A DNA stretch of 64,000 nt from Salinibacterium sp. ZJ70. GTDB taxonomy: Bacteria; Actinomycetota; Actinomycetes; Actinomycetales; Microbacteriaceae. The notes under the pieces were generated by a model, which did no database searches, was not told where the DNA came from, and saw nothing but the letters and a program-made list of their open reading frames with translations. Below, one piece after another: positions 1 to 64,000 of this stretch; position 1 is the first letter of the stretch; every line of letters starts with the position of its first letter. The translations under genes and the position numbers were made by a program. The stretch spans positions 1,550,001 to 1,614,000 of the forward strand of contig NZ_CP061770.1 in the NCBI RefSeq assembly GCF_011751865.2. Reading direction: 5' to 3'.

Positions 1-814
1 AAGCGGGTGAGAGGCTCGCGGCGCCCGCGAGCACGGCGATGAAACCCGACCCGAGCCCGCCGAGGAGCGTCCGAGGCTGTCGCGGGTCGACGCCCCGCCC
101 CACCAGCACGGCACCCCAGGCGAACAGTCCTCCGAGCGGCGCGAGGAAGGCAGAGGTCGCGATGTGCACCATGTACTCATCGATGACGCCCTCGAGACTC
201 ACCAGCCAGACCGCTGAGCTCAGCCACATGAGCCCCGCGACGGCGGCGATCCGGGTCCACGCGAGGGACGCGCCCGATGGCACCCCCGGGGGGCTGGCTG
301 CGTCGCGACCGATGGCGAGCACCCCCACGAGCGTTGCCGCGGCCGTCGAGACCACGACGGCGAGCACGCCTCCGAAGTCCTCCGCGCCGCAGTCTGCGAG
401 TCCGCACGCCGATGCGATGAACGGCGGCGCGAGCACCGCGAAGGGGAACGCGACCACGGCCCATCCCATGACCACAGACCACACTTCCGCGCGGCGTGCG
501 CCTGCGGTCTCCAGCACCGAGCCGACCACGAGCGCAAGCGGTCCGACCGAGACCGACAGCGCGAGCAGGAAGTCCGGGGATTCGAGATCGAGAAGCACCC
601 CCAGCGTGCACGCGACGGACGACGCGACCCCCGCAGCGAGGACGGCGCGCATCGCGAGTTCACGACGTCGCTGCCGCGGGCTGAGGGCGATGCCCGCGCC
701 TGCGACGACGACGCACGCGAGCGCCGAGACGAGAACCAGGGCAGACACGATGCCTTTCGAGGGTGCGACGAGCTCGGAATACAGGGCCGCCGGGCGGCCG
801 GTGAGCACAACCAT
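1..814 (-). CDS. Amt-like membrane protein, degenerate paralogue (3' end outside the window)
   Basis: Open from an ATG at 814 to the left edge (271 residues seen). It is hydrophobic throughout and aligns along its length with the intact Amt encoded just upstream. Its DFGG segment at 146-149 matches DYAGG of Amt, VSLEGVID at 205-212 falls where Amt has NNLEGVGL, and GGLGSGFIAVLAGAASL at 252-268 falls at the GAGSGAVAGLVAITPS region. The first pore histidine (His166 of Amt) is replaced by Val154, and the GWFGFN motif is missing. I infer an Amt-fold protein that cannot conduct ammonium in the usual way, perhaps a sensor or partner of Amt. The gene follows amt by 61 bases and is probably co-transcribed. 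The second pore histidine would lie beyond the edge. Confidence 0.7.
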   Translation of the reverse strand, partial: MVVLTGRPAALYSELVAPSKGIVSALVLVSALACVVVAGAGIALSPRQRRRELAMRAVLAAGVASSVACTLGVLLDLESPDFLLALSVSVGPLALVVGSVLETAGARRAEVWSVVMGWAVVAFPFAVLAPPFIASACGLADCGAEDFGGVLAVVVSTAAATLVGVLAIGRDAASPPGVPSGASLAWTRIAAVAGLMWLSSAVWLVSLEGVIDEYMVHIATSAFLAPLGGLFAWGAVLVGRGVDPRQPRTLLGGLGSGFIAVLAGAASLSPA

Positions 815-848
815 ACGGGGCGCCGCCTCCGAAGAGACGACGCCCCGT
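815..848 (-). promoter_or_regulatory. Inverted repeat between amt and the Amt-like gene
   Basis: An 8-bp perfect stem (ACGGGGCG at 815-822 with CGCCCCGT at 841-848) lies directly before the ATG of the Amt-like gene. The Shine-Dalgarno-like GGAGG is in the loop. No T-tract follows, so it is more likely a translational control hairpin or weak attenuator than a terminator. Inference only. Confidence 0.35.
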
Positions 849-875
849 GTGTGGCTGTCGAGCGGGACGACCCGG

Positions 876-2081
876 TCAATCGATCAGGGCGTAGCCCTCC
901 TCGCCGTGAACGACCGTGTCGACACCGGCGAGCTCGTCCTCGCTCTTGATGCGGAAGCCGATGGTCTTCTCGATCGCGAAGCCGACGATCCACGCGACAG
1001 CGAAGGAGTAGATCGCGACGGCGAGAGCCGGGACGAGCTGCGAGACCAGCTGACCGGCGTCGCCGCCGACGAAGAGGCCCGTTCCGATGGCGAAGAAACC
1101 GAGGTAGAGCGTTCCGATGAGACCGCCCACGAGGTGGATGCCCACCACGTCGAGCGAGTCGTCGAAGCCGAGCTTGAACTTGAGTTCGATCGCGAGAGCG
1201 CACACCGCACCGGCGATGAGACCGAGGAGGAGGGCCCAGCCGGGTTCGAGGTTGGCGCACGACGGGGTGATCGCGACGAGACCGGCGACGGCACCGGAGC
1301 CGGCGCCCACCGAGGTGGGCTTGCCGTCCTTGACCTTCTCGACGACCAGCCAGCCGAGGATCGCCGCAGCAGTCGCACCCAGCGTGTTGATGACGATGAG
1401 GCCGACGCCCTCGAGGTTGTTGAGCCATTCCGCTCCGGCATTGAATCCGAACCAGCCGAACCAGAGGATTGCGGCACCCAGGAGCGTCAGCGGCACGTTG
1501 TGGGGCTTCTGGATGCCCTTCTGGAAGCCGATGCGCTTTCCGAGGACGAGTGCCAGCGCGAGAGCGGCAGCACCGGCGTTGATGTGCACGACGGTGCCAC
1601 CTGCGTAGTCGATGACGGCGGGGAGACCCGTGAGCTCCGACCAGCTGTAGAGCCAGCCGCCACCCCACACCCACGCCGCGACCGGGAAGTACACGAGAGT
1701 CGCGAAGATGCCGGCGAAGATCAGCCACGAACCGAACTTGGCGCGGTCGGCGATCGCACCCGAGATGAGCGCGACGGTGATGATCGCGAAGGTCGCACCG
1801 TAGGTCGCGCCGATGAGGGTCTCGTTGTCGTAGCCGCCCGCGAACGCGAAGTTCGCGAACGGGTTGCCGGCGAAGTCGAAGGGTCCCGTGGTGGCCGACA
1901 TGCTCGAGCCGTAGAGGATCCAGAGGACGCTCACGAGGCCGAGGGAGCCGAAGCTCATCATCATCATGCTGACGACGCTCTTCGCCTTGACGAGACCGCC
2001 ATAGAAGAACGCGACGCCGGGCGTCATCAACAGCACGAGCGCTGTGGCCGTGATGGCCCAGGCGTAGTTGCCGCTTTCCAT
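876..2081 (-). CDS. amt: Ammonium transporter Amt
   Basis: A 401-residue protein with about eleven membrane segments, normal length for Amt/MEP/Rh channels that bring ammonium into the cell. Both pore histidines are visible: His166 in GTVVHINAG and His316 in GIHLVGG. The family signature DYAGGTVVHINAGAAAL is intact. The C-terminal cytosolic tail ends in a short acidic segment. A GAGAGG ribosome site precedes the ATG. A GlnR-type box lies 93-130 bases upstream, which fits induction under nitrogen limitation. The gene heads a likely two-gene unit with the degenerate Amt paralogue. No glnK or glnD gene follows, unlike in many actinobacteria, where amt-glnK-glnD form one operon. Confidence 0.95.
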   Translation of the reverse strand: MESGNYAWAITATALVLLMTPGVAFFYGGLVKAKSVVSMMMMSFGSLGLVSVLWILYGSSMSATTGPFDFAGNPFANFAFAGGYDNETLIGATYGATFAIITVALISGAIADRAKFGSWLIFAGIFATLVYFPVAAWVWGGGWLYSWSELTGLPAVIDYAGGTVVHINAGAAALALALVLGKRIGFQKGIQKPHNVPLTLLGAAILWFGWFGFNAGAEWLNNLEGVGLIVINTLGATAAAILGWLVVEKVKDGKPTSVGAGSGAVAGLVAITPSCANLEPGWALLLGLIAGAVCALAIELKFKLGFDDSLDVVGIHLVGGLIGTLYLGFFAIGTGLFVGGDAGQLVSQLVPALAVAIYSFAVAWIVGFAIEKTIGFRIKSEDELAGVDTVVHGEEGYALID

Positions 2082-2173
2082 ATCAGTGTTACCTCTCTCG
2101 TTGCCTCGGGCGGTGACACCGACTGTGGTGGAGTCGGCGGCCCTCGGGTACCGGCCCAGTTTGAGAGAGGCAG

Positions 2174-2211
2174 ATTTCCGTTCGACGCGCGCCGCGTTTC
2201 GGAGAAGTTAC
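2174..2211 (-). promoter_or_regulatory. GlnR-type box upstream of amt
   Basis: Read on the minus strand the sites are GTAAC, 6 bases, GAAAC, 6 bases, CGCGT, 6 bases, GAAAT. This is the spacing of the actinobacterial GlnR consensus (gTnAC-n6-GaAAC repeated). Three of the four half-sites fit well and one is degenerate. The glnA1 promoter in this window has the same layout. The regulator itself is not encoded here. Confidence 0.65.
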
Positions 2212-2274
2212 GACGAAACCTCGAGCGTAAACATCAGATTTCGGGGAGCTTCGCAGCCGCCGCCGAAACGCTGA

Positions 2275-3282
2275 TCAGCTGCTCAGCGCGATCAGCCGAG
2301 AGATGGCGCGCAGGTACTTCTTGCGGTATCCGCCCGCGAGCATGTCCACGCCGAAGACGTCATCGAGCGGCACACCGGATGCGAACACGCGCACCTGCTC
2401 GTCGTAGAGGCGGTCGACGAACGCGACGAAGCGCAGAGCATCCGCCTGATCCGTGAGGGTGCGCACGCCACGCAGACCGATGCCGGCGAGCCCGTCGACG
2501 ATGCGGACGTAGCGAGACGGGTGCACGCGCGAAAGGTGCTTGAGGAGCGCGTCGAAGTCGTCGATCGTCGTCGCCCCGCCGAGCGCCGCGAGCGCGCCGG
2601 GGATCTCGGCATCGGGCGTGACGGCGGCGTGCCCTTCGACGTCGCGGCGGCGATAGTCGTGTCCGTCGATGCGCATGATGTCGAATCGATCGGAGAGCGC
2701 CTGGATCTCGCGCAGGAAGTCGACTGCGGCGAAGCGGCCCTCACCGAGGGCGTTCGGCGGGGTGTTGGACGTCGCCGCGATGCGCGTGCCCCCTGCCGCG
2801 AGCTCTCCGAGGAGCCGGGTCATCATCATCGTGTCGCCCGGATCGTCGAGCTCGAACTCGTCGATCGCCACGAACGAGGCACCCTTCATGAGAGCCACTG
2901 CCTGCGCGTAGCCGAGCGCGCCGACGAGCGCCGTGTACTCGATGAAGGTGCCGAAGTACTTGCGGCCGGGCGCGAGCTGCCAGAGAGCTGCGAGAAGGTG
3001 GGTCTTGCCGACGCCGAAACCGCCGTCGAGGTAGACGCCGGGCTTCGCCTCGGGCGACTTCCGACGCCCGAAGAAGCCACGCCCGCCTCCGCCTCCGCGC
3101 ATGACCTCCGCGAACTCGCGCATCCGCGCGACAGCCTCGCCCTGCGACGGGAAGTCCGGGTCAGGGCGGTAGCTGTCGAGCGTCGCGCCCTCGAACTGGC
3201 GCGGCGGCACCAGAGACGCGGCCAATTCGGCGCCGCTCATCTCGGGATTCCGGTTGAGGAGAGATGCTGCGTTCTGCGTCAA
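2275..3282 (-). CDS. zapE: Cell division protein ZapE (AFG1-like ATPase)
   Basis: A P-loop ATPase of the AFG1/ZapE family, linked in bacteria to the Z-ring. Walker A is GGFGVGKTH and Walker B is FVAIDEFELDD, followed by the sensor segment RIAATSNTPPNAL. The C-terminal part is the family domain with FDIMRIDGHDYRRRD. I place the start at a TTG (3282) because the residues from there to SGAELAASLVPP match the expected family N-terminus. A longer frame continues upstream to 3384, and an ATG at 3240 is the alternative. It is transcribed away from the sulfurtransferase gene and stands alone. Confidence 0.88.
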   Translation of the reverse strand: MTQNAASLLNRNPEMSGAELAASLVPPRQFEGATLDSYRPDPDFPSQGEAVARMREFAEVMRGGGGGRGFFGRRKSPEAKPGVYLDGGFGVGKTHLLAALWQLAPGRKYFGTFIEYTALVGALGYAQAVALMKGASFVAIDEFELDDPGDTMMMTRLLGELAAGGTRIAATSNTPPNALGEGRFAAVDFLREIQALSDRFDIMRIDGHDYRRRDVEGHAAVTPDAEIPGALAALGGATTIDDFDALLKHLSRVHPSRYVRIVDGLAGIGLRGVRTLTDQADALRFVAFVDRLYDEQVRVFASGVPLDDVFGVDMLAGGYRKKYLRAISRLIALSS

Positions 3283-3409
3283 AGCGGGCTTCCGTGGGAG
3301 AAAGGAGAGGGGGCAGGCGTGTGTCGAACTCTTACAGTGCGTCAGCGCACCGCCGAGGTGACGCCTACCCTGGACGTGGAGCAAGCCTAGCCCTCAAGGA
3401 GACCACCGC

Positions 3410-4309
3410 ATGGCCGTCGCATCTGACCCGAATCCCGCCTTCGCCGAGTTCGCGCACCCCGAGCGCCTCGTGAGCACCGAATGGCTCGCCGAGCACCTGG
3501 GCGAGCCCGGACTCGTGGTGGTGGAATCCGACGAAGACGTGCTGCTGTACGAGACCGGCCACATCGAGGGTGCCGTCAAGATCGACTGGCACACCGACCT
3601 CAACGACCCGGTGGAGCGCGACTACCTCGACGGCGAGGGCTTCGCGAAGCTCCTGGGTTCGAAGGGCATCAGCCGCGACGACACGGTCGTCATCTACGGC
3701 GACAAGAACAACTGGTGGGCTGCGTACGCCCTCTGGGTGTTCACGCTGTTCGGCCACGAGGACGTGCGACTTCTCGACGGCGGCCGCGCGAAGTGGGAGG
3801 CCGAGGGCCGCCCCTACACGACCGAGGTCCCCGTGCGCGAGGCCGTCGAGTACCCCGTCGTCGAGCGCGACGACGCCACGGTGCGCGCCTTCAAGGAGGA
3901 CGTGCTCGCCCACCTCGGCAACCCGCTCATCGACGTGCGCTCCCCCGAGGAGTACGTGGGCGAGCGCACCACCGCGCCCGCCTACCCCGAGGAGGGCACC
4001 CTCCGCGCTGGTCACATCCCGAGCGCCCAGAGCGTGCCGTGGGGCAAGGCCGTCGCCGAGAACGGCACCTTCAAGACCAAGTCCGAGCTCGACGCGATCT
4101 ACCGCGACGGCGCGGGCCTCCAGGATGGCGACTCCGTCATCGCGTACTGCCGCATCGGCGAGCGATCGAGCCACACCTGGTTCGTGCTCACCCACCTGCT
4201 CGGCTTCGAGGGCGTGCGCAACTACGACGGATCGTGGACCGAGTGGGGCAGCGCCGTGCGTGTGCCGATCGTCCGCGGCACCGAGCCCGGCGAGGTGCCT
4301 GCCCGCTGA
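3410..4309 (+). CDS. Thiosulfate/3-mercaptopyruvate sulfurtransferase (two rhodanese domains)
   Basis: A 299-residue SseA-type enzyme that transfers a sulfane sulfur to an acceptor. Two rhodanese domains are present. The N-terminal one (about 20-135) lacks the catalytic cysteine (YGDKNNWW). The C-terminal one has the active loop CRIGERSS with Cys247. Length and architecture are typical. An AAGGAG ribosome site precedes the ATG. The sufE gene follows 29 bases downstream, so the pair links sulfur transfer with iron-sulfur cluster supply. Substrate preference cannot be read from the sequence. Confidence 0.93.
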
Positions 4310-4326
4310 CGCCCATGGCGTTCGCG

Positions 4327-4332
4327 TACGGT
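4327..4332 (+). promoter_or_regulatory. Leaderless -10 element of sufE
   Basis: TACGGT lies six bases before the sufE ATG, so transcription should begin at or next to the start codon. Confidence 0.45.
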
Positions 4333-4338
4333 GAGGAT

Positions 4339-4773
4339 ATGACCGAGGCACTACCCGAGAAGCTCGTCGAGATCCGCGAGGACTTCCTCGCCCTCACGCA
4401 GCAGGAGCGACTGCAGCTGCTTCTGGAGTTCGCCAACGAGCTCCCGGAGCTACCGCAGCGATTCGCCGATCACCCGGACCTGCTGGAGCGCGTCGAGGAG
4501 TGCCAGTCGCCGGTGTTCATCTTCGTCGAGATCGATGATGACCGGATCGTCCACCTGCACGCGACGGCGCCGAAGGAGGCCCCGACGACGCGCGGCTTCG
4601 CGTCGATCCTCGTGCAGGGTCTCGCGGGCCTCACGGTCGAGCAGGTGCTCGCAGTGCCCTCCGACTACCCGCTCACGATCGGACTCACCGAAGCGGTGAG
4701 CCCGCTGCGGATCCGCGGAATGTCGGGGCTGCTCGGGCGCACGCAGCGTCAGGTGCGGGAACGCACCGCGTGA
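4339..4773 (+). CDS. sufE: SufE family cysteine desulfuration protein
   Basis: A 144-residue SufE-like protein that accepts persulfide sulfur from a SufS-type cysteine desulfurase and passes it to the iron-sulfur scaffold. The active cysteine is Cys55 in VEECQSPVFIFVEI, the usual position in the family. The start at 4339 is chosen over an in-frame ATG at 4315 because a -10 hexamer lies six bases before it. It overlaps the following RibD-like gene by four bases (GTGA), so the two are translationally coupled. The suf operon itself is not in the window. Confidence 0.9.
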   Translation: MTEALPEKLVEIREDFLALTQQERLQLLLEFANELPELPQRFADHPDLLERVEECQSPVFIFVEIDDDRIVHLHATAPKEAPTTRGFASILVQGLAGLTVEQVLAVPSDYPLTIGLTEAVSPLRIRGMSGLLGRTQRQVRERTA

Positions 4774-5489
4774 TCCTCACGCCCGTGCTTCCGCGCCCGG
4801 GTGCGCCTCTCGAGGTCGGTGCGCCCGAGACGCGCGAGGTGCTCCGCGAGCTCTACCGGCGCGCGCCGGGCGCCCCGGGTGTGCGGGTCAACATCATCAC
4901 GAGTGTCGACGGCAGCGTGCAGGGGGCCGACGGCACATCCGAGTCCCTCTCGAATCGCGCCGACCGCGCCATCCTGGGTGCGATCCGCGCCGAGAGCGAT
5001 GTCGTCCTCGTGGGCGCGGCGACGATCCGCACCGAGGGGTATCTGCTGCCGCGCACGGCGCGACTCGCGATCGTCGCGTCGGGAGATCTGAGCGGAGCCC
5101 GCGTCGGCGACGAGCACGATCCCGCGAAGATCCTCATCCTCGCGCCCGAGTCGGCGCGCGATCGCGTGCACGCCACACTCGCCGCTCCGCACACCTTCGT
5201 CGAGGTGCGCGCGGATGCCCACGATCGCGTCGACCTGCGCGCCGCGCTGGACGCACTGCGCCTGCACGGTGCCGAATCGGTGGTCTGCGAGGGCGGCCCT
5301 CAGCTCATCGGCCAGCTCATGGACGCCGACCTCGTGGGCGAGCTGTGCATCTCGACGAGTCCGACGTGGATGAGCGGAGGCGCGCCGCTGCTCGCCGCCG
5401 GAGCCCGCCGCGGAGCTCCCCTGCAGCTCGCGAGCCTCCTGACCGACGACGCCGGCGGAATCTACGCGCGCTGGATCCTGTCCGCCTGA
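4770..5489 (+). CDS. RibD C-terminal/dihydrofolate reductase-like oxidoreductase
   Basis: A 239-residue protein of the pyrimidine reductase (RibD C-terminal) fold. The visible motifs are RVNIITSVDGSVQG near residue 38, SDVVLVGAATIRTEGY around 75-90 and VVCEGGPQLIGQLM around 170-183, which in the family bind NADPH. No deaminase domain is attached, so it is not a full RibD. Such stand-alone proteins occur widely in actinobacteria with unknown substrates. The GTG start overlaps the sufE stop by four bases. It converges on the hydrolase gene with only 12 bases between the stop codons. Confidence 0.82.
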   Translation: MILTPVLPRPGAPLEVGAPETREVLRELYRRAPGAPGVRVNIITSVDGSVQGADGTSESLSNRADRAILGAIRAESDVVLVGAATIRTEGYLLPRTARLAIVASGDLSGARVGDEHDPAKILILAPESARDRVHATLAAPHTFVEVRADAHDRVDLRAALDALRLHGAESVVCEGGPQLIGQLMDADLVGELCISTSPTWMSGGAPLLAAGARRGAPLQLASLLTDDAGGIYARWILSA

Positions 5490-5501
5490 CGCGCCTGCCG
5501 G

Positions 5502-6671
5502 TCAGCCGCGGGAGATCCATTCCCGGATGGTGCCCTCCCAGCGGTCGCGGTCGAAGTTCCAGAGCTTCGTGTGGCGGGCGATGTGGAACTGCTCGAAGGT
5601 CACGATGTCAGGACGAGCGAGCGCGAGGGCGCGCGAGGCCGTGGCAGGCACGAAGCCGTCATCGACGCTGTGCAGGATGAGGATCGGACGGTCGAGCTCT
5701 GCCGCCCGCGCGACGAAGTCCATGCGGCCGAGGTCGAGCGGCTCGGTGAGTCCTGTGACGATTCGCCCCCACCGCGACCGGATGAGGCGGTAGGCGCCCC
5801 ACCGCACCGGCCCGGGAAGGCGTCGAAGGCGCGCCTGGAAGTCGAGCGTCGTGATCCAGTCGACGACGGGCGACTCGAGAATCACACCCGTGACGAGCGC
5901 CGCTCGCGGGGAGCGGGTGAGCGCCTGCAGCACGATCGCGCCGCCCATCGACCAGCCCATGAGCACGATCTCCCGGGCACCGCGCGAGACCGCGTAGGCC
6001 ATGGCCGCGTCGACGTCCACCCACTCGAGCTGCCCGAGGGCGTAGCGGTACTCTGGGCTGCGCGGTGCGTCGCCGTCGTTGCGGTAGGAGATCAGAAGCG
6101 AGTGGTAGCCCGCATCCCGCAGCGGCGTGACGGCACGCAGCACCTCGGAACGCGACGCACCGCGCCCATGCACGTTGATGACCCAGCGATCGCTCTCGCC
6201 CTCCGCGGGGACGAACCAGGCGGGTGCCGGCCCGAGCGGCGTCGGCACGCTCACGTTCTCGTACGGAACCTCGAGCGAGCGCGGAGTGAGCCAGAACCAG
6301 CCATTGAAGCGTCCGCGTGTCGCATTCTCGATGTCGCCGAAGTCGACGCTGAGCAGCCGGCGCGTCACTCCCGACCGCGATACGGACAGGATCTCCCCCA
6401 CGCGGGCGTGCCCGCGGTCACCCGAGAACCAGAAGCTGTACTCACCGCTCACACAGGAGTCGGGGGTGGGCGAGAGCGTGATCTCCCCCGCCTCGACGTT
6501 GACCCCCAGAATGCGGATGTCGTACTCCCGGCGCGAGGGCGGGATGACGACCGTGCGGGCCACGAGTGCGCTCAGCACGGCGATCACGGCGGCGACGACC
6601 GTCCCGACCCCGAGGAGGCTCCAGAGGAGCGAACCGGCTCTCCGTCCGGCGCGCTGTCGGCGATCCTGCAT
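5502..6671 (-). CDS. Membrane-anchored alpha/beta hydrolase
   Basis: A 389-residue protein with an N-terminal membrane helix (about 14-37) and an alpha/beta hydrolase domain from about 140. The nucleophile elbow is GWSMGG with Ser241. The likely acid is Asp in HSVDDGFVP and the likely histidine is in FHIARHTKLWN. The middle segment (45-140) is a family-specific beta-rich domain. It probably acts at the outer face of the membrane as an esterase or peptidase-like hydrolase, but no substrate can be named. A GGAGG ribosome site precedes the ATG. Confidence 0.85.
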   Translation of the reverse strand: MQDRRQRAGRRAGSLLWSLLGVGTVVAAVIAVLSALVARTVVIPPSRREYDIRILGVNVEAGEITLSPTPDSCVSGEYSFWFSGDRGHARVGEILSVSRSGVTRRLLSVDFGDIENATRGRFNGWFWLTPRSLEVPYENVSVPTPLGPAPAWFVPAEGESDRWVINVHGRGASRSEVLRAVTPLRDAGYHSLLISYRNDGDAPRSPEYRYALGQLEWVDVDAAMAYAVSRGAREIVLMGWSMGGAIVLQALTRSPRAALVTGVILESPVVDWITTLDFQARLRRLPGPVRWGAYRLIRSRWGRIVTGLTEPLDLGRMDFVARAAELDRPILILHSVDDGFVPATASRALALARPDIVTFEQFHIARHTKLWNFDRDRWEGTIREWISRG

Positions 6672-6726
6672 GTCGTCCTCCGATCATGCGACGGCGTGGC
6701 ACCGTCGCACCCCTCTGTGAGAATCC

Positions 6727-6732
6727 TAGGCT
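6727..6732 (+). promoter_or_regulatory. Leaderless -10 element of the DUF3000 gene
   Basis: TAGGCT lies six bases before the GTG start at 6739. There is no ribosome site. Confidence 0.5.
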
Positions 6733-6738
6733 TCCCCC

Positions 6739-7335
6739 GTGACCACCACTGAGTCCGCTCCCGACCTGCCGCAGCCGTTCCGGCTCGCGGCGGAGTCTCT
6801 GCGCTCGGCGACCCCCCGCGACGAGATGGCCGTCATCGAGATCCCCTCCCCATCTGGGCTGGCCCCGTTCTCCGTCGCCCTCGCCGGCGACGTGCGTCCG
6901 ACGACCCACGGCATCGACTCCCTGCTCGGCACAGGGCGCTTCATCCTCCTGTACGACCCCGAAGAGCCGGATGCGTGGGGCGGGCCGTTCCGGATCGTCG
7001 CGTACGCGCAGGCCCCTCTCGAGACCGAGATCGGCGTCGACCCCTTCATCGCCGAGGTGACATGGTCCTGGCTCATCGACGCGCTCGATGCGCACGGAGC
7101 CGCATACACGGAGCCCTCAGGTACGGCGACGAAGATCCTCTCGACGGGCTTCGGCGAACTCGCGGAGAACGGCGACGCCGCGCAGCTCGAGCTGCGCGCA
7201 TCCTGGTCGCCGTCGGACGCCGAGATCGGAGCGCATGTCGAGGCATGGTGCGACCTGCTCTGCATGCTCGCTGGCCTTCCGCCGAGCTCCGACGCCATCT
7301 CCCTGCTCCCTCATCAACGGAAACCACGTGACTGA
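6739..7335 (+). CDS. DUF3000 family protein
   Basis: A 198-residue actinobacterial protein of the DUF3000 family, function unknown. It is soluble and acidic, with no signal peptide. Recognisable family segments are FRLAAESLRSA near the N-terminus and EVTWSWLIDALDAHGA near the middle. Its GTG start is preceded by a leaderless -10 element. The 3' end overlaps the RNase D gene by eight bases, so the two are co-translated. This pairing with RNase D is common in actinobacteria and suggests a role in RNA metabolism, but that is inference. Confidence 0.85.
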   Translation: MTTTESAPDLPQPFRLAAESLRSATPRDEMAVIEIPSPSGLAPFSVALAGDVRPTTHGIDSLLGTGRFILLYDPEEPDAWGGPFRIVAYAQAPLETEIGVDPFIAEVTWSWLIDALDAHGAAYTEPSGTATKILSTGFGELAENGDAAQLELRASWSPSDAEIGAHVEAWCDLLCMLAGLPPSSDAISLLPHQRKPRD

Positions 7336-8557
7336 CGCACCGAATCCGACCGCCGATTCCTCGCACGACGAGGTCGACGTGATCGACACTCCTGAGGAGT
7401 TCGCGGCCGCCGTCGCGGCCCTCGCCGCCGGCCACGGCCCCTTCGCGGTCGACGCCGAACGCGCCTCCGGCTTCCGCTATTCCCAGCGCGCCTACCTCAT
7501 CCAGGTGTTCCGCCGCGGAGCTGGCGCGTTCCTGTTCGACCCGCCCGCCATCGGCGACTTCTCACCGCTCGCCGAGATCATGCGCGGCGAGGAGTGGATC
7601 CTGCACGCCGCGAGCCAGGATCTCGCGTGCCTGCGCGAAGTCGGGCTCGACCCCGAGACCGTGTTCGACACCGAGCTGGGCGCGCGTCTGGCGGGACTGC
7701 CCCGCGTCGGGCTCGCGACGGTGGCGGAGGAGCTCCTCGGGATCCACCTCGCGAAAGCGCACTCGGCGGCCGACTGGTCGACGCGTCCGCTGCCGCAGGG
7801 GTGGCTCGTGTACGCCGCACTCGACGTGGAGCTGCTGCCGGACCTGCGCGACAGGGTCGCCGAGCTTCTCGAGGCGAGCGGCAAGACCGAGATCGCACGC
7901 CAGGAGTTCGCCGCGGTGCTCGAGAAGACGACCCCGGTGCGCCAGGAGCCGTGGCGCCGCATGTCCGGGCTGCATTCGCTTCGCACCCCGAGGCAGCTCG
8001 CGATCGCGCGTGCCCTGTGGACGGCACGCGACGACTTCGCGCGCGAGACCGACACCGCACCCGGACGGCTCATCCCCGACCAGTCGCTCGTCGCCGCCGT
8101 CAAGGCGGGGCCGACGTCCAAGCGAGAGCTGTCGGCTGTGAAGGAGTTCACCGGCAGGGCGAGCCGCCGCGAGATCGACCGATGGTGGGCCGCCTTCGAA
8201 GCCGGAATGGCCGACCCCACCCCGCCCTCGATGCGTGGCACCGGCGACGGCATCCCCGCGCCGCGCGTGTGGGCGGACAAGAACCCGGCAGCCGATCGGC
8301 GCCTCAAGCTCGCGCGCGCCGCCGTCACCGCTCGCGCCGAAGAGCTGCAGCTGCCCGTCGAGAATCTGCTCACCCCTGACACGCTGCGTCGTGTCGCCTG
8401 GGCTCCCCCGGCGGAGCTCACCCGGGAGACGATCTCCGACGCTCTCACAGGGCTCGGCGCCCGCGCCTGGCAGGCAGACGAAGTCGCCGAGCTCATCGCG
8501 GCGGCGTTTGTCGAGGCGCTCCAAGGGGATGCGCAGGAGCCCGCGGAGGCTTCGTAG
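7328..8557 (+). CDS. rnd: Ribonuclease D-like 3'-5' exonuclease with HRDC domain
   Basis: A 409-residue protein. The DEDD exonuclease domain (about 20-200) shows Exo I as FAVDAERASGFRY, Exo II around HAASQDLACL and Exo III around YAALDVELLPDL, giving the acidic metal ligands. An HRDC-type domain follows at about 220-300, then a C-terminal helical region. It is expected to trim 3' ends of structured RNAs such as tRNA precursors. The GTG start overlaps the DUF3000 stop by eight bases. The thiolase downstream has its own strong ribosome site and about 100 bases of leader. Confidence 0.92.
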   Translation: MTDAPNPTADSSHDEVDVIDTPEEFAAAVAALAAGHGPFAVDAERASGFRYSQRAYLIQVFRRGAGAFLFDPPAIGDFSPLAEIMRGEEWILHAASQDLACLREVGLDPETVFDTELGARLAGLPRVGLATVAEELLGIHLAKAHSAADWSTRPLPQGWLVYAALDVELLPDLRDRVAELLEASGKTEIARQEFAAVLEKTTPVRQEPWRRMSGLHSLRTPRQLAIARALWTARDDFARETDTAPGRLIPDQSLVAAVKAGPTSKRELSAVKEFTGRASRREIDRWWAAFEAGMADPTPPSMRGTGDGIPAPRVWADKNPAADRRLKLARAAVTARAEELQLPVENLLTPDTLRRVAWAPPAELTRETISDALTGLGARAWQADEVAELIAAAFVEALQGDAQEPAEAS

Positions 8558-8664
8558 GAATCCCTGCAACGATTCGGGCGCGTCTTGGAGAGTCTGCATA
8601 GGATCAAGGCAACCCCGATGCGTGCTTCCGTGCGCGCATCTGACCCCAACCGCAAGGAGGCATC

Positions 8665-9876
8665 GTGGCCCAAACACCTTCGGCTCTTCGATCAGACGTC
8701 GTGTTCGTGGATGGGGTTCGCACCCCCTTCGGTCGCGCCGGTGAGAAGGGTCAGTATTGGAACACCCGTGCCGACGACCTCATCGTCAAGGCGATGATCG
8801 GCCTCCTCGAGCGCAACCCCAACCTGCCCAAGGACCGCGTGGATGACGTCGCGATCGCCGCGACCACGCAGGAGGGCGACCAGGGCCTCACTCTCGGCCG
8901 CACCGCCGCGATCCTGGCCGGTCTGCCGACGACCGTCCCCGGCTACGCCCTCGACCGCATGTGCGCGGGCGCCATGACGACCGTCACGACGATCGCGGGT
9001 GCGATCGCGTTCGGCGCCTACGACATCGGCATCGCTGGCGGTGTCGAGCACATGGGTCGCCACCCGATGGGCTTCAACGCCGACCCGAACCCGCGCTTCC
9101 TCGCGGAGAAGCTCGTCTCGCCCGACTCGCTCAACATGGGCAACACGGCCGAGCGTCTGCACGACCGCTTCCCGCAGCTCACGAAGGAGCGCAGCGACCG
9201 CTTCGCCCTCGGCAGCCAGCAGAAGCTCGCCGCCGCCTACGCCGCGGGCAAGATCCAGCCCGACCTCATCCCCGTCGCGATCAAGAGCGAGAGCGGATGG
9301 GGCCTCGCAACCCAGGACGAGGGCATGCGCCCCGAGACGACGCTCGAGGGCCTCGCGGGCCTCAAGACCCCGTTCCGTCCGCACGGACGCGTCACCGCCG
9401 GCAACGCGTCGCCGCTCACCGACGGCGCCACCGTGTCGCTCATCGCGAGCGAGGCCGCCGCGCGCGACCTCAACCTGCCCGTCAAGATGCGCATGGTGTC
9501 GTTCGCATTCGCGGGTGTCGAGCCGGAGGTCATGGGCCTCGGACCCGTCCCCTCGACCGAGAAGGCGCTGCGCAAGGCAGGCCTCACGATCGACGACATC
9601 GGGCTGTTCGAGCTCAACGAGGCGTTCGCTGTTCAGGTGCTCTCGTTCCTCGACCACTTCGGGATCGATGACGAGGACTCGCGGGTGAACCCGTGGGGCG
9701 GCGCGATCGCGATGGGCCACCCGCTCGCATCCTCCGGCGTGCGACTCATGATCCAGCTCGCCCGCCAGTTCGAGGAGCGCCCCGACGTGCGCTACGGCCT
9801 CACGGCGATGTGCGTCGGCCTCGGCCAGGGCGGCACGGTCATCTGGGAGAACCCGCACTACAAGGGAAAGAAGTGA
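8665..9876 (+). CDS. fadA: Acetyl-CoA acyltransferase (thiolase, beta-oxidation beta subunit)
   Basis: A 403-residue degradative thiolase that cleaves 3-ketoacyl-CoA to acetyl-CoA. The catalytic triad is visible: Cys100 in DRMCAGAM, His352 in GHPLASSG and Cys383 in CVGLGQGG. The motif NEAF is also present. The GTG start follows an AAGGAGG ribosome site. The FadB-type gene begins three bases after the stop, so the two form a fatty acid beta-oxidation operon. No regulator or acyl-CoA dehydrogenase is adjacent. Confidence 0.93.
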   Translation: MAQTPSALRSDVVFVDGVRTPFGRAGEKGQYWNTRADDLIVKAMIGLLERNPNLPKDRVDDVAIAATTQEGDQGLTLGRTAAILAGLPTTVPGYALDRMCAGAMTTVTTIAGAIAFGAYDIGIAGGVEHMGRHPMGFNADPNPRFLAEKLVSPDSLNMGNTAERLHDRFPQLTKERSDRFALGSQQKLAAAYAAGKIQPDLIPVAIKSESGWGLATQDEGMRPETTLEGLAGLKTPFRPHGRVTAGNASPLTDGATVSLIASEAAARDLNLPVKMRMVSFAFAGVEPEVMGLGPVPSTEKALRKAGLTIDDIGLFELNEAFAVQVLSFLDHFGIDDEDSRVNPWGGAIAMGHPLASSGVRLMIQLARQFEERPDVRYGLTAMCVGLGQGGTVIWENPHYKGKK

Positions 9877-9878
9877 GA

Positions 9879-12035
9879 ATGAGCAGCCTGCCCGACTACA
9901 GCGGATCCGACTTCTCCAAGCTCGTCGCACTCGACCCGGATGAGGTGATCACGCACTCGTACGTGCGCGACATCTCCCTGCCGAGCGGCAAGGTGCTCGC
10001 GCTCATCACGCTCGACAACGGCCGTGATCACACGCGCCCGAACACCCTCGGACCCGCCACGCTCACCGAGCTCGGCGAGCGTCTCGACGAGCTCGCCGCA
10101 CGCGGCAAGGCCGGCGAGATCCAGGCTGTGGCGATCACCGGCAAGCCGTTCATTCTGGCCGCTGGCGCCGACCTGTCGCGCGTGGGTGAGATCCAGGACT
10201 ACGAGACGGGTGTGCTCATGGCGCAGCTCGGTCACCAGACGCTCGGGAAGCTGGGCGAGCTCGGTGTGCCGTCGTTCGCGTTCATCAACGGCCTCGCCCT
10301 CGGTGGCGGCGTCGAGATCGCGCTCAACGCCGACTACCGCACGATCGATTCGTCGATCCCCGCGCTGGCGCTTCCCGAGGTGTTCCTCGGCCTCATCCCC
10401 GGATGGGGTGGCGCGTGGCTCCTGCCGAACCTCATCGGGATCGAGAACGCCCTCGAGGTGATCATCTCGAACCCGCTGAAGAACAACCGCATGCTCAAGG
10501 GCCCGCAGGCGTTCGAGCTCGGGATCGCGGATGCGATGTTCGGTCCGGCGAACTTCCTCGAGAACTCGCTCGCCTGGGCGGACAGCGTGCTCACCGGCAA
10601 GACCAAGGTCAAGCGCAAGAACGAGCCGGGGAAACTGGAGCGTCTCGCCAAGTGGGACATCGCGATCGGCATCGCAGAGAAGACCCTCAAGAGCCGCATC
10701 GGCGAGGTCGCGAAGAGCCCGTACAAGGCCCTCGAGCTGCTGAAGGCCGCCAAGAACACCGACAAGAAGACGGGCTTCCTCGCCGAGGACGCTGCTCTCG
10801 CGGAGCTCATCGCCGGCGACCAGTTCCGCGCATCGATCTACGCGTTCAACCTCGTCCAGAAGCGCGCGAAGCGCCCCGCGGGCGCGCCCGACAAGGAGCT
10901 CGCACAGAAGGTCACGAAGGTCGGCGTCATCGGCGCGGGCCTCATGGCCAGCCAGTTCGCGCTTCTGTTCGTGCGCCGCCTGCAGGTGCCTGTGGTCATC
11001 ACCGACCTCGATCAGGCGCGCGTCGACAAGGGGCTCGAGTACATCCGCGGCGAGATCGACGAGCTGCTCGGCAAGGGACGCATCGACTCGGATGAGGCCA
11101 ACCGCCTCAAGGCGCTCGTCTCGGGCACCACCGACAAGGCCGACTTCGCCGACTGCGACTGGGTCATCGAGGCGGTCTTCGAGGAGCTGGGCGTCAAGCA
11201 GGACGTCTTCGCCGATGTCGAGCAGTACATCTCCCCCGAGGCGATCCTCGCGACCAACACGTCGTCGCTCTCGGTCGAGCAGATCGGCGCGAAGCTCACG
11301 CACCCCGAGCGCGTCGTCGGCTTCCACTTCTTCAACCCGGTCGCGGTCATGCCGCTCATCGAGGTCGTGAAGACGCCGAAGACCACCGACGCCGCGCTCG
11401 CAACAGCGATGGCGACGGCTGCGAAGCTGAAGAAGACCGCCGTCATCACGACCGACAGCCCTGGCTTCGTCGTGAACCGCGTTCTCGCGAAGGTGCTGGG
11501 CGAGGCGATGCACGCCGTCGAGCAGGGCGCCTCGTTCGAGGACGTCGTCGAGGCTGCGCGTCCGTTCGGCCTGCCGATGGATCCGTTCGCGCTGCTCGAC
11601 CTCGTGGGCCTCAAGGTCGGCGCGCACGTGCTCGACACGCACCACACGGCGTTCCCGGAGCGCTTCTTCGACAGCCCCGCGCTTCACGAGCTCGCCGAGT
11701 ACGGCGCGATCTTCGAGAAGGACGCGAAGGGCAAGATCAAGGGCTACGACAAGAAGGCGCTCGAGATCGTCCGGAAGCACCGTCCGGCGGACGCCGTGGC
11801 GCTCACGCCCGCGCAGCTGCGTGAACGCCTGCAGGTCGGTCTGGCGGACGAGATCCACCGCATGCTCGAGGAGAAGGTCGTCGCAGGTCCCGAGGACATC
11901 GACCTGTGCATGATCATGGGTGCCGGCTGGCCGTTCCAGATGGGCGGCGCGACCCCGTACCTCGACCGTGAGGGTGCGAGCGAGAAGGCCTTCGGCGGCA
12001 CGTTCCACAACCCGCCCATCCGCGGCGTCGCATAG
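9879..12035 (+). CDS. fadB: Multifunctional enoyl-CoA hydratase/3-hydroxyacyl-CoA dehydrogenase
   Basis: A 718-residue FadB/FadJ-type alpha subunit. An N-terminal crotonase domain (about 20-210) hydrates enoyl-CoA. A Rossmann domain starts at 348 with GVIGAGLM, and the dehydrogenase histidine is His483 in GFHFFNP. Two C-terminal helical 3HCDH domains follow. Together with the thiolase it performs the last three steps of the beta-oxidation cycle. The start at 9879 has a GGAAAG ribosome site inside the end of the thiolase gene. It ends at a bidirectional terminator shared with the VOC gene. Confidence 0.93.
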   Translation: MSSLPDYSGSDFSKLVALDPDEVITHSYVRDISLPSGKVLALITLDNGRDHTRPNTLGPATLTELGERLDELAARGKAGEIQAVAITGKPFILAAGADLSRVGEIQDYETGVLMAQLGHQTLGKLGELGVPSFAFINGLALGGGVEIALNADYRTIDSSIPALALPEVFLGLIPGWGGAWLLPNLIGIENALEVIISNPLKNNRMLKGPQAFELGIADAMFGPANFLENSLAWADSVLTGKTKVKRKNEPGKLERLAKWDIAIGIAEKTLKSRIGEVAKSPYKALELLKAAKNTDKKTGFLAEDAALAELIAGDQFRASIYAFNLVQKRAKRPAGAPDKELAQKVTKVGVIGAGLMASQFALLFVRRLQVPVVITDLDQARVDKGLEYIRGEIDELLGKGRIDSDEANRLKALVSGTTDKADFADCDWVIEAVFEELGVKQDVFADVEQYISPEAILATNTSSLSVEQIGAKLTHPERVVGFHFFNPVAVMPLIEVVKTPKTTDAALATAMATAAKLKKTAVITTDSPGFVVNRVLAKVLGEAMHAVEQGASFEDVVEAARPFGLPMDPFALLDLVGLKVGAHVLDTHHTAFPERFFDSPALHELAEYGAIFEKDAKGKIKGYDKKALEIVRKHRPADAVALTPAQLRERLQVGLADEIHRMLEEKVVAGPEDIDLCMIMGAGWPFQMGGATPYLDREGASEKAFGGTFHNPPIRGVA

Positions 12036-12053
12036 TCGCCCGCTGTGCGCCTC

Positions 12054-12089
12054 GAGGGCCGTCCGTCGCACCAGCGACCGGCGGCCCTC
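12054..12089. terminator. Bidirectional terminator, fadB / VOC gene
   Basis: A GC-rich hairpin with outer stem GAGGGCC (12054-12060) and GGCCCTC (12083-12089), plus an inner GTCGC/GCGAC stem. It sits between two converging stop codons. Confidence 0.6.
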
Positions 12090-12465
12090 AGTCGTTCTCG
12101 GTGATGCTCCATCCGGGTGCGTCGATCACGCAGAAGCGGTTGCCCTCCGGGTCTTCCATGATGATGTAGTCGGCGTCGTCCGGACGCCCGTCCCAGTGCA
12201 CTTCGCGGGCACCGAGGCCCGTGAGCCTCTCCACCTCCGCCAGCTGATCGTCGGCGTAGAGGTCGAGGTGGATCCGCGGGGGCAGCATCCGCGGCGAGGG
12301 GACGGCATCGAGCGAGACGCTGACCCCCCGACCTTCGCGCGGCTCCAGGATCACGAAGTCGTCCTCCGAGGGACTCCGACTGACGTAGTCGAGCGCGCGT
12401 TCCCAGAACGCACGCTGCGTGCCGAGATCCGTGACGCGGATGACGATCGAGCCGATGCCCAGCAT
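12088..12465 (-). CDS. VOC (glyoxalase/bleomycin resistance) family protein
   Basis: A 125-residue single-domain VOC protein. The two beta-alpha-beta-beta-beta halves are seen as GIGSIVIRVTDL...FWERAL and PRIHLDLYADD...DPEGNRFCVID. Metal-type ligands His and Glu fall in IHLDLY and MEDPEGN. Small VOC proteins bind or modify small molecules, but no substrate can be given. I start at the ATG at 12465, since the residues from the longer frame to 12534 look like a spurious extension. It follows the DHA2 exporter by 34 bases on the same strand, so a shared role in resistance is possible. Confidence 0.82.
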   Translation of the reverse strand: MLGIGSIVIRVTDLGTQRAFWERALDYVSRSPSEDDFVILEPREGRGVSVSLDAVPSPRMLPPRIHLDLYADDQLAEVERLTGLGAREVHWDGRPDDADYIIMEDPEGNRFCVIDAPGWSITEND

Positions 12466-12499
12466 GCCGGGAGGATACTCCTCCCCCCGGCCAACCGGC

Positions 12500-13996
12500 T
12501 CAGTGTCCTGCCGGTCCGTGTCCTGCCGGGGCATCCTTCGGGGCGCGCACGAAGAAGCTCAGGGCGACCACGGCGAGCGAGATGAAGGCGCCCGCCATGA
12601 AGGCGGTGTGCACGCCTTCGGCGATCTGCGCAGGAGTCGCCGTCGCGACGTTCTCGCCGCCCGCGCCGAGGATGCCGACCGCGAGCAGGGCGATGTAGAG
12701 CGCGGTGCCTGCCGCACCCGCAACCTGCTGGAACGTCGAGACGGTCGCACTGCCGTGCGAGTACAGGCGGCGCTCCAACGATCCGAGACCGGTCGAGAAC
12801 AGCGGTGTGAACAGGAAGGCGAGGCCGAGGCTCATCGCGATGTGGCACGCGAGCACGACCCCCAGCGGCGTCGACGGGCCGAAGAGCATCGCCATGGCCC
12901 AGAGCGACCCGCTCAGGATGATCGACCCCGGCACGAGAAGGGGAGTCGGCCCGACGCGATCGTACAGACGGCCGACGATCGGCCCGAGAAGCCCCGAGAT
13001 CAGTCCGCCCGGCAGAAGCAGCAGCCCGATGACGACGGGCGGGTGACCGAGCGCGTTCTGCAGATACTGCGGGAGCAGGATGACGGTCCCGAACAGCGAC
13101 ATCATCGCGACCGCGAGCATGATGAGGGCCGCGGTGAACTGCGGCGAGCGGAACGTGCGCAGGTCGAGGAAGGCACGGTCGTCCTTCTGCAGGCGCAGCT
13201 GGCGCAGCACGAAGAAGCTGAGCGCGACGACGCCGACGACGATCGGAATCCACGGGGGCATGAGTGTGCTCTCGCCGGCGGACTCGCCGAGGCTCGAGAG
13301 GCCGTATACGACGCCGCTGAACCCGAGAGCCGAGAGGATCACCGAGAGCACGTCGATGGGGACGCGACGCGTTTCCGAGACGTTGGGCACGCTGAGCGCG
13401 CCGATGATGAGCATGGCACCGGCGAGAGGCAGCATCACCCAGAACAGCCCGCGCCACGACAGCACGGTGAGGAGCACACCCGAGACGGCAGGGCCGAGTG
13501 CGGGTGCCATCGACATGACGATCGCGATGCGACCCATGATGCGCCCACGGCTCGTCGCAGGCACGATCTCGAGGACCGTGGTCATCATGAGCGGCATCAT
13601 GACGGCCGTGCCGGATGCCTGCACGACGCGCCCGATCACGAGCACGGAGAACGTGGGGCCGATGGCCGCGATGAAGGTGCCCGTCACGAAGAGCGCGAGC
13701 GCCGCCACGAAGAGGGTGCGCGTCGAGAAGCGCTGCAGCAGCCATCCGGTCGTGGGGATCACGACGGCCATGGTCAGCGCGAACGCGGTCGTCAGCCACT
13801 GGCCCGTCGAGGCAGACACCCCGAGGTCGGTCATGATGTCGGGGATCGCAACGCTCATGAGCGTCTCGTTGAGGAACGTCACGAACGTCGCCGCGAGCAG
13901 CAGCACGAGCGCCCGGCGCGCGTTCGCGTCGAGGCGATCCGGGCCGGCTGGCGCCGCGGTTCCCGCTGTCGCAGGCGTCTGAGTCGTCTCGGTCAC
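12500..13996 (-). CDS. DHA2 family (EmrB/QacA-type) multidrug MFS transporter
   Basis: A 498-residue protein with about fourteen predicted membrane helices, the size of the DHA2 drug:proton antiporters. The motif A loop follows helix 2 (GWLLQRFSTRTLF), and motif C-like APALGPAVSG lies in helix 5, the antiporter signature. The GTG start has a GGAGG ribosome site four bases upstream. A -10-like TAGCCT at 14051-14056 (minus strand) suggests its own promoter. The substrate is unknown. A VOC gene follows. No TetR or MarR regulator is adjacent. Confidence 0.9.
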   Translation of the reverse strand: MTETTQTPATAGTAAPAGPDRLDANARRALVLLLAATFVTFLNETLMSVAIPDIMTDLGVSASTGQWLTTAFALTMAVVIPTTGWLLQRFSTRTLFVAALALFVTGTFIAAIGPTFSVLVIGRVVQASGTAVMMPLMMTTVLEIVPATSRGRIMGRIAIVMSMAPALGPAVSGVLLTVLSWRGLFWVMLPLAGAMLIIGALSVPNVSETRRVPIDVLSVILSALGFSGVVYGLSSLGESAGESTLMPPWIPIVVGVVALSFFVLRQLRLQKDDRAFLDLRTFRSPQFTAALIMLAVAMMSLFGTVILLPQYLQNALGHPPVVIGLLLLPGGLISGLLGPIVGRLYDRVGPTPLLVPGSIILSGSLWAMAMLFGPSTPLGVVLACHIAMSLGLAFLFTPLFSTGLGSLERRLYSHGSATVSTFQQVAGAAGTALYIALLAVGILGAGGENVATATPAQIAEGVHTAFMAGAFISLAVVALSFFVRAPKDAPAGHGPAGH

Positions 13997-14120
13997 GTAT
14001 CCTCCGTGGTGATCCTGCGGGCGCTCAAGGCGCGGACGGGCAGACCGTCGAGGCTACTCCGGCGGGACCGAGAGCGGGCTGAGAACGGCCACCGTCACTG
14101 CAACCGCCGACGGACAGCCG

Positions 14121-16067
14121 CTATTCCCGCGGGGCGTGGAACTGTTCCGAGTCGACCACTTCGGCCGGCAGCGGCCGGGCGACGGGGATGCGGGTGCCGA
14201 GCACCTGCGCCACGATGTCGCGCGCGATGCGCTGCTCGGTGAGGCCGGCGTCGGCGAGGATCTCGTCGCGGGTCGCATGGTCGATGAACGCGTCGGGAAG
14301 CCCCAGCTCGTCCACTGCGGTGTCGACACCTGCCGCACGCAGGTCCTGGCGGATGCGGGTTCCCACTCCCCCGACCCGAATGCCGTCCTCGATCGAGACG
14401 ACGAGTCGGTGGTCGCGCGCGAACTCGACGATGCTCGAGGGCACCGGGATCACCCAGCGCGGGTCGACGACGGTCGCGCCGATCCCCTGGTCGGCGAGAC
14501 GATCCGCGACCTTCAGAGCCATGCCGGCCATCGGGCCGACGGCGACGATGAGGACGTCGCGATGGGGCGCCTCACGGAGCACATCGACACCATCCGCGGT
14601 GCGTCGGACGGCGTCGAACTCGTTGCCGACGGAGCCCTTCGAGAAGCGCAGCACGGTGGGCCCGTCTTCGACGGCGACCGCCTCAGCGAGCTCTTCGCGC
14701 AGACGAGTGGCGTCACGCGGGGCGGCGATCCGGATGCCGGGCACCACCTGCATGATCGCGAGATCCCACATTCCGTGGTGACTGGGGCCGTCGGGACCGG
14801 TGACCCCCGCGCGATCGAGCACGAAGGTGACACCGGCCTTGTGCAGCGCGACGTCCATGAGCACCTGGTCGAACGCGCGGTTGATGAAGGTCGCGTAGAC
14901 GGCGACCACGGGGTGCAGTCCTCCGAATGCGAGTCCGGCTGCGCTCGTCGCGGCGTGCTGCTCGGCGATGCCGACGTCGAGCACGCGCTCGGGATAGCGT
15001 TCGGCGAACTTGTGCAGGCCCGTGGGGCGCAGCATCGCCGCGGTGATGCCTACGAGCTTCGGGTTGCGGTCGGCGAGAGCGACGACCTCGTCGGCGAACA
15101 CCGACGTCCACGAGGGACGGCTCGAGGACTCGAGCGGCTCCCCCGTCTCGGGGTCGATCTGCCCGACCGCGTGGAACTGGTCGGCGACGTCGGCGATCGC
15201 GGGCTGGTAGCCGCGGCCCTTCTGCGTCATCACGTGAACGATGACGGGAGCGCCGAAGTCCTTCGCCTGCCGGAGGGCCTCTTCCACCGCCACAAGATCG
15301 TGGCCGTCGATCGGGCCCAGGTACTTGATGTCGAGGTTGGAGTACAGCGCGTCGGTGTTGGAGAACCGCGACAGGAATCCGTGGATCGCACCTCGCGTGC
15401 CGCGGTAGAACGCGCGCCCCGGCTTGCCGAGGCGGTTGAAGAATGCGCGACTGGTCGCATAGAGCGAGCGGTAGGCCCGGCGCGTGCGCACGTTGTTGAG
15501 GAAGCGCGCCATGCCGCCGATCGTGGGCGCGTAGGAGCGGCCGTTGTCGTTGACGATGAGCACGAGGCGACGGGAGTTGTCGTCGCTGATGTTGTTGAGC
15601 GCCTCCCACGTCATGCCGCCCGTGAGGGCGCCGTCGCCGACGACGGCAACGACCGTGCGGTCATCCTGGCCCGTCATCTCGAACGCGCGGGAGATGCCGT
15701 CAGCCCAGCTGAGGGAGCTTGAGGCGTGCGAGCTCTCGACGATGTCGTGCACCGATTCGGACCGCTGCGGGTAGCCGGCGAGGCCGCCGCGGCTGCGGAG
15801 GTCGGTGAAGTCCTTGCGACCCGTGAGGATCTTGTGCACGTAGCTCTGGTGCCCCGTGTCGAAGACGATCGCGTCCTTCGGGGACTCGAATACGCGGTGG
15901 ATGGCGAGCGTCAGCTCGACCACCCCGAGATTGGGCCCCAGGTGGCCGCCGGTCTTCGAAACCTCGCGAACAAGGAACTCTCGGATCTCGGCGGCCAGCT
16001 GGGTGAGGTCGTCGCGGCTCAGACGATCTAGGTCACGGGGTCCATCGATCGAATCAAGTACAGCCAT
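14121..16067 (-). CDS. dxs: 1-deoxy-D-xylulose-5-phosphate synthase
   Basis: A 648-residue thiamine diphosphate enzyme that condenses pyruvate and glyceraldehyde 3-phosphate in the first step of the MEP isoprenoid pathway. The ThDP motif begins [16 protein letters not shown] at residue 144, and the N-terminal GGHLGPNLG holds an active-site histidine. The central pyrimidine-binding and C-terminal transketolase domains are complete. A -10 element six bases before the ATG indicates a leaderless transcript, independent of aconitase 36 bases upstream. Downstream is the DHA2 exporter with its own leader. Confidence 0.96.
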
Positions 16068-16073
16068 ACTCGG

Positions 16074-16079
16074 AGCCTA
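16074..16079 (-). promoter_or_regulatory. Leaderless -10 element of dxs
   Basis: On the minus strand TAGGCT is followed after six bases by the dxs ATG at 16067. Confidence 0.5.
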
Positions 16080-16103
16080 AGCCCGCTCTCTTTGGTTCTG
16101 CTG

Positions 16104-18941
<2,838 letters not shown>

Positions 18942-19012
18942 TGTCGTCTCCCTCGTGCGTGTCCGGATGCGCTCGCGGCAATCCTGACGGCCGACGCGGG
19001 CGCAGTTCCAGC

Positions 19013-19026
19013 AAGGCAAGCCTAAG
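19013..19026 (-). promoter_or_regulatory. DtxR/IdeR-like box upstream of acnA
   Basis: On the minus strand the site reads CTTAGGCTTGCCTT, close to the TTAGGC-N2-GCCTAA core of iron-dependent DtxR/IdeR boxes. The right half is imperfect. It is 72-85 bases before the acnA GTG. TAGGCT within it could instead be a -10 element. Confidence 0.3.
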
Positions 19027-19056
19027 CCCGCTCGCTCCGATGCGCCCGTATCGAAT

Positions 19057-19074
19057 TATCTTGACGTCGAGATA
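19057..19074. promoter_or_regulatory. 18-bp palindrome in the acnA promoter region
   Basis: TATCTTGACGTCGAGATA is an inverted repeat with one mismatched pair, about 116-133 bases before the acnA start and three bases from the DUF3159 stop. Its size and form resemble operators of TetR- or MarR-type repressors. I cannot assign the regulator. Confidence 0.45.
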
Positions 19075-19076
19075 CT

Positions 19077-19829
19077 CTACGCGTCTTCCGGCTGATCCGC
19101 CGCACGGCTCGCCGTCCAGGCGCTGCGAACAAGAAGCCACGTCACCCACAGCAGGATCGCGTAGAGCGGCACGCCCATGATGAGCTTCGTGGCCGCCAGC
19201 CCCTGCGCGTTCTCGGCGAGGTACAGCGGAAGCTGCACGATGAGCCGGAGCGCGGGCAGCGCAGCCCAGAGGATCGTCGCCACCAGGGCGACCTTGCGCT
19301 TGGCGGCATCGGCGCGCCAATCGTCGTCACCGGTGAGCAGCCCAGCGACCACGCCGATGAGCGGGCGACGGACCGCGATGCTCACGAGCATCACCGCGAC
19401 CATGATCGCGTTGATGCTGAGGCCGACGACGAAGTTGTCCTCCGCGCGCCCCGTCGTGAGAGCGAGGCCGGCGGAGATGCCGATGCCGATCGCACCCGCG
19501 ATGGCGGGGATCACGGGCTGACGCTGCACCGCGCGGACGGCGATGAACAGCACCGCGATCACGATCGGCGCGACGACCGACGGCACGACCTCCTGCGTGA
19601 ACGTGTAGACGATCAGGAAGAGAAAGCCCGGCAGGATCGACTCCACGAGCCCGCGCGCGCCGCCGATGGCGCCGAGAAGCGCGGATGCCGTGGGCGCCTG
19701 CCCCGGCGTCACATGTCCGAGACCGGAACGCCGGGCTGCGGCCGCGAAGACCTCGCTGAGCGATGGCTCAGCGGGGGTCTCGTGGGATGCGGCGTCGCGG
19801 GGCTCTGCGTCGTCAGGCACCCCGGCCAT
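19077..19829 (-). CDS. DUF3159 membrane protein
   Basis: A 250-residue protein of the actinobacterial DUF3159 family, function unknown. A soluble, charged N-terminus (about 1-50) is followed by about six hydrophobic helices. A conserved-looking GAIGGARGLVESILPGFLFLIVY segment lies at the first helix. Its ATG overlaps the DUF3710 stop by one base (TGATG), so it is the third gene of the dut-DUF3710-DUF3159 unit. Longer upstream frames are out of phase with the known N-terminus and are rejected. Confidence 0.85.
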   Translation of the reverse strand: MAGVPDDAEPRDAASHETPAEPSLSEVFAAAARRSGLGHVTPGQAPTASALLGAIGGARGLVESILPGFLFLIVYTFTQEVVPSVVAPIVIAVLFIAVRAVQRQPVIPAIAGAIGIGISAGLALTTGRAEDNFVVGLSINAIMVAVMLVSIAVRRPLIGVVAGLLTGDDDWRADAAKRKVALVATILWAALPALRLIVQLPLYLAENAQGLAATKLIMGVPLYAILLWVTWLLVRSAWTASRAADQPEDA

Positions 19830-20449
19830 CACGCAGAGGTGCCGGGGTTCGAGCCCTGCACGTTCGCGGGCACGTGCAGCGGGATCAGGTCGCGCGGAGG
19901 CATGGGCGTCGTACCGCGCACGACCACGATGCTGCGGAACAGATCCTCGATGGCCGTTGCCGCCTCGGCATCCGTCGCGGCCTTGCCGCTGATGACGCCG
20001 CGCAGGAACCAGCGAGGCCCGTCGACGCCGATGAATCGCACCGCGCGCACGCCGGGAGCATTGCCTGCGGGCGCCGGGATCTCGGCGCGGAGCTCGGGTC
20101 CGAACGGCCCGTCGACCGTCTGCGTGCGGCCGCCCTGGCGCGAGATCTGCTCGATGATCTGCTCGCGGATCTCGTTCCACAGGCCGCTCGAACGTGGCGC
20201 CGCGAACGGCTGCACCTGCAGGGTCGACTCGGCATAGTCGAGGGCGACGGCGACCACGCGCTTGCTGCCCTCCTCGATCTCCAGGCGCAGACCGAGCTCC
20301 GGACGCGGAAGGATCTTCACGCCGCCGAGGTCGACGTAGGGACGGACGGGGTTGGCCTCCTCCACATCGAGGGGCCCTTCCGTTGCGCGGTCCGCGGGAG
20401 CGGACTTCGGCTGATCGAGCGGGGCGTCGTCGAGGGGTGCGTCAGTCAT
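19829..20449 (-). CDS. DUF3710 family protein
   Basis: A 206-residue soluble protein of the DUF3710 family, function unknown and limited to actinobacteria. The N-terminus is Asp/Pro-rich. The rest is an alpha/beta domain with the segments VRPYVDLGGVKILPRPELGL and VRFIGVDGPRWFLRGVISG. It overlaps dut by four bases and DUF3159 by one, so the three are translationally coupled. The constant link to dut hints at a role near nucleotide or DNA metabolism, but nothing in the sequence proves this. Confidence 0.85.
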   Translation of the reverse strand: MTDAPLDDAPLDQPKSAPADRATEGPLDVEEANPVRPYVDLGGVKILPRPELGLRLEIEEGSKRVVAVALDYAESTLQVQPFAAPRSSGLWNEIREQIIEQISRQGGRTQTVDGPFGPELRAEIPAPAGNAPGVRAVRFIGVDGPRWFLRGVISGKAATDAEAATAIEDLFRSIVVVRGTTPMPPRDLIPLHVPANVQGSNPGTSA

Positions 20450-20898
20450 TCGGGTCCTCCAGGGGTCGAGTAGCCCGTCGAGCCGAAGCCGCCCTCTCCA
20501 CGATGGGAGCCGGGCAGACGGTCGACGGGGATGAAGCGCGCACGCGCGACGGGCATCACGATGAGCTGGGCGATGCGGTCGCCTGCTCGGATCGCGTAGC
20601 TCTCGCGTGCGTCGGTGTTGAGCAGCGTCACCCGAATCTCGCCGCGGTAGCCCGCGTCGACTGTTCCAGGGCTGTTCACGATCGTGATGCCGTGCTTCGT
20701 GGCGAGACCGCTGCGCGGCACCACGAAGGCGGCGTATCCGTCAGGCAGAGCGATCGACACGCCCGTTCCCACGAGCGCCCGCTCTCCGGGCGCGAGCACG
20801 AGATCCTCGGTCGACACCAGGTCTGCCCCGGCATCGCCTGGGTGGGCGTAGCGGGGTTCTGCGTCGCCGTGGAACAGCACCTCGACGGTCTCAGTCAC
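20446..20898 (-). CDS. dut: Deoxyuridine 5'-triphosphate nucleotidohydrolase
   Basis: A 150-residue trimeric-type dUTPase that hydrolyses dUTP to dUMP and keeps uracil out of DNA. Motif 1 is DAGADL, motif 2 includes PRSGLATKHG, motif 3 is GTVDAGYRGEI with the catalytic Asp, and motif 5 is RGEGGFGSTG near the C-terminus. The GTG start has a -10 element six bases upstream and no ribosome site, so it is probably leaderless. It begins a coupled operon with DUF3710 and DUF3159 and is divergent from DUF3093. Confidence 0.95.
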   Translation of the reverse strand: MTETVEVLFHGDAEPRYAHPGDAGADLVSTEDLVLAPGERALVGTGVSIALPDGYAAFVVPRSGLATKHGITIVNSPGTVDAGYRGEIRVTLLNTDARESYAIRAGDRIAQLIVMPVARARFIPVDRLPGSHRGEGGFGSTGYSTPGGPE

Positions 20899-20904
20899 TC
20901 CACG

Positions 20905-20910
20905 AGGCTA
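20905..20910 (-). promoter_or_regulatory. Leaderless -10 element of dut
   Basis: TAGCCT on the minus strand, six bases before the dut GTG at 20898. Confidence 0.5.
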
Positions 20911-20931
20911 GTCCATGGTCGAATGGGGATG

Positions 20932-21399
20932 ATGAGCACTCCATCCACGCGCTACCGCGAATCCCTCACTCCCGCGCCCTGGGTCTTCCTGTCCACGGCG
21001 CTCGTCATGCCGGCGAGCCTTCTGGTGTTCCTGCCGATCTCCCTCACCGCGGGTATCTCGGTCGCCCTCGGCCTCTACGCCGCGATCGTCGTGCTCCTGC
21101 TCGCGACCACGCCGCGCATCGAGGTCGACGACACCGAACTGCGCGCCGGACGCGCGCGGCTCCCGCTCGCCGTGATCTCCGAGGTGCGCACGGCAACGGG
21201 CGCCGACGCCACGCGGGAACGCGGGGTGGATCTCGACGCGCGCGCCTGGATGCTCATCCGCGGGTGGATTCCCGGTCTCGTGCGCATCGACCTCGACGAC
21301 CCGCAGGATCCGACCCCCTACTGGCTGATCTCAAGCCGACGCCCCGGTGAGCTCGCTGCCGCCATCGAGGGGGCACGCGGCGCCGGGGCGTCGTCCTAG
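20932..21399 (+). CDS. DUF3093 membrane protein
   Basis: A 155-residue protein of the DUF3093 family. Two membrane helices near the N-terminus (about 16-60, with VFLSTALVMPASLLVFLP) are followed by a small cytosolic beta-rich domain with TPRIEVDDTELRAGRARLPL and DPTPYWLISSRRP. Function unknown. Three ATGs occur close together at 20923, 20929 and 20932. I chose the last because a weak -10-like hexamer (TCGAAT) ends seven bases before it. It is divergent from dut and ends 11 bases from the converging DUF4193 gene. Confidence 0.82.
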   Translation: MSTPSTRYRESLTPAPWVFLSTALVMPASLLVFLPISLTAGISVALGLYAAIVVLLLATTPRIEVDDTELRAGRARLPLAVISEVRTATGADATRERGVDLDARAWMLIRGWIPGLVRIDLDDPQDPTPYWLISSRRPGELAAAIEGARGAGASS

Positions 21400-21410
21400 A
21401 GTCCGAACCG

Positions 21411-21704
21411 TCAGGCTGCGCACTCCGCGCAGACCGAACCGAGGTCGGTCGTGTGATGGAACTGCGACTGGTGCTTCACGAGGAAGCAGCTCATACAGGT
21501 GAACTCGTCTTCCTGCGGAGGCAGCACGACGACGTCGAGATCGAGGTCGGACAGGTCCTGACCCGCGAGTTCGAAACCGGGGTTGTCGGCGTCGTCGACG
21601 TCGACCACACCGGACATCTTGTCGGGGACACGCTCCTGGAGGGCCTGGATCGACTGAGTGTCGTCGTCGTCGGTCTTCCGGGGGGCGTCGTAGTCGGTTG
21701 CCAT
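21411..21704 (-). CDS. DUF4193 small zinc-ribbon-like protein
   Basis: A 97-residue acidic protein of the DUF4193 family. Two CxxC pairs near the C-terminus (CMSC and CAEC) look like a zinc ribbon. The N-terminal half is rich in Asp and resembles a flexible acidic segment. Function unknown. The start is set at the ATG giving MATDYDAP, two codons inside the longest frame. Conserved order with dut and sepH is typical of Microbacteriaceae and relatives. Confidence 0.85.
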   Translation of the reverse strand: MATDYDAPRKTDDDDTQSIQALQERVPDKMSGVVDVDDADNPGFELAGQDLSDLDLDVVVLPPQEDEFTCMSCFLVKHQSQFHHTTDLGSVCAECAA

Positions 21705-21908
21705 TACCATCCATCTCTATTACGTGCGGGTGAAGCGGCGTCAGTCTGCATGATCGGAAGACGATTCGCAAACCCTCCCAGGCTGCTTTCAGACACGGGA
21801 GAAACTCGCAAAAGCCCCAACTTGCGGCACGCCCGCGATATTCCCGCAGATCCGACGATTCACGTGTCATCCTTCCGGTGAATCGGGACAGCTGGAGGTC
21901 GCTCAGCC

Positions 21909-22943
21909 ATGCAAGAGCTCAAGGTCATCGGGGTCGAGAACGGATCGCTTCTCGTCGCCTCCGGCGACGGCGAACGCTACCGCGTCGAGGTCGACGAGGC
22001 GTTGCTGTCGCGGTTGCGCGCGTCCATGCCGGAACCCGGCCCACTGCGTCGCCTCGCGCCGCGTGAGATCCAGGCGCAGATCCGCGCCGGACTCACCGCC
22101 GACGACGTCGCCCGCGTGACGGGCGCCTCCGTCGAGTACGTGCGCCGCTTCGAGGGTCCCGTCATCGCCGAACGCGAGTACGTGGTCGAATCGGCGCTCA
22201 ACGTGCCCGTGCACATGGCGGTCGAGACCGACCCGCTCGCCTCGGGCGCGACGTTCGGCTCCGTCATCCGCGAGCGCCTCGCCGAATCCGGCGCACAGGA
22301 CGAGCGCTGGTCGAGCTGGAAGGAGCAGGGCGGCGGCTGGATCGTCAAGCTCACCTTCTCGACGAACGGCATCGACCACGACGCGCGCTGGGGCTTCGAG
22401 CCCAAGAAGCAGTCGCTCTCGCCGCTCAACCAGGAGGCCGTCACCCTGTCGCAGCAGGGCGAGCTCCCGCAGAGCCTCGTGCCTCGCCTCCGTGCGGTGC
22501 CGGTCGAGGAACGCGACGACTCCCGATTCGACAGCGGCGCCTTCACTGCGGAGGAGCTCGGCCGCGTCGCCGACGATGGCGAGATCGCGCAGCTGGAGTT
22601 CGGCGGACGCCCCGCCCCCGCCGACGAGGCCCCCGGCACGCACCACACCGCCGACCTGCTCGAAGCTCTGCGCCGACGCCGCGGAGAGCGTGAACCGCTC
22701 GACCTCGACGAAGCGGACGCGGGCCGCGCAAGCCACCCCTCGACGGGAGTCGTGAAGCTCATCGACATCCCTCTCGACGTGGCCGAAGAGCTGCCCGCCC
22801 CCGCGAAGCCTGCCCCGCAGCAGACGGCGAAGGCCTCCGGCTCGTCGGGAGCCACCGGACCGCTCGGCAAGCGCCGTGGTCGCGCGTCGATGCCCAGCTG
22901 GGACGAGATCGTCTTCGGCGCACGCACCGACGACGACCTCTAG
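21909..22943 (+). CDS. sepH: Septation protein SepH
   Basis: A 344-residue actinobacterial protein (DUF3071). In Streptomyces and mycobacteria SepH stimulates FtsZ assembly during cell division. The N-terminal domain carries a helix-turn-helix-like segment, LTADDVARVTGASVEYVRRFEG, around residues 62-85. The middle is charged, and a disordered Pro/Ala-rich C-terminus ends in MPSWDEIVFGAR. A GGAGG ribosome site precedes the ATG. It converges on the phosphodiesterase gene, with three bases between the stop codons. The role here is assigned by homology only. Confidence 0.88.
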   Translation: MQELKVIGVENGSLLVASGDGERYRVEVDEALLSRLRASMPEPGPLRRLAPREIQAQIRAGLTADDVARVTGASVEYVRRFEGPVIAEREYVVESALNVPVHMAVETDPLASGATFGSVIRERLAESGAQDERWSSWKEQGGGWIVKLTFSTNGIDHDARWGFEPKKQSLSPLNQEAVTLSQQGELPQSLVPRLRAVPVEERDDSRFDSGAFTAEELGRVADDGEIAQLEFGGRPAPADEAPGTHHTADLLEALRRRRGEREPLDLDEADAGRASHPSTGVVKLIDIPLDVAEELPAPAKPAPQQTAKASGSSGATGPLGKRRGRASMPSWDEIVFGARTDDDL

Positions 22944-22946
22944 AAC

Positions 22947-24059
22947 TCAGCGGGCGAACGCCCCGAATCGGAGCAGCGGGATCGCGAGCTCCGCCGGGGT
23001 GATGGAGCCGTGCTGCCCGATCATCGAGCGCGCCCGGTCCTCCGGGTCGACGTAGTAGGCGTGGTCTCCTCGCGCCGCGACGAGCAGGTCGCCGATGCGA
23101 GGCGCCACCTCCGGGTGCACCTCCCCGAACCAGCCCGCCTCGATCGCCTGCGTCTTCGTGGCGATCCACGCGCGCTTGCCTTCGCTCGCACGCCAGCGCT
23201 CTGCGAGGGCGTCGACATCGACCCCGTCCTCGACATGGAGCTGCAGGCAGCGCGGCTCCCCCGCGATGTGGCGCACACCATCCAGCAGCGCGGCGGCGGG
23301 AATCCGATGCGAGCGCTCGGGAACATCCACCATCCCGTGGTCGGCGGTGATGACGAGCCCGTCCTTCGGCCCGAGCAGCCGCACGGCGTCGCGGATCTCG
23401 GCGTCGAGGTCTTCGAGAGCGGCAACCCATTGGGCGGAGTCGATGCCGTGCGCGTGGCCTGCCGCGTCGAGATCGTTGACGTAGTAGTAGATGAGCGCGG
23501 GCCCCGGGCGCGCGAGCTCGTCCCGGAGGCGCGCGACCCGCTCATCCGCGGTCGCCGCGCCGACGAACGTCGCACCCCGCAGCACGGCGCGCGTCATCTC
23601 GGAGTCTCGGTACCGCGGATGCGTGATCGCCGTCGATCGCACGCCGTCGGATGCGGAGAGCTCGAAGAGCGTCGCCTCGCGCTGCCAGGAGCGCGGATCG
23701 AGCCCCTCCCATCCGCTCAGCTGATTGATGACGCGGTCGTGTTCGGGATCCAGCGCGCGGTAGCCGATGAGGCCATGGCGGCCCGCGGGCTGCCCGGTCG
23801 TGAGCGTCGTGAGCCCGGCGACCGTCGTCGACGGGAACCCGGATCCGATGGCAGGGTCGTGAGGAAGACGCGCTGCGAGGGTGCGCGCGTAGCCGGAATG
23901 AGCGGAGAGGACCGCGTGTCCGAGCCCGTCGACGAGCACGACGATGGCGCGATCGACGGGTGCGAGACCCATACGTCCCTGTCGGCCGGCCAGCGAGTCG
24001 AGGCAATTCGGCACGACATCGGCAAGGCTCATCCGGTGTGTTTTGGTCGCCGGTAGCAT
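22947..24059 (-). CDS. Alkaline phosphatase superfamily nucleotide pyrophosphatase/phosphodiesterase
   Basis: A 370-residue metal-dependent phosphodiesterase-like protein. The metal/nucleophile region is VVLVDGLGHAVL at the N-terminus, with the nucleophile Thr in GFPSTTVAGLTTL. Further metal ligands are DLDAAGHAHG, ITADHGM and GQHGS. No signal peptide is seen, so it is probably cytosolic. The start at ATG 24059 is supported by a -10 hexamer seven bases upstream. A GTG at 24065 is the alternative. It is divergent from the topoisomerase gene, with only twelve bases between the start codons. Confidence 0.86.
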   Translation of the reverse strand: MLPATKTHRMSLADVVPNCLDSLAGRQGRMGLAPVDRAIVVLVDGLGHAVLSAHSGYARTLAARLPHDPAIGSGFPSTTVAGLTTLTTGQPAGRHGLIGYRALDPEHDRVINQLSGWEGLDPRSWQREATLFELSASDGVRSTAITHPRYRDSEMTRAVLRGATFVGAATADERVARLRDELARPGPALIYYYVNDLDAAGHAHGIDSAQWVAALEDLDAEIRDAVRLLGPKDGLVITADHGMVDVPERSHRIPAAALLDGVRHIAGEPRCLQLHVEDGVDVDALAERWRASEGKRAWIATKTQAIEAGWFGEVHPEVAPRIGDLLVAARGDHAYYVDPEDRARSMIGQHGSITPAELAIPLLRFGAFAR

Positions 24060-24066
24060 TGCCACG

Positions 24067-24072
24067 ATCTTA
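24067..24072 (-). promoter_or_regulatory. Leaderless -10 element of the phosphodiesterase gene
   Basis: TAAGAT on the minus strand lies seven bases before the ATG at 24059. Its last base overlaps the first base of the topoisomerase start codon on the other strand, so the divergent promoters interlock. Confidence 0.42.
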
Positions 24073-26549
24073 TGACTCCGCCCGAAACCTCCTCAGCCCA
24101 CCCTGCCGGCGAACGCATCGAAGATGTCGATGTCTCGACGGAGATGCAGGGGTCCTTCCTCGAATACGCCTATTCGGTCATCTACTCGCGCGCCCTGCCC
24201 GACGCGCGCGACGGACTGAAGCCCGTACAGCGCCGCATCCTCTTCCAGATGAACGAGATGGGTCTGCGCCCCGACAAGGGCCACGTCAAGAGCGCCCGCG
24301 TCGTGGGTGACGTGATGGGGCGCCTGCACCCGCACGGCGACACGGCCATCTACGACGCTCTCGTGCGCCTCTCGCAGAGCTTCGCCCTGCGCATCCCGCT
24401 CGTCGACGGCCACGGCAACTTCGGATCGCTCGACGACGGCCCCGCCGCCGCGCGATACACCGAGGCGCGCATGCAGGCAGCTGCCGTCGCGCTCGTCGAG
24501 TCGATCGACGAGGATGTCGTCGACTTCGTCCCGAACTACGACAACCAGCTCCTGCAGCCGTCGGTGCTTCCCGCAGCGTTCCCGAACCTGCTCGTCAACG
24601 GCGCCACCGGCATCGCGGTCGGCATGGCCACCAACATGGCCCCGCACAACCTCAACGAGGTCGTGGGCGCCGCGCGCCACCTGCTCGAGAACCCGGATGC
24701 CACCCTCGACGAGCTCATGGCCTACGTGCCGGGGCCCGATCTTCCCACCGGTGGCACCATCGTGGGACTCGACGGCATCCGCGACGCCTACGCGACCGGC
24801 CGCGGCAGCTTCAAGACGCGCGCCAAGGTGACCGTCGAGCAGCTCTCCGCACGCCGCACCGGACTCGTCGTCACCGAACTGCCGTACATGGTCGGGCCCG
24901 AGAAGGTCATCGAGAAGATCAAGGACGGCGTCAATTCGAAGAAGATCACGGGCATCTCGGATGTCACGGATCTCACCGACCGCAGAAACGGTCTGCGCCT
25001 CGTCATCGGCATCAAGACCGGCTTCTCGCCGCAGGCGGTGCTCGAGCAGCTCTACCGCCTCACGCCGCTCGAAGACGGATTCTCGATCAACAATGTCGCC
25101 CTCGTCGAGGGCCGACCTCAGACGCTAGGCCTGAAGGAGATGCTGCAGGTCTACCTCGACCACCGCATCGAGGTCGTCACGCGGCGCTGCCAGTACCGTC
25201 TCGCGCGGCGCCAGGAGCGCCTGCACCTCGTGGATGGCCTCCTCATCGCCATCCTGGATATCGACGAGGTCATCCAGGTCATCCGCACGAGCGACGACAC
25301 AGCGCAGGCGCGCACGCGCCTCATGGACGTCTACGACCTCTCGCAGATCCAGGCCGACTACATCCTCGAGCTGCAGCTGCGCCGACTCACCAAGTTCAGC
25401 CGCATCGAGCTCGAAGCGGAGCGCGACAAGCTGCGCACCGAGATCGCCGAGCTCGAAGCGCTCCTCGCCTCACCCACGCGCATCCGCGCGCTCGTCGGCG
25501 ACGAGCTCGAGGAGACGGCGGATCGCTTCGGCACGCCGCGTCGCACCATGCTCACCGAGGCGGGCGCGCACGTCACCGCCGCGAAGTCGTCGAAGAAGAA
25601 CGCGAACGTCTCCCTCGAGATCCCCGATGTGCCGACCGTCGTGCTCCTGTCGACGACCGGCCGAGCTGTGCGCGTCGATATGCCGGACGGATCCGACCCG
25701 CTTCAGCCAGCCGCCCGCCGCAGCAAGCACGACGCGATCCTCTCGATCGTCACCGGCACGACGCGCGGCGAGCTCGGCGCCGTCACGAACCGCGGCCGAC
25801 TCGTGCGCTTCACGCCCGTCGACCTGCCGTCCGTTCCCGCGAACTCGGTGCAGCTCGCCGCGGGCGCGAAGTTCGCCGACTACCTGGGCCTCACGGACAA
25901 GAAGGAGCGCGTGCTCGCGATCGTCTCGCTCACGGTCGACGACTCGATCGCGCTCGGCACCCGACAGGGCATCGTGAAGCGCGTCGCGAGCCTGGCCTAC
26001 CCGAGCAAGCCCGACTTCGAGCTGATCGCGCTCAAGCCCGGAGACGAGGTCGTGGGCGTCGCGCAGGGCCCCGAATCCGATGAGCTCGTCTTCGTCACCT
26101 CAGACGCCCAGCTGCTGCACTTCCCGGCAGCCCAGGTGCGCCCCCAGGGGACGAGCGCGGGCGGCATGGCGGGCATCAAGCTGTCCGCCGGTGCCGATGT
26201 CATCTTCTTCGGCTCCGTCGCTCCCGAGAATGCCCACGTGGTCACGATCTCGACGCCCACCGAGACGCTGCCCGGCACAGACCCGGGGCGCGCGAAGGTC
26301 AGCGTCTTCGCGGAGTTCCCCGCCAAGGGACGCGCGACAGGCGGCGTGAGGTCGCATTCCTTCCTCAAGGGCGAGAGCGCGCTCGCGCTCGCCTGGGTCG
26401 GAGAGGCACCCGCTCTCGCCGTGGCCGCCGATGGCGCCGTGCGCACACTGCCTGAGGCCGGTGCGAAGCGCGATGCCTCCGGCACTCCGCTCGATGCCGT
26501 CGTGGCCTCGATCGGCCGCGCCCACGCGCTGCCGTCGAACGAGGGCTGA
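24072..26549 (+). CDS. parC: DNA topoisomerase IV / gyrase subunit A
   Basis: An 825-residue type IIA topoisomerase breakage-reunion subunit. The active tyrosine is Tyr129 in AAARYTEARM. The quinolone-resistance region around GDVMGRLHPHGDTAIYDALVRLSQ keeps the usual Asp/Ala positions. The C-terminal half holds a six-bladed beta-pinwheel with repeats such as LVRFTPVDLPS and GIVKRVASLAYPS. Its position away from recF, dnaN and gyrB, and its convergence on a GyrB-like gene, suggest the second (topoisomerase IV-like) pair that many actinobacteria carry. Gyrase A is the alternative. A GyrA-box was not recognised. Confidence 0.85.
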   Translation: MTPPETSSAHPAGERIEDVDVSTEMQGSFLEYAYSVIYSRALPDARDGLKPVQRRILFQMNEMGLRPDKGHVKSARVVGDVMGRLHPHGDTAIYDALVRLSQSFALRIPLVDGHGNFGSLDDGPAAARYTEARMQAAAVALVESIDEDVVDFVPNYDNQLLQPSVLPAAFPNLLVNGATGIAVGMATNMAPHNLNEVVGAARHLLENPDATLDELMAYVPGPDLPTGGTIVGLDGIRDAYATGRGSFKTRAKVTVEQLSARRTGLVVTELPYMVGPEKVIEKIKDGVNSKKITGISDVTDLTDRRNGLRLVIGIKTGFSPQAVLEQLYRLTPLEDGFSINNVALVEGRPQTLGLKEMLQVYLDHRIEVVTRRCQYRLARRQERLHLVDGLLIAILDIDEVIQVIRTSDDTAQARTRLMDVYDLSQIQADYILELQLRRLTKFSRIELEAERDKLRTEIAELEALLASPTRIRALVGDELEETADRFGTPRRTMLTEAGAHVTAAKSSKKNANVSLEIPDVPTVVLLSTTGRAVRVDMPDGSDPLQPAARRSKHDAILSIVTGTTRGELGAVTNRGRLVRFTPVDLPSVPANSVQLAAGAKFADYLGLTDKKERVLAIVSLTVDDSIALGTRQGIVKRVASLAYPSKPDFELIALKPGDEVVGVAQGPESDELVFVTSDAQLLHFPAAQVRPQGTSAGGMAGIKLSAGADVIFFGSVAPENAHVVTISTPTETLPGTDPGRAKVSVFAEFPAKGRATGGVRSHSFLKGESALALAWVGEAPALAVAADGAVRTLPEAGAKRDASGTPLDAVVASIGRAHALPSNEG

Positions 26550-26571
26550 CCGCGAGGCGACTGAACGAGAA

Positions 26572-26612
26572 GAGGCGGCGGCGCACCCGGGGAACCGGGG
26601 CGCCGCCGCCTC
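26572..26612. terminator. Bidirectional terminator, parC / parE
   Basis: A perfect 12-bp stem (GAGGCGGCGGCG at 26572-26583 with CGCCGCCGCCTC at 26601-26612) with a second CCCGG/CCGGG stem inside it. It lies between the two converging topoisomerase genes. Confidence 0.8.
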
Positions 26613-26630
26613 GTGCGGTATCGGCTTCGC

Positions 26631-28703
26631 TCAGACGTCGACGCGCGAGCGGTCGAGCCCCTGGCCGGCGACGATGAACTCCTTGCGCGGGGCGACATCG
26701 TTGCCCATGAGCAGCTCGAACACCTTGTTAGCGGCGTCGGCATCCGAGACCTGCACGCGGCGCAGGGTGCGGTGCGCGCGGCTCATCGTGGTCTCCGCGA
26801 GCTGATCGGCATCCATCTCACCGAGGCCCTTGTAGCGCTGGATCGGGTCCTGGTAGCGCTTGCCCTGCTTCTTGAGCTGAGCGAGGAGCGTCTGCAGCTC
26901 GGCCTCGGAGTAGGTGTAGAGGATGTCGTTGGGCTTCGTCCCCGGGTTCATGACGACCACCCGGTGCAGCGGCGGAACCGCGGCGAACACGCGCCCGGCC
27001 TCGATCATCGGGCGCATGTAGCGGAAGAAGAGGGTCAGCAGGAGCGTGCGGATGTGCGCGCCGTCGACGTCGGCGTCGCTCATGATGATGACCTTGCCGT
27101 AGCGCGCCGCCTCGAGGTCGAAGCTGCGTCCGGAGCCGGCTCCGATCACCTGGATGATCGAGGCGCACTCGGCGTTGCTCAGCATGTCCGAGACGGACGC
27201 CTTCTGCACGTTGAGGATCTTGCCGCGGATCGGCAGGAGCGCCTGGAACTCCGAGTCGCGCGCGAGCTTCGCCGTGCCGAGCGCGGAGTCGCCCTCGACG
27301 ATGAACAGTTCGCTGTCAGCCACGTCGTTCGAGCGGCAGTCGACGAGCTTCGCCGGCAGCGACGAGCTCTCGAGGGCGTTCTTGCGCCGCTGCGTCTCCT
27401 TGTGGGCACGCGCCGAGATGCGCGACTTCATCTCGGCGACGACCTTGTCGAGCACGAGGGCGGTCTGCGCCTTGTCGTCGCGCTTCGTGCTCGCGAAGCG
27501 CTCCTTGAGCCCCTTCGCGATCGCATTCGCCACAATCGCGCGGACGGCCGGGGTGCCGAGCACCTCCTTCGTCTGGCCCTCGAACTGCGGCTCGGGCAGA
27601 CGCACGGTGAGCACGACGGTGAGGCCCGCGAGCACATCATCCTTCTCGAGCTTGTCGTTGCCGGCCTTCAGGCGGCGCGCGTTCTTCTCGACTTCGGCGC
27701 GCATGAACTTCAGCAGCCCCTGCTCGAATCCGGTCTGGTGCGTTCCGCCCTTGGGCGTCGCGATGATGTTCACGAAGCTATTCAGGACGGTGTCGTAGCC
27801 GGTGCCCCAGCGCAGCGCCACATCCACGTCGCACTCGCGCTGCAGCTCGGTGGGCACCATGTGGCCGTTCTCCTGCAGCACGGGCACGGTCTCGCTGTAG
27901 TGGCCGGTGCCCTGGATGCGCCAGACGTCGGTCACGGGAGCGTCGGGCGCGAGGTGCTCGACGAACTCGCTGATGCCGCCGTCGAAGCGGAACTGCTGGG
28001 TGGTGGGCTCTTCGCCGCGCTCATCGCGGATCGAGATGCCGAGACCCGGAACGAGGAAGGCGGTCTGGCGGGCGCGAGTGATGAGATCGTCGGGCTGGAA
28101 GCCGGCGCCCTTGGTGAAGATCTGACGATCAGCCCAGTAGCGGATGCGCGTTCCCGTGACGCCCTTGGCGACCTTGCCGACGACACGCAGCTCGCTGCCC
28201 TTCGTGAACGGCGTGAACGGCGCGTCGGGGGTGGGCTCCCCCGCGTCGGCGAAGATGCCCGGCTCGCCGCGATGGAATGACATCGCCCAGGTCTTGCCGT
28301 TGCGGTCCACCTCGACGTCCAGACGCTCGGAGAGGGCATTCACGACAGAGGCGCCGACACCGTGCAGACCGCCGGACGCCGCGTATGAGCCGCTGCCGAA
28401 CTTGCCGCCCGCGTGGAGCTTCGTGAACACGACCTCGACACCCGAGAGCCCCGTCTTGGGCTCGATGTCGACGGGGATGCCTCGCGCACGGTCGCGCACC
28501 TCGACCGACTGATCGGCGTGAAGGATCACGTCGATGTCGGATCCGTGACCTGCGAGCGCCTCATCGACGGAGTTGTCGATGATCTCCCACAGGCAGTGCA
28601 TGAGGCCCCGCGAGTCGGTGGAGCCGATGTACATTCCGGGACGCTTGCGGACCGCCTCGAGGCCTTCGAGAACGGAGAGATGACGGGCGTTGTAGTCGCT
28701 CAC
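26631..28703 (-). CDS. parE: DNA topoisomerase IV / gyrase subunit B
   Basis: A 690-residue GHKL ATPase subunit. The ATP-binding region has DNSVDEALAGHG and GGLHGVGASVVNALS, and the TOPRIM domain has VEGDSALGTAK and MSDADVDGAHIRTLLLT. It pairs with the A subunit to relax or decatenate DNA with ATP. The GTG start has TAGGCT six bases before it and no ribosome site, so it is probably leaderless. It converges on parC instead of forming an operon with it, so the two subunits are transcribed from separate promoters. Confidence 0.87.
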   Translation of the reverse strand: MSDYNARHLSVLEGLEAVRKRPGMYIGSTDSRGLMHCLWEIIDNSVDEALAGHGSDIDVILHADQSVEVRDRARGIPVDIEPKTGLSGVEVVFTKLHAGGKFGSGSYAASGGLHGVGASVVNALSERLDVEVDRNGKTWAMSFHRGEPGIFADAGEPTPDAPFTPFTKGSELRVVGKVAKGVTGTRIRYWADRQIFTKGAGFQPDDLITRARQTAFLVPGLGISIRDERGEEPTTQQFRFDGGISEFVEHLAPDAPVTDVWRIQGTGHYSETVPVLQENGHMVPTELQRECDVDVALRWGTGYDTVLNSFVNIIATPKGGTHQTGFEQGLLKFMRAEVEKNARRLKAGNDKLEKDDVLAGLTVVLTVRLPEPQFEGQTKEVLGTPAVRAIVANAIAKGLKERFASTKRDDKAQTALVLDKVVAEMKSRISARAHKETQRRKNALESSSLPAKLVDCRSNDVADSELFIVEGDSALGTAKLARDSEFQALLPIRGKILNVQKASVSDMLSNAECASIIQVIGAGSGRSFDLEAARYGKVIIMSDADVDGAHIRTLLLTLFFRYMRPMIEAGRVFAAVPPLHRVVVMNPGTKPNDILYTYSEAELQTLLAQLKKQGKRYQDPIQRYKGLGEMDADQLAETTMSRAHRTLRRVQVSDADAANKVFELLMGNDVAPRKEFIVAGQGLDRSRVDV

Positions 28704-28709
28704 CGCACG

Positions 28710-28715
28710 AGCCTA
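28710..28715 (-). promoter_or_regulatory. Leaderless -10 element of parE
   Basis: TAGGCT on the minus strand, six bases before the parE GTG at 28703. Confidence 0.5.
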
Positions 28716-28750
28716 ACGGGGGCCGGCGTCAGAGTCGCTGAGGCGCTCCG

Positions 28751-30019
28751 TCACCCGAACTGCTGCACCCAGTACACGCGTCCCGTCGAGGATGCCGCCG
28801 AGCATGCGCCCATCTTCGTGAAGCCGTCGCGCAGGATGTTCTCGCGGTGCCCGGTCGACCCCATCCAGAGGTCGACCACGCCCGACGCGCTCTTCGGCCC
28901 GTACGCGACGTTCTCTCCCCAGAGCCCGCCCGGCCCGGAGCTGTGCGAGAGATCCTTGTTGCCGTCGGCGAGATACGACGCCCACGAACAGGCGCGCGTG
29001 GCGAGCGAGCCGCTCCACGCGAGAGCGGCCCTGCCGTTCGCAGCACGCTGGTCGTTGGTGGCCGAGAGGACACCGTTCGACGCGGTTCCACCTCCCCCGC
29101 TGCCGCTGCCACCACTGCCGCCGCCGCTGCCGACGATGCGCGAGCCCGAACGGGCCGCCTGGGCCGCCTGTCGGGCGGCCTCTTCGGCGGCGATGCGCGC
29201 GACCTCGGCATCGTGGGCCGCGATGACCCCGGTCACGGCGGTCGCATATGCGGGAGCGAGTGCGGGCACATCGCGCACGTCGGCCGTCTGGATCGCCTGG
29301 AGCGCGAGGGTCGCGGCCGCGCGGGTGCCCTCGGGGGCCAGTGTTCGCGCGGCGAGCAGCGCCTCGTGGGTCGCCGCAAGCGATCCGATGAGCGAGCGCA
29401 TCTCCGACTCCAGCGCGATCATGCTTCTGGCGAGCTCGCCCGCGTCGCCCGACAGGAGCGCTCGTGAGGCCCGCGCCTGCGTGGCGAGCGCGATCAGACG
29501 GTCGGCGAGCTCCGCGAGATCGTCCGTACTCGCCTCCGGATCCAGGCTCGGAACCTCGCGGACCGGTGGCGCCTCCCGGAGCTCGACCACCACCGGATCA
29601 CCCTCTGCGGATGCGAACCCGTCGAGCGTGGCGCCGAGCAGCGTCAGTGCCTCCGCCACCGGCGCGAGCGCGGCGTCGCCGCCGAGCGCTCCGGCGTGCG
29701 GGAGCATGTTCGCGACCACGCTCGAGCGCAGGGCAGCCGCATCCTCCGCGCGCGACTGCAGAACCTCGATGGCGGCCCGCTCGTCGGCGACCGCCGCAAC
29801 AGCATCGGCACGCGCCTCCTCTGCCGACGCGAGCGCCTCCGCATGGGCGGCCTGCTGCAGGAACATGGCGAGCGCTGCGATCCCGGCGGCGGCGACGAGG
29901 ACGACGCCGATCGCGAGAGCGACGATCAGCCGAGGGCGACCCGGGCGGGCGGGTGCCCCGAGCGGCACCGCATCCGGGCATGCGGGCTCGATGTCGAGCG
30001 CCGCCGCATGCTGATCCAT
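28751..30019 (-). CDS. Membrane-anchored CAP/SCP domain protein
   Basis: A 422-residue protein. A short cytosolic N-terminus is followed by one membrane helix (about 31-53), a long Ala/Glu-rich helical region (about 55-280) that is probably coiled coil, a Gly/Ser linker (about 285-306) and a C-terminal CAP domain. The CAP signatures are LSHSSGPGGLWGENVAYGP and GHRENILRDGFTKMGAC. The topology places the CAP domain outside the cell. The coiled coil may span the cell wall, but its function is unknown. The ATG at 30019 has TACCGT six bases before it. Longer frames to 30496 are not supported. Confidence 0.82.
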   Translation of the reverse strand: MDQHAAALDIEPACPDAVPLGAPARPGRPRLIVALAIGVVLVAAAGIAALAMFLQQAAHAEALASAEEARADAVAAVADERAAIEVLQSRAEDAAALRSSVVANMLPHAGALGGDAALAPVAEALTLLGATLDGFASAEGDPVVVELREAPPVREVPSLDPEASTDDLAELADRLIALATQARASRALLSGDAGELARSMIALESEMRSLIGSLAATHEALLAARTLAPEGTRAAATLALQAIQTADVRDVPALAPAYATAVTGVIAAHDAEVARIAAEEAARQAAQAARSGSRIVGSGGGSGGSGSGGGGTASNGVLSATNDQRAANGRAALAWSGSLATRACSWASYLADGNKDLSHSSGPGGLWGENVAYGPKSASGVVDLWMGSTGHRENILRDGFTKMGACSAASSTGRVYWVQQFG

Positions 30020-30025
30020 GAGAGC

Positions 30026-30031
30026 ACGGTA
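30026..30031 (-). promoter_or_regulatory. Leaderless -10 element of the CAP-domain gene
   Basis: TACCGT on the minus strand, six bases before the ATG at 30019. Confidence 0.42.
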
Positions 30032-30208
30032 CCTGCGAGCGTTCCCCACCAGAAGTGGGCACGCTCCCCCGACCGAACCGATCGATGACCCTCGACCGGG
30101 GCACACGCGTCTTCGCGGTGAGCGAAATGCGCGGCCGCGGCCGGAAACCTCCAGCGAACCGTGCTTGTATGGGACACACGCACCACCACACGAGGGAAGG
30201 AGCATGAC

Positions 30209-30430
30209 ATGACCGCAACCGATGGAACCGTCGAGCTGGAGCGTCACGCCCTCACTGCCCTCGACCGCTGCGACATGTGCGGCGCTCAGGCGTACGTGCG
30301 GGTGACCCTCAGCTCCGGCGAACTGCTGTTCTGCGGCCACCACGGCAACGCATACAAGCCCAAGCTCATCGAGACGGCACTCGACTGGCACGACGAGTCG
30401 GCCCGCCTGCGGGAGCCTGTCGCTGGCTGA
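30209..30430 (+). CDS. DUF7455 small putative metal-binding protein
   Basis: A 73-residue protein with CDMCG near residue 21 and CGHH near residue 42, a CxxC...CxxH arrangement that could bind zinc. It matches the short actinobacterial DUF7455 family, which often lies near sigma factor or topoisomerase genes. Function unknown. An AAGGAG ribosome site precedes the ATG. Its stop overlaps the likely CTG start of the next gene, the first alanine-racemase-like protein, by eight bases, so the small protein may couple translation of that gene. Confidence 0.85.
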   Translation: MTATDGTVELERHALTALDRCDMCGAQAYVRVTLSSGELLFCGHHGNAYKPKLIETALDWHDESARLREPVAG

Positions 30431-31109
30431 GATCGCCGCGGCCGCGCCGCGTCGCATCGCGGCCATCGACCTCCAGGCTCTGTCAGCCAACATCACCGAA
30501 GCCGCACCCGGTTTCCTCGACGCGCGCGCTGATGCCTACGGGCACAGCATCCCACTCGTCGGACCGGTGGCGCGTTCGCACGGCATCGACACGATCGTGG
30601 TGAGCGACGAACGGGACGCCGAACGCGCCCGAGGCGTCGGATTCACCGACATCCGCATCCTGCGGGTGGTCGACGGCGGCGATGCGGAGGCCGTCTACGG
30701 CGTCCGTGGGGGCTCCCGACCGGTGCTGAGCCTCACGGGCGAGGTGGTCGCTCTCAAGCGCGTCGACGCGGGAGCAGGCGTCTCCTACGGCTACACGCAC
30801 CGCACCCCGGAGGCCACGAACCTCGCCCTGGTCGGTCTCGGCTACGCCGACGGGGTTCCCCGTCTCGCCTCGAACCGCGCCTTGGTGCGGCTGGCCGACG
30901 GCGTGCATCCGATCGTCGGTCGCATCGCCATGGACCAGTGCGTCGTCTCCTGTGGGGACGCGCACCCGGCACCGGGCGACCAGGTCGTGCTCTTCGGCGA
31001 CCCGTCCAGGGGCGAGCCGAGCGCTGCACAGTGGGCGGAGTGGACCGAACGCTCCCCGCTCGCACTCACCGCCGGACTCGGCGACCGGATCCGGAGGGTC
31101 GCGCGATGA
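30423..31109 (+). CDS. Alanine-racemase-like protein with reduced barrel and intact C-terminal domain
   Basis: A 228-residue protein read from CTG at 30423, with GGGAG seven bases upstream. Residues 12-24 (RIAAIDLQALSAN) match the N-terminus of alanine racemase, and DARADAYGHS at 33-42 matches the PLP site, but Arg35 replaces the lysine. About 130 residues of the barrel are then missing. The C-terminal domain is complete: catalytic-type Tyr122 in AGVSYGYTH, GYADGVPR at 140-147 and GRIAMDQ at 166-172. There is no ATG, GTG or TTG until 30567, which falls after the PLP site. It overlaps the next racemase-like gene by four bases. I infer that it is the tyrosine-donating partner in a heterodimer. 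A pseudogene is the alternative, but the reading frame and coupling are intact. Confidence 0.75.
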   Translation: MAEIAAAAPRRIAAIDLQALSANITEAAPGFLDARADAYGHSIPLVGPVARSHGIDTIVVSDERDAERARGVGFTDIRILRVVDGGDAEAVYGVRGGSRPVLSLTGEVVALKRVDAGAGVSYGYTHRTPEATNLALVGLGYADGVPRLASNRALVRLADGVHPIVGRIAMDQCVVSCGDAHPAPGDQVVLFGDPSRGEPSAAQWAEWTERSPLALTAGLGDRIRRVAR

Positions 31110-32179
31110 GCGCTCGTCTCGACATCCACCTCGACGCGATCCGCGACAACGTCGCACGCCTCGCGGCGATCGCAGCCCCCGCGCGCACGATGTTCGCTGT
31201 CAAGGCGGACGCCTACGGACTCGGCGTGGTCGAGGTCGCACGCGCCGGTCTCGCAGGTGGCGCTGACTCACTCGCGGTGCTCGAGGTGCCCGCGGCTCTC
31301 GCTCTGCGCGATGCCGGAATCGAGGTTCCTCTCTTCGCGTGGCTGCATGGCGCGGATACCGACTTCGGCGCCGCGATCCGCGCGGACGTCGACCTCGGCA
31401 TCTCGACGATCGGCGATCTCAGCCGCATCGCTGCGGCCGCCCACGATCGCCCTGCGCGTGTGCACCTCAAGATCGACACAGGCCTCCATCGCAACGGGGC
31501 CGACCCCGCGGACTGGCCGCTGCTGGTCTCCTCGGCGCTCCAGCACGCCGCCGAGGGCCGGGTGCACATCGCGGGCATCTGGTCGCACCTCGCAGACGCC
31601 TCCCCCGAGGACGATGCGCGCGCGCTCGCGGCCTACCGGGATGCGCTCGAGGTTGCGCGTCGACTCGGCGTCGACCTCGACGGACCGAGTCGCCCCCTCC
31701 TGCACATCGCCGCGAGCTCAGCGGGCATCCGCGACCCTGAGGCCCGACTCGACCTCGTGCGCTTCGGCATCGCCGCGTACGGCGTCTCGCCGTTCGACGA
31801 CATCGACGGCCCCGGCCTCGGCATGCGCGGCCCCGTCACCCTCACGGCGAGCGTCGTGGACGTGCGCGATGGTCAGGCTGTGATCGACGTCGGTTCGGCA
31901 GACGGCCTCCCGCCCTCGGTGCTCGGGCCGAGCGGGACGGGCGCGCAGGTGCTGCTCGGCGGCGCCCGCGCGTCGATCGCCTCCATCGACATCGACGCCG
32001 CGAGCGTGCGAATCCCGGAGGGTGTCGAGGTGCGCATCGGAGACGACGTGATCGTGTACGGCCCTGGCGACACGGGAGAGCCGACGATCGAGGAGTGGGC
32101 GCACGCCGCTGGCTCGATCGGCGACGAGATCCTCGCGCGCGCGTCGCGCCGCATTCCGCGCCGCTACCTCGGTCTCTGA
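31106..32179 (+). CDS. alr: Alanine racemase-like PLP barrel protein lacking the catalytic tyrosine loop
   Basis: A 357-residue protein. The PLP barrel is complete: Lys33 in FAVKADAYGLG, Lys122 and Arg129 in HLKIDTGLHRNG, His161 in WSHLADAS, the serines of AASSAG and Arg219 in LVRFGIAAYG. In the C-terminal domain the GxGVGYG loop that carries the catalytic tyrosine is deleted: VVDVRDG runs directly into QAVIDVGSADGLP. The MDQ motif is replaced by DIDA. In alanine racemase dimers each active site takes its lysine from one subunit and its tyrosine from the other. The preceding gene supplies the missing part, so a heterodimer is the simplest model. The ATG overlaps the upstream stop (ATGA). Confidence 0.8.
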   Translation: MSARLDIHLDAIRDNVARLAAIAAPARTMFAVKADAYGLGVVEVARAGLAGGADSLAVLEVPAALALRDAGIEVPLFAWLHGADTDFGAAIRADVDLGISTIGDLSRIAAAAHDRPARVHLKIDTGLHRNGADPADWPLLVSSALQHAAEGRVHIAGIWSHLADASPEDDARALAAYRDALEVARRLGVDLDGPSRPLLHIAASSAGIRDPEARLDLVRFGIAAYGVSPFDDIDGPGLGMRGPVTLTASVVDVRDGQAVIDVGSADGLPPSVLGPSGTGAQVLLGGARASIASIDIDAASVRIPEGVEVRIGDDVIVYGPGDTGEPTIEEWAHAAGSIGDEILARASRRIPRRYLGL

Positions 32180-32211
32180 GCTTCCCAGCCGTCGGCACGC
32201 GAAAACGCGAC

Positions 32212-32242
32212 AGCGCCGGCCGTCACACGGACGACCGGCGCT
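32212..32242. terminator. Bidirectional terminator, alr / cofE-like gene
   Basis: Stem AGCGCCGG (32212-32219) and CCGGCGCT (32235-32242), between two converging genes. Confidence 0.6.
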
Positions 32243-32254
32243 GAGAGCTGTGTG

Positions 32255-32977
32255 TCAGGACGCCTTGCGGATGATGCCGAGCGGCGTGGCCTCGTGGCCC
32301 TGGCCGCCCGGGTTGTCCTGAAGGATGCGCACGACGAGCTCCTCCGTCTCGGGCGACACCGTCGAACCGAGGATGTTGCCGCCGAGATCGTTGATGTCGA
32401 TCAGCAGCACCTCGACGTTCTTTCCCTTCGAGGCGAGGAACGCCTTGACACGCTCGCACAGCGGGTACGGGTCGGCCGCCGTCAGAACGACCATCTCGTC
32501 GAACGGCGGGATCGTGGGGTAGCCGGGGCCGTCGATGCCGCGCGCCTTCTTGCCCGCGATGCGGTAGAAGTCGCCCGTGCGACGGAAGACCTTCTTCGAG
32601 ATGACCGACACCGCGGCAGCGAAGAGGATGCGGGGGGTGCCCACCTCACGCAGCGCCATCTCCATCGTCTCGGGGATGCCGAGGCCGACGCCGTGCGGCG
32701 TCTTGACGACGTACTTCGACAGCGTCACGGCGAGCGGACGGGCCGTGATCTCGTCGACTCGGAAGGCGCGACCCTGGGTGGCCGCGACCATCTTCTCGGT
32801 CATCGTCAGCCAGTCGCCATCCTGCAGCTTGTCGAGCGCATACTGCTCGATCACAGGCTCGAGAGGCTCACCCGGGAGGACCACGTGGGTCTTCACCGGG
32901 TGACGCTCGTAGACGACGCCGTCGACCGTCATCTCGCGCGGGCGATTGCGGTCCTGATAGGTGCCGGGCTCGGACAT
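32255..32977 (-). CDS. CofE-like (coenzyme F420-0:L-glutamate ligase family) protein
   Basis: A 240-residue protein that resembles the CofE/FbiB ligase fold. The N-terminal segment with DGDWLTMTEKMVAATQGR is close to the family motif that binds nucleotide and metal, and the C-terminal DINDLGGNILGST matches the family's conserved end. In F420 producers CofE adds glutamates to F420-0. No other F420 gene is in the window, and Microbacteriaceae are not generally known to make F420, so the substrate may differ. The ATG is eight bases after the sigma factor stop, so the two are co-transcribed. Confidence 0.68.
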   Translation of the reverse strand: MSEPGTYQDRNRPREMTVDGVVYERHPVKTHVVLPGEPLEPVIEQYALDKLQDGDWLTMTEKMVAATQGRAFRVDEITARPLAVTLSKYVVKTPHGVGLGIPETMEMALREVGTPRILFAAAVSVISKKVFRRTGDFYRIAGKKARGIDGPGYPTIPPFDEMVVLTAADPYPLCERVKAFLASKGKNVEVLLIDINDLGGNILGSTVSPETEELVVRILQDNPGGQGHEATPLGIIRKAS

Positions 32978-32985
32978 GTGTCGGC

Positions 32986-34335
<1,350 letters not shown>

Positions 34336-34468
34336 GCTGACCCCTTTCGCGTGTGGGAGGGTGCGTCTGGGCAGTACGTAGACCCGTGTCAAGTCCCCCG
34401 AGTCTCCGCGGGCGGGCTATCGCCGTCCGCGTCGGTTGAACAGGGGGTCCGACCGGGTCTTCGAAGAT

Positions 34469-35809
34469 CTATTGTCTCACACCCGGACGACGCATCCAGC
34501 CGGGAGCACTGAAGAGTGCAACCCACAGGGGGGCTATCTGTATTCCCTGTTCCTCGAAAAGGTGGCGTCGCGTGCGTCCGCGCAGGATGAGGAGCACGAT
34601 CGTGGAGACGCCGATGATCACGAAAACACTGGCGAACGCGGCCCGGAAGCCGTCGAGGCTGTACAGCTGCGAGACCTCGCCCGCGTCGACGCGCACGTGG
34701 TTCACGAGGTCGAGGACCACGCCCACGGCGAGCATCCCGATGAAGCCGCCGACGAAGCCTCCCGAGTTCGCGAAGCCCGTGGCCGTGCCGGCAGCGTGCA
34801 GCGGGTTGGAGCTGCGCGCGACGTCGATGCCGATGAGGGACGCGGGGCTGCACCAGCCGATCGTGAAGAACAGGATCGCGACGAGCCACACCGGTGGAGT
34901 CGTGGGCCACACGAGCACGACCGCGAGCAGCAGCATCGTCGTCCACGTCATGACCAGAACGAGGTCGCTGCGGCGCATCGGGTAGCGCGCGATGAGCCAG
35001 CCGACGACAGGGCCCGTCACGAGCGAGCCGGCCACGATCATCGTGAACACGGCGGATGCGACGGCGGTCGGATACCCGAGGCCCGCGGTGAGGAACGGGT
35101 AGCCCCACATGATGCCGATGAGGGTCGGCGTGGTGCCTGCCACCAGGTGCGCCCAGAAGCCGACATGCGTGCCGGTGCGGCTGAGACTCGCGCGCAGTCC
35201 GCGTTCGAGCGGATCGATCGCGAGGAACTCCCCCGTGGAGAGGTTCTCGGGCGCACGGCGGACGAACGCGAGCGCGATCACCGCCGAGACGAAGCCCGCA
35301 CCGGCGGCGAGCAGGAATGCCGGGGTCCAGCCCCAGCTGTGCAGAACCAGCGCGAAGGGAAACGCCGAGATCACCTGGCCGAGCTGGCCCGACATCCCCA
35401 CCCATTGCGAGAGCTGCGGCACGATCGGCCCCTGGAACCAGCCCGGGATGAGGCGCAGCACCGACACGAATGTGGCCGCGTCTCCCGCGCCCACGAGAAC
35501 GCGTGCGACGAGAGCGAGCCACATGGAGTCGGCGAAGGCGAGCAGAGCCTGACCGGCCGCCATCGTGCACGCGCCGATGATGATGAGAGGCGTCGCGCCG
35601 ACCCGGTCGACGAGCACGCCGACAGGTATCTGCAGCACCGCGTACACGATGATCTGCACCACCGCGACGACGGAGACCGCCGATGCGGTCGTGTCGAGGA
35701 GCTCCGTCGCCTCGACGCCCGCCACGCCGAATGACGTGCGCTGCACGACGGCGATGAGATACGCGAACGCCGCCGCGGCGAAGACGATCCAGGCGCGGCG
35801 GGAGTTCAC
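34469..35809 (-). CDS. MFS transporter (nitrate/sugar-phosphate-like family)
   Basis: A 446-residue protein with twelve predicted membrane helices. The N-terminus RRAWIVFAAAAFAYLIAVVQRTSFGVAG is followed by a motif A-like loop VDRVGATPL. The helix patterns recall MFS_1 anion or organic-acid carriers, and no substrate can be assigned. It lies nine bases downstream of the PAC2 gene and upstream of sigA on the same strand. The C-terminal tail after the last helix is about 35 residues long and positively charged. Confidence 0.85.
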   Translation of the reverse strand: MNSRRAWIVFAAAAFAYLIAVVQRTSFGVAGVEATELLDTTASAVSVVAVVQIIVYAVLQIPVGVLVDRVGATPLIIIGACTMAAGQALLAFADSMWLALVARVLVGAGDAATFVSVLRLIPGWFQGPIVPQLSQWVGMSGQLGQVISAFPFALVLHSWGWTPAFLLAAGAGFVSAVIALAFVRRAPENLSTGEFLAIDPLERGLRASLSRTGTHVGFWAHLVAGTTPTLIGIMWGYPFLTAGLGYPTAVASAVFTMIVAGSLVTGPVVGWLIARYPMRRSDLVLVMTWTTMLLLAVVLVWPTTPPVWLVAILFFTIGWCSPASLIGIDVARSSNPLHAAGTATGFANSGGFVGGFIGMLAVGVVLDLVNHVRVDAGEVSQLYSLDGFRAAFASVFVIIGVSTIVLLILRGRTRRHLFEEQGIQIAPLWVALFSAPGWMRRPGVRQ

Positions 35810-35818
35810 CTTCTCAGG

Positions 35819-36733
35819 CTAAGCGGTCGGATCCTCACGACGTGTCGCGAGGAAGCGCTCCAGCTCCGCGGCGATCGTGTCGGCGCTCGGCACCTCGCCA
35901 TCCTCGTCGACGAGCGGCGACGGCAGAGGGTTCTCCTCCATGTAGGTGTCGTGCCGCTGCTCGAGCGTTGCGACGAGCCGCTCGAGCTCCTCGTTGCCCT
36001 GGACCTGCTCGTCGACCTTCTGGATGAACTCCCGGCCTGCCTCACGCAGTCGATCCGTGGGGAAGATGAGCCCCGTCGCGGCGCTGATGTTCTCGAGTGC
36101 GGCGACCGCAGCCTGCGGGTACTCGGTGTCGGCGAGGTAATGCGGGACGAGCAGCACGAATCCGGCCGTCGAGGCACCCGCCTCGGAGAGACGGTACTCG
36201 AGCAGGTGAAGCACGTTGCCGGGAACCTGTGTGCGGGGGCGCCAGAGCGAGAGCGACTCCACGAGTTCGGTGCGATTGCCGCTCACCGTCACCCCGAGGG
36301 GACGCGTGTGCGGGGTGGGCATGGGGATCGCGTTGATCCACGTGACGCTGGCGACCTCGAACCGCTGAACGAGCGCGACGACCTCGCGCGTGAATTCCTC
36401 CCACCGGAAGTCAGGCTCGTAGCCGCTCAGGAAGAGGAACGGGCGGTGCAGCTCATCGTGTGCGATCGACAGGCTGATGCGCGGGGGCGTGTATTCGGAG
36501 AGGTGGTCCTCGTCGAAGAACATCACCGGACGACGCGCGCGGTAGTCGAGCAGCGCGTCGTTGTCGAAGACAGCGATCTCGCGCAGCTCGCTCGATCCGC
36601 GAAGCTCCTCGGTGAGCTGCGCGACGGCCGAGCCCGCATCCGTGAAGCCGGTCAGCCCAGCCACGAGGTGCAGCCCGGACGGAACGTCGGAGACATCTCC
36701 CACGAACTCGATGATCGGGCGCGGATCCAGCAT
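35819..36733 (-). CDS. PAC2 family protein (proteasome assembly chaperone-like)
   Basis: A 304-residue PAC2-domain protein. It shows the family features GLHLVAGLTGFTDAGSAVAQL near the N-terminus and ATVSGNRTELVESLSLW-like segments in the middle. In archaea and eukaryotes PAC2 proteins help assemble proteasomes. In actinobacteria the role is not established, and Microbacteriaceae generally lack a proteasome. A TAGACT -10 element lies six bases before the ATG. It begins the PAC2-MFS-sigA-cofE-like gene row and is divergent from pepA. Confidence 0.85.
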   Translation of the reverse strand: MLDPRPIIEFVGDVSDVPSGLHLVAGLTGFTDAGSAVAQLTEELRGSSELREIAVFDNDALLDYRARRPVMFFDEDHLSEYTPPRISLSIAHDELHRPFLFLSGYEPDFRWEEFTREVVALVQRFEVASVTWINAIPMPTPHTRPLGVTVSGNRTELVESLSLWRPRTQVPGNVLHLLEYRLSEAGASTAGFVLLVPHYLADTEYPQAAVAALENISAATGLIFPTDRLREAGREFIQKVDEQVQGNEELERLVATLEQRHDTYMEENPLPSPLVDEDGEVPSADTIAAELERFLATRREDPTA

Positions 36734-36739
36734 GCGACC

Positions 36740-36745
36740 AGTCTA
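36740..36745 (-). promoter_or_regulatory. Leaderless -10 element of the PAC2 gene
   Basis: TAGACT on the minus strand, six bases before the ATG at 36733. Confidence 0.5.
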
Positions 36746-36820
36746 CGAAGCCCGCACACCGGCCGCCGGTTCCCCGGCATGCGGCGCGCATGCCCACAGC
36801 GAACACGCGCGGGCGACGAC

Positions 36821-36826
36821 TAGCCT
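36821..36826 (+). promoter_or_regulatory. Leaderless -10 element of pepA
   Basis: TAGCCT lies six bases before the pepA ATG at 36833, with no ribosome site. Confidence 0.5.
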
Positions 36827-36832
36827 GACGAC

Positions 36833-38347
36833 ATGGCTGTTCCCGCACTCGCAACGAGCTCCGCATCCGTTCTCACCTCTGACGCTGACCTGCTCGTCGT
36901 CGGCGTGATCCGAGGGGCAGATGGCCCGGAGCTGCCGGCTGGGATCGACCTGCCGGAGCTCGCTGCGCTGCTCCCGGCGATCGGGGTGACAGGGTCGCTC
37001 GACGAGTTCAAGCGCGCCCCCGCGGTGGATGGCGCGCCTGCGCCGTTCGCGCTCATCGGCCTCGGTTCGACCCCCGACCGCGCGTCGATCCGCTCGGCGG
37101 CGGGCGCCGCGGCTCGTCTGGCGTCCGGCATCGGATCGATCGCCCTGGCCCTTCCGGTCGCGGACGCGAATGAAGCGGAGGCCGCCCTCTCGGCCGCCGG
37201 TGCCGGCGCCTACTCGTTCACCGCGTACCGCACCGCGAGCGACATCAAGCTCCCGCCTGCCTCGATCACCCTGCACGTCCCCTCCGACATCGACGTCGAC
37301 GGCGTCGCCGCGCGTGCGACCTCGCTCGCCACCGCGCTCGCCTCCGTGCGCGACCTCGTCAACGCTCCCCCCGCCGACCTCTACCCGGAGACCTTCGTCG
37401 AGCAGGCGCTCGCCCTCGCCGAAGGGCTCCCGGTCGACATCGAGGTGCTCACCGAGTCCGACCTCGCCGACGGCGGTTTCGGCGGCATTCTGGGCGTCGG
37501 ACGCGGATCGGTCCGGCCCCCGCGCCTCGCCGTCGTGCGCTACTCGCCCGACGCATCCGCCGCTCACCTCGCGATCGTCGGCAAGGGCATCACGTTCGAC
37601 TCCGGCGGCCTCTCGCTCAAGCCTCCGTCGTCGATGCCGACCATGAAGTACGACATGACGGGCGCCGCGACCGCTCTCGTGACGGTGCTCGAAGCGGCCC
37701 GCCGGCAACTCCCCCTGCAGGTGACCGCGTGGCTGTGCCTCGCCGAGAACATGCCCTCCGGTGCCGCGACACGCCCGGGTGACGTGCTGCGCATGTGGAA
37801 CGGCTCGACCGTCGAAGTCACCAACACCGACGCCGAGGGGCGCCTCGTGCTCGCGGACGGCCTCGCCTCCGCCGCAGCGGAGAAGCCCGACCTCATCGTC
37901 GACGTCGCGACCCTCACGGGGGCCGCCAAGATCGCGATGGGCGAGCGCACGACGGCCGTGATGGGCGACGACGCCGCCGTCGAGCTCGTCATCGGCGCCT
38001 CACGACGCGCCGACGAGCCCATGTGGCCGATGCCTATGCCTGCCGAGCTGCGATCCGTGCTCGACAGCGACATCGCCGACATCGCCAACGCGAAGCCCGG
38101 CAACACCGCGGGCGGCATGCTCGTCGCCGCGCACTTCCTGCGTGCCTTCGTCGGTACGACCGGATCCGAGGGGCCTGGCGCGCGCATCGGCTGGGCGCAT
38201 CTCGACATCGCGAGCGCCGCGTACAACAGCGGAGCACCGTACGGCGCCATCGGGCGCGGCCCGACGGGGGTCTCCGTGCGCACCCTCCTCGAGCTCGCGG
38301 AGTCCCTCGCACGCGATGCCGAGGCGGCGGAGCCCACCAGCGCGTAG
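36833..38347 (+). CDS. pepA: Leucyl aminopeptidase (M17 family)
   Basis: A 504-residue cytosolic aminopeptidase with two metal ions. The conserved catalytic region begins at GKGITFDSGGLSLKPPSSMP and continues with MKYDMTGAATAL and NTDAEGRLVLADGL, which hold the metal-binding Asp, Glu and Lys residues. An N-terminal M17 domain of about 170 residues is present, so the protein is complete. It removes N-terminal residues from peptides. The gene is leaderless and divergent from PAC2. The lpd gene follows about 100 bases downstream with its own leader. Confidence 0.95.
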   Translation: MAVPALATSSASVLTSDADLLVVGVIRGADGPELPAGIDLPELAALLPAIGVTGSLDEFKRAPAVDGAPAPFALIGLGSTPDRASIRSAAGAAARLASGIGSIALALPVADANEAEAALSAAGAGAYSFTAYRTASDIKLPPASITLHVPSDIDVDGVAARATSLATALASVRDLVNAPPADLYPETFVEQALALAEGLPVDIEVLTESDLADGGFGGILGVGRGSVRPPRLAVVRYSPDASAAHLAIVGKGITFDSGGLSLKPPSSMPTMKYDMTGAATALVTVLEAARRQLPLQVTAWLCLAENMPSGAATRPGDVLRMWNGSTVEVTNTDAEGRLVLADGLASAAAEKPDLIVDVATLTGAAKIAMGERTTAVMGDDAAVELVIGASRRADEPMWPMPMPAELRSVLDSDIADIANAKPGNTAGGMLVAAHFLRAFVGTTGSEGPGARIGWAHLDIASAAYNSGAPYGAIGRGPTGVSVRTLLELAESLARDAEAAEPTSA

Positions 38348-38450
38348 TAGGGTCGAATCCGCAAGGACCACCTTGCATCCTCTCCTCTACTCCGCGTCAC
38401 CACCTATTTCGCGGGGTTTTCGACACGTGAAGCGCAAGGGAGTTTCTCCG

Positions 38451-39821
38451 GTGTCCGAGCAGACTTACGACCTCGTCGTTCTGGGAGCAGGAAGCGGTGG
38501 CTACGCGGCCGCTCTTCGTGCGGTTCAGTTCGGCAAGACCGTCGCCCTCATCGAGAAGGACAAGGTCGGAGGCACCTGCCTCCACGTCGGGTGCATCCCG
38601 ACGAAGGCCCTCCTCCACTCCGCCGAGGTCGCCGACGTCACCCGCGACGCCGCCAAGTACGGCGTCGGCGCGCAGCTGGGCGGCATCGACATCGCCGCAG
38701 TGACCGCCTACCGCGAAGGCATCGTCGCCGGCAAGTTCAAGGGCCTCCAGGGCCTCTTGAAGGCCAAGGGCGTCACCGTCATCGAGGGCACCGGCCGCCT
38801 CACCTCGCCCACGACCGTTCAGGTCGGCGACCAGACCATCACGGGCAAGAACATCGTGCTCGCGACCGGCTCCTACTCGCGCACCCTCCCCGGTCTCGAG
38901 ATCGGCGGACGCGTCATCACGTCCGAGCAGGCGCTCGCGCTCGACTTCGTGCCGAAGAAGGTCGCCGTGCTCGGCGGCGGCGTCATCGGCGTCGAGTTCT
39001 CGAGCGTCTGGAAGAGCTGGGGTGCCGACGTCACGATCATCGAGGCGCTCCCCCACCTCGTTCCCAACGAGGACGAGTCGATCTCGAAGCACTTCGAGCG
39101 CGCGTTCCGTCGTCGCGGCATCGACTTCAAGCTCGGCGTGCGCTTCAGCGGCGTCACCCAGAACGAGAACGGCGTCGTCGTGACGCTTGAGAACGGCGAG
39201 ACCGTCGAGGCCGACCTCCTGCTCGTGGCCGTCGGCCGCGGCCCGGTCACCGCGAACCTCGGATACGAAGAGGTCGGCGTTCAGCTCGACCGCGGCTTCG
39301 TCGTCGTCGACGAGAACCTGCAGACCACCGTGCCCGGCGTCTACGCCGTCGGCGACATCGTTCCGGGACTCCAGCTCGCGCACCGCGGCTACCAGCAGGG
39401 CATCTTCGTCGCCGAGGTGCTCGCGGGAGAGCACCCGATCGTGGTCGAAGACGTCAACATCCCCAAGGTCACCTACTCGGACCCCGAGGTCGCGTCCGTC
39501 GGCCTCACCGAGGCGAAGGCCGCCGAGAAGTACGGAGCCGAGAACATCACCTCGCTCGAGTACAACCTCGCCGGCAACGGCAAGTCGAGCATCCTCGGCA
39601 CCTCGGGTGTGGTCAAGGCCATCCGCGTCAACGACGGCCCCGTCGTCGGCGTGCACATGATCGGCGCTCGCGTGGGTGAGCTCATCGGCGAAGCGCAGCT
39701 CATCGTCGGTTGGGAAGCCCACCCCGAGGACATCGCCCCCTACCTCCACGCCCACCCGACTCAGAACGAGGCGCTCGGCGAGACCTTCCTGGCTCTCGCA
39801 GGCAAGCCCCTCCACGGCTGA
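38451..39821 (+). CDS. lpdA: Dihydrolipoyl dehydrogenase (E3)
   Basis: A 456-residue FAD- and NAD-dependent disulfide oxidoreductase that re-oxidises the dihydrolipoyl groups of 2-oxo acid dehydrogenases. The redox pair is Cys43-x4-Cys48 in GGTCLHVGCIPTK. FAD binding is GAGSGGYAA at 12-20, NAD binding is LGGGVIGVEF, and the dimerisation-domain His-Glu pair lies in HAHPTQNEALGE. The GTG start at 38451 with GGGAG upstream gives the standard N-terminus. The E2 gene follows by 50 bases, so these are partners in one complex. Confidence 0.96.
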   Translation: MSEQTYDLVVLGAGSGGYAAALRAVQFGKTVALIEKDKVGGTCLHVGCIPTKALLHSAEVADVTRDAAKYGVGAQLGGIDIAAVTAYREGIVAGKFKGLQGLLKAKGVTVIEGTGRLTSPTTVQVGDQTITGKNIVLATGSYSRTLPGLEIGGRVITSEQALALDFVPKKVAVLGGGVIGVEFSSVWKSWGADVTIIEALPHLVPNEDESISKHFERAFRRRGIDFKLGVRFSGVTQNENGVVVTLENGETVEADLLLVAVGRGPVTANLGYEEVGVQLDRGFVVVDENLQTTVPGVYAVGDIVPGLQLAHRGYQQGIFVAEVLAGEHPIVVEDVNIPKVTYSDPEVASVGLTEAKAAEKYGAENITSLEYNLAGNGKSSILGTSGVVKAIRVNDGPVVGVHMIGARVGELIGEAQLIVGWEAHPEDIAPYLHAHPTQNEALGETFLALAGKPLHG

Positions 39822-39871
39822 GTACAGCGGCATAAGCTAGAAGAACAACGCGGAACAAGGAGCATCCACCT

Positions 39872-41422
39872 ATGAGTGAATCCGTCAGCCTTCCGGCGCT
39901 CGGCGAGAGCGTCACCGAAGGAACGGTGACCCGCTGGCTCAAGCAGGTCGGAGACCGTGTGGAGGTCGACGAGCCGTTGCTCGAGGTCTCGACCGACAAG
40001 GTCGACACCGAGATCCCGTCGCCGGTCGCCGGCGTCATCGAGGAGATCCTCGTCGCCGAGGACGAGACCGTCGAGGTCGGTGCACCGCTCGTGCGCATCG
40101 GCTCGGGCGAGTCCGCGCCCGCTGAGGCTGCTCCGGCTGCCGAAGCTGCGCCGGCTGCCGAGGCCACCCCTGCTCCTGAGGCAGCTCCTGCCCCGGCTGC
40201 TGAGGCCGCGCCTGTCGCAGCCCCTGAGGCTGCTCCGGCTGCCGCCCCGGCGCCCGCCCCCGAGGCGGCTCCGGTTGCCGAGGCTGCCCCGGTTGCCGAG
40301 GCGGCTCCGGTTGCCGACGCTGCCCCGGCGCCCGCCCCTGAGGCTGCTCCGGCTCCGGAGGCCGCTCCCGCTCCCGCGGCTGCCCCCGCGCCTGCCGCGG
40401 CTCCCGCCCCTGAGGCGGCTCCCGCCCCTGCGGCTGCTCCGGCACCTGCGGCGGCTGCTCCGGCTCCGGCTCCGGCTCCGCAGGCTGCTCCGGCAGCTGC
40501 CGCGGCGCACTCGGCTGGGAACTCGGGATACGTCACCCCCATCGTCCGCAAGCTCGCGAACGAGAAGGGCGTCACGCTCGACGCCGTCACCGGCACGGGC
40601 GTCGGCGGACGCATCCGCAAGCAGGATGTCCTCGCCGCAGCCTCTCCCGCGGGTGCACCCGCGGCGGCGCCTGCAGCACCCTCTGCCCCGAAGCTCGAGA
40701 CCTCGCCGCTGCGCGGCACGGTCGTGCCGATGACGCGCCTGCGCAAGGTCGTCGCGGAGCGCGCCGTCATCTCGATGAACTCGACCGCCCAGCTCACGAC
40801 GGTCGTCGAGGCGGACGTCACCAAGATCGCCGCACTGCGCGACGAGGTCAAGGGCGCCTTCCTCGAGAAGACCGGCACGAAGCTCTCGTTCATGCCGTTC
40901 TTCGCCCTCGCGGCCGCGGAGGCGCTGCGCGCCTTCCCGATCATCAACGCGAGCGTCGACGGCGAGACGATCGTCTACCCCGACACCGAGAACATCTCGA
41001 TCGCGGTCGACACCGAGCGCGGGCTGCTCACGCCGGTCATCCGCGACGCGGGTGAGCTCGACATCGCCGGCCTCGCCGGACAGATCGCCGATCTCGCCGA
41101 GCGCACCCGCGAGAACAAGCTCAAGCCCGACGAGCTCGCGGGCGGCACGTTCACGCTGACCAACACGGGTTCGCGCGGCGCGCTGTTCGACACGCCCGTC
41201 GTGTTCCTGCCGCAGGTCGCGATCCTCGGCACCGGTGTCGTCACGAAGAAGCCCGTCGTGGTCTCGCAGGACGGAAGCGACGCGATCGCGATCCGTTCGA
41301 CGGTCTACCTCGCACTCTCCTACGACCACCGCATCGTCGACGGTGCTGACGCCGCTCGCTTCCTGGGCGCCGTCAAGGCGCGCCTCGAGTCGGGCGACTT
41401 CCGCTCCGAGCTCGGCATCTAA
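39872..41422 (+). CDS. sucB: Dihydrolipoamide acyltransferase (E2), probable succinyltransferase
   Basis: A 516-residue E2 core protein. An N-terminal lipoyl domain has its lipoyl lysine at Lys43 in [11 protein letters not shown] very long Ala/Pro/Glu linker (about 78-212) follows, then a peripheral-subunit-binding domain ([14 protein letters not shown]...GGRIRKQDV), and a catalytic domain ending in DHRIVDG with His486. Only one lipoyl domain is seen, while many actinobacterial E2 proteins have two or three. Whether it serves the 2-oxoglutarate or another complex is not certain. Its stop overlaps the stop of the converging pseudokinase gene. Confidence 0.92.
40115..40505. repeat. Low-complexity Ala/Pro/Glu-coding repeat in the E2 gene
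   Basis: Imperfect short repeats of GCTCCGGCTGCC- and GAGGCGGCTCCG-like units encode the flexible linker of the E2 protein. Such repeats are a likely source of length variation between strains. Confidence 0.8.
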
Positions 41423-42789
41423 GCAGCAGACGCCCACGCGACCCAGTCGCGGATGCGCCATCCGGCCTCGCTCCTCATCAGCAGGAGCGAGGCCGGAGCT
41501 GTCTCCGGACCGATCTCGATGAGCACGCTGTCTCCGAGACGCTCGACGAGACGAGGATTCTCCGCAGCGGCGGTCGCGCGATCGCCCTCCCCTCCCGCTC
41601 TCATCGCCTCCAGCGCGCGCCGGTCCGCCGCGGAGGCCGCAGAGCCGCTCTGATTGACGCCTTCCAGGCACAGCACAGAGAGCTCGCGGAAACAGTCTTC
41701 GCGCAGATTCAGGAGGTGGATGACCGCCTCAAGGGGGTCATCCACCTGTTCGGCGTCCCCGGCGCTCGGCTCCGCGAGCGACGGCGCGGCCGAGTGAACA
41801 TCCACCGAGCCGCTATCCCCCTCCGGTTGCGGTGCAGCAGTGTCCGGGATGACCGTCAGGAGCACCACCGCGGTGGCGATGGCGGCGCCGAGTGCTCCGA
41901 GGAGCAGCCTGCGCCGGTGACCGAGGCCAGCGCCCGTCGCCGTCACGGAGGCGATCGCCTCGCGGCCGCGCGCAAAGAGCCCAGGCCCGACGAAGCGCTC
42001 GACAAGGGCGACGAGCATCGGGAGCGGGCCGGACGCGGTTGGGCCGGGCATCTCGATCGGCTCCGCGAGCGTCTGCTCCGGCGGCGCCGTGACCGAATCC
42101 TCGAGCCGCACCGTGAGGGGCGCTGCGAGCTCACGGAGTCCGCGCACGAGCGCGGCGGCCACGTCGCGGCCCTCGAGGGTCGCGACCTCGGCCGCGAGTG
42201 CGCGGGCTGCGGCTGCGCGCGAGCCGGCCACTCGTCCGAGGAGGTCCTGTGCCAGCGCGCGCAGCGCCTCGCGGTCCGCGCGCACCTCGGGGATGGACTC
42301 GAGAGCGACCTCGGGGGCGCGCGGCGGGAAGAGCGCTGCGGCGCCCAGGTCGTCGACGACGGGCCCGCGATCCGCGAGCACGACCGTCGACGCGCCGAAG
42401 CCGCCGAATGCCGTGCCCGCATCGTGGACAGTCAGCAGGGTGGTCGCGAGCGGCTCCAGGACAGCGACCGCCTCCCCCGCCGCCCAGCTATCCCGTACCG
42501 CGAGAACCTCGGAGAGGCGTCGTCCCGTGGGGTGCTCGAACAGCGCCGCGATGCCGTGCTGATCGGCGACGACGTCGAGAGCGCAGATCACGCCGGTGTG
42601 ATCGATACGCGCAGCCGCGGAGATCAGGCGAGTGACTCGACGCGCACCATCGGCTGTGCGGGGCCGCACCAGCTGGGCTCGCGTCGCGCGCTGATCGTCC
42701 CCATAGCGGACGAGGTGCGTCTCGCTCCACGTCGTCTCGGCAAGCAGCCGGAGATGGAGGATCCCGGGGAGCTCAGGGGGCGGCAGCAC
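41419..42789 (-). CDS. Membrane-anchored pseudokinase-like protein
   Basis: A 456-residue protein whose first 230 residues resemble the fold of Hanks-type serine/threonine kinases, but the catalytic residues are missing: there is no VAIK lysine, no HRD and no DFG ([29 protein letters not shown] stands in their place). One membrane helix follows at about 295-315. The rest is extracellular, about 140 residues, with a Cys pair in [14 protein letters not shown] that may form a disulfide. It might sense a wall or membrane signal or act as a scaffold. It lies antisense between the E2 and lipB genes, and its stop overlaps the E2 stop by three bases. The assignment rests on fold-like features only. 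Confidence 0.6.
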
Positions 42790-42886
42790 GGCACGAGTTC
42801 AGCACCGACGCGCGGCGGAGGCCGCCGCTCGCCCCGCGAGTGTGAGTCGGGGCGCATGACAACCGGTGGGGAGGACAACGCGCAGG

Positions 42887-42892
42887 TAGGCT
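42887..42892 (+). promoter_or_regulatory. Leaderless -10 element of lipB
   Basis: TAGGCT lies six bases before the lipB GTG at 42899. Confidence 0.5.
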
Positions 42893-42898
42893 GAACGC

Positions 42899-43561
42899 GT
42901 GGTCGACTACGTCGTCACGGGGCTAAGCGCCAACTCCGTGTCGTATTCGACGGCCCTCGAACGTCAGCGTGCCCTGCATGCCGACGTCGCGAGCGGTCGG
43001 GCGCCAGATACTGTGCTCCTTCTCGAGCACCCGTCCGTCTACACCGCAGGAAAGCGGACCGAGCCGGAGGAGCGTCCCCGCGACGGCACGCCGGTCATCG
43101 ACGTCGACCGCGGTGGCAAGATCACCTGGCACGGCCCAGGGCAGCTCATCGGCTACCCCATCGTGCGCCTGGCGGATCCCCTGGATGTGGTCGCGTACGT
43201 GCGGCGGCTCGAGCAGCTGCTCATCGAGGTGATCGGCGAATTCGGCGTGCACGGCGAACGTGTGGACGGTCGCAGCGGCGTGTGGATCCCGCGTGACGGG
43301 GCACCGCACGACAAGATCGCCGCGATCGGCATCCGGGTGTCCGATGGCGTCACCATGCACGGCTTCGCGCTGAACTGCAGCAACGATCTCGCGCCGTACG
43401 CGCGCATCGTCGCGTGCGGCATCCGCGACGCCGGGGTGACGACGCTCTCCCGAGAGCTCGGACGCACCGTGGCTCCCTCGGACGTCGTGGACGCCGTCAC
43501 GGCGCGGTTCGAGGACGCGGTGGGGCCGAGCCTGCGCACGCACGCGGGGGTGCTCGCATGA
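42899..43561 (+). CDS. lipB: Lipoyl(octanoyl) transferase
   Basis: A 220-residue enzyme that moves octanoyl groups from acyl carrier protein to lipoyl domains. The thioester cysteine is Cys173 in VACGIRD, and the paired lysine is Lys139 in [12 protein letters not shown]. The substrate-binding [17 protein letters not shown] is at 71-87. The GTG start has a -10 element six bases upstream. Its stop overlaps the lipA ATG by three bases, so the two steps of lipoate synthesis are coupled. The nearby E2 and E3 genes use the product. Confidence 0.95.
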
Positions 43562-44547
43562 CCGCCGCACCCGAGGGTCGCAAGCTCCTGCGGATCGAGG
43601 CGCGCAACGCGCAGATCCCGATCGAGCGCAAACCCGAGTGGATCAAGACCAGAGCGCGCATGGGGCCGGAGTACACGGCACTGCAGTCACTCGTGAAGTC
43701 GGAGAACCTGCACACGGTGTGCCAGGAGGCCGGCTGCCCGAACATCTTCGAGTGCTGGGAGGATCGCGAGGCGACCTTCCTCATCGGAGGCAGCCAGTGC
43801 ACACGGCGATGCGACTTCTGTCAGATCGACACCGGGAAGCCTGCCGACTACGACACGGATGAGCCGCGCCGCGTCGCCGAATCCGTCACGCGCATGCAGC
43901 TGCGCTACGCCACCGTCACGGGCGTCGCGCGCGACGACCTGCCCGATGAGGGCGCCTGGCTGCACGCCGAGACGGTGCGCGCGATCCACGCGGCCAACCC
44001 CGGCACCGGCGTCGAGATCCTCGCGACCGACTTCTCCGGCAACCCGGACCTCCTCGCCGAGGTGTTCTCATCGCGGCCGGAGGTCTTCGCGCACAACGTC
44101 GAGACGGTCCCCCGCATCTTCAAGCGCATCCGCCCCGCGTTCCGCTACGAACGCTCGCTCGGGGTCATCACGGCCGCGCGTGACGCCGGACTCATCACGA
44201 AGTCCAACCTCATCCTCGGCATGGGCGAGGAACGTCACGAGATCTCGGAGGCGCTGCGCGACCTCCGTGACGCGGGCTGCGACATCATCACCGTGACTCA
44301 GTACCTGCGCCCCACACCGCGCCACCTTCCGGTGGCATCGTGGCTGCGTCCGGAGGAGTTCGTCGAGATCAAGCAGGAGGCCGAGGAGCTCGGCTTCCTC
44401 GGGGTGCTCGCCGGACCGCTCGTGCGCTCGAGCTACCGGGCGGGGCGGCTGTGGGCGCAGTCGATGGTCGCGAAGGGTCGTGAGATCCCGGATCATCTGC
44501 GCCACCTCGCCGAAGGCGAACGCGGATTCGCACAGGCGGTGTCTTAG
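43558..44547 (+). CDS. lipA: Lipoyl synthase
   Basis: A 329-residue radical SAM enzyme that inserts two sulfur atoms into octanoyl-lipoyl domains. The auxiliary cluster cysteines are Cys55, Cys60 and Cys66 (CQEAGC...C). The radical SAM cluster is the CxxxCxxC of CTRRCDFC at 81-88. The C-terminal region has the family RSSYRAG segment. It is complete and co-translated with lipB. The following DUF4191 gene has its own leaderless promoter. Confidence 0.96.
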
Positions 44548-44554
44548 GAAGCCG

Positions 44555-44560
44555 TAGGCT
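44555..44560 (+). promoter_or_regulatory. Leaderless -10 element of the DUF4191 gene
   Basis: TAGGCT lies seven bases before the ATG at 44568. Confidence 0.5.
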
Positions 44561-44567
44561 GGTGTGC

Positions 44568-45278
44568 ATGGCACGCATCAAGCGCGAGAAGAAGAACAAG
44601 GAGCCCGGCCGCCTCAAGCAGATGTGGCAGGTCTTCCAGATGACGCGTCGGCAGGATCCGACAGTCACCTGGGTGATGCTCGTCGCGTTCATCGCGCCGA
44701 TCGCGGTATCGATCGTGTTCGCGCTGTGGCTCTCCGGCGGCAACGTGCTGAGCATCGTGCTGACGATCATCACGGGTGTGATGGTGGGTCTGCTGCTCGG
44801 CATGATCGTGCTCGGTCGACGCGCCGAACGCGCCGCCTACCAGCAGATCTCGGGCCAGCCGGGTGCAGTGAGTGCCGTGCTGAAGAACGGTCTGCGTCGC
44901 AGCTGGATCGCCAACGAGGAGCCGGTCGCGTTCAGCCCGCGCACCATGGATGCGGTGTACCGCGCCGTCGGCAAGCCGGGCATCGTGCTCATCAGCGAAG
45001 GTCCGCTCTCGCGCACCCAGCCGATGCTCGACAAGGAGCGCGCCAACCTCGGCCGCCTTGTTCCGACCGTTCCCGTGTACGAGCTGCATGTGGGCCCCGA
45101 CCCCGAATCGCTCGAGCTGCACCGCCTTCCCGGTGCGATGAAGAAGTTCCCCAAGAAGCTCACGAAGGCCGAGATCCTCACGGTCGACAAGCGCATCACG
45201 TCGGTGAAGAAGGTCAAGGGCTGGGGCATTCCGGCTGGCATCGACCCGACTCGCCTGCGCGCGCCGCGGCCTCGCTGA
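44568..45278 (+). CDS. DUF4191 membrane protein
   Basis: A 236-residue protein of the DUF4191 family. The N-terminus is basic (KREKKNKEPGRLKQ). Two membrane helices lie at about 34-82, and a cytosolic C-terminal domain with ISEGPLSRTQPMLDKERANL and repeated KK pairs follows. It is very often found next to lipA in actinobacteria, but no function is established. The start at 44568 is two codons inside the longest frame. It ends at a bidirectional terminator shared with the RDD gene. Confidence 0.87.
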   Translation: MARIKREKKNKEPGRLKQMWQVFQMTRRQDPTVTWVMLVAFIAPIAVSIVFALWLSGGNVLSIVLTIITGVMVGLLLGMIVLGRRAERAAYQQISGQPGAVSAVLKNGLRRSWIANEEPVAFSPRTMDAVYRAVGKPGIVLISEGPLSRTQPMLDKERANLGRLVPTVPVYELHVGPDPESLELHRLPGAMKKFPKKLTKAEILTVDKRITSVKKVKGWGIPAGIDPTRLRAPRPR

Positions 45279-45290
45279 CCCCACACCTTC

Positions 45291-45323
45291 AGAACGCGCG
45301 ATCGCTCAGCGGTCGCGCGTTCT
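45291..45323. terminator. Bidirectional terminator, DUF4191 / RDD gene
   Basis: Perfect 11-bp stem AGAACGCGCGA (45291-45301) and TCGCGCGTTCT (45313-45323) with an 11-base loop, followed by a TTT run. Confidence 0.75.
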
Positions 45324-45386
45324 GCGTTTCACGAGGGCGAACCGAGGAAGCGCGTTGAACGCTCAGAGCGCTCGACCGCCGAGCGA

Positions 45387-45809
45387 TCAGACGCGGACGA
45401 GCACCGTGCCGGCGATCTTGTCGTGGAGTCCGCGCTGGTCGACATCCCAGATGAGTGCGGGGATGACAAGGCACAGCAGCAGCGTCCGCACCGCCGGGCG
45501 CCAGAACCCGAGGTAGCCCCCCGCGACCGGCACCACGCGCATGCGCATGACGATGTGGCCGAGGCTGCCGTTGAGGGTGATCAGGAACACGTACTGGAGC
45601 ACCGCGAAGATCGCGAGGTTGATGAACGGGTCAGCGCCATTCGGCGTCGGGAAGAACGACCACGACAGGAAGTACGCGGGGGCCCAGTCGATCGCGAGGG
45701 CGGCGAGCCGGCGACCGAATCGCGCCACGGATCGGGGCCCCGCTGCGGGGAGCCCCAGACGCTCGCCGGGCCAACGGGATTCGGGCTGCGTCTCGGGTGC
45801 ACTGCTCAC
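45387..45809 (-). CDS. RDD family membrane protein
   Basis: A 140-residue protein with three membrane helices of the RDD family. Typical segments are RFGRRLAALAIDWAPAYFL and GSLGHIVMRMRVVPV...RDD-like DQRGLHDKIAGTVLVRV at the end. Function unknown. In Microbacteriaceae and relatives it commonly lies divergent from glnA1, and here it does. The GTG start has TAGAGT six bases upstream, so it is leaderless. The glnA1 GlnR box is only about 25 bases away and could affect it. Confidence 0.86.
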   Translation of the reverse strand: MSSAPETQPESRWPGERLGLPAAGPRSVARFGRRLAALAIDWAPAYFLSWSFFPTPNGADPFINLAIFAVLQYVFLITLNGSLGHIVMRMRVVPVAGGYLGFWRPAVRTLLLCLVIPALIWDVDQRGLHDKIAGTVLVRV

Positions 45810-45815
45810 CCGTCC

Positions 45816-45821
45816 ACTCTA
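45816..45821 (-). promoter_or_regulatory. Leaderless -10 element of the RDD gene
   Basis: TAGAGT on the minus strand, six bases before the GTG at 45809. Confidence 0.5.
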
Positions 45822-45832
45822 GATTCCCCTCC

Positions 45833-45870
45833 GTAACATGGCCGAAACAATCCGGTCATGGCAGGGAAAT
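45833..45870 (+). promoter_or_regulatory. GlnR-type double box upstream of glnA1
   Basis: The half-sites are GTAAC (45833), GAAAC (45844), GTCAT (45855) and GAAAT (45866), each separated by exactly six bases. This is the GlnR consensus of actinobacteria. It lies 72-109 bases before the glnA1 ATG, and activation or repression cannot be told. Confidence 0.8.
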
Positions 45871-45941
45871 GCCGCCCCTCTAGCCTCAAGCGTGGCGGCA
45901 TCCGCAGCCGAACCCCGATACATGCCACTGGAGATACACCC

Positions 45942-47378
45942 ATGTCCAAGCCTCTGTTCAGCGACTCCTCCGAGGTGCTGAAGTTCATCAAGGACACGGA
46001 TGTCAAGTTCGTCGACGTCCGATTCACCGACCTGCCGGGCATCCAGCAGCACTTCAACCTTCCCGCTTCCGCCATCGATGAGGCCTTCTTCACGGAGGGG
46101 CAGCTGTTCGACGGCTCCTCGATCCGCGGCTTCCAGTCGATCCACGAGTCGGATCTCCAGCTGATCCCCGACGTGAGCACGGCGTTCATCGACCCGTACC
46201 GCGACAACCGCACGCTCGTCATCATCTTCGACATCTACAACCCGCGCACGGGTGAGGTGTACGGCCGCGACCCGCGTCAGGTTGCCAAGAAGGCGGAGAA
46301 GTTCCTCGCCTCGACCGGCATCGCCGACACCGCGTTCTTCGCGCCCGAGGCGGAGTTCTTCATCTTCGACGACGTGCGCTTCGAGGTGAAGCAGAACAAG
46401 AGCTTCTACGAGGTGGACTCCTCGGAGGCGGCGTGGAACTCGGGCCGCGAGGAAGAGGGCGGCAACCTCGCCAACAAGACCCCCTACAAGGGCGGCTACT
46501 TCCCCGTCACCCCCGTCGACCAGCACGCCGACCTGCGCGACGACATCGTGCTCAAGCTGCAGGAGGTCGGACTCGAGGTCGAGCGCAGCCACCACGAGGT
46601 GGGCACCGCCGGCCAGGGTGAGATCAACTACCGATTCGACACCATGGTGCACTCGGCCGACGACATCCTGAAGTTCAAGTACGTCGTCAAGAACTCGGCG
46701 CTCGAGTGGGGCAAGGTCGCGACCTTCATGCCGAAGCCGCTCATGGGCGACAACGGCTCGGGCATGCACGTGCACATGTCGCTCTGGAGCGACGGCAAGC
46801 CGCTCTTCTACGACGAGCAGGGCTACGCCGGCCTCTCGGACATCGCGCGCTGGTACATCGGCGGCGTCCTCAAGCACGCGCCCGCGCTGGCGGCGTTCAC
46901 CAACCCGTCGGTGAACTCCTACCACCGTCTGGTCCCCGGCTTCGAGGCGCCCGTCAACCTGGTCTACTCGGCCGGCAACCGCTCGGCGTCGATCCGCATC
47001 CCGATCACGGGCACCAACCCGAAGGCGAAGCGCATCGAGTACCGCGCGCCCGACTCGTCGTCGAACCCGTACCTCGCGTTCGCCGCGCTCCTGATGGCCG
47101 GCATCGACGGCATCAAGAACAAGATCGAGCCGCACGAGCCCATCGACAAGGACCTCTACGAGCTTCCCCCGGAGGAGGCGCTCGGCATCCCGCAGCTGCC
47201 GGGTTCGCTCGGCGACGCGCTCGACGCGCTCGAGGCCGACCACGAGTTCCTGCTCGAGGGCGGCGTGTTCACGCAGGACCTCATCGACACGTGGCTGGAC
47301 TACAAGCGCACCAAGGAGCTCGCTCCCTTCGCGCAGCGTCCGCACCCGTTCGAGTACGAGCTGTACTTCGGCGTGTAA
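45942..47378 (+). CDS. glnA1: Glutamine synthetase type I
   Basis: A 478-residue glutamine synthetase that makes glutamine from glutamate, ammonia and ATP. Metal and substrate residues are visible in [24 protein letters not shown] and NRSASIRIP. Tyr406 in [10 protein letters not shown] is the adenylylation site for the GlnE protein encoded later in this window. The ATG has a GGAGA ribosome site. The GlnR box upstream and the terminator downstream show a single-gene unit. A second synthetase gene, glnA2, lies 8 kb away beside glnE. Confidence 0.97.
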
Positions 47379-47396
47379 GACCGCACGGCTGACGAG

Positions 47397-47431
47397 AGCC
47401 CTCCGACTTCGCTTCAGGAAGTCGGAGGGCT
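47397..47431. terminator. Bidirectional terminator, glnA1 / baeRF gene
   Basis: 13-bp perfect stem (AGCCCTCCGACTT at 47397-47409 with AAGTCGGAGGGCT at 47419-47431), followed by a CT-rich tail. Confidence 0.82.
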
Positions 47432-47475
47432 CTCTCTCGCTATTCGACTCGAAGCCCTCGCCCGAGGTACGCGTT

Positions 47476-48558
47476 TCAGCGCACCAGCGGGTAGCGGAGG
47501 ATCCCGGCGACCGCCCCTGATCCCCCCGAGGGGTCGGAGCGGAGAGGGACGATGGTCGCGTCGGTGGCGAGCGCCTGTCGGATGAGCTCGTCTCCGCGGT
47601 CGTGTGTCGGCCCGGCCAGCGCTGTGGGCGTACGCCACTCCGTGTCGATGAAGAGCGTGTCGAGTCTGCCTTCTGTGACGGCTCGTTCGACGGCCTCGAG
47701 GCCGTGGACGGACATCTCGGGAGGTGACGCAGCGAGCCGATCGACATGCGCCTGCTGGACACCGGCGCGATACTGCCGGACCACCCCGTCCGCGAGGTCC
47801 GCCACCCGTTCCGGAGTGTCGTCATCGTGGTTCCCGCCGACGTGACCGATGATCTGATCCGCTGCGGGGGCGGTCGCTTCGAGGGCACTCAGGAGCGGCT
47901 GCGTCGCCGCGAGAACGACGACAGCCTGCGCTGCCCGCCTGACGGGTTCGACCGCATGGTGGATGTCCCTGGCGTACTCGCGCAGGCGCACATCGGGATC
48001 CTCCGTCTTGCGCAGGTGAGCGAGCGCATCTCGGTCCCCGGCGAGGTCGAGATTCGTGGAACTGCGGAAATCTTCCGGAAGTCCGGGCACGTCGATCGCC
48101 GCGGCCGGGTGCACACTCGTGTCGATCAGCCGGATGCGGTTCTCAGAGGCAGCCAACACGAACGCGACCGGCTGCAGAGCGAGCATTCCTTCCAGCAGAG
48201 GCGCGATGAGGAAGCGATCGCTGACACCGACCCACGGAGCAGGCGTCGTCGTCAACGGGATGATCTCGGTGTGCTGTGCGGTGGCGAAGATGGCGACTGT
48301 CGCGATCCGGGGGTCGATCGGAGCATGCGCCGCGGACGGCCTCGTCAGCTGCTCCAGCTGCGCGCAGATCTCGCCTGCGACCGCTTCGGGTGCCCCCGCC
48401 TCGCGCAGCGCGTCTCTCGCAGCGCGAATCTGAGCTCTGGCGAGCTCGGACGGATGATTCCCGCGAAGCCAGGCTTCGGCGTCACCGTAGATCGTGGCGG
48501 ACCACGGCGCGCGCGCATCGGCGAGTCGGCGCACGTCTGTCAGGGACGGGGCTGCCAT
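47476..48558 (-). CDS. baeRF-family (eRF1-like) protein
   Basis: A 360-residue protein of the bacterial archaeo-eukaryotic release factor-like families. The N-terminal and middle alpha/beta parts show LIAPLLEGMLALQPVAFVLAASENRIRLIDTS. The C-terminal domain has GHVGGNHDDDTPERVADLADGV and ends in GSGAVAGILRYPLVR. Members of this group are proposed ribosome-linked or stress factors, but the function is not established. No GGQ motif is seen, so it is unlikely to release peptides. It converges on glnA1 with a shared terminator. Confidence 0.72.
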   Translation of the reverse strand: MAAPSLTDVRRLADARAPWSATIYGDAEAWLRGNHPSELARAQIRAARDALREAGAPEAVAGEICAQLEQLTRPSAAHAPIDPRIATVAIFATAQHTEIIPLTTTPAPWVGVSDRFLIAPLLEGMLALQPVAFVLAASENRIRLIDTSVHPAAAIDVPGLPEDFRSSTNLDLAGDRDALAHLRKTEDPDVRLREYARDIHHAVEPVRRAAQAVVVLAATQPLLSALEATAPAADQIIGHVGGNHDDDTPERVADLADGVVRQYRAGVQQAHVDRLAASPPEMSVHGLEAVERAVTEGRLDTLFIDTEWRTPTALAGPTHDRGDELIRQALATDATIVPLRSDPSGGSGAVAGILRYPLVR

Positions 48559-48635
48559 CTCAGCCCTCAGCCCCGACGGCGATGACGTTCATGAAGTCGC
48601 CTTTCTCCCGGCGTTCAACGCACACGGCCGCGATC

Positions 48636-49646
48636 TCAGTACTCGAAGACGAGACGGGCGGGAACCGCGCCCGCGAGCACGTCGTCGATGGCCTCGTTGA
48701 CCTGTTCGAGCGTGCGCGACTCGGCGATGACGGTCGTGCGTCCCGCCGCGTGCAGGGCGAACACCTCGGCGAGATCCTGACGGGTGCCGACGATGGACCC
48801 GATGATCGAGATCCCCTTCAGGACGGTGTCGAAGATCGACACCGTCATCTGCTCGTCCGCTGGGAGGGCGACGCAGATCAGCCGTCCGCCACGGCTCAGC
48901 GAGGAGAACGCCTGCTCGAACACCCGCGGGGACGCCGCGAGCACGATCGCGACGTCCGCTCCACCCAGTTCCTGGATCGCCTCGACGGGGTCCACCTTCG
49001 CCGCGTTGACGACGTGATCGGCACCCAGCTCACGCGCCAGGTCGAGCTTCACGTCCTCGACGTCGACGGCGATGACCGAGCCACCCATGATCCGCGCGTA
49101 CTGCAGCGCCAGGTGGCCGAGCCCGCCGATGCCGAACACCGCCACCTTCTCGGTGGGAACGATGTGGGCGACCTTGAGTGCCTTGTAGGTCGTCACTCCC
49201 GCGCAGGTGAGCGGGGCGGCATCGAACGAGGAGACGCCCTCCGGGACGGGAACGACGTACTTCGCCGCAGCGACCGCGTATTCCGCGAACCCACCGTCGA
49301 CGGAGTACCCCGAGTTGCGCTGGCTCTCGCAGAGCGTCTCTCGCCCGTCGATGCAGTAGCGGCATTCTCCGCACGCGTAGCCCAGCCAGGGGATCGCGAC
49401 CCGCTCTCCGACGCTGCGATCGGTCACACCGTCGCCGAGCTTCTCGACGATTCCGACACCCTCGTGGCCGGGCACGAACGGCGGCTGCGGCTTGACCGGC
49501 CAGTCGCCGTGCGCGGCGTGGATGTCGGTGTGACAGAGCCCGCACGTCTCCAACCGGATCAGGACTTCTCCCGGGCCCGGTTCCGGGATGTCCCTCTGCA
49601 GGACCTCCAGCGGCGCGGTGAACGAGGTGACGACTGCGGCTTTCAT
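48636..49646 (-). CDS. adhP: Zinc-dependent alcohol dehydrogenase (AdhP type)
   Basis: A 336-residue medium-chain zinc alcohol dehydrogenase. Catalytic zinc ligands include Cys38 in CGLCHTD, His61 and Glu62. Structural zinc cysteines are at 92, 95, 98 and 106. NAD binding is seen in FGIGGLGHLALQYA around 175. It likely oxidises ethanol or similar alcohols or reduces the aldehydes. The start is at ATG 49646, preceded by a GGAG-like ribosome site. The gene appears to stand alone between the baeRF and MFS genes. Confidence 0.93.
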   Translation of the reverse strand: MKAAVVTSFTAPLEVLQRDIPEPGPGEVLIRLETCGLCHTDIHAAHGDWPVKPQPPFVPGHEGVGIVEKLGDGVTDRSVGERVAIPWLGYACGECRYCIDGRETLCESQRNSGYSVDGGFAEYAVAAAKYVVPVPEGVSSFDAAPLTCAGVTTYKALKVAHIVPTEKVAVFGIGGLGHLALQYARIMGGSVIAVDVEDVKLDLARELGADHVVNAAKVDPVEAIQELGGADVAIVLAASPRVFEQAFSSLSRGGRLICVALPADEQMTVSIFDTVLKGISIIGSIVGTRQDLAEVFALHAAGRTTVIAESRTLEQVNEAIDDVLAGAVPARLVFEY

Positions 49647-49772
49647 GGCGGCTCCTTCAGCATCCGCGTGACAACAACACGGTGCGAGCCTCCCCCGGCC
49701 GCCGCGTCGAGGGCAGAGTCTTTCGGCAGGGAATGCGAATCGCCGACGCGGCCGATAGGCGGCGAGACGGCG

Positions 49773-51035
49773 TCAGGCGGCGAAGCGGCCGCGGCGCGCG
49801 ACGGGGTGCCGGCCGTGCACGATCACGTACCAGATCCCGGCGAGCAGCGCGACGCCCGCGAGGCCCGCGAACGTCCAGCCGTAGCCGAATCCGCCGATCG
49901 CGAAGCCGAGGAGGGCCGGGCAGATGCCGAAGCCGATGTCGGTGAAGAGGAAGAGCGAAGACAGGCCTGTTCCGATCCGCTCAGGCGGCACCGAATGGAC
50001 GGCGATCGCCTGCGATGCGGGCATGAGCGATCCATAGCCGAGTCCGCACAGCGCTCCCGAGAGCACGACGTGCCAATCCTCCGTCGCGCCCGCGACCACG
50101 AGTGCGGCGGCGGCCATGACGAGGATCGCCGGGTAGACGACGGTGTTGTCGCCCCGGCGGTCCTGAAGCCGACCGAGCACGAGGCGCCCGGCGAACATCA
50201 TCGCGGCATAGGCGACGAAGAAGAAGCCTGCCCCTGCGAGCAGGTCGCGCTCGATCGCGAACCCGTTGAGATAGGTGACGATACCGGCGTAGGACATGCC
50301 GACGAGCATCATGAACAACCCGATGGGCACAACGGATGGCGCGAGGATGCCGCTCCACTGGATGCGCAGCCCGCGCCGCTCGCGTGGAAGCAGATCGCGC
50401 TCGTCGCGCACGAAGAGCGCGAGTACGAGCCCCGCTGCGCCGATGACGAGCGAGCACCAGAACAGCATCGTGTACGTCGAGACGCCGACGAGCAGGAGGC
50501 CGAGCGCGGGCCCGACAGCCGTCGCAACGGTCGAGCTGAGCGAGAGATAGCCGGTGCCCTCCGCCCGGCGCCGCGCAGGCACGACGGACTGCGCGAGCGA
50601 CATGCTCGCTGTGGAGGCGATCGCGAACGTCGCGCCGTGGAGGACGCGGACCGCGACGAGCATGGCGAAGGTGTCGGCAACCAGGTACAGGCACGACACC
50701 GCGCACCCGATCAGCAGGACGATGAGGAGCAGCCGGCGCCGGGGCAGCGCGTCGACGATGCCGCCCGCGAAGAGCCGCATGACTGTCGCGCCGATGATGA
50801 AGGCGCTCGATGCCAGTCCGCCCTCCGCATCGGACGCCGCGAACCGCGACATCGCGTAGACGGCGAGCGTCGTGACGAGGAGGTAGTACACGAAGTACTG
50901 GGCGAAGTTGATGAGCCAGCCGAGCACGAAGGGCCCGGTGAAGATGGGAGCCCGTTCGCCGTGCGATGCGTCTGTCTTCGGCGGCAGAGGGATCGCTGCG
51001 GTGTCGTACGGTACGCCGTCGACGGGGACTGACAC
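49773..51035 (-). CDS. MFS transporter (arabinose/drug efflux-type)
   Basis: A 420-residue protein with twelve membrane helices. Motif A-like segments are GGIVDALPRRRLLL in the first half and GRLVLGRLQDRRG in the second. A helix 5 motif, TVATAVGPALG, suggests an exporter. The substrate is unknown. I favour the GTG at 51035 because GGAGG lies four bases before it. The ATG at 51071 is the alternative. A -10-like TAGCCT at 51084-51089 (minus strand) gives a promoter between it and glnE. Confidence 0.85.
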   Translation of the reverse strand: MSVPVDGVPYDTAAIPLPPKTDASHGERAPIFTGPFVLGWLINFAQYFVYYLLVTTLAVYAMSRFAASDAEGGLASSAFIIGATVMRLFAGGIVDALPRRRLLLIVLLIGCAVSCLYLVADTFAMLVAVRVLHGATFAIASTASMSLAQSVVPARRRAEGTGYLSLSSTVATAVGPALGLLLVGVSTYTMLFWCSLVIGAAGLVLALFVRDERDLLPRERRGLRIQWSGILAPSVVPIGLFMMLVGMSYAGIVTYLNGFAIERDLLAGAGFFFVAYAAMMFAGRLVLGRLQDRRGDNTVVYPAILVMAAAALVVAGATEDWHVVLSGALCGLGYGSLMPASQAIAVHSVPPERIGTGLSSLFLFTDIGFGICPALLGFAIGGFGYGWTFAGLAGVALLAGIWYVIVHGRHPVARRGRFAA

Positions 51036-51172
51036 GATGCCTCCCAGGCACGATCTTGATGCGTCATTCAACGCACGGATCTCAGGCTATCGCGCGGCGA
51101 CGGCACACGAGACGCGTCTGATCGAACGTGCAACAACCCGCGGGCCATCCCGCTCGGACATCGTCGGCGAGC

Positions 51173-54088
51173 TCAGATCCGCGAGCCGTAGAACCGCAGC
51201 TCGAACACCTGCCGGGCGAGACGCGTCGTGCGCAGGTAATCCTCCTCCAGCTGGGTCGCCGAGTGCGCCGGGTAGCCCATGAGTCGCGCGATGCCTTCGA
51301 GCGCCTGCCGGTCTGTGGGCAGCACATCCGCCGTCCGCGCCGTCCAGAGCGTCATCGCCGAGCGCGTACGCGACGCGATGAGCCAGGCTGCGCGCAGCCG
51401 CTCTGCGTCGGATGCGGGAAGCAGCTCCGCGTCGACCGCCGCGTCCAGCGCATCGAGCGTCGAGGGCGTGCGCAACGCGGGCAGGGCGTGCGCGTGCTCG
51501 ATCTGCAGCAGCTGCACGAGCCACTCCACATCGGAGAGCGAACCGCGCCCGAGCTTCAGATGCCGCGAGGGGTCTGCGCCCTGCGGGAGCCGCTCCGACT
51601 CCACTCGCGCCTTGATGCGCTTCACCTCGCGCACCGCGTCGGGGCCCACCTCGGCGGGGTAGCGGATGCCGTCGGCCATCTCCTCGAACGCGGCGAGAAG
51701 CTCCGCATCGCCGACGACACCGCGGGCTCGCAGCAGCGCCTGCGCCTCCCAGGTGAGCGACCAGCGCGCGTAGTACGCGCGATAGCTGTCGAGCGAGCGC
51801 ACAGGCGGGCCGTTCTTGCCCTCCGGGCGCAGTCCCAGATCGAGATCGAGCGGGAGGCGAAGATCCTCTGTGAGGCGCTTGATCTCGCGGACGATGTGCT
51901 CGGCCCGCTTCTGGGCGACCTCGGGCTCGCAGCCAGCCGGGCGGTAGACGTACATGATGTCGGCGTCGCTGCCGAATCCGAGCTCGCCGCCGCCGTAGCG
52001 GCCCATCGCGATGATGCCGAACTCGACCTCGTCGCCCCACTCGTGCGCGAGAGACAGAGCGCCGGTGAGGATCGCGGTCGTGATGTCGCTGAGCGCCTGC
52101 CCGACCTCCTCGACCTTCACGACCTCGACCATCGCCCCGAGCGCGACCCGGAGCACCTCACGGCGCCGTGCGGTGCGCAGCGCGGCCGCGGCCGCCTCCA
52201 CCGACTCCGGATGCCGTGCGAGGGTGGCGCGGGTTTCGTCGAGAAGCTCGGCGAGCGGGCGGGGCCGGAGCTCTGCGTCGTTCTCGAGCCACGCCGCGGC
52301 CTCGGGGATGCGCTCGAACAGCGACCCGACGAAACGTGAGCCCGAGAGCACCGTGGTGAGGCGATGAGCGCCACCCGAGGAGTCGCGCAGCATGCGCAGG
52401 AACCAGTACTCCTCGCCGAGGTCCTCCGAGAGGCGGCGGAACGCCAGCAGACCGTAATCCGGGTCGGGGCCGTCGGCGAACCACTGCAGAAGCACCGGCA
52501 GCAGGGTGCGCTGGATCGCCGCTCGACGCGACACTCCCCCGCTGAGCGCGGCGATGTGTCGCAGCGCACCGGCGGGATCGCGGAAGCCGATCGCGGCAAG
52601 ACGAGCCTCCGCCTGCTCGCTCGTGAGCGCGTAGCCATCCTCGGGCAGCGCCGCCACCGCCGAGAGAAGCGGGCGGTAGAAGAGCTTCTCGTGGAGGCTG
52701 CGCACCGCTTGCTGCACGCCCCGCCACGCCACGATGAGGCCGTCGGCGGTCGTCGCGAGGCGCGACCCGCGCGCGATGGCACGTCGACGGTCCTCCTCGC
52801 GCGGCATGAGGTGGGTGCGGCGCAGCCGTGACAGCTGAATGCGGTGCTCGATGAGGCGCAGGAAGCGGTAGTCGCGTGCGAATTCATCCGCCTCCGCACG
52901 CCCGATGTACCCGCGCTCGCCGAGCGCCTCGAGCGCGTCGAGGGTGCCGCGCTGGCGGATGTCCGGGTCGGCCTGACCGTGCACGAGCTGCAGCAGCTGG
53001 ATCGTGAATTCGACGTCGCGGAGCCCCCCAGGGCCCAGCTTGATCTGCACGTCGACCTCGTCGCGCGGGATGTGGGCGAGCACGCGCTCGCGCATCCTCT
53101 GCACGCTCTCGACGAAACCCTCTCGAGAGGATGCGGACCAGACCTTCGGCGCGACGCCGGCGACGAAACGCTCGCCGAGTGCGAGGTCCCCCGCCATCGC
53201 GCGGGCCTTGAGCAGCGCCTGGAACTCCCAGCTCTTCGCCCATCGGTCGTAGTAGGCCAGGTGCGAATCGAGGGTGCGCACGAGGGCGCCGTCTTTGCCC
53301 TCGGGCCGGAGGTTCGCGTCGACCTCCCACAGCGCCGGCTCCACGGCGAGCTCGCTGAGGGCGTGCATCGTGTCGATCGCGAGACGGGTGGCGATCTCGA
53401 CCGCGCGGGCGTCCGAGATCCCCTCACCCCCACCCACGAAGATGACGTCGACGTCGCTCAGGTAGTTGAGCTCGCGCGCTCCGGACTTGCCCATGCCGAT
53501 GATCGCGAGACGCGTCGCCGCGACCTCGTCGGCAGGGAATCGCGACGAACGGCGTGCGATGTCGATCCCGCCATCGAGGGCGGCGCCGGCAAGGTCGGCG
53601 AGAGCGGCGGCGACGATATCGACCACGTCGATCGGCGCGGGCTGCTCGAGGTCCCAGGCAGCGAGGCGGGCGAGTTCGCGGCGGTAGGCCACGCGCAGCG
53701 CCACCCATGCCTCGTCACCGACGAGACCGTCGACGGCTCGCAGCATCGTCGCCCGATACCCCGCCGCATCGTCCGGACGCGCGATCGGCCGCTCGAGCAC
53801 GTCGAGATGCTCCGGATGCCGCAGCAGGAACTCCGCGACGCCCTCGGAGGCGCCCAGCAGCGCGAGCAGACGACTCGCGCCTCCCGCGTCGTCGAGGAGC
53901 GCGCGCACGCGAGTGCCGTCCTTCTCCAGCAGGGCGAGAAGCAGGCGCAGCGCCTGATCCGGGTCGGCGACACCCGCGAAGAGCGGCACGACGTGCTCGG
54001 GCACGCCGGGAAGAGCGGCGGCCGCTCCCCCCAGGTCGACGAAACCCAACCGAGCGAGCTCGGTGAGTGTGACGGCCTTCCGGGTCAG
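51173..54088 (-). CDS. glnE: Bifunctional glutamine synthetase adenylyltransferase/deadenylase
   Basis: A 971-residue GlnE with two nucleotidyltransferase domains. The N-terminal (deadenylase) core has SGARELNYLSDVDVIFVGGG, and the C-terminal (adenylyltransferase) core has MGRYGGGELGFGSDADIMYVY. Each is followed by a helical regulatory region. It adds or removes AMP on glutamine synthetase (Tyr406 of GlnA1). I place the start at a CTG that overlaps the glnA2 stop (CTGA), with GGAAG upstream. This gives the usual LTRKAVTLTELARLGFVDL N-terminus. The only ATG is at 54148, inside glnA2, and would add 20 unlikely residues. Confidence 0.9.
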   Translation of the reverse strand: MTRKAVTLTELARLGFVDLGGAAAALPGVPEHVVPLFAGVADPDQALRLLLALLEKDGTRVRALLDDAGGASRLLALLGASEGVAEFLLRHPEHLDVLERPIARPDDAAGYRATMLRAVDGLVGDEAWVALRVAYRRELARLAAWDLEQPAPIDVVDIVAAALADLAGAALDGGIDIARRSSRFPADEVAATRLAIIGMGKSGARELNYLSDVDVIFVGGGEGISDARAVEIATRLAIDTMHALSELAVEPALWEVDANLRPEGKDGALVRTLDSHLAYYDRWAKSWEFQALLKARAMAGDLALGERFVAGVAPKVWSASSREGFVESVQRMRERVLAHIPRDEVDVQIKLGPGGLRDVEFTIQLLQLVHGQADPDIRQRGTLDALEALGERGYIGRAEADEFARDYRFLRLIEHRIQLSRLRRTHLMPREEDRRRAIARGSRLATTADGLIVAWRGVQQAVRSLHEKLFYRPLLSAVAALPEDGYALTSEQAEARLAAIGFRDPAGALRHIAALSGGVSRRAAIQRTLLPVLLQWFADGPDPDYGLLAFRRLSEDLGEEYWFLRMLRDSSGGAHRLTTVLSGSRFVGSLFERIPEAAAWLENDAELRPRPLAELLDETRATLARHPESVEAAAAALRTARRREVLRVALGAMVEVVKVEEVGQALSDITTAILTGALSLAHEWGDEVEFGIIAMGRYGGGELGFGSDADIMYVYRPAGCEPEVAQKRAEHIVREIKRLTEDLRLPLDLDLGLRPEGKNGPPVRSLDSYRAYYARWSLTWEAQALLRARGVVGDAELLAAFEEMADGIRYPAEVGPDAVREVKRIKARVESERLPQGADPSRHLKLGRGSLSDVEWLVQLLQIEHAHALPALRTPSTLDALDAAVDAELLPASDAERLRAAWLIASRTRSAMTLWTARTADVLPTDRQALEGIARLMGYPAHSATQLEEDYLRTTRLARQVFELRFYGSRI

Positions 54089-55422
54089 AGCGCTTCCAGG
54101 TTCGACTCGAGCTCGAAGGGCGTCACCTGCTGGCGGTAGCCCGCCCATTCGCGACGCTTGTTGAGCAGGACGTAGTTGAAGACCTGCTCACCGAGCGTCT
54201 CGGCGACGAGCTCCGACTCCTCCATGATGAGCAGCGCGCGGTCGAGGCTCGACGGCAGCGCCTCGTACCCCATGGCGCGACGCTCGGCGCTCGACATGTT
54301 GAACACGTCGCCCTCGGCCTCGGGAGGCAGCTCGTAGCCCTCCTCGATGCCCTTCAGTCCCGCAGCGAGCAGCAGCGAGTACGCAAGGTACGGGTTCGCC
54401 GCCGAATCGATGCCGCGGTACTCGACGCGCGCACTCTGGCCCTTGCCGGGCTTGTAGAGCGGGACGCGCACGAGGGCCGAGCGGTTGTTGTGGCCCCAGG
54501 TGACGTAGCTGGGAGCCTCGTCGCCGCCCCACAGTCGCTTGTAGGAGTTCACGAACTGGTTCGTGACGGCCGTGATCTCGGGCGCGTGACGCAGAATGCC
54601 CGCGACGAACTGACGCCCGATCGGGGACAGCTGGTACTGACCCGACGGGTCGAAGAACGCGTTCGTGTCGCCTTCGAAGAGCGAGACGTGCGTGTGCATT
54701 CCCGAACCGGGGTGCTCAGCGAACGGCTTCGGCATGAAGGTCGCGTAGCAGCCCTGCTCGATCGCGACCTCCTTGATGACGGTGCGGAAGGTCATGATGT
54801 TGTCGGCGGTCGTGAGCGCGTCGGCGTAGCGCAGATCGATCTCGTTCTGACCGGGGCCAGCCTCGTGGTGGCTGAACTCGACGGAGATGCCGAGATCCTC
54901 GAGCATCCGCACGCTGCGCCGACGGAAGTCGTGAGCGGTGCCTCCCGGCACGTTGTCGAAGTAGCCAGCCGAGTCGACCGGAACGGGGCGCCCGTTCTTC
55001 AGCTTGCTCGACTTGAGCAGGTAGAACTCGATCTCCGGGTGCGTATAGAACGTGAACCCGCGATCTGCGGCCTTCGCGAGGGTGCGCTTGAGCACATTGC
55101 GCGGGTCGGCGACAGCGGGCTGACCATCAGGCGTCGAGATGTCGCAGAACATGCGAGCGGTCGGGTCGACCTCGCCTCGCCACGGGAGGATCTGGAAGGT
55201 GGTGGGGTCGGGGTGTGCCAGCACGTCCGCCTCGAACGCGCGCGTGAGGCCCTCGATGGCCGAGCCGTCGATTCCGACGCCCTCGCTGAAGGCTCCCTCG
55301 ACCTCAGCGGGCGCGAGCGCGACCGACTTGAGGGTGCCGACGACATCCGTGAACCAGAGGCGGATGAACTTCACCCCGCGCTCCTCGATGGTGCGCAGAA
55401 CGAAGTCTCGCTGCTTGTCCAT
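54085..55422 (-). CDS. glnA2: Glutamine synthetase, second type I-like isozyme
   Basis: A 445-residue glutamine synthetase. Conserved segments are THPEIEFYLL, GPGQNEIDLRYADALT, GSGMHTHVSLFEG and NNRSALVRVPLYKPG. It is shorter than GlnA1. A tyrosine is present in the region equivalent to the adenylylation site (GYELPPEAEGD). The ATG at 55422 has GGGGA upstream, while the longer frame to 55500 is not used. It is coupled to glnE. No GlnR box was found in its promoter region, in contrast to glnA1. Confidence 0.93.
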   Translation of the reverse strand: MDKQRDFVLRTIEERGVKFIRLWFTDVVGTLKSVALAPAEVEGAFSEGVGIDGSAIEGLTRAFEADVLAHPDPTTFQILPWRGEVDPTARMFCDISTPDGQPAVADPRNVLKRTLAKAADRGFTFYTHPEIEFYLLKSSKLKNGRPVPVDSAGYFDNVPGGTAHDFRRRSVRMLEDLGISVEFSHHEAGPGQNEIDLRYADALTTADNIMTFRTVIKEVAIEQGCYATFMPKPFAEHPGSGMHTHVSLFEGDTNAFFDPSGQYQLSPIGRQFVAGILRHAPEITAVTNQFVNSYKRLWGGDEAPSYVTWGHNNRSALVRVPLYKPGKGQSARVEYRGIDSAANPYLAYSLLLAAGLKGIEEGYELPPEAEGDVFNMSSAERRAMGYEALPSSLDRALLIMEESELVAETLGEQVFNYVLLNKRREWAGYRQQVTPFELESNLEAL

Positions 55423-57089
<1,667 letters not shown>

Positions 57090-57090
<1 letters not shown>

Positions 57091-57779
57091 TGCGGCGCGC
57101 CCCGCTGCTGCTGGGCGCCTTCGCCCCGTTCCTCGCCGTCTCGGTGTTCCACCTGACGGTCAAGGCGCTGGGCCTCATCGAACTCGATCGCGCCACCAAG
57201 GGACTCACGGTTCCGATGCTCGTCATCGGCGTGCTCGTGGTGCTCCTGGTGGGGCGGCTGCGGATGAGGCCTGCGGTGCTCGCTCTGCTGCTCGGCGGGC
57301 TCGTGCTGTCCTGGCTCGGCGACATCACCCTCGGGGACTTCGCGGTCGGGTTGAGCTTCTTCCTCGCGGCGCACCTCTGCTTCATCGCGATGTTCATCGT
57401 CGGCTTCCGCCGTCCGCCCTCGTGGTGGACGCTCGGGCTGCTCCCCTGGTACGCGGGGCTCCTGCTGGCGCTCTGGCCGTTCCTCGGAGACATGGCGTGG
57501 CTGGTCGCGGTCTACGGCGCAGTTCTGGCCGCCATGGCGGCAGCGGCGACGCGCGGCAACGCCCTCACGATGATCGGCGGCACGCTGTTCGTCGCGAGCG
57601 ATTCGCTTCTCGCTTTCCGACTCTTCACCCCGCTGTTCCAGAGCCCCGCGGAGGACGTCCTCCTCATGGGCCTCTACCTCGCGGCCCAGCTGTTCATCGC
57701 ACTCGGGGCGCTGCGCACGGCGACCCCTCGCACGCGCACGCGGATCCGGTCGGACGAGCCCGCCGAGCGACGCGCCTAG
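57090..57779 (+). CDS. YhhN family (lysoplasmalogenase-like) membrane protein
   Basis: A 229-residue protein with about eight membrane helices of the YhhN/TMEM86 family. The family acidic residues fall in SWLGDITLGD and LFVASDSLLAF. Animal members hydrolyse lysoplasmalogens. The bacterial substrate is not known. The ATG overlaps the gdhA stop (TGATG), so it is translationally coupled to gdhA without obvious functional reason. The C-terminal tail is Arg/Thr-rich and cytosolic. Confidence 0.84.
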
Positions 57780-57782
57780 ACT
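57777..57782 (+). promoter_or_regulatory. Leaderless -10 element of panB
   Basis: TAGACT overlaps the stop codon of the YhhN gene and ends six bases before the panB ATG at 57789. Confidence 0.5.
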
Positions 57783-57788
57783 GGGCAG

Positions 57789-58604
57789 ATGGCAGACGAG
57801 GTCGTCAAGAGAGTCCGCACCCGGCACTTCCAGAACGCGAAGGCGAACGGGATCAAGATCACGGGGCTCACGAGCTACGACGTGCTCACCGCGGGCATCT
57901 TCGACCGCGCCGGCATCGACTTCCTGCTCGTCGGTGACTCCGCGGGAAACACCGTGTTCGGCTACGACACGACCCTCCCGGTGACCGTCGACGAGCTCAT
58001 CCCGCTGACGCGCGCCGTCGCCGGAGCCGTCAAGCGCGCTTTCGTGGTCGGCGATCTGCCCTTCGGCTCATACGAGGTGGGGGCGGATGAGGCGCTGCGC
58101 ACGGCGTTCCGCTTCATGAAGGAGACCGGCGCACACGCCGTCAAGCTCGAGGGCGGCGTGCGCTCTGCGGAGCAGATCCATCGGATCGTCTCCGCCGGGA
58201 TCCCCGTGATGGCGCACATCGGATTCACCCCGCAGAGCGAGCACCAGCTCGGCGGGAACGTCATCCAGGGCCGCGGCGAAGGCGTGGAGCAGCTGCTCGC
58301 CGACGCTCGCGCCGTGGAGGACGCGGGCGCTTTCGCCGTCGTGCTCGAGATGGTGCCCGCGGAAGCCGCGCAGCGCGTCACAGCGGAGCTCTCCATCCCC
58401 ACGATCTCGGTCGGCGCCGGTCCCCACACGGATGGCCAGCTGCTCGTCTGGACTGACTGGGCGGGTCTCACGACGGGCCGCATCCCGAAGTTCGTGAAGC
58501 AGTACGCCGACCTTGCGGGAACGCTCGACAGCGCAGCGCGCACCTGGGCGGCGGATGTCGCATCGGGCTCCTACCCGGGGCCCGAGCACTCGTACGACGA
58601 CTGA
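57789..58604 (+). CDS. panB: 3-methyl-2-oxobutanoate hydroxymethyltransferase
   Basis: A 271-residue enzyme that transfers a hydroxymethyl group to 2-oxoisovalerate, the first committed step of pantothenate synthesis. Magnesium and substrate residues are in [25 protein letters not shown] and [10 protein letters not shown]. The catalytic Glu lies in VLEMVPAE, and [14 protein letters not shown] is the conserved C-terminal motif. The gene is leaderless. panC and panD are not in the window. Confidence 0.96.
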
Positions 58605-58618
58605 CGCCCGCCGCCGAA

Positions 58619-58646
58619 TTGCGAGGCCTCGTCAATTCGATAGTAT
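58619..58646 (+). promoter_or_regulatory. Predicted promoter of the gene at 58704
   Basis: A -35-like TTGCGA (58619-58624) and a -10 TAGTAT (58641-58646) are spaced 16 bases apart. The expected transcription start is close to 58653, just before the palindromic operator. Confidence 0.5.
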
Positions 58647-58660
58647 TTCTCAGTACACGT

Positions 58661-58678
58661 CGTGGGAGCGCTCCCACG
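58661..58678. promoter_or_regulatory. CebR-like (LacI-family) operator
   Basis: CGTGGGAGCGCTCCCACG is a perfect 18-bp palindrome. Its core TGGGAGCGCTCCCA is identical to the known operator of CebR, the cellobiose-responsive LacI-type repressor of Streptomyces. It sits just downstream of the predicted -10 element, the usual place for a repressor block. Confidence 0.75.
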
Positions 58679-58703
58679 ATCCACCACCACAGAAAGCGCG
58701 TAC

Positions 58704-59102
58704 GTGTCCGACATCATCGACCTCACCGCATGGCTCAAGGCCCAGACCGACAAGTTCGAGACGAAGAAGCGTCTCCTGCTGTTCACCGACATCATCCACA
58801 AGCCCTCCGGTGAGAAGGTCAAGGAAGGCTTCCGCTACTTCCACGCCGACGCCGAGGAACTCCTCGCCGCCGTCGACGCGGATGACGTTACGGCCATCTC
58901 CGCTCTCCCCTACGCGATCGACGATGAGGGCGAGATCGACACGAGCGGCCTCTGCCTGAAGCTCGCCTACACGCCCGGCAGCGCGTTCCTCGCCGTCCAG
59001 CCGCAGGAGTACCAGGAGTACGTGCCGACGGATCTTCGTGAGCCCACGTACCTCACCATCCCCGCGGGCTTCGACATCACGGCGCTCGACCAGTCCAGCT
59101 GA
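58704..59102 (+). CDS. Conserved-looking protein of unknown function under a CebR-like operator
   Basis: A 132-residue soluble, acidic protein without signal peptide or membrane helix. It begins SDIIDLTAWLKAQTDKFETKK (GTG start) and contains EGFRYFHADAEELLAAVDADD and VPTDLREPTYLTIPAGFDITAL. I do not recognise the family. The GTG start has only an AGAAAG-like ribosome site. The operator upstream suggests induction by a beta-glucoside or other oligosaccharide, but no sugar transporter or glycosidase is nearby. It ends at a terminator. Confidence 0.75.
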   Translation: MSDIIDLTAWLKAQTDKFETKKRLLLFTDIIHKPSGEKVKEGFRYFHADAEELLAAVDADDVTAISALPYAIDDEGEIDTSGLCLKLAYTPGSAFLAVQPQEYQEYVPTDLREPTYLTIPAGFDITALDQSS

Positions 59103-59132
59103 CCTCGAGTCGACGCTGACTCACAGACCCCC

Positions 59133-59167
59133 GGCTCCCTCGCGACCCCACCACTCGCGAGGGGGCC
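59133..59167. terminator. Terminator downstream of the unknown gene at 58704
   Basis: Stem GGCTCCCTCGCGA (59133-59145) and TCGCGAGGGGGCC (59155-59167), 13 pairs with one G-T wobble. It is bidirectional with the small gene at 59175. Confidence 0.7.
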
Positions 59168-59174
59168 GTGGTCG

Positions 59175-59345
59175 TTACGTGTCCTGCTCTTCCTCCGCCG
59201 CCCAGGCGCGCGCACGCTCCGCTGCGATCTCGGGAGCGCGAGCGGCCTCCTCGCGGGTGGCGAAGGGGCCATCCCGGTCGGAGCCCAGCGACTGCGGACC
59301 CTCCTCGACCTCACCGGTCCTGTGGTTGTACCACCAGTCGACCAT
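59175..59345 (-). CDS. Small SPOR-like protein
   Basis: A 56-residue protein starting MVDWWYNHRTGEVEEG and continuing through GPFATREEAARAPEIAAERARAW to the end. The WWYN...TGEVE...GPFATREEA pattern matches short actinobacterial proteins annotated as SPOR-like, function unknown. A GAGGAG ribosome site lies before the ATG. It is divergent from map and shares a 32-base gap with it. Confidence 0.75.
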   Translation of the reverse strand: MVDWWYNHRTGEVEEGPQSLGSDRDGPFATREEAARAPEIAAERARAWAAEEEQDT

Positions 59346-59364
59346 GACCACTCCTCTCGCTCGG

Positions 59365-59370
59365 TAAACT
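59365..59370 (+). promoter_or_regulatory. Leaderless -10 element of map
   Basis: TAAACT lies seven bases before the map ATG at 59378. Confidence 0.5.
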
Positions 59371-59377
59371 CGACCCT

Positions 59378-60262
59378 ATGCCTCGCGACGCAGCCGGTCA
59401 CCTTCTTCCGGGCGACGTGACGCCCCTCCGCTCGGTGCCCTCCTCGATCCCCCGCCCCGAGTACGTGGGTCGGCCGGGTCCCCGCCCATTCACCGGCTCC
59501 GACATCTACACCCCCGACGAGGTCGAGCGCATCCGCACCGCCGGGCGCATCGCCGCCCAGGCGATCGAAGCGGTGGGCGCCGCGATCCGTCCCGGTGTCA
59601 CCACCGAGGAACTCGACGCGGTCGCGCACGAGTTCGTGATCGCCCACGACGCCTACCCGTCGACGCTCGGCTACCGCGGCTACCCCAAGTCCAGCTGCAC
59701 GTCGCTCAACGAGGTGATCTGCCACGGGATCCCGGACGACACCGTCCTGCAGGATGGCGACATCATCAACATCGACATCACCGCCTACAAGGACGGGATG
59801 CACGGAGACCTCAACCGCACCTTCCTCGTGGGCGATGTCGCCCCCGAGACGCGCGACCTCGTCGAACGCACCGAAGAGGCGCTGCGTCGCGGCATCAAGA
59901 CCGTCGCGCCCGGCCGGCAGGTCAACGTCATCGGACGCGCGATCGAGAGCTACGCACGCCGCTTCGGCTACGGTGTGGTGCGCGACTACACGGGCCACGG
60001 CGTCGGCCGCGCGTTCCACACCGGACTCATCGTCCCGCACTACGATGCCGCGCCCGACTATGACACCGTCATGGAACCGGGCATGGTGTTCACAATCGAG
60101 CCGATGCTGACCCTCGGCACGCCCGACGCACCTGGCGGCATCGAGTGGGACGAGTGGGAGGACGGCTGGACGATCACCACGCGCGACCGGATCCTCACCG
60201 CACAGTTCGAACACACCCTCGTCGTGACCGAGACCGGTGCCGACATCCTCACGCTCCCCTGA
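59378..60262 (+). CDS. map: Methionine aminopeptidase type I
   Basis: A 294-residue enzyme that removes the initiator methionine. The five metal ligands are visible: two Asp in [15 protein letters not shown], His in [10 protein letters not shown], Glu in FTIEPML and Glu in FEHTLVV. An N-terminal extension of about 40 residues, rich in Pro and Arg, precedes the catalytic domain. A similar extension is common in actinobacterial MetAPs. The gene is leaderless. ppgK begins 22 bases downstream with a good ribosome site, so the two are probably one transcript. Confidence 0.95.
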
Positions 60263-60284
60263 TCGATTTCCCTGGAGGCCACTC

Positions 60285-61043
60285 ATGAGCACTCTCGCCG
60301 TCGGCATCGACATCGGAGGAACCGGCATCAAGGGGGCGCTCGTCGATGTCGCCTCCGGTGAGCTCGTCAGCGATCGCATCAAGGTCGCCACGCCTGACGG
60401 CGGAGAACCGGAGGCCGTGCTCGGCGCGGTCGCCGAGCTCGCGGCGCAGTTCGGCCCGGACGGCGAGGGCGTCCCCCTCGGAGTGTGCTTCCCCGCGATC
60501 GTTCGGAACGGGCGCACGATGTCGGCGGCCAACGTGTCGAAGCGCTGGATCGGGCTCGAAGCGGAGCTGCTCTTCGAGGAGGCTCTGCGGCGCGATATCC
60601 ACTTCGTCAACGACGCCGATGCGGCGGGCGTGGCTGAATCGCGTTTCGGCGCCGCCACCGGCGTCGACGGTCTCGTGATCGTGACGACGCTCGGCACGGG
60701 CATCGGCAGCGCGCTGATCTACGACGGCGTGCTCATCCCGAACTCGGAGCTCGGCCACCTGCAGGTGGCAGGCGAAGACGCCGAGCGCCTCGCCGCGTAC
60801 TCGGCGAAGGAGCGCGACAACCTGGGCTGGGCGGCCTGGGCCGACCGGCTCCAGCAGTACTACGGCAAGGTCGAGTTCCTCTTCTCCCCCGACCTCTTCA
60901 TCGTCGGCGGGGGCGTCTCGAAGCACCACCAGGAGTTCCTGCCGCTGCTGCGACTCACGACGCCGATCGTGCCCGCCGAGCTCCGCAACAACGCGGGGAT
61001 CCTCGGCGCGGCGTGGCTCGCCGCACAGCCCACCCAGAGGTGA
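60285..61043 (+). CDS. ppgK: Polyphosphate glucokinase
   Basis: A 252-residue ROK-type kinase that phosphorylates glucose with polyphosphate or ATP. The phosphate-binding motif is [15 protein letters not shown] at the N-terminus. The ROK core has [16 protein letters not shown] and [13 protein letters not shown], and the C-terminal segment is [20 protein letters not shown]. Polyphosphate use is inferred from the family, which is characteristic of actinobacteria. A GGAGG ribosome site precedes the ATG. The gene follows map closely. Confidence 0.92.
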
Positions 61044-61105
61044 CGAATTATTTCGATTCGGTGAAATCTGGGGATTATCCCTCCCGCAAACCTTTATGTG
61101 TGCAT

Positions 61106-61111
61106 TATGTT
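61106..61111 (+). promoter_or_regulatory. Possible -10 element of the csp gene
   Basis: TATGTT in an AT-richer stretch, about 50 bases before the csp ATG. It gives a leader of about 45 bases that contains a small CCCGATCGGG hairpin. Confidence 0.35.
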
Positions 61112-61162
61112 GGGCTGGCGCCTCCCGATCGGGAACGCGTGCACCATGAAGAAAGCAGTCTC

Positions 61163-61366
61163 ATGCCCACTGGAACCGTGAAGTGGTTCAATGCCGAAAA
61201 GGGTTTCGGCTTCATCACCCCCGACGACGGCGCTCAGGACGTCTTCGCTCACTACTCGGCCATCGACTCGTCCGGCTACCGCAGCCTGGAAGAGGGTCAG
61301 CGGGTTGAGTTCGAGGTCGCTCAGGGTCAGAAGGGTCCTCAGGCAGCGAACATTCGCCCCGTCTGA
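61163..61366 (+). CDS. cspA: Cold shock protein
   Basis: A 67-residue CSD protein with RNP1-like [10 protein letters not shown] and RNP2-like VFAHYSAI motifs. It is a single beta-barrel that binds single-stranded nucleic acid. The ATG is at 61163. The leader of about 45 bases is AT-richer than its surroundings. The gene is followed by a strong terminator that also serves the RNase P RNA gene on the other strand. Confidence 0.95.
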
Positions 61367-61382
61367 CACCCAGCCACATACG

Positions 61383-61416
61383 CGAAACGCCCCCGGAACG
61401 AACCGGGGGCGTTTCG
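61383..61416. terminator. Bidirectional terminator, csp / rnpB
   Basis: A perfect 14-bp stem (CGAAACGCCCCCGG at 61383-61396 and CCGGGGGCGTTTCG at 61403-61416) with a six-base loop. Confidence 0.85.
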
Positions 61417-61426
61417 TGTATCTGAG

Positions 61427-61799
61427 GGAACGGGCCGGCCGATACGCCGGGTTCTGTCAGTCGGACGGATCCGACCGGACGGTCATCTATCTCGGGGATA
61501 CGTTGCCGCAGCCCTCCAGCGGTCTACCCGACACCTCGGCGAGCAGCCTCATCGGTGTCTGTCTGACCTTGCTCCAGGTGAGGTTTACCCAGCGGATCCG
61601 ATCACTCGGAACCCTGGTGGTCTCTTACACCACCGTTTCACCCTTACCGCCGGCGTAACGCCGGAGGCGGTCTACTCTCTGTTGCACTTTCTCGCGGATC
61701 ACTCCGGGTGGGCGTTACCCACCACCTTGCTCTGCGGAGCCCGGACGTTCCTCGGCACGCGCCGAAGCGCGTGACGCGACCGTCTGGCCGACCCATTCC
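61427..61799 (-). ncRNA. rnpB: RNase P RNA (class A)
   Basis: The catalytic RNA of RNase P. On the minus strand the conserved 5' core GAGGAACGTCCGGGCTCC, the GTGGGTAACGCCCAC region and the 3' core ACAGAACCCGGCGTATCGG are visible. The ends are set by the P1 helix, where GGAATGGGTCGGCC at the 5' end pairs with GGCCGGCCCGTTCC at the 3' end with G-U pairs. That gives about 373 bases. A TATCCT -10 element lies six bases before the 5' end. Confidence 0.93.
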
Positions 61800-61805
61800 T
61801 CCCTC

Positions 61806-61811
61806 AGGATA
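61806..61811 (-). promoter_or_regulatory. -10 element of rnpB
   Basis: TATCCT on the minus strand, six bases before the P1 5' strand. Confidence 0.5.
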
Positions 61812-61859
61812 GCCGTCGACGACGGCCGCCCCGCGCCTCCGGCAGCTGCGGGTGCCGGC

Positions 61860-62600
61860 TCAGATGCCGGATTCGGCGGTGCGCACGAGGATGGCGCTCG
61901 AATCAGGGCAGAGAATCACGTCGAACGCGGACGCCGCCCGCACCGCGTTGAGGTCGGTGGAATTGAGCGCCACACCGCTCGCGCTCGAGACACCCGCCCG
62001 CAGGTGCGATGCGCCGACGCCGTAGCGGGCGCGCTGCTTCTCATAGAGGTCGAGCAGAGCTGCGGGAACCTTGGCCGCGATCGTCTCGCGAGCCGCAACA
62101 TTGTGCGCGCGGTCCTTCTCGAGCGCCACGAGGGCCTCGTCGCGCTCGGCCGTGGTCGCGCGGACACGCGCCTCGACGTCGTCGATCTGAGCGCGCACCT
62201 CGGCGAGAGCAGCTTGATGCTCGTCGACGCGCTCCATGACGACGAGCTGGATCTCCTCGAGCTCGTCGCGGCGGCGTGCCAGAGCGGCGAGCTCCTGCTC
62301 GAGCGCCTGAACATCCTTGACCGACGACGACGACTGCAGGCGATCCGCGTCGCGCGTGATGCGCGCTTCGACGACCGCGACATCCGACTCGACCCTCTTC
62401 AGCTCCGCCTGAGCGTCTTCGAGCGCACCCACGCGCTCGGCATACGTGCGACGGTGCGCATCGAGCTCGGTCGCGAGGGCCGCGATCTGTGCGTTCTGGG
62501 GAAGCGACTTCGCCTGGTGAGCCAGCTGCTGGAGTCGCGTGTCGAACTGCTGGAGGTCGAGCAGAAGTGCCTGGTCTTCGGGTGCGGCCTGGAGGCCCAT
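61860..62600 (-). CDS. Coiled-coil protein of the zinc-ribbon (zf-RING_7) family with lost cysteines
   Basis: A 246-residue protein. Residues about 8-180 form a long coiled coil rich in Ala, Glu and Arg. The C-terminal part normally carries a C4 zinc ribbon (CxxC...CxxC) in this family. Here it reads GVSSASGVALNS and LCPDSSAILVRT, so only one cysteine remains and zinc is unlikely to bind. Such proteins are usually next to NIF3 genes and are of unknown role. The gene is downstream of the NIF3 gene by 39 bases. Confidence 0.78.
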   Translation of the reverse strand: MGLQAAPEDQALLLDLQQFDTRLQQLAHQAKSLPQNAQIAALATELDAHRRTYAERVGALEDAQAELKRVESDVAVVEARITRDADRLQSSSSVKDVQALEQELAALARRRDELEEIQLVVMERVDEHQAALAEVRAQIDDVEARVRATTAERDEALVALEKDRAHNVAARETIAAKVPAALLDLYEKQRARYGVGASHLRAGVSSASGVALNSTDLNAVRAASAFDVILCPDSSAILVRTAESGI

Positions 62601-62639
62601 GGTGTTCCGTTCTGTCGGGGGGCCGAATCGGCCGGATGG

Positions 62640-63461
62640 TCAGACGAGGGCGAAGTCCCACGGATCGGTGCGCAGATCGCTCACCGTGACCGTGACTTCG
62701 GGGAGGGCACGGCGCAGCTGCTCGGCAGCGACATCGAGCCACAGCCACTCCGCCGCCCAGTGCGAGATGTCCAGCAGTGCGAGCTCTCGCCCTGCAGCCC
62801 GTGCGTTCTCGCGCGCTTCGGATGCCGGATGGTGTCGCAGGTCGCTCGTGATGTACACATCCGCGGCGAGCACCTCCGGATGGCTGAGCAGCGAATCGCC
62901 CGCGCCCGCACACAGCGCCACCGTCTCGACGGGCGCGCGGTAGTCGCCGGCCCCGCGGATGCCCTGAGCGGTCGCCGGCAGCACGCTCTGCAGCCCACGG
63001 GCGAGCTCCCCGAGGGTGACGGGCGAGGTGAGCCGGCCGACGCGGCCGAGACCGAGCTGGGGATCGTCGGATGATGGGACCAGAGGCCGGGCGTCGCGAA
63101 GACCGAGTGCGCGGGCCAGGATCGCCGACGTGCCGTCGGCGACGACATCAGCATTCGTGTGAGCCGCCAGAAGGCCGCAGCCGCCGCGGATGAGGCGCGA
63201 GATGACCGCGCCCTTGTAGCGGTCCTCGGCGACCGACGTCACGCCGCGCATGAGAAGCGGATGATGCACGAGCAGCAGCTGGGCTCCCCCATCGAGTGCC
63301 TCGTCGGCAGTGTCGAGAACGGCGTCGACCGCGAGGTGGATGGCAGAGACCTCGGCTGCGGGGTCGCCCACGATGAGCCCTGGGGCGTCCCACTCCTCCG
63401 CACCCGCGAGCGGCCACAGCGAGTGGGCGACATCGACGACGTGTGCGAGCGAGGTGGGCAT
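62640..63461 (-). CDS. NIF3-like dinuclear metal-centre protein
   Basis: A 273-residue NIF3/YbgI family protein. Metal ligands are in LLLVHHPLLM, LAAHTNADV and the C-terminal LRHHPASEA and SHWAAEWLW segments. The family may act on nucleotides or cofactors such as GTP, but its function is not settled. The ATG has TAGACT six bases upstream, so it is leaderless. It heads the NIF3/coiled-coil pair, and the NCS1-like permease gene ends four bases before its start. Confidence 0.9.
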   Translation of the reverse strand: MPTSLAHVVDVAHSLWPLAGAEEWDAPGLIVGDPAAEVSAIHLAVDAVLDTADEALDGGAQLLLVHHPLLMRGVTSVAEDRYKGAVISRLIRGGCGLLAAHTNADVVADGTSAILARALGLRDARPLVPSSDDPQLGLGRVGRLTSPVTLGELARGLQSVLPATAQGIRGAGDYRAPVETVALCAGAGDSLLSHPEVLAADVYITSDLRHHPASEARENARAAGRELALLDISHWAAEWLWLDVAAEQLRRALPEVTVTVSDLRTDPWDFALV

Positions 63462-63465
63462 TGCC

Positions 63466-64000
63466 TCAGTCTACGAGTGCATCGACCGCAGGCATCCCCG
63501 CCGTCGCGGTCGACTCCTCATGCTTCTCCTGTCGACGCACACCCGGAATGCCGGTGATGAGCGGCAGCAGGACGCCGAGCACGAGCGCCACGATCACGCC
63601 CACATCCGTCGCAGCCCACGGGCTCTGCGCCGAGACGCCGAGCACGCTCAGCAGATACCCCTGCCACTCGAGGCCCGGAAGCTCAGCGGTCGTCAGACCG
63701 TAGCCGAGTCCCGTGAGAGCGAGGAGACCGAGCAGATTCACCCACCGCACGCTCGCGTACGCACCGCCGCGGGCGAGCAGCGAGGGCGTGTGGAAACGTC
63801 GGCTGCGGATCATCATCTCGCCCCCGAAGATCCCCGCCCACGCCGCGATCGGCACGGCGAGGGTCGTCGCGAGATCGCGGATGATGTCGATCGCCCCCAC
63901 CTGCATCGCGAGCAGGACGAACGCCGCCGCGCCGATGAGCGTCGAGGCCAGAAGCGTCGCGATCGGGCGAGGCATCCGCACACCCGCGGAGATGATCGCG
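63466..64000 (-). CDS. NCS1-family (cytosine/purine) permease, C-terminal part
   Basis: The frame runs through the right edge, so the N-terminus is missing. The visible 177 residues contain about four membrane helices with IIRDLATTLAVPIAAWAGIFGGEMMIR, a segment typical of NCS1 cytosine permeases and related carriers. The tail after the last helix (RRQEKHEESTATAG) is charged. Transport of a nucleobase or related compound is likely, but the substrate cannot be fixed. Confidence 0.75.
   Translation of the reverse strand, partial: AIISAGVRMPRPIATLLASTLIGAAAFVLLAMQVGAIDIIRDLATTLAVPIAAWAGIFGGEMMIRSRRFHTPSLLARGGAYASVRWVNLLGLLALTGLGYGLTTAELPGLEWQGYLLSVLGVSAQSPWAATDVGVIVALVLGVLLPLITGIPGVRRQEKHEESTATAGMPAVDALVD
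63468..63473 (-). promoter_or_regulatory. Leaderless -10 element of the NIF3 gene
   Basis: TAGACT on the minus strand, six bases before the ATG at 63461. It lies inside the 3' end of the permease gene. Confidence 0.48.

Follow-up and report, generated by a model that had tools for sequence, protein, structure and literature searches.

Overlapping alanine racemase-like genes of Microbacteriaceae with complementary active-site losses: a probable heterodimeric racemase with one composite site

Two adjacent alanine racemase-like (alr-like) genes, here called A and B, are located in a window of 64,000 nucleotides from the genome of Salinibacterium sp. ZJ70 (contig NZ_CP061770.1, positions 1,550,001 to 1,614,000); all features described below lie on its forward strand. 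Each of the two lacks one half of the active site, and this half is encoded by the other gene. With a probability of roughly 85%, their products would form an obligate heterodimeric PLP-dependent racemase with one composite site, a reading in which heterodimer, single site and racemisation are all deduced from sequence. This arrangement, which had been proposed in an initial annotation, appears well supported by the complementary losses, the co-occurrence of both genes, natural fusions and a sister case of reversed order.

The alanine racemase of the textbooks is a homodimer, and the enzyme is a classic target of antibacterial agents. Met312, Asp313 and Tyr284 are taken here to be residues that the partner subunit provides, and His166 is presumably the correct number for the conserved histidine. 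According to PMC3485190 and PMC3245724, each site of the homodimeric enzyme combines the lysine of one subunit with the tyrosine of the other, and the former also covers the catalytic role of Tyr265′; Geobacillus residue numbering, with numbers and roles as given in these two sources, is used throughout.

Gene A (30423-31109) encodes a short alr-like protein with the C-terminal half-site only. Its Pfam match is Ala_racemase_C alone (PF00842; model positions 1-126 of 127), a complete domain at 30711-31106 (residues 101-226, E = 1.3e-32). The motif ARADAYGH carries Arg35 (30525-30527) in place of the PLP lysine, as already read in the initial annotation. Tyr122 (30786-30788), within the GVSYG of AGVSYGYTH, is the counterpart of the catalytic Tyr265′, and GYADG as well as the MDQ motif with Met170-Asp171 (30930-30935; by sequence reading the counterparts of Met312′-Asp313′) are retained, all of them where they had been located before. 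The tyrosine is present but Arg35 occupies the PLP position, so that A does not hold lysine and tyrosine in one polypeptide. Of the earlier estimate that about 130 barrel residues were lost, the loss itself stands; the spacing between lysine position and tyrosine, 87 residues in A versus 227 in a complete alr of the same genome, puts its size at about 140. Against TIGR00492 the protein scores 96.5 bits, under the curated cut-off of 168.

The first in-frame ATG, GTG or TTG of A is the GTG at 30567, with none 5′ of it, and a protein starting there would have 180 aa. A start at the CTG at 30423, which gives 228 aa, is probable, as a Shine-Dalgarno-like GGGAG (30411-30415) lies 7 bases 5′ of it, three relatives (L012, L014, L015) have GGAG before a CTG at the same spacing, and residues encoded 5′ of 30567 are conserved in an alignment of 18 A proteins. 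Some of the orthologs have ordinary starts. Directly 5′ of A lies a DUF7455 gene (30161-30430; PF24254, E = 1.3e-24) whose stop overlaps the start of A, and translation of A may depend on this gene.

Gene B (31106-32179; 357 aa) combines, according to Pfam and an alignment of 16 B proteins, a complete PLP barrel with a damaged C-terminal domain. Ala_racemase_N is matched over its full length and Ala_racemase_C in part (model positions 35-127). The motifs VKADAYG, which by sequence reading contains the PLP lysine (Lys33, 31202-31204, equivalent to Lys39), KIDTGLHR and VRFG are intact, so that the complete barrel described earlier is borne out; Arg129, His161, Ser204 and Arg219 are retained as well. 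The loss of the GVSYG loop (previously given as GVGYG) and the replacement of the MDQ methionine are confirmed by the alignment, which also places Asp340 (32123-32125) at the position of the inner-gate Tyr354. With Lys33 present and the counterpart tyrosine absent, B likewise has no lysine and tyrosine in a single polypeptide, and its score against TIGR00492 (155.5 bits) is below the cut-off of 168. The genes share the four bases ATGA (31106-31109), stop of A and start of B, which agrees with the overlap reported at the outset.

In the proposed enzyme, the barrel of B would bind PLP via Lys33 and supply the residues that a racemase subunit contributes to its own site, and the C-terminal domain of A would reach into this site with Tyr122, as second acid/base, and Met170. 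The opposite site, made of the A barrel and the C-terminal domain of B, would be lost, which would leave one site per dimer instead of two. Translation of the overlapping genes would be coupled. Together, the two sequences hold an alanine racemase-type site, with Lys39, Tyr43, Arg136, His166, Ser204 and Arg219 from B and Tyr265 and Met312 from A. Fold family and residues are common to A/B and the homodimeric Alr (fold type III PLP, TIGR00492); the latter, however, has two identical sites, whereas each subunit of A/B lacks one half and no more than one site should be able to form.

For the distribution of the pair, 398 genomes of Microbacteriaceae were searched with a profile built from 18 A proteins. 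Locus counts are lower bounds, and the occurrence of A or B alone was judged in the loci read, some A-like matches (e.g., in G196 and G292) being left unread. Once duplicate and broken loci had been set aside, at least 101 separate A-B loci were found in 100 genomes or records with 31 genus labels, a mixture of codes and names of which some may coincide. The other loci read comprise at least three A-B fusions, 24 tandems of two intact genes (T1-T2), seven separate and nine fused pairs of a reversed kind (B′-A′) and 41 single complete alr genes. Among the loci read, B without A was seen for two genes, both at contig ends. All nine genomes of the window's genus gave matches to the A protein; five contain the A gene proper, and in the rest the match is a complete alr. 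A and B occur together in five of the nine, and in the four genomes without A no match to B at E 1e-100 was among the matches listed except the complete gene of G005 (best five candidates per genome scored). Of 347 genomes of the order, 11, all of them Microbacteriaceae, gave a match at E 1e-56 or better, a coarse bound that does not state what share of the 347 lies outside the family. Of 7997 candidates scored in a protein search with A, 1565 reached E 1e-20, a number that can include complete alr and hence is no count of A. Those of the best 120 matches that bear a name are entered as 'alanine racemase', 'alanine racemase C-terminal domain-containing protein' or 'hypothetical protein', with one garbled name; many Microbacteriaceae proteins named 'alanine racemase' may be inactive alone.

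The partition of the catalytic residues between A and B is close to absolute. For a first count, 89 A and 90 B proteins were sorted by profile scores and not by residues, which makes the count independent; the 90 B include four cut-off genes and the mis-sorted, broken L059. Lys39 was present in none of the 89 A and in 90 of 90 B, and both Tyr265 and Met312 were present in 89 of 89 A and in none of the 90 B. Loci added later were typed by residue, with T1 and T2 distinguished by the residue at 354. In this larger count the lysine was found in 0 of 102 A (in two of which the whole region is missing) and in 104 of 104 B. Tyr265 occurs in every one of the 102 A and in none of the 102 readable B, Met312 in 102 of 102 A and, on realignment, in one of 100 readable B (L162). 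The prediction of joint occurrence with identical losses was borne out in the loci read. The own-subunit residues Lys39, Tyr43 and Arg136 are found in 104 of 104 B, and His166, Ser204 and Arg219 in every B that is not cut off or gapped. Mixed residue states in A or B were not seen among the loci read. L059, from Pseudolysinimonas kribbensis, is a complete-type alr broken by a frameshift in its database record.

These invariants also bear on the idea that B is active alone, as a one-base racemase or in another fold III reaction, with A regulating or stabilising it without a catalytic role. Activation of a partner by a dead paralog is known, for example from trypanosomatid deoxyhypusine synthase, the catalytic subunit of which is said to require a catalytically dead paralog. 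The likeness to A/B consists in the dead paralog beside a catalytic subunit; that enzyme is, however, not PLP-dependent, is eukaryotic and is encoded by genes that are neither adjacent nor overlapping. As the invariant residues of A include the catalytic tyrosine and methionine that B lacks, and a mere regulator need not keep both in 102 of 102 proteins, activity of B alone appears unlikely.

The barrel of A has been shortened to very different degrees. As cut by the profile, A proteins range from 377 down to 140 residues, with tyrosine and methionine retained. In L218 and L227-L230 the barrel retains most of its length and none of its catalytic residues. The A proteins of L221 and L222 consist of little beyond the C-terminal domain (140-163 residues, profile-cut), and L191, L219 and L220 have A and B fused in one frame, with a nearly full-length dead A barrel in L219 and L220. 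Intact tandems, long dead barrels, fusions and nearly bare C-terminal domains would form a natural series, its complementary outcome shared by many genera, by which the question of how a homodimer becomes an obligate heterodimer would be directly testable.

The window is part of a contig of 2.84 Mb, and its genome contains two further complete alr genes. One of them (L002, C1:627249-628304) is of another type, with Phe at Tyr43 and His at Tyr354, and was placed near Kitasatospora and Micromonospora genes in trees. With two complete enzymes of the same fold at hand, A and B could in principle pair with these, as mixed dimers that tune the host's alanine racemases, and not with each other. A and B are, however, adjacent and mostly overlapping, and A-B pairs also occur in genomes in which no complete alr was found among the matches listed (G311, G327, G377 (domain positions only), G242, G084 and G197), which makes such mixed dimers very improbable. 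For the obligate A:B heterodimer itself, the two complete alr genes of the host and the four of nine genus genomes without the pair are points against, as are the frameshifts in L015, the unusual start of A (CTG or other), the methionine of L162 and the 15 of 101 pairs without the four-base overlap.

Both A and B are under purifying selection. In 25 close pairs for each gene, dN/dS (Nei-Gojobori) lay between 0.06 and 0.27 in A and between 0.08 and 0.20 in B; some sequences enter more than one pair, and the genes of the window itself are not represented. Before the analyses of selection and overlap, L015 (frameshifted), L059, L048 and L077 were dropped and duplicate loci skipped. A four-base overlap of start and stop is present in 86 of 101 A-B pairs (55 ATGA, 30 GTGA, 1 CTGA; 15 without) and in all 24 T1-T2 pairs. 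As it recurs in 101 A-B loci and the tested pairs show a dN/dS well below 1, the A/B pattern is beyond chance. A frameshifted copy in a close strain, which the initial annotation had regarded as a sign against the pair, does exist in one of the five genus copies, possibly as an assembly error. The copy concerned (L015) has a frameshift in A and in B and belongs to G001, at 89% the least complete of the nine genus genomes, so that either assembly error or recent decay may be at work. That the window contains a decaying duplicate without function, as the missing catalytic parts, the frameshifts of G001 and the lack of a standard start in A could indicate, is hardly credible in view of a dN/dS far below 1 in the tested pairs (the window's own pair being outside the 25), the wide conservation and the strict residue partition; selection largely refutes decay, unless the lineage of the window has just lost the function. 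Chance or debris as an explanation of the pattern as a whole is ruled out by selection and residue partition.

Pairs of the reversed kind contain the barrel gene first. In the second pair of the genus labelled g77, B′ has the lysine and Tyr354 and is without Tyr265 and Met312 (7/7), and A′ keeps Tyr265 and Met312 with the lysine absent (7/7). In g21 and g73, B′-A′ forms one frame of 624-746 codons from stop to stop (nine read). A set of 42 genomes, chosen mostly for such genes, was scanned with both alr Pfam families. No complete alr frame was among the matches listed in 15 of the 42 (90 to 100% complete), namely eight of g21 (G028, G107, G167, G216, G259, G296, G327 and, by domain positions, G377), four of g73 (G311, G388, G142, G238) and three of g77 (G242, G084, G197). 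The fused B′-A′ is the only alr-type gene among the matches listed in eight of the 42 (G028, G107, G167, G216, G259, G296, G142, G388), which also have proteins with the N-terminal domain only, some of them of YggS size; for G142, G167, G216 and G238 the fused form of the gene was read from domain positions. The three g77 genomes would have two composite enzymes, with no complete alr among the matches listed and with the two places confirmed by neighbours in G242, and G309 (87% complete) has A and B alone. No D-alanine transaminase over the curated cut-off was found in the 12 of the 15 genomes that were searched (all except G327, G377 and G238), and weak matches under the cut-off occur in 11 of the 12, as in most control genomes. 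With B′-A′ as sole alr-type gene and no such transaminase over the cut-off, complementary halves are apparently able to make D-Ala, barring an unrecognised route or uptake.

A literature search, with subscription journals mostly beyond reach, found no account of an alanine racemase that is split or heterodimeric in nature, in line with the earlier statement that none was known. Among other PLP enzymes, serine palmitoyltransferase (SPT) offers a parallel; being of fold type I, it differs from A/B in fold, and its reaction is another one. A and B show the same pattern of a duplicated homodimer, being related, found together and affected by different active-site losses, with T1-T2 as intact tandem relatives. 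Like A/B, eukaryotic SPT1/SPT2 is a PLP heterodimer in which one subunit lacks the PLP lysine and presumably a single interface site is present, an arrangement that PMC6148460 describes as unique within its enzyme family. For alanine racemase, dimerisation is called essential in PMC3245724, which quotes Strych and Benedik 2002. A/B differs from that study in consisting of natural genes and not of laboratory mutants. The conclusion of Strych and Benedik reportedly rests on the mixing of mutant subunits.

The genomic contexts point to two sites of alr-type genes. In the 13 contexts compared, A-B lies between a gene for gyrase/topoisomerase subunit B and a sigma-70 gene, flanks whose names come from Pfam for the window and some of the other contexts. 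The other site (eight contexts) has a glmS-like gene and ACPS on one side and tsaE and a TsaD-family gene on the other, and is occupied by T1-T2 (five), by the B′-A′ of G242, by the fused B′-A′ of G107 or by the complete alr of the window's genome. L217 (G369, g77) has an intact T1-T2 at the place that B′-A′ occupies in its congener G242; six further g77 genomes contain B′-A′.

The barrel tree divides B and T2 on the one hand from T1, B′ and complete alr on the other (100/99), and B′ sides with complete alr rather than B. T2 is nested among B. One origin of all B was rejected in this tree (p-AU 0.0017 for a single B clade), although the group is defined in part by losses, the branches involved are long and T2 may have been repaired by exchange. 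The C-terminal tree sets A and fused A′ off from all other sequences (99/96) and joins the g77 A′ to T2 (97/89); the A tree is not firmly rooted. The C-terminal trees point toward a single side for A, against the multiple-origin signal of the B barrels, and the position of all A and fused A′ on one side of a branch suggests that fused A′ is possibly derived from A.

Ancestry probably lies with the intact, overlapping T1-T2 tandems (24 loci). Judged by gene order and barrel, A-B looks like a product of T1 turning into A and T2 into B, and the g77 B′-A′ looks like the reverse, with T1 turning into B′ and T2 into A′. The grouping of fused A′ with A would fit such a reverse-split history poorly. 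Splitting of alr probably arose more than once, also in reversed order. A possible but rather doubtful scenario is that the T1-T2 ancestor was a heterodimer with two different sites, one of the T1 barrel (Tyr354, alanine) and the T2 tyrosine and the other of the T2 barrel (Asp or Glu at 354, another amino acid) and the T1 tyrosine. Reciprocal decay would then have left A-B with the T2-barrel site, B′-A′ with the T1-barrel site and g77 with both, and one gene pair would have split in opposite directions.

The substrate of A-B may differ from alanine. The inner-gate Tyr354, a mark of alanine specificity, is replaced by an acidic residue in 100 of 100 readable B (Asp in 55, Glu in 45, four of the 104 being cut off), and T2 has Asp or Glu in 24 of 24. 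T1, the upstream gene in all 24 tandems, has Tyr in 22 and Trp in two, B′ has Tyr in 16 of 16, and single complete alr genes have Tyr in 27 of 41, His in 11 and Asn in three. As B contains Asp or Glu where alanine racemases mostly have Tyr354, another, perhaps basic, substrate is hinted at, and alanine as substrate of A-B may need revision. That this substrate is not alanine but a basic amino acid destined for the wall, for example ornithine, diaminobutyrate or lysine, is conceivable, at somewhat less than an even chance, and the pair may reveal how wall D-diamino acids are made in these bacteria. Tyr354 is likewise replaced in lysine and broad-specificity racemases that use other substrates, by Thr391 in Lyr and Ala393 in Bar according to PMC3485190; these enzymes, however, are homodimers with a non-acidic replacement, in contrast to the Asp or Glu of B. 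Microbacterium walls contain D-ornithine, L-lysine or diaminobutyrate, as stated in PMC10757982. The A-B pair is present in three strains of M. testaceum (L063, L071, L074), and the same source assigns D-ornithine to the other species of the M. testaceum cluster. M. enclense (L056, L082), for which it gives L-lysine as the wall amino acid, also carries the pair, which disfavours a simple link between the pair and D-ornithine.
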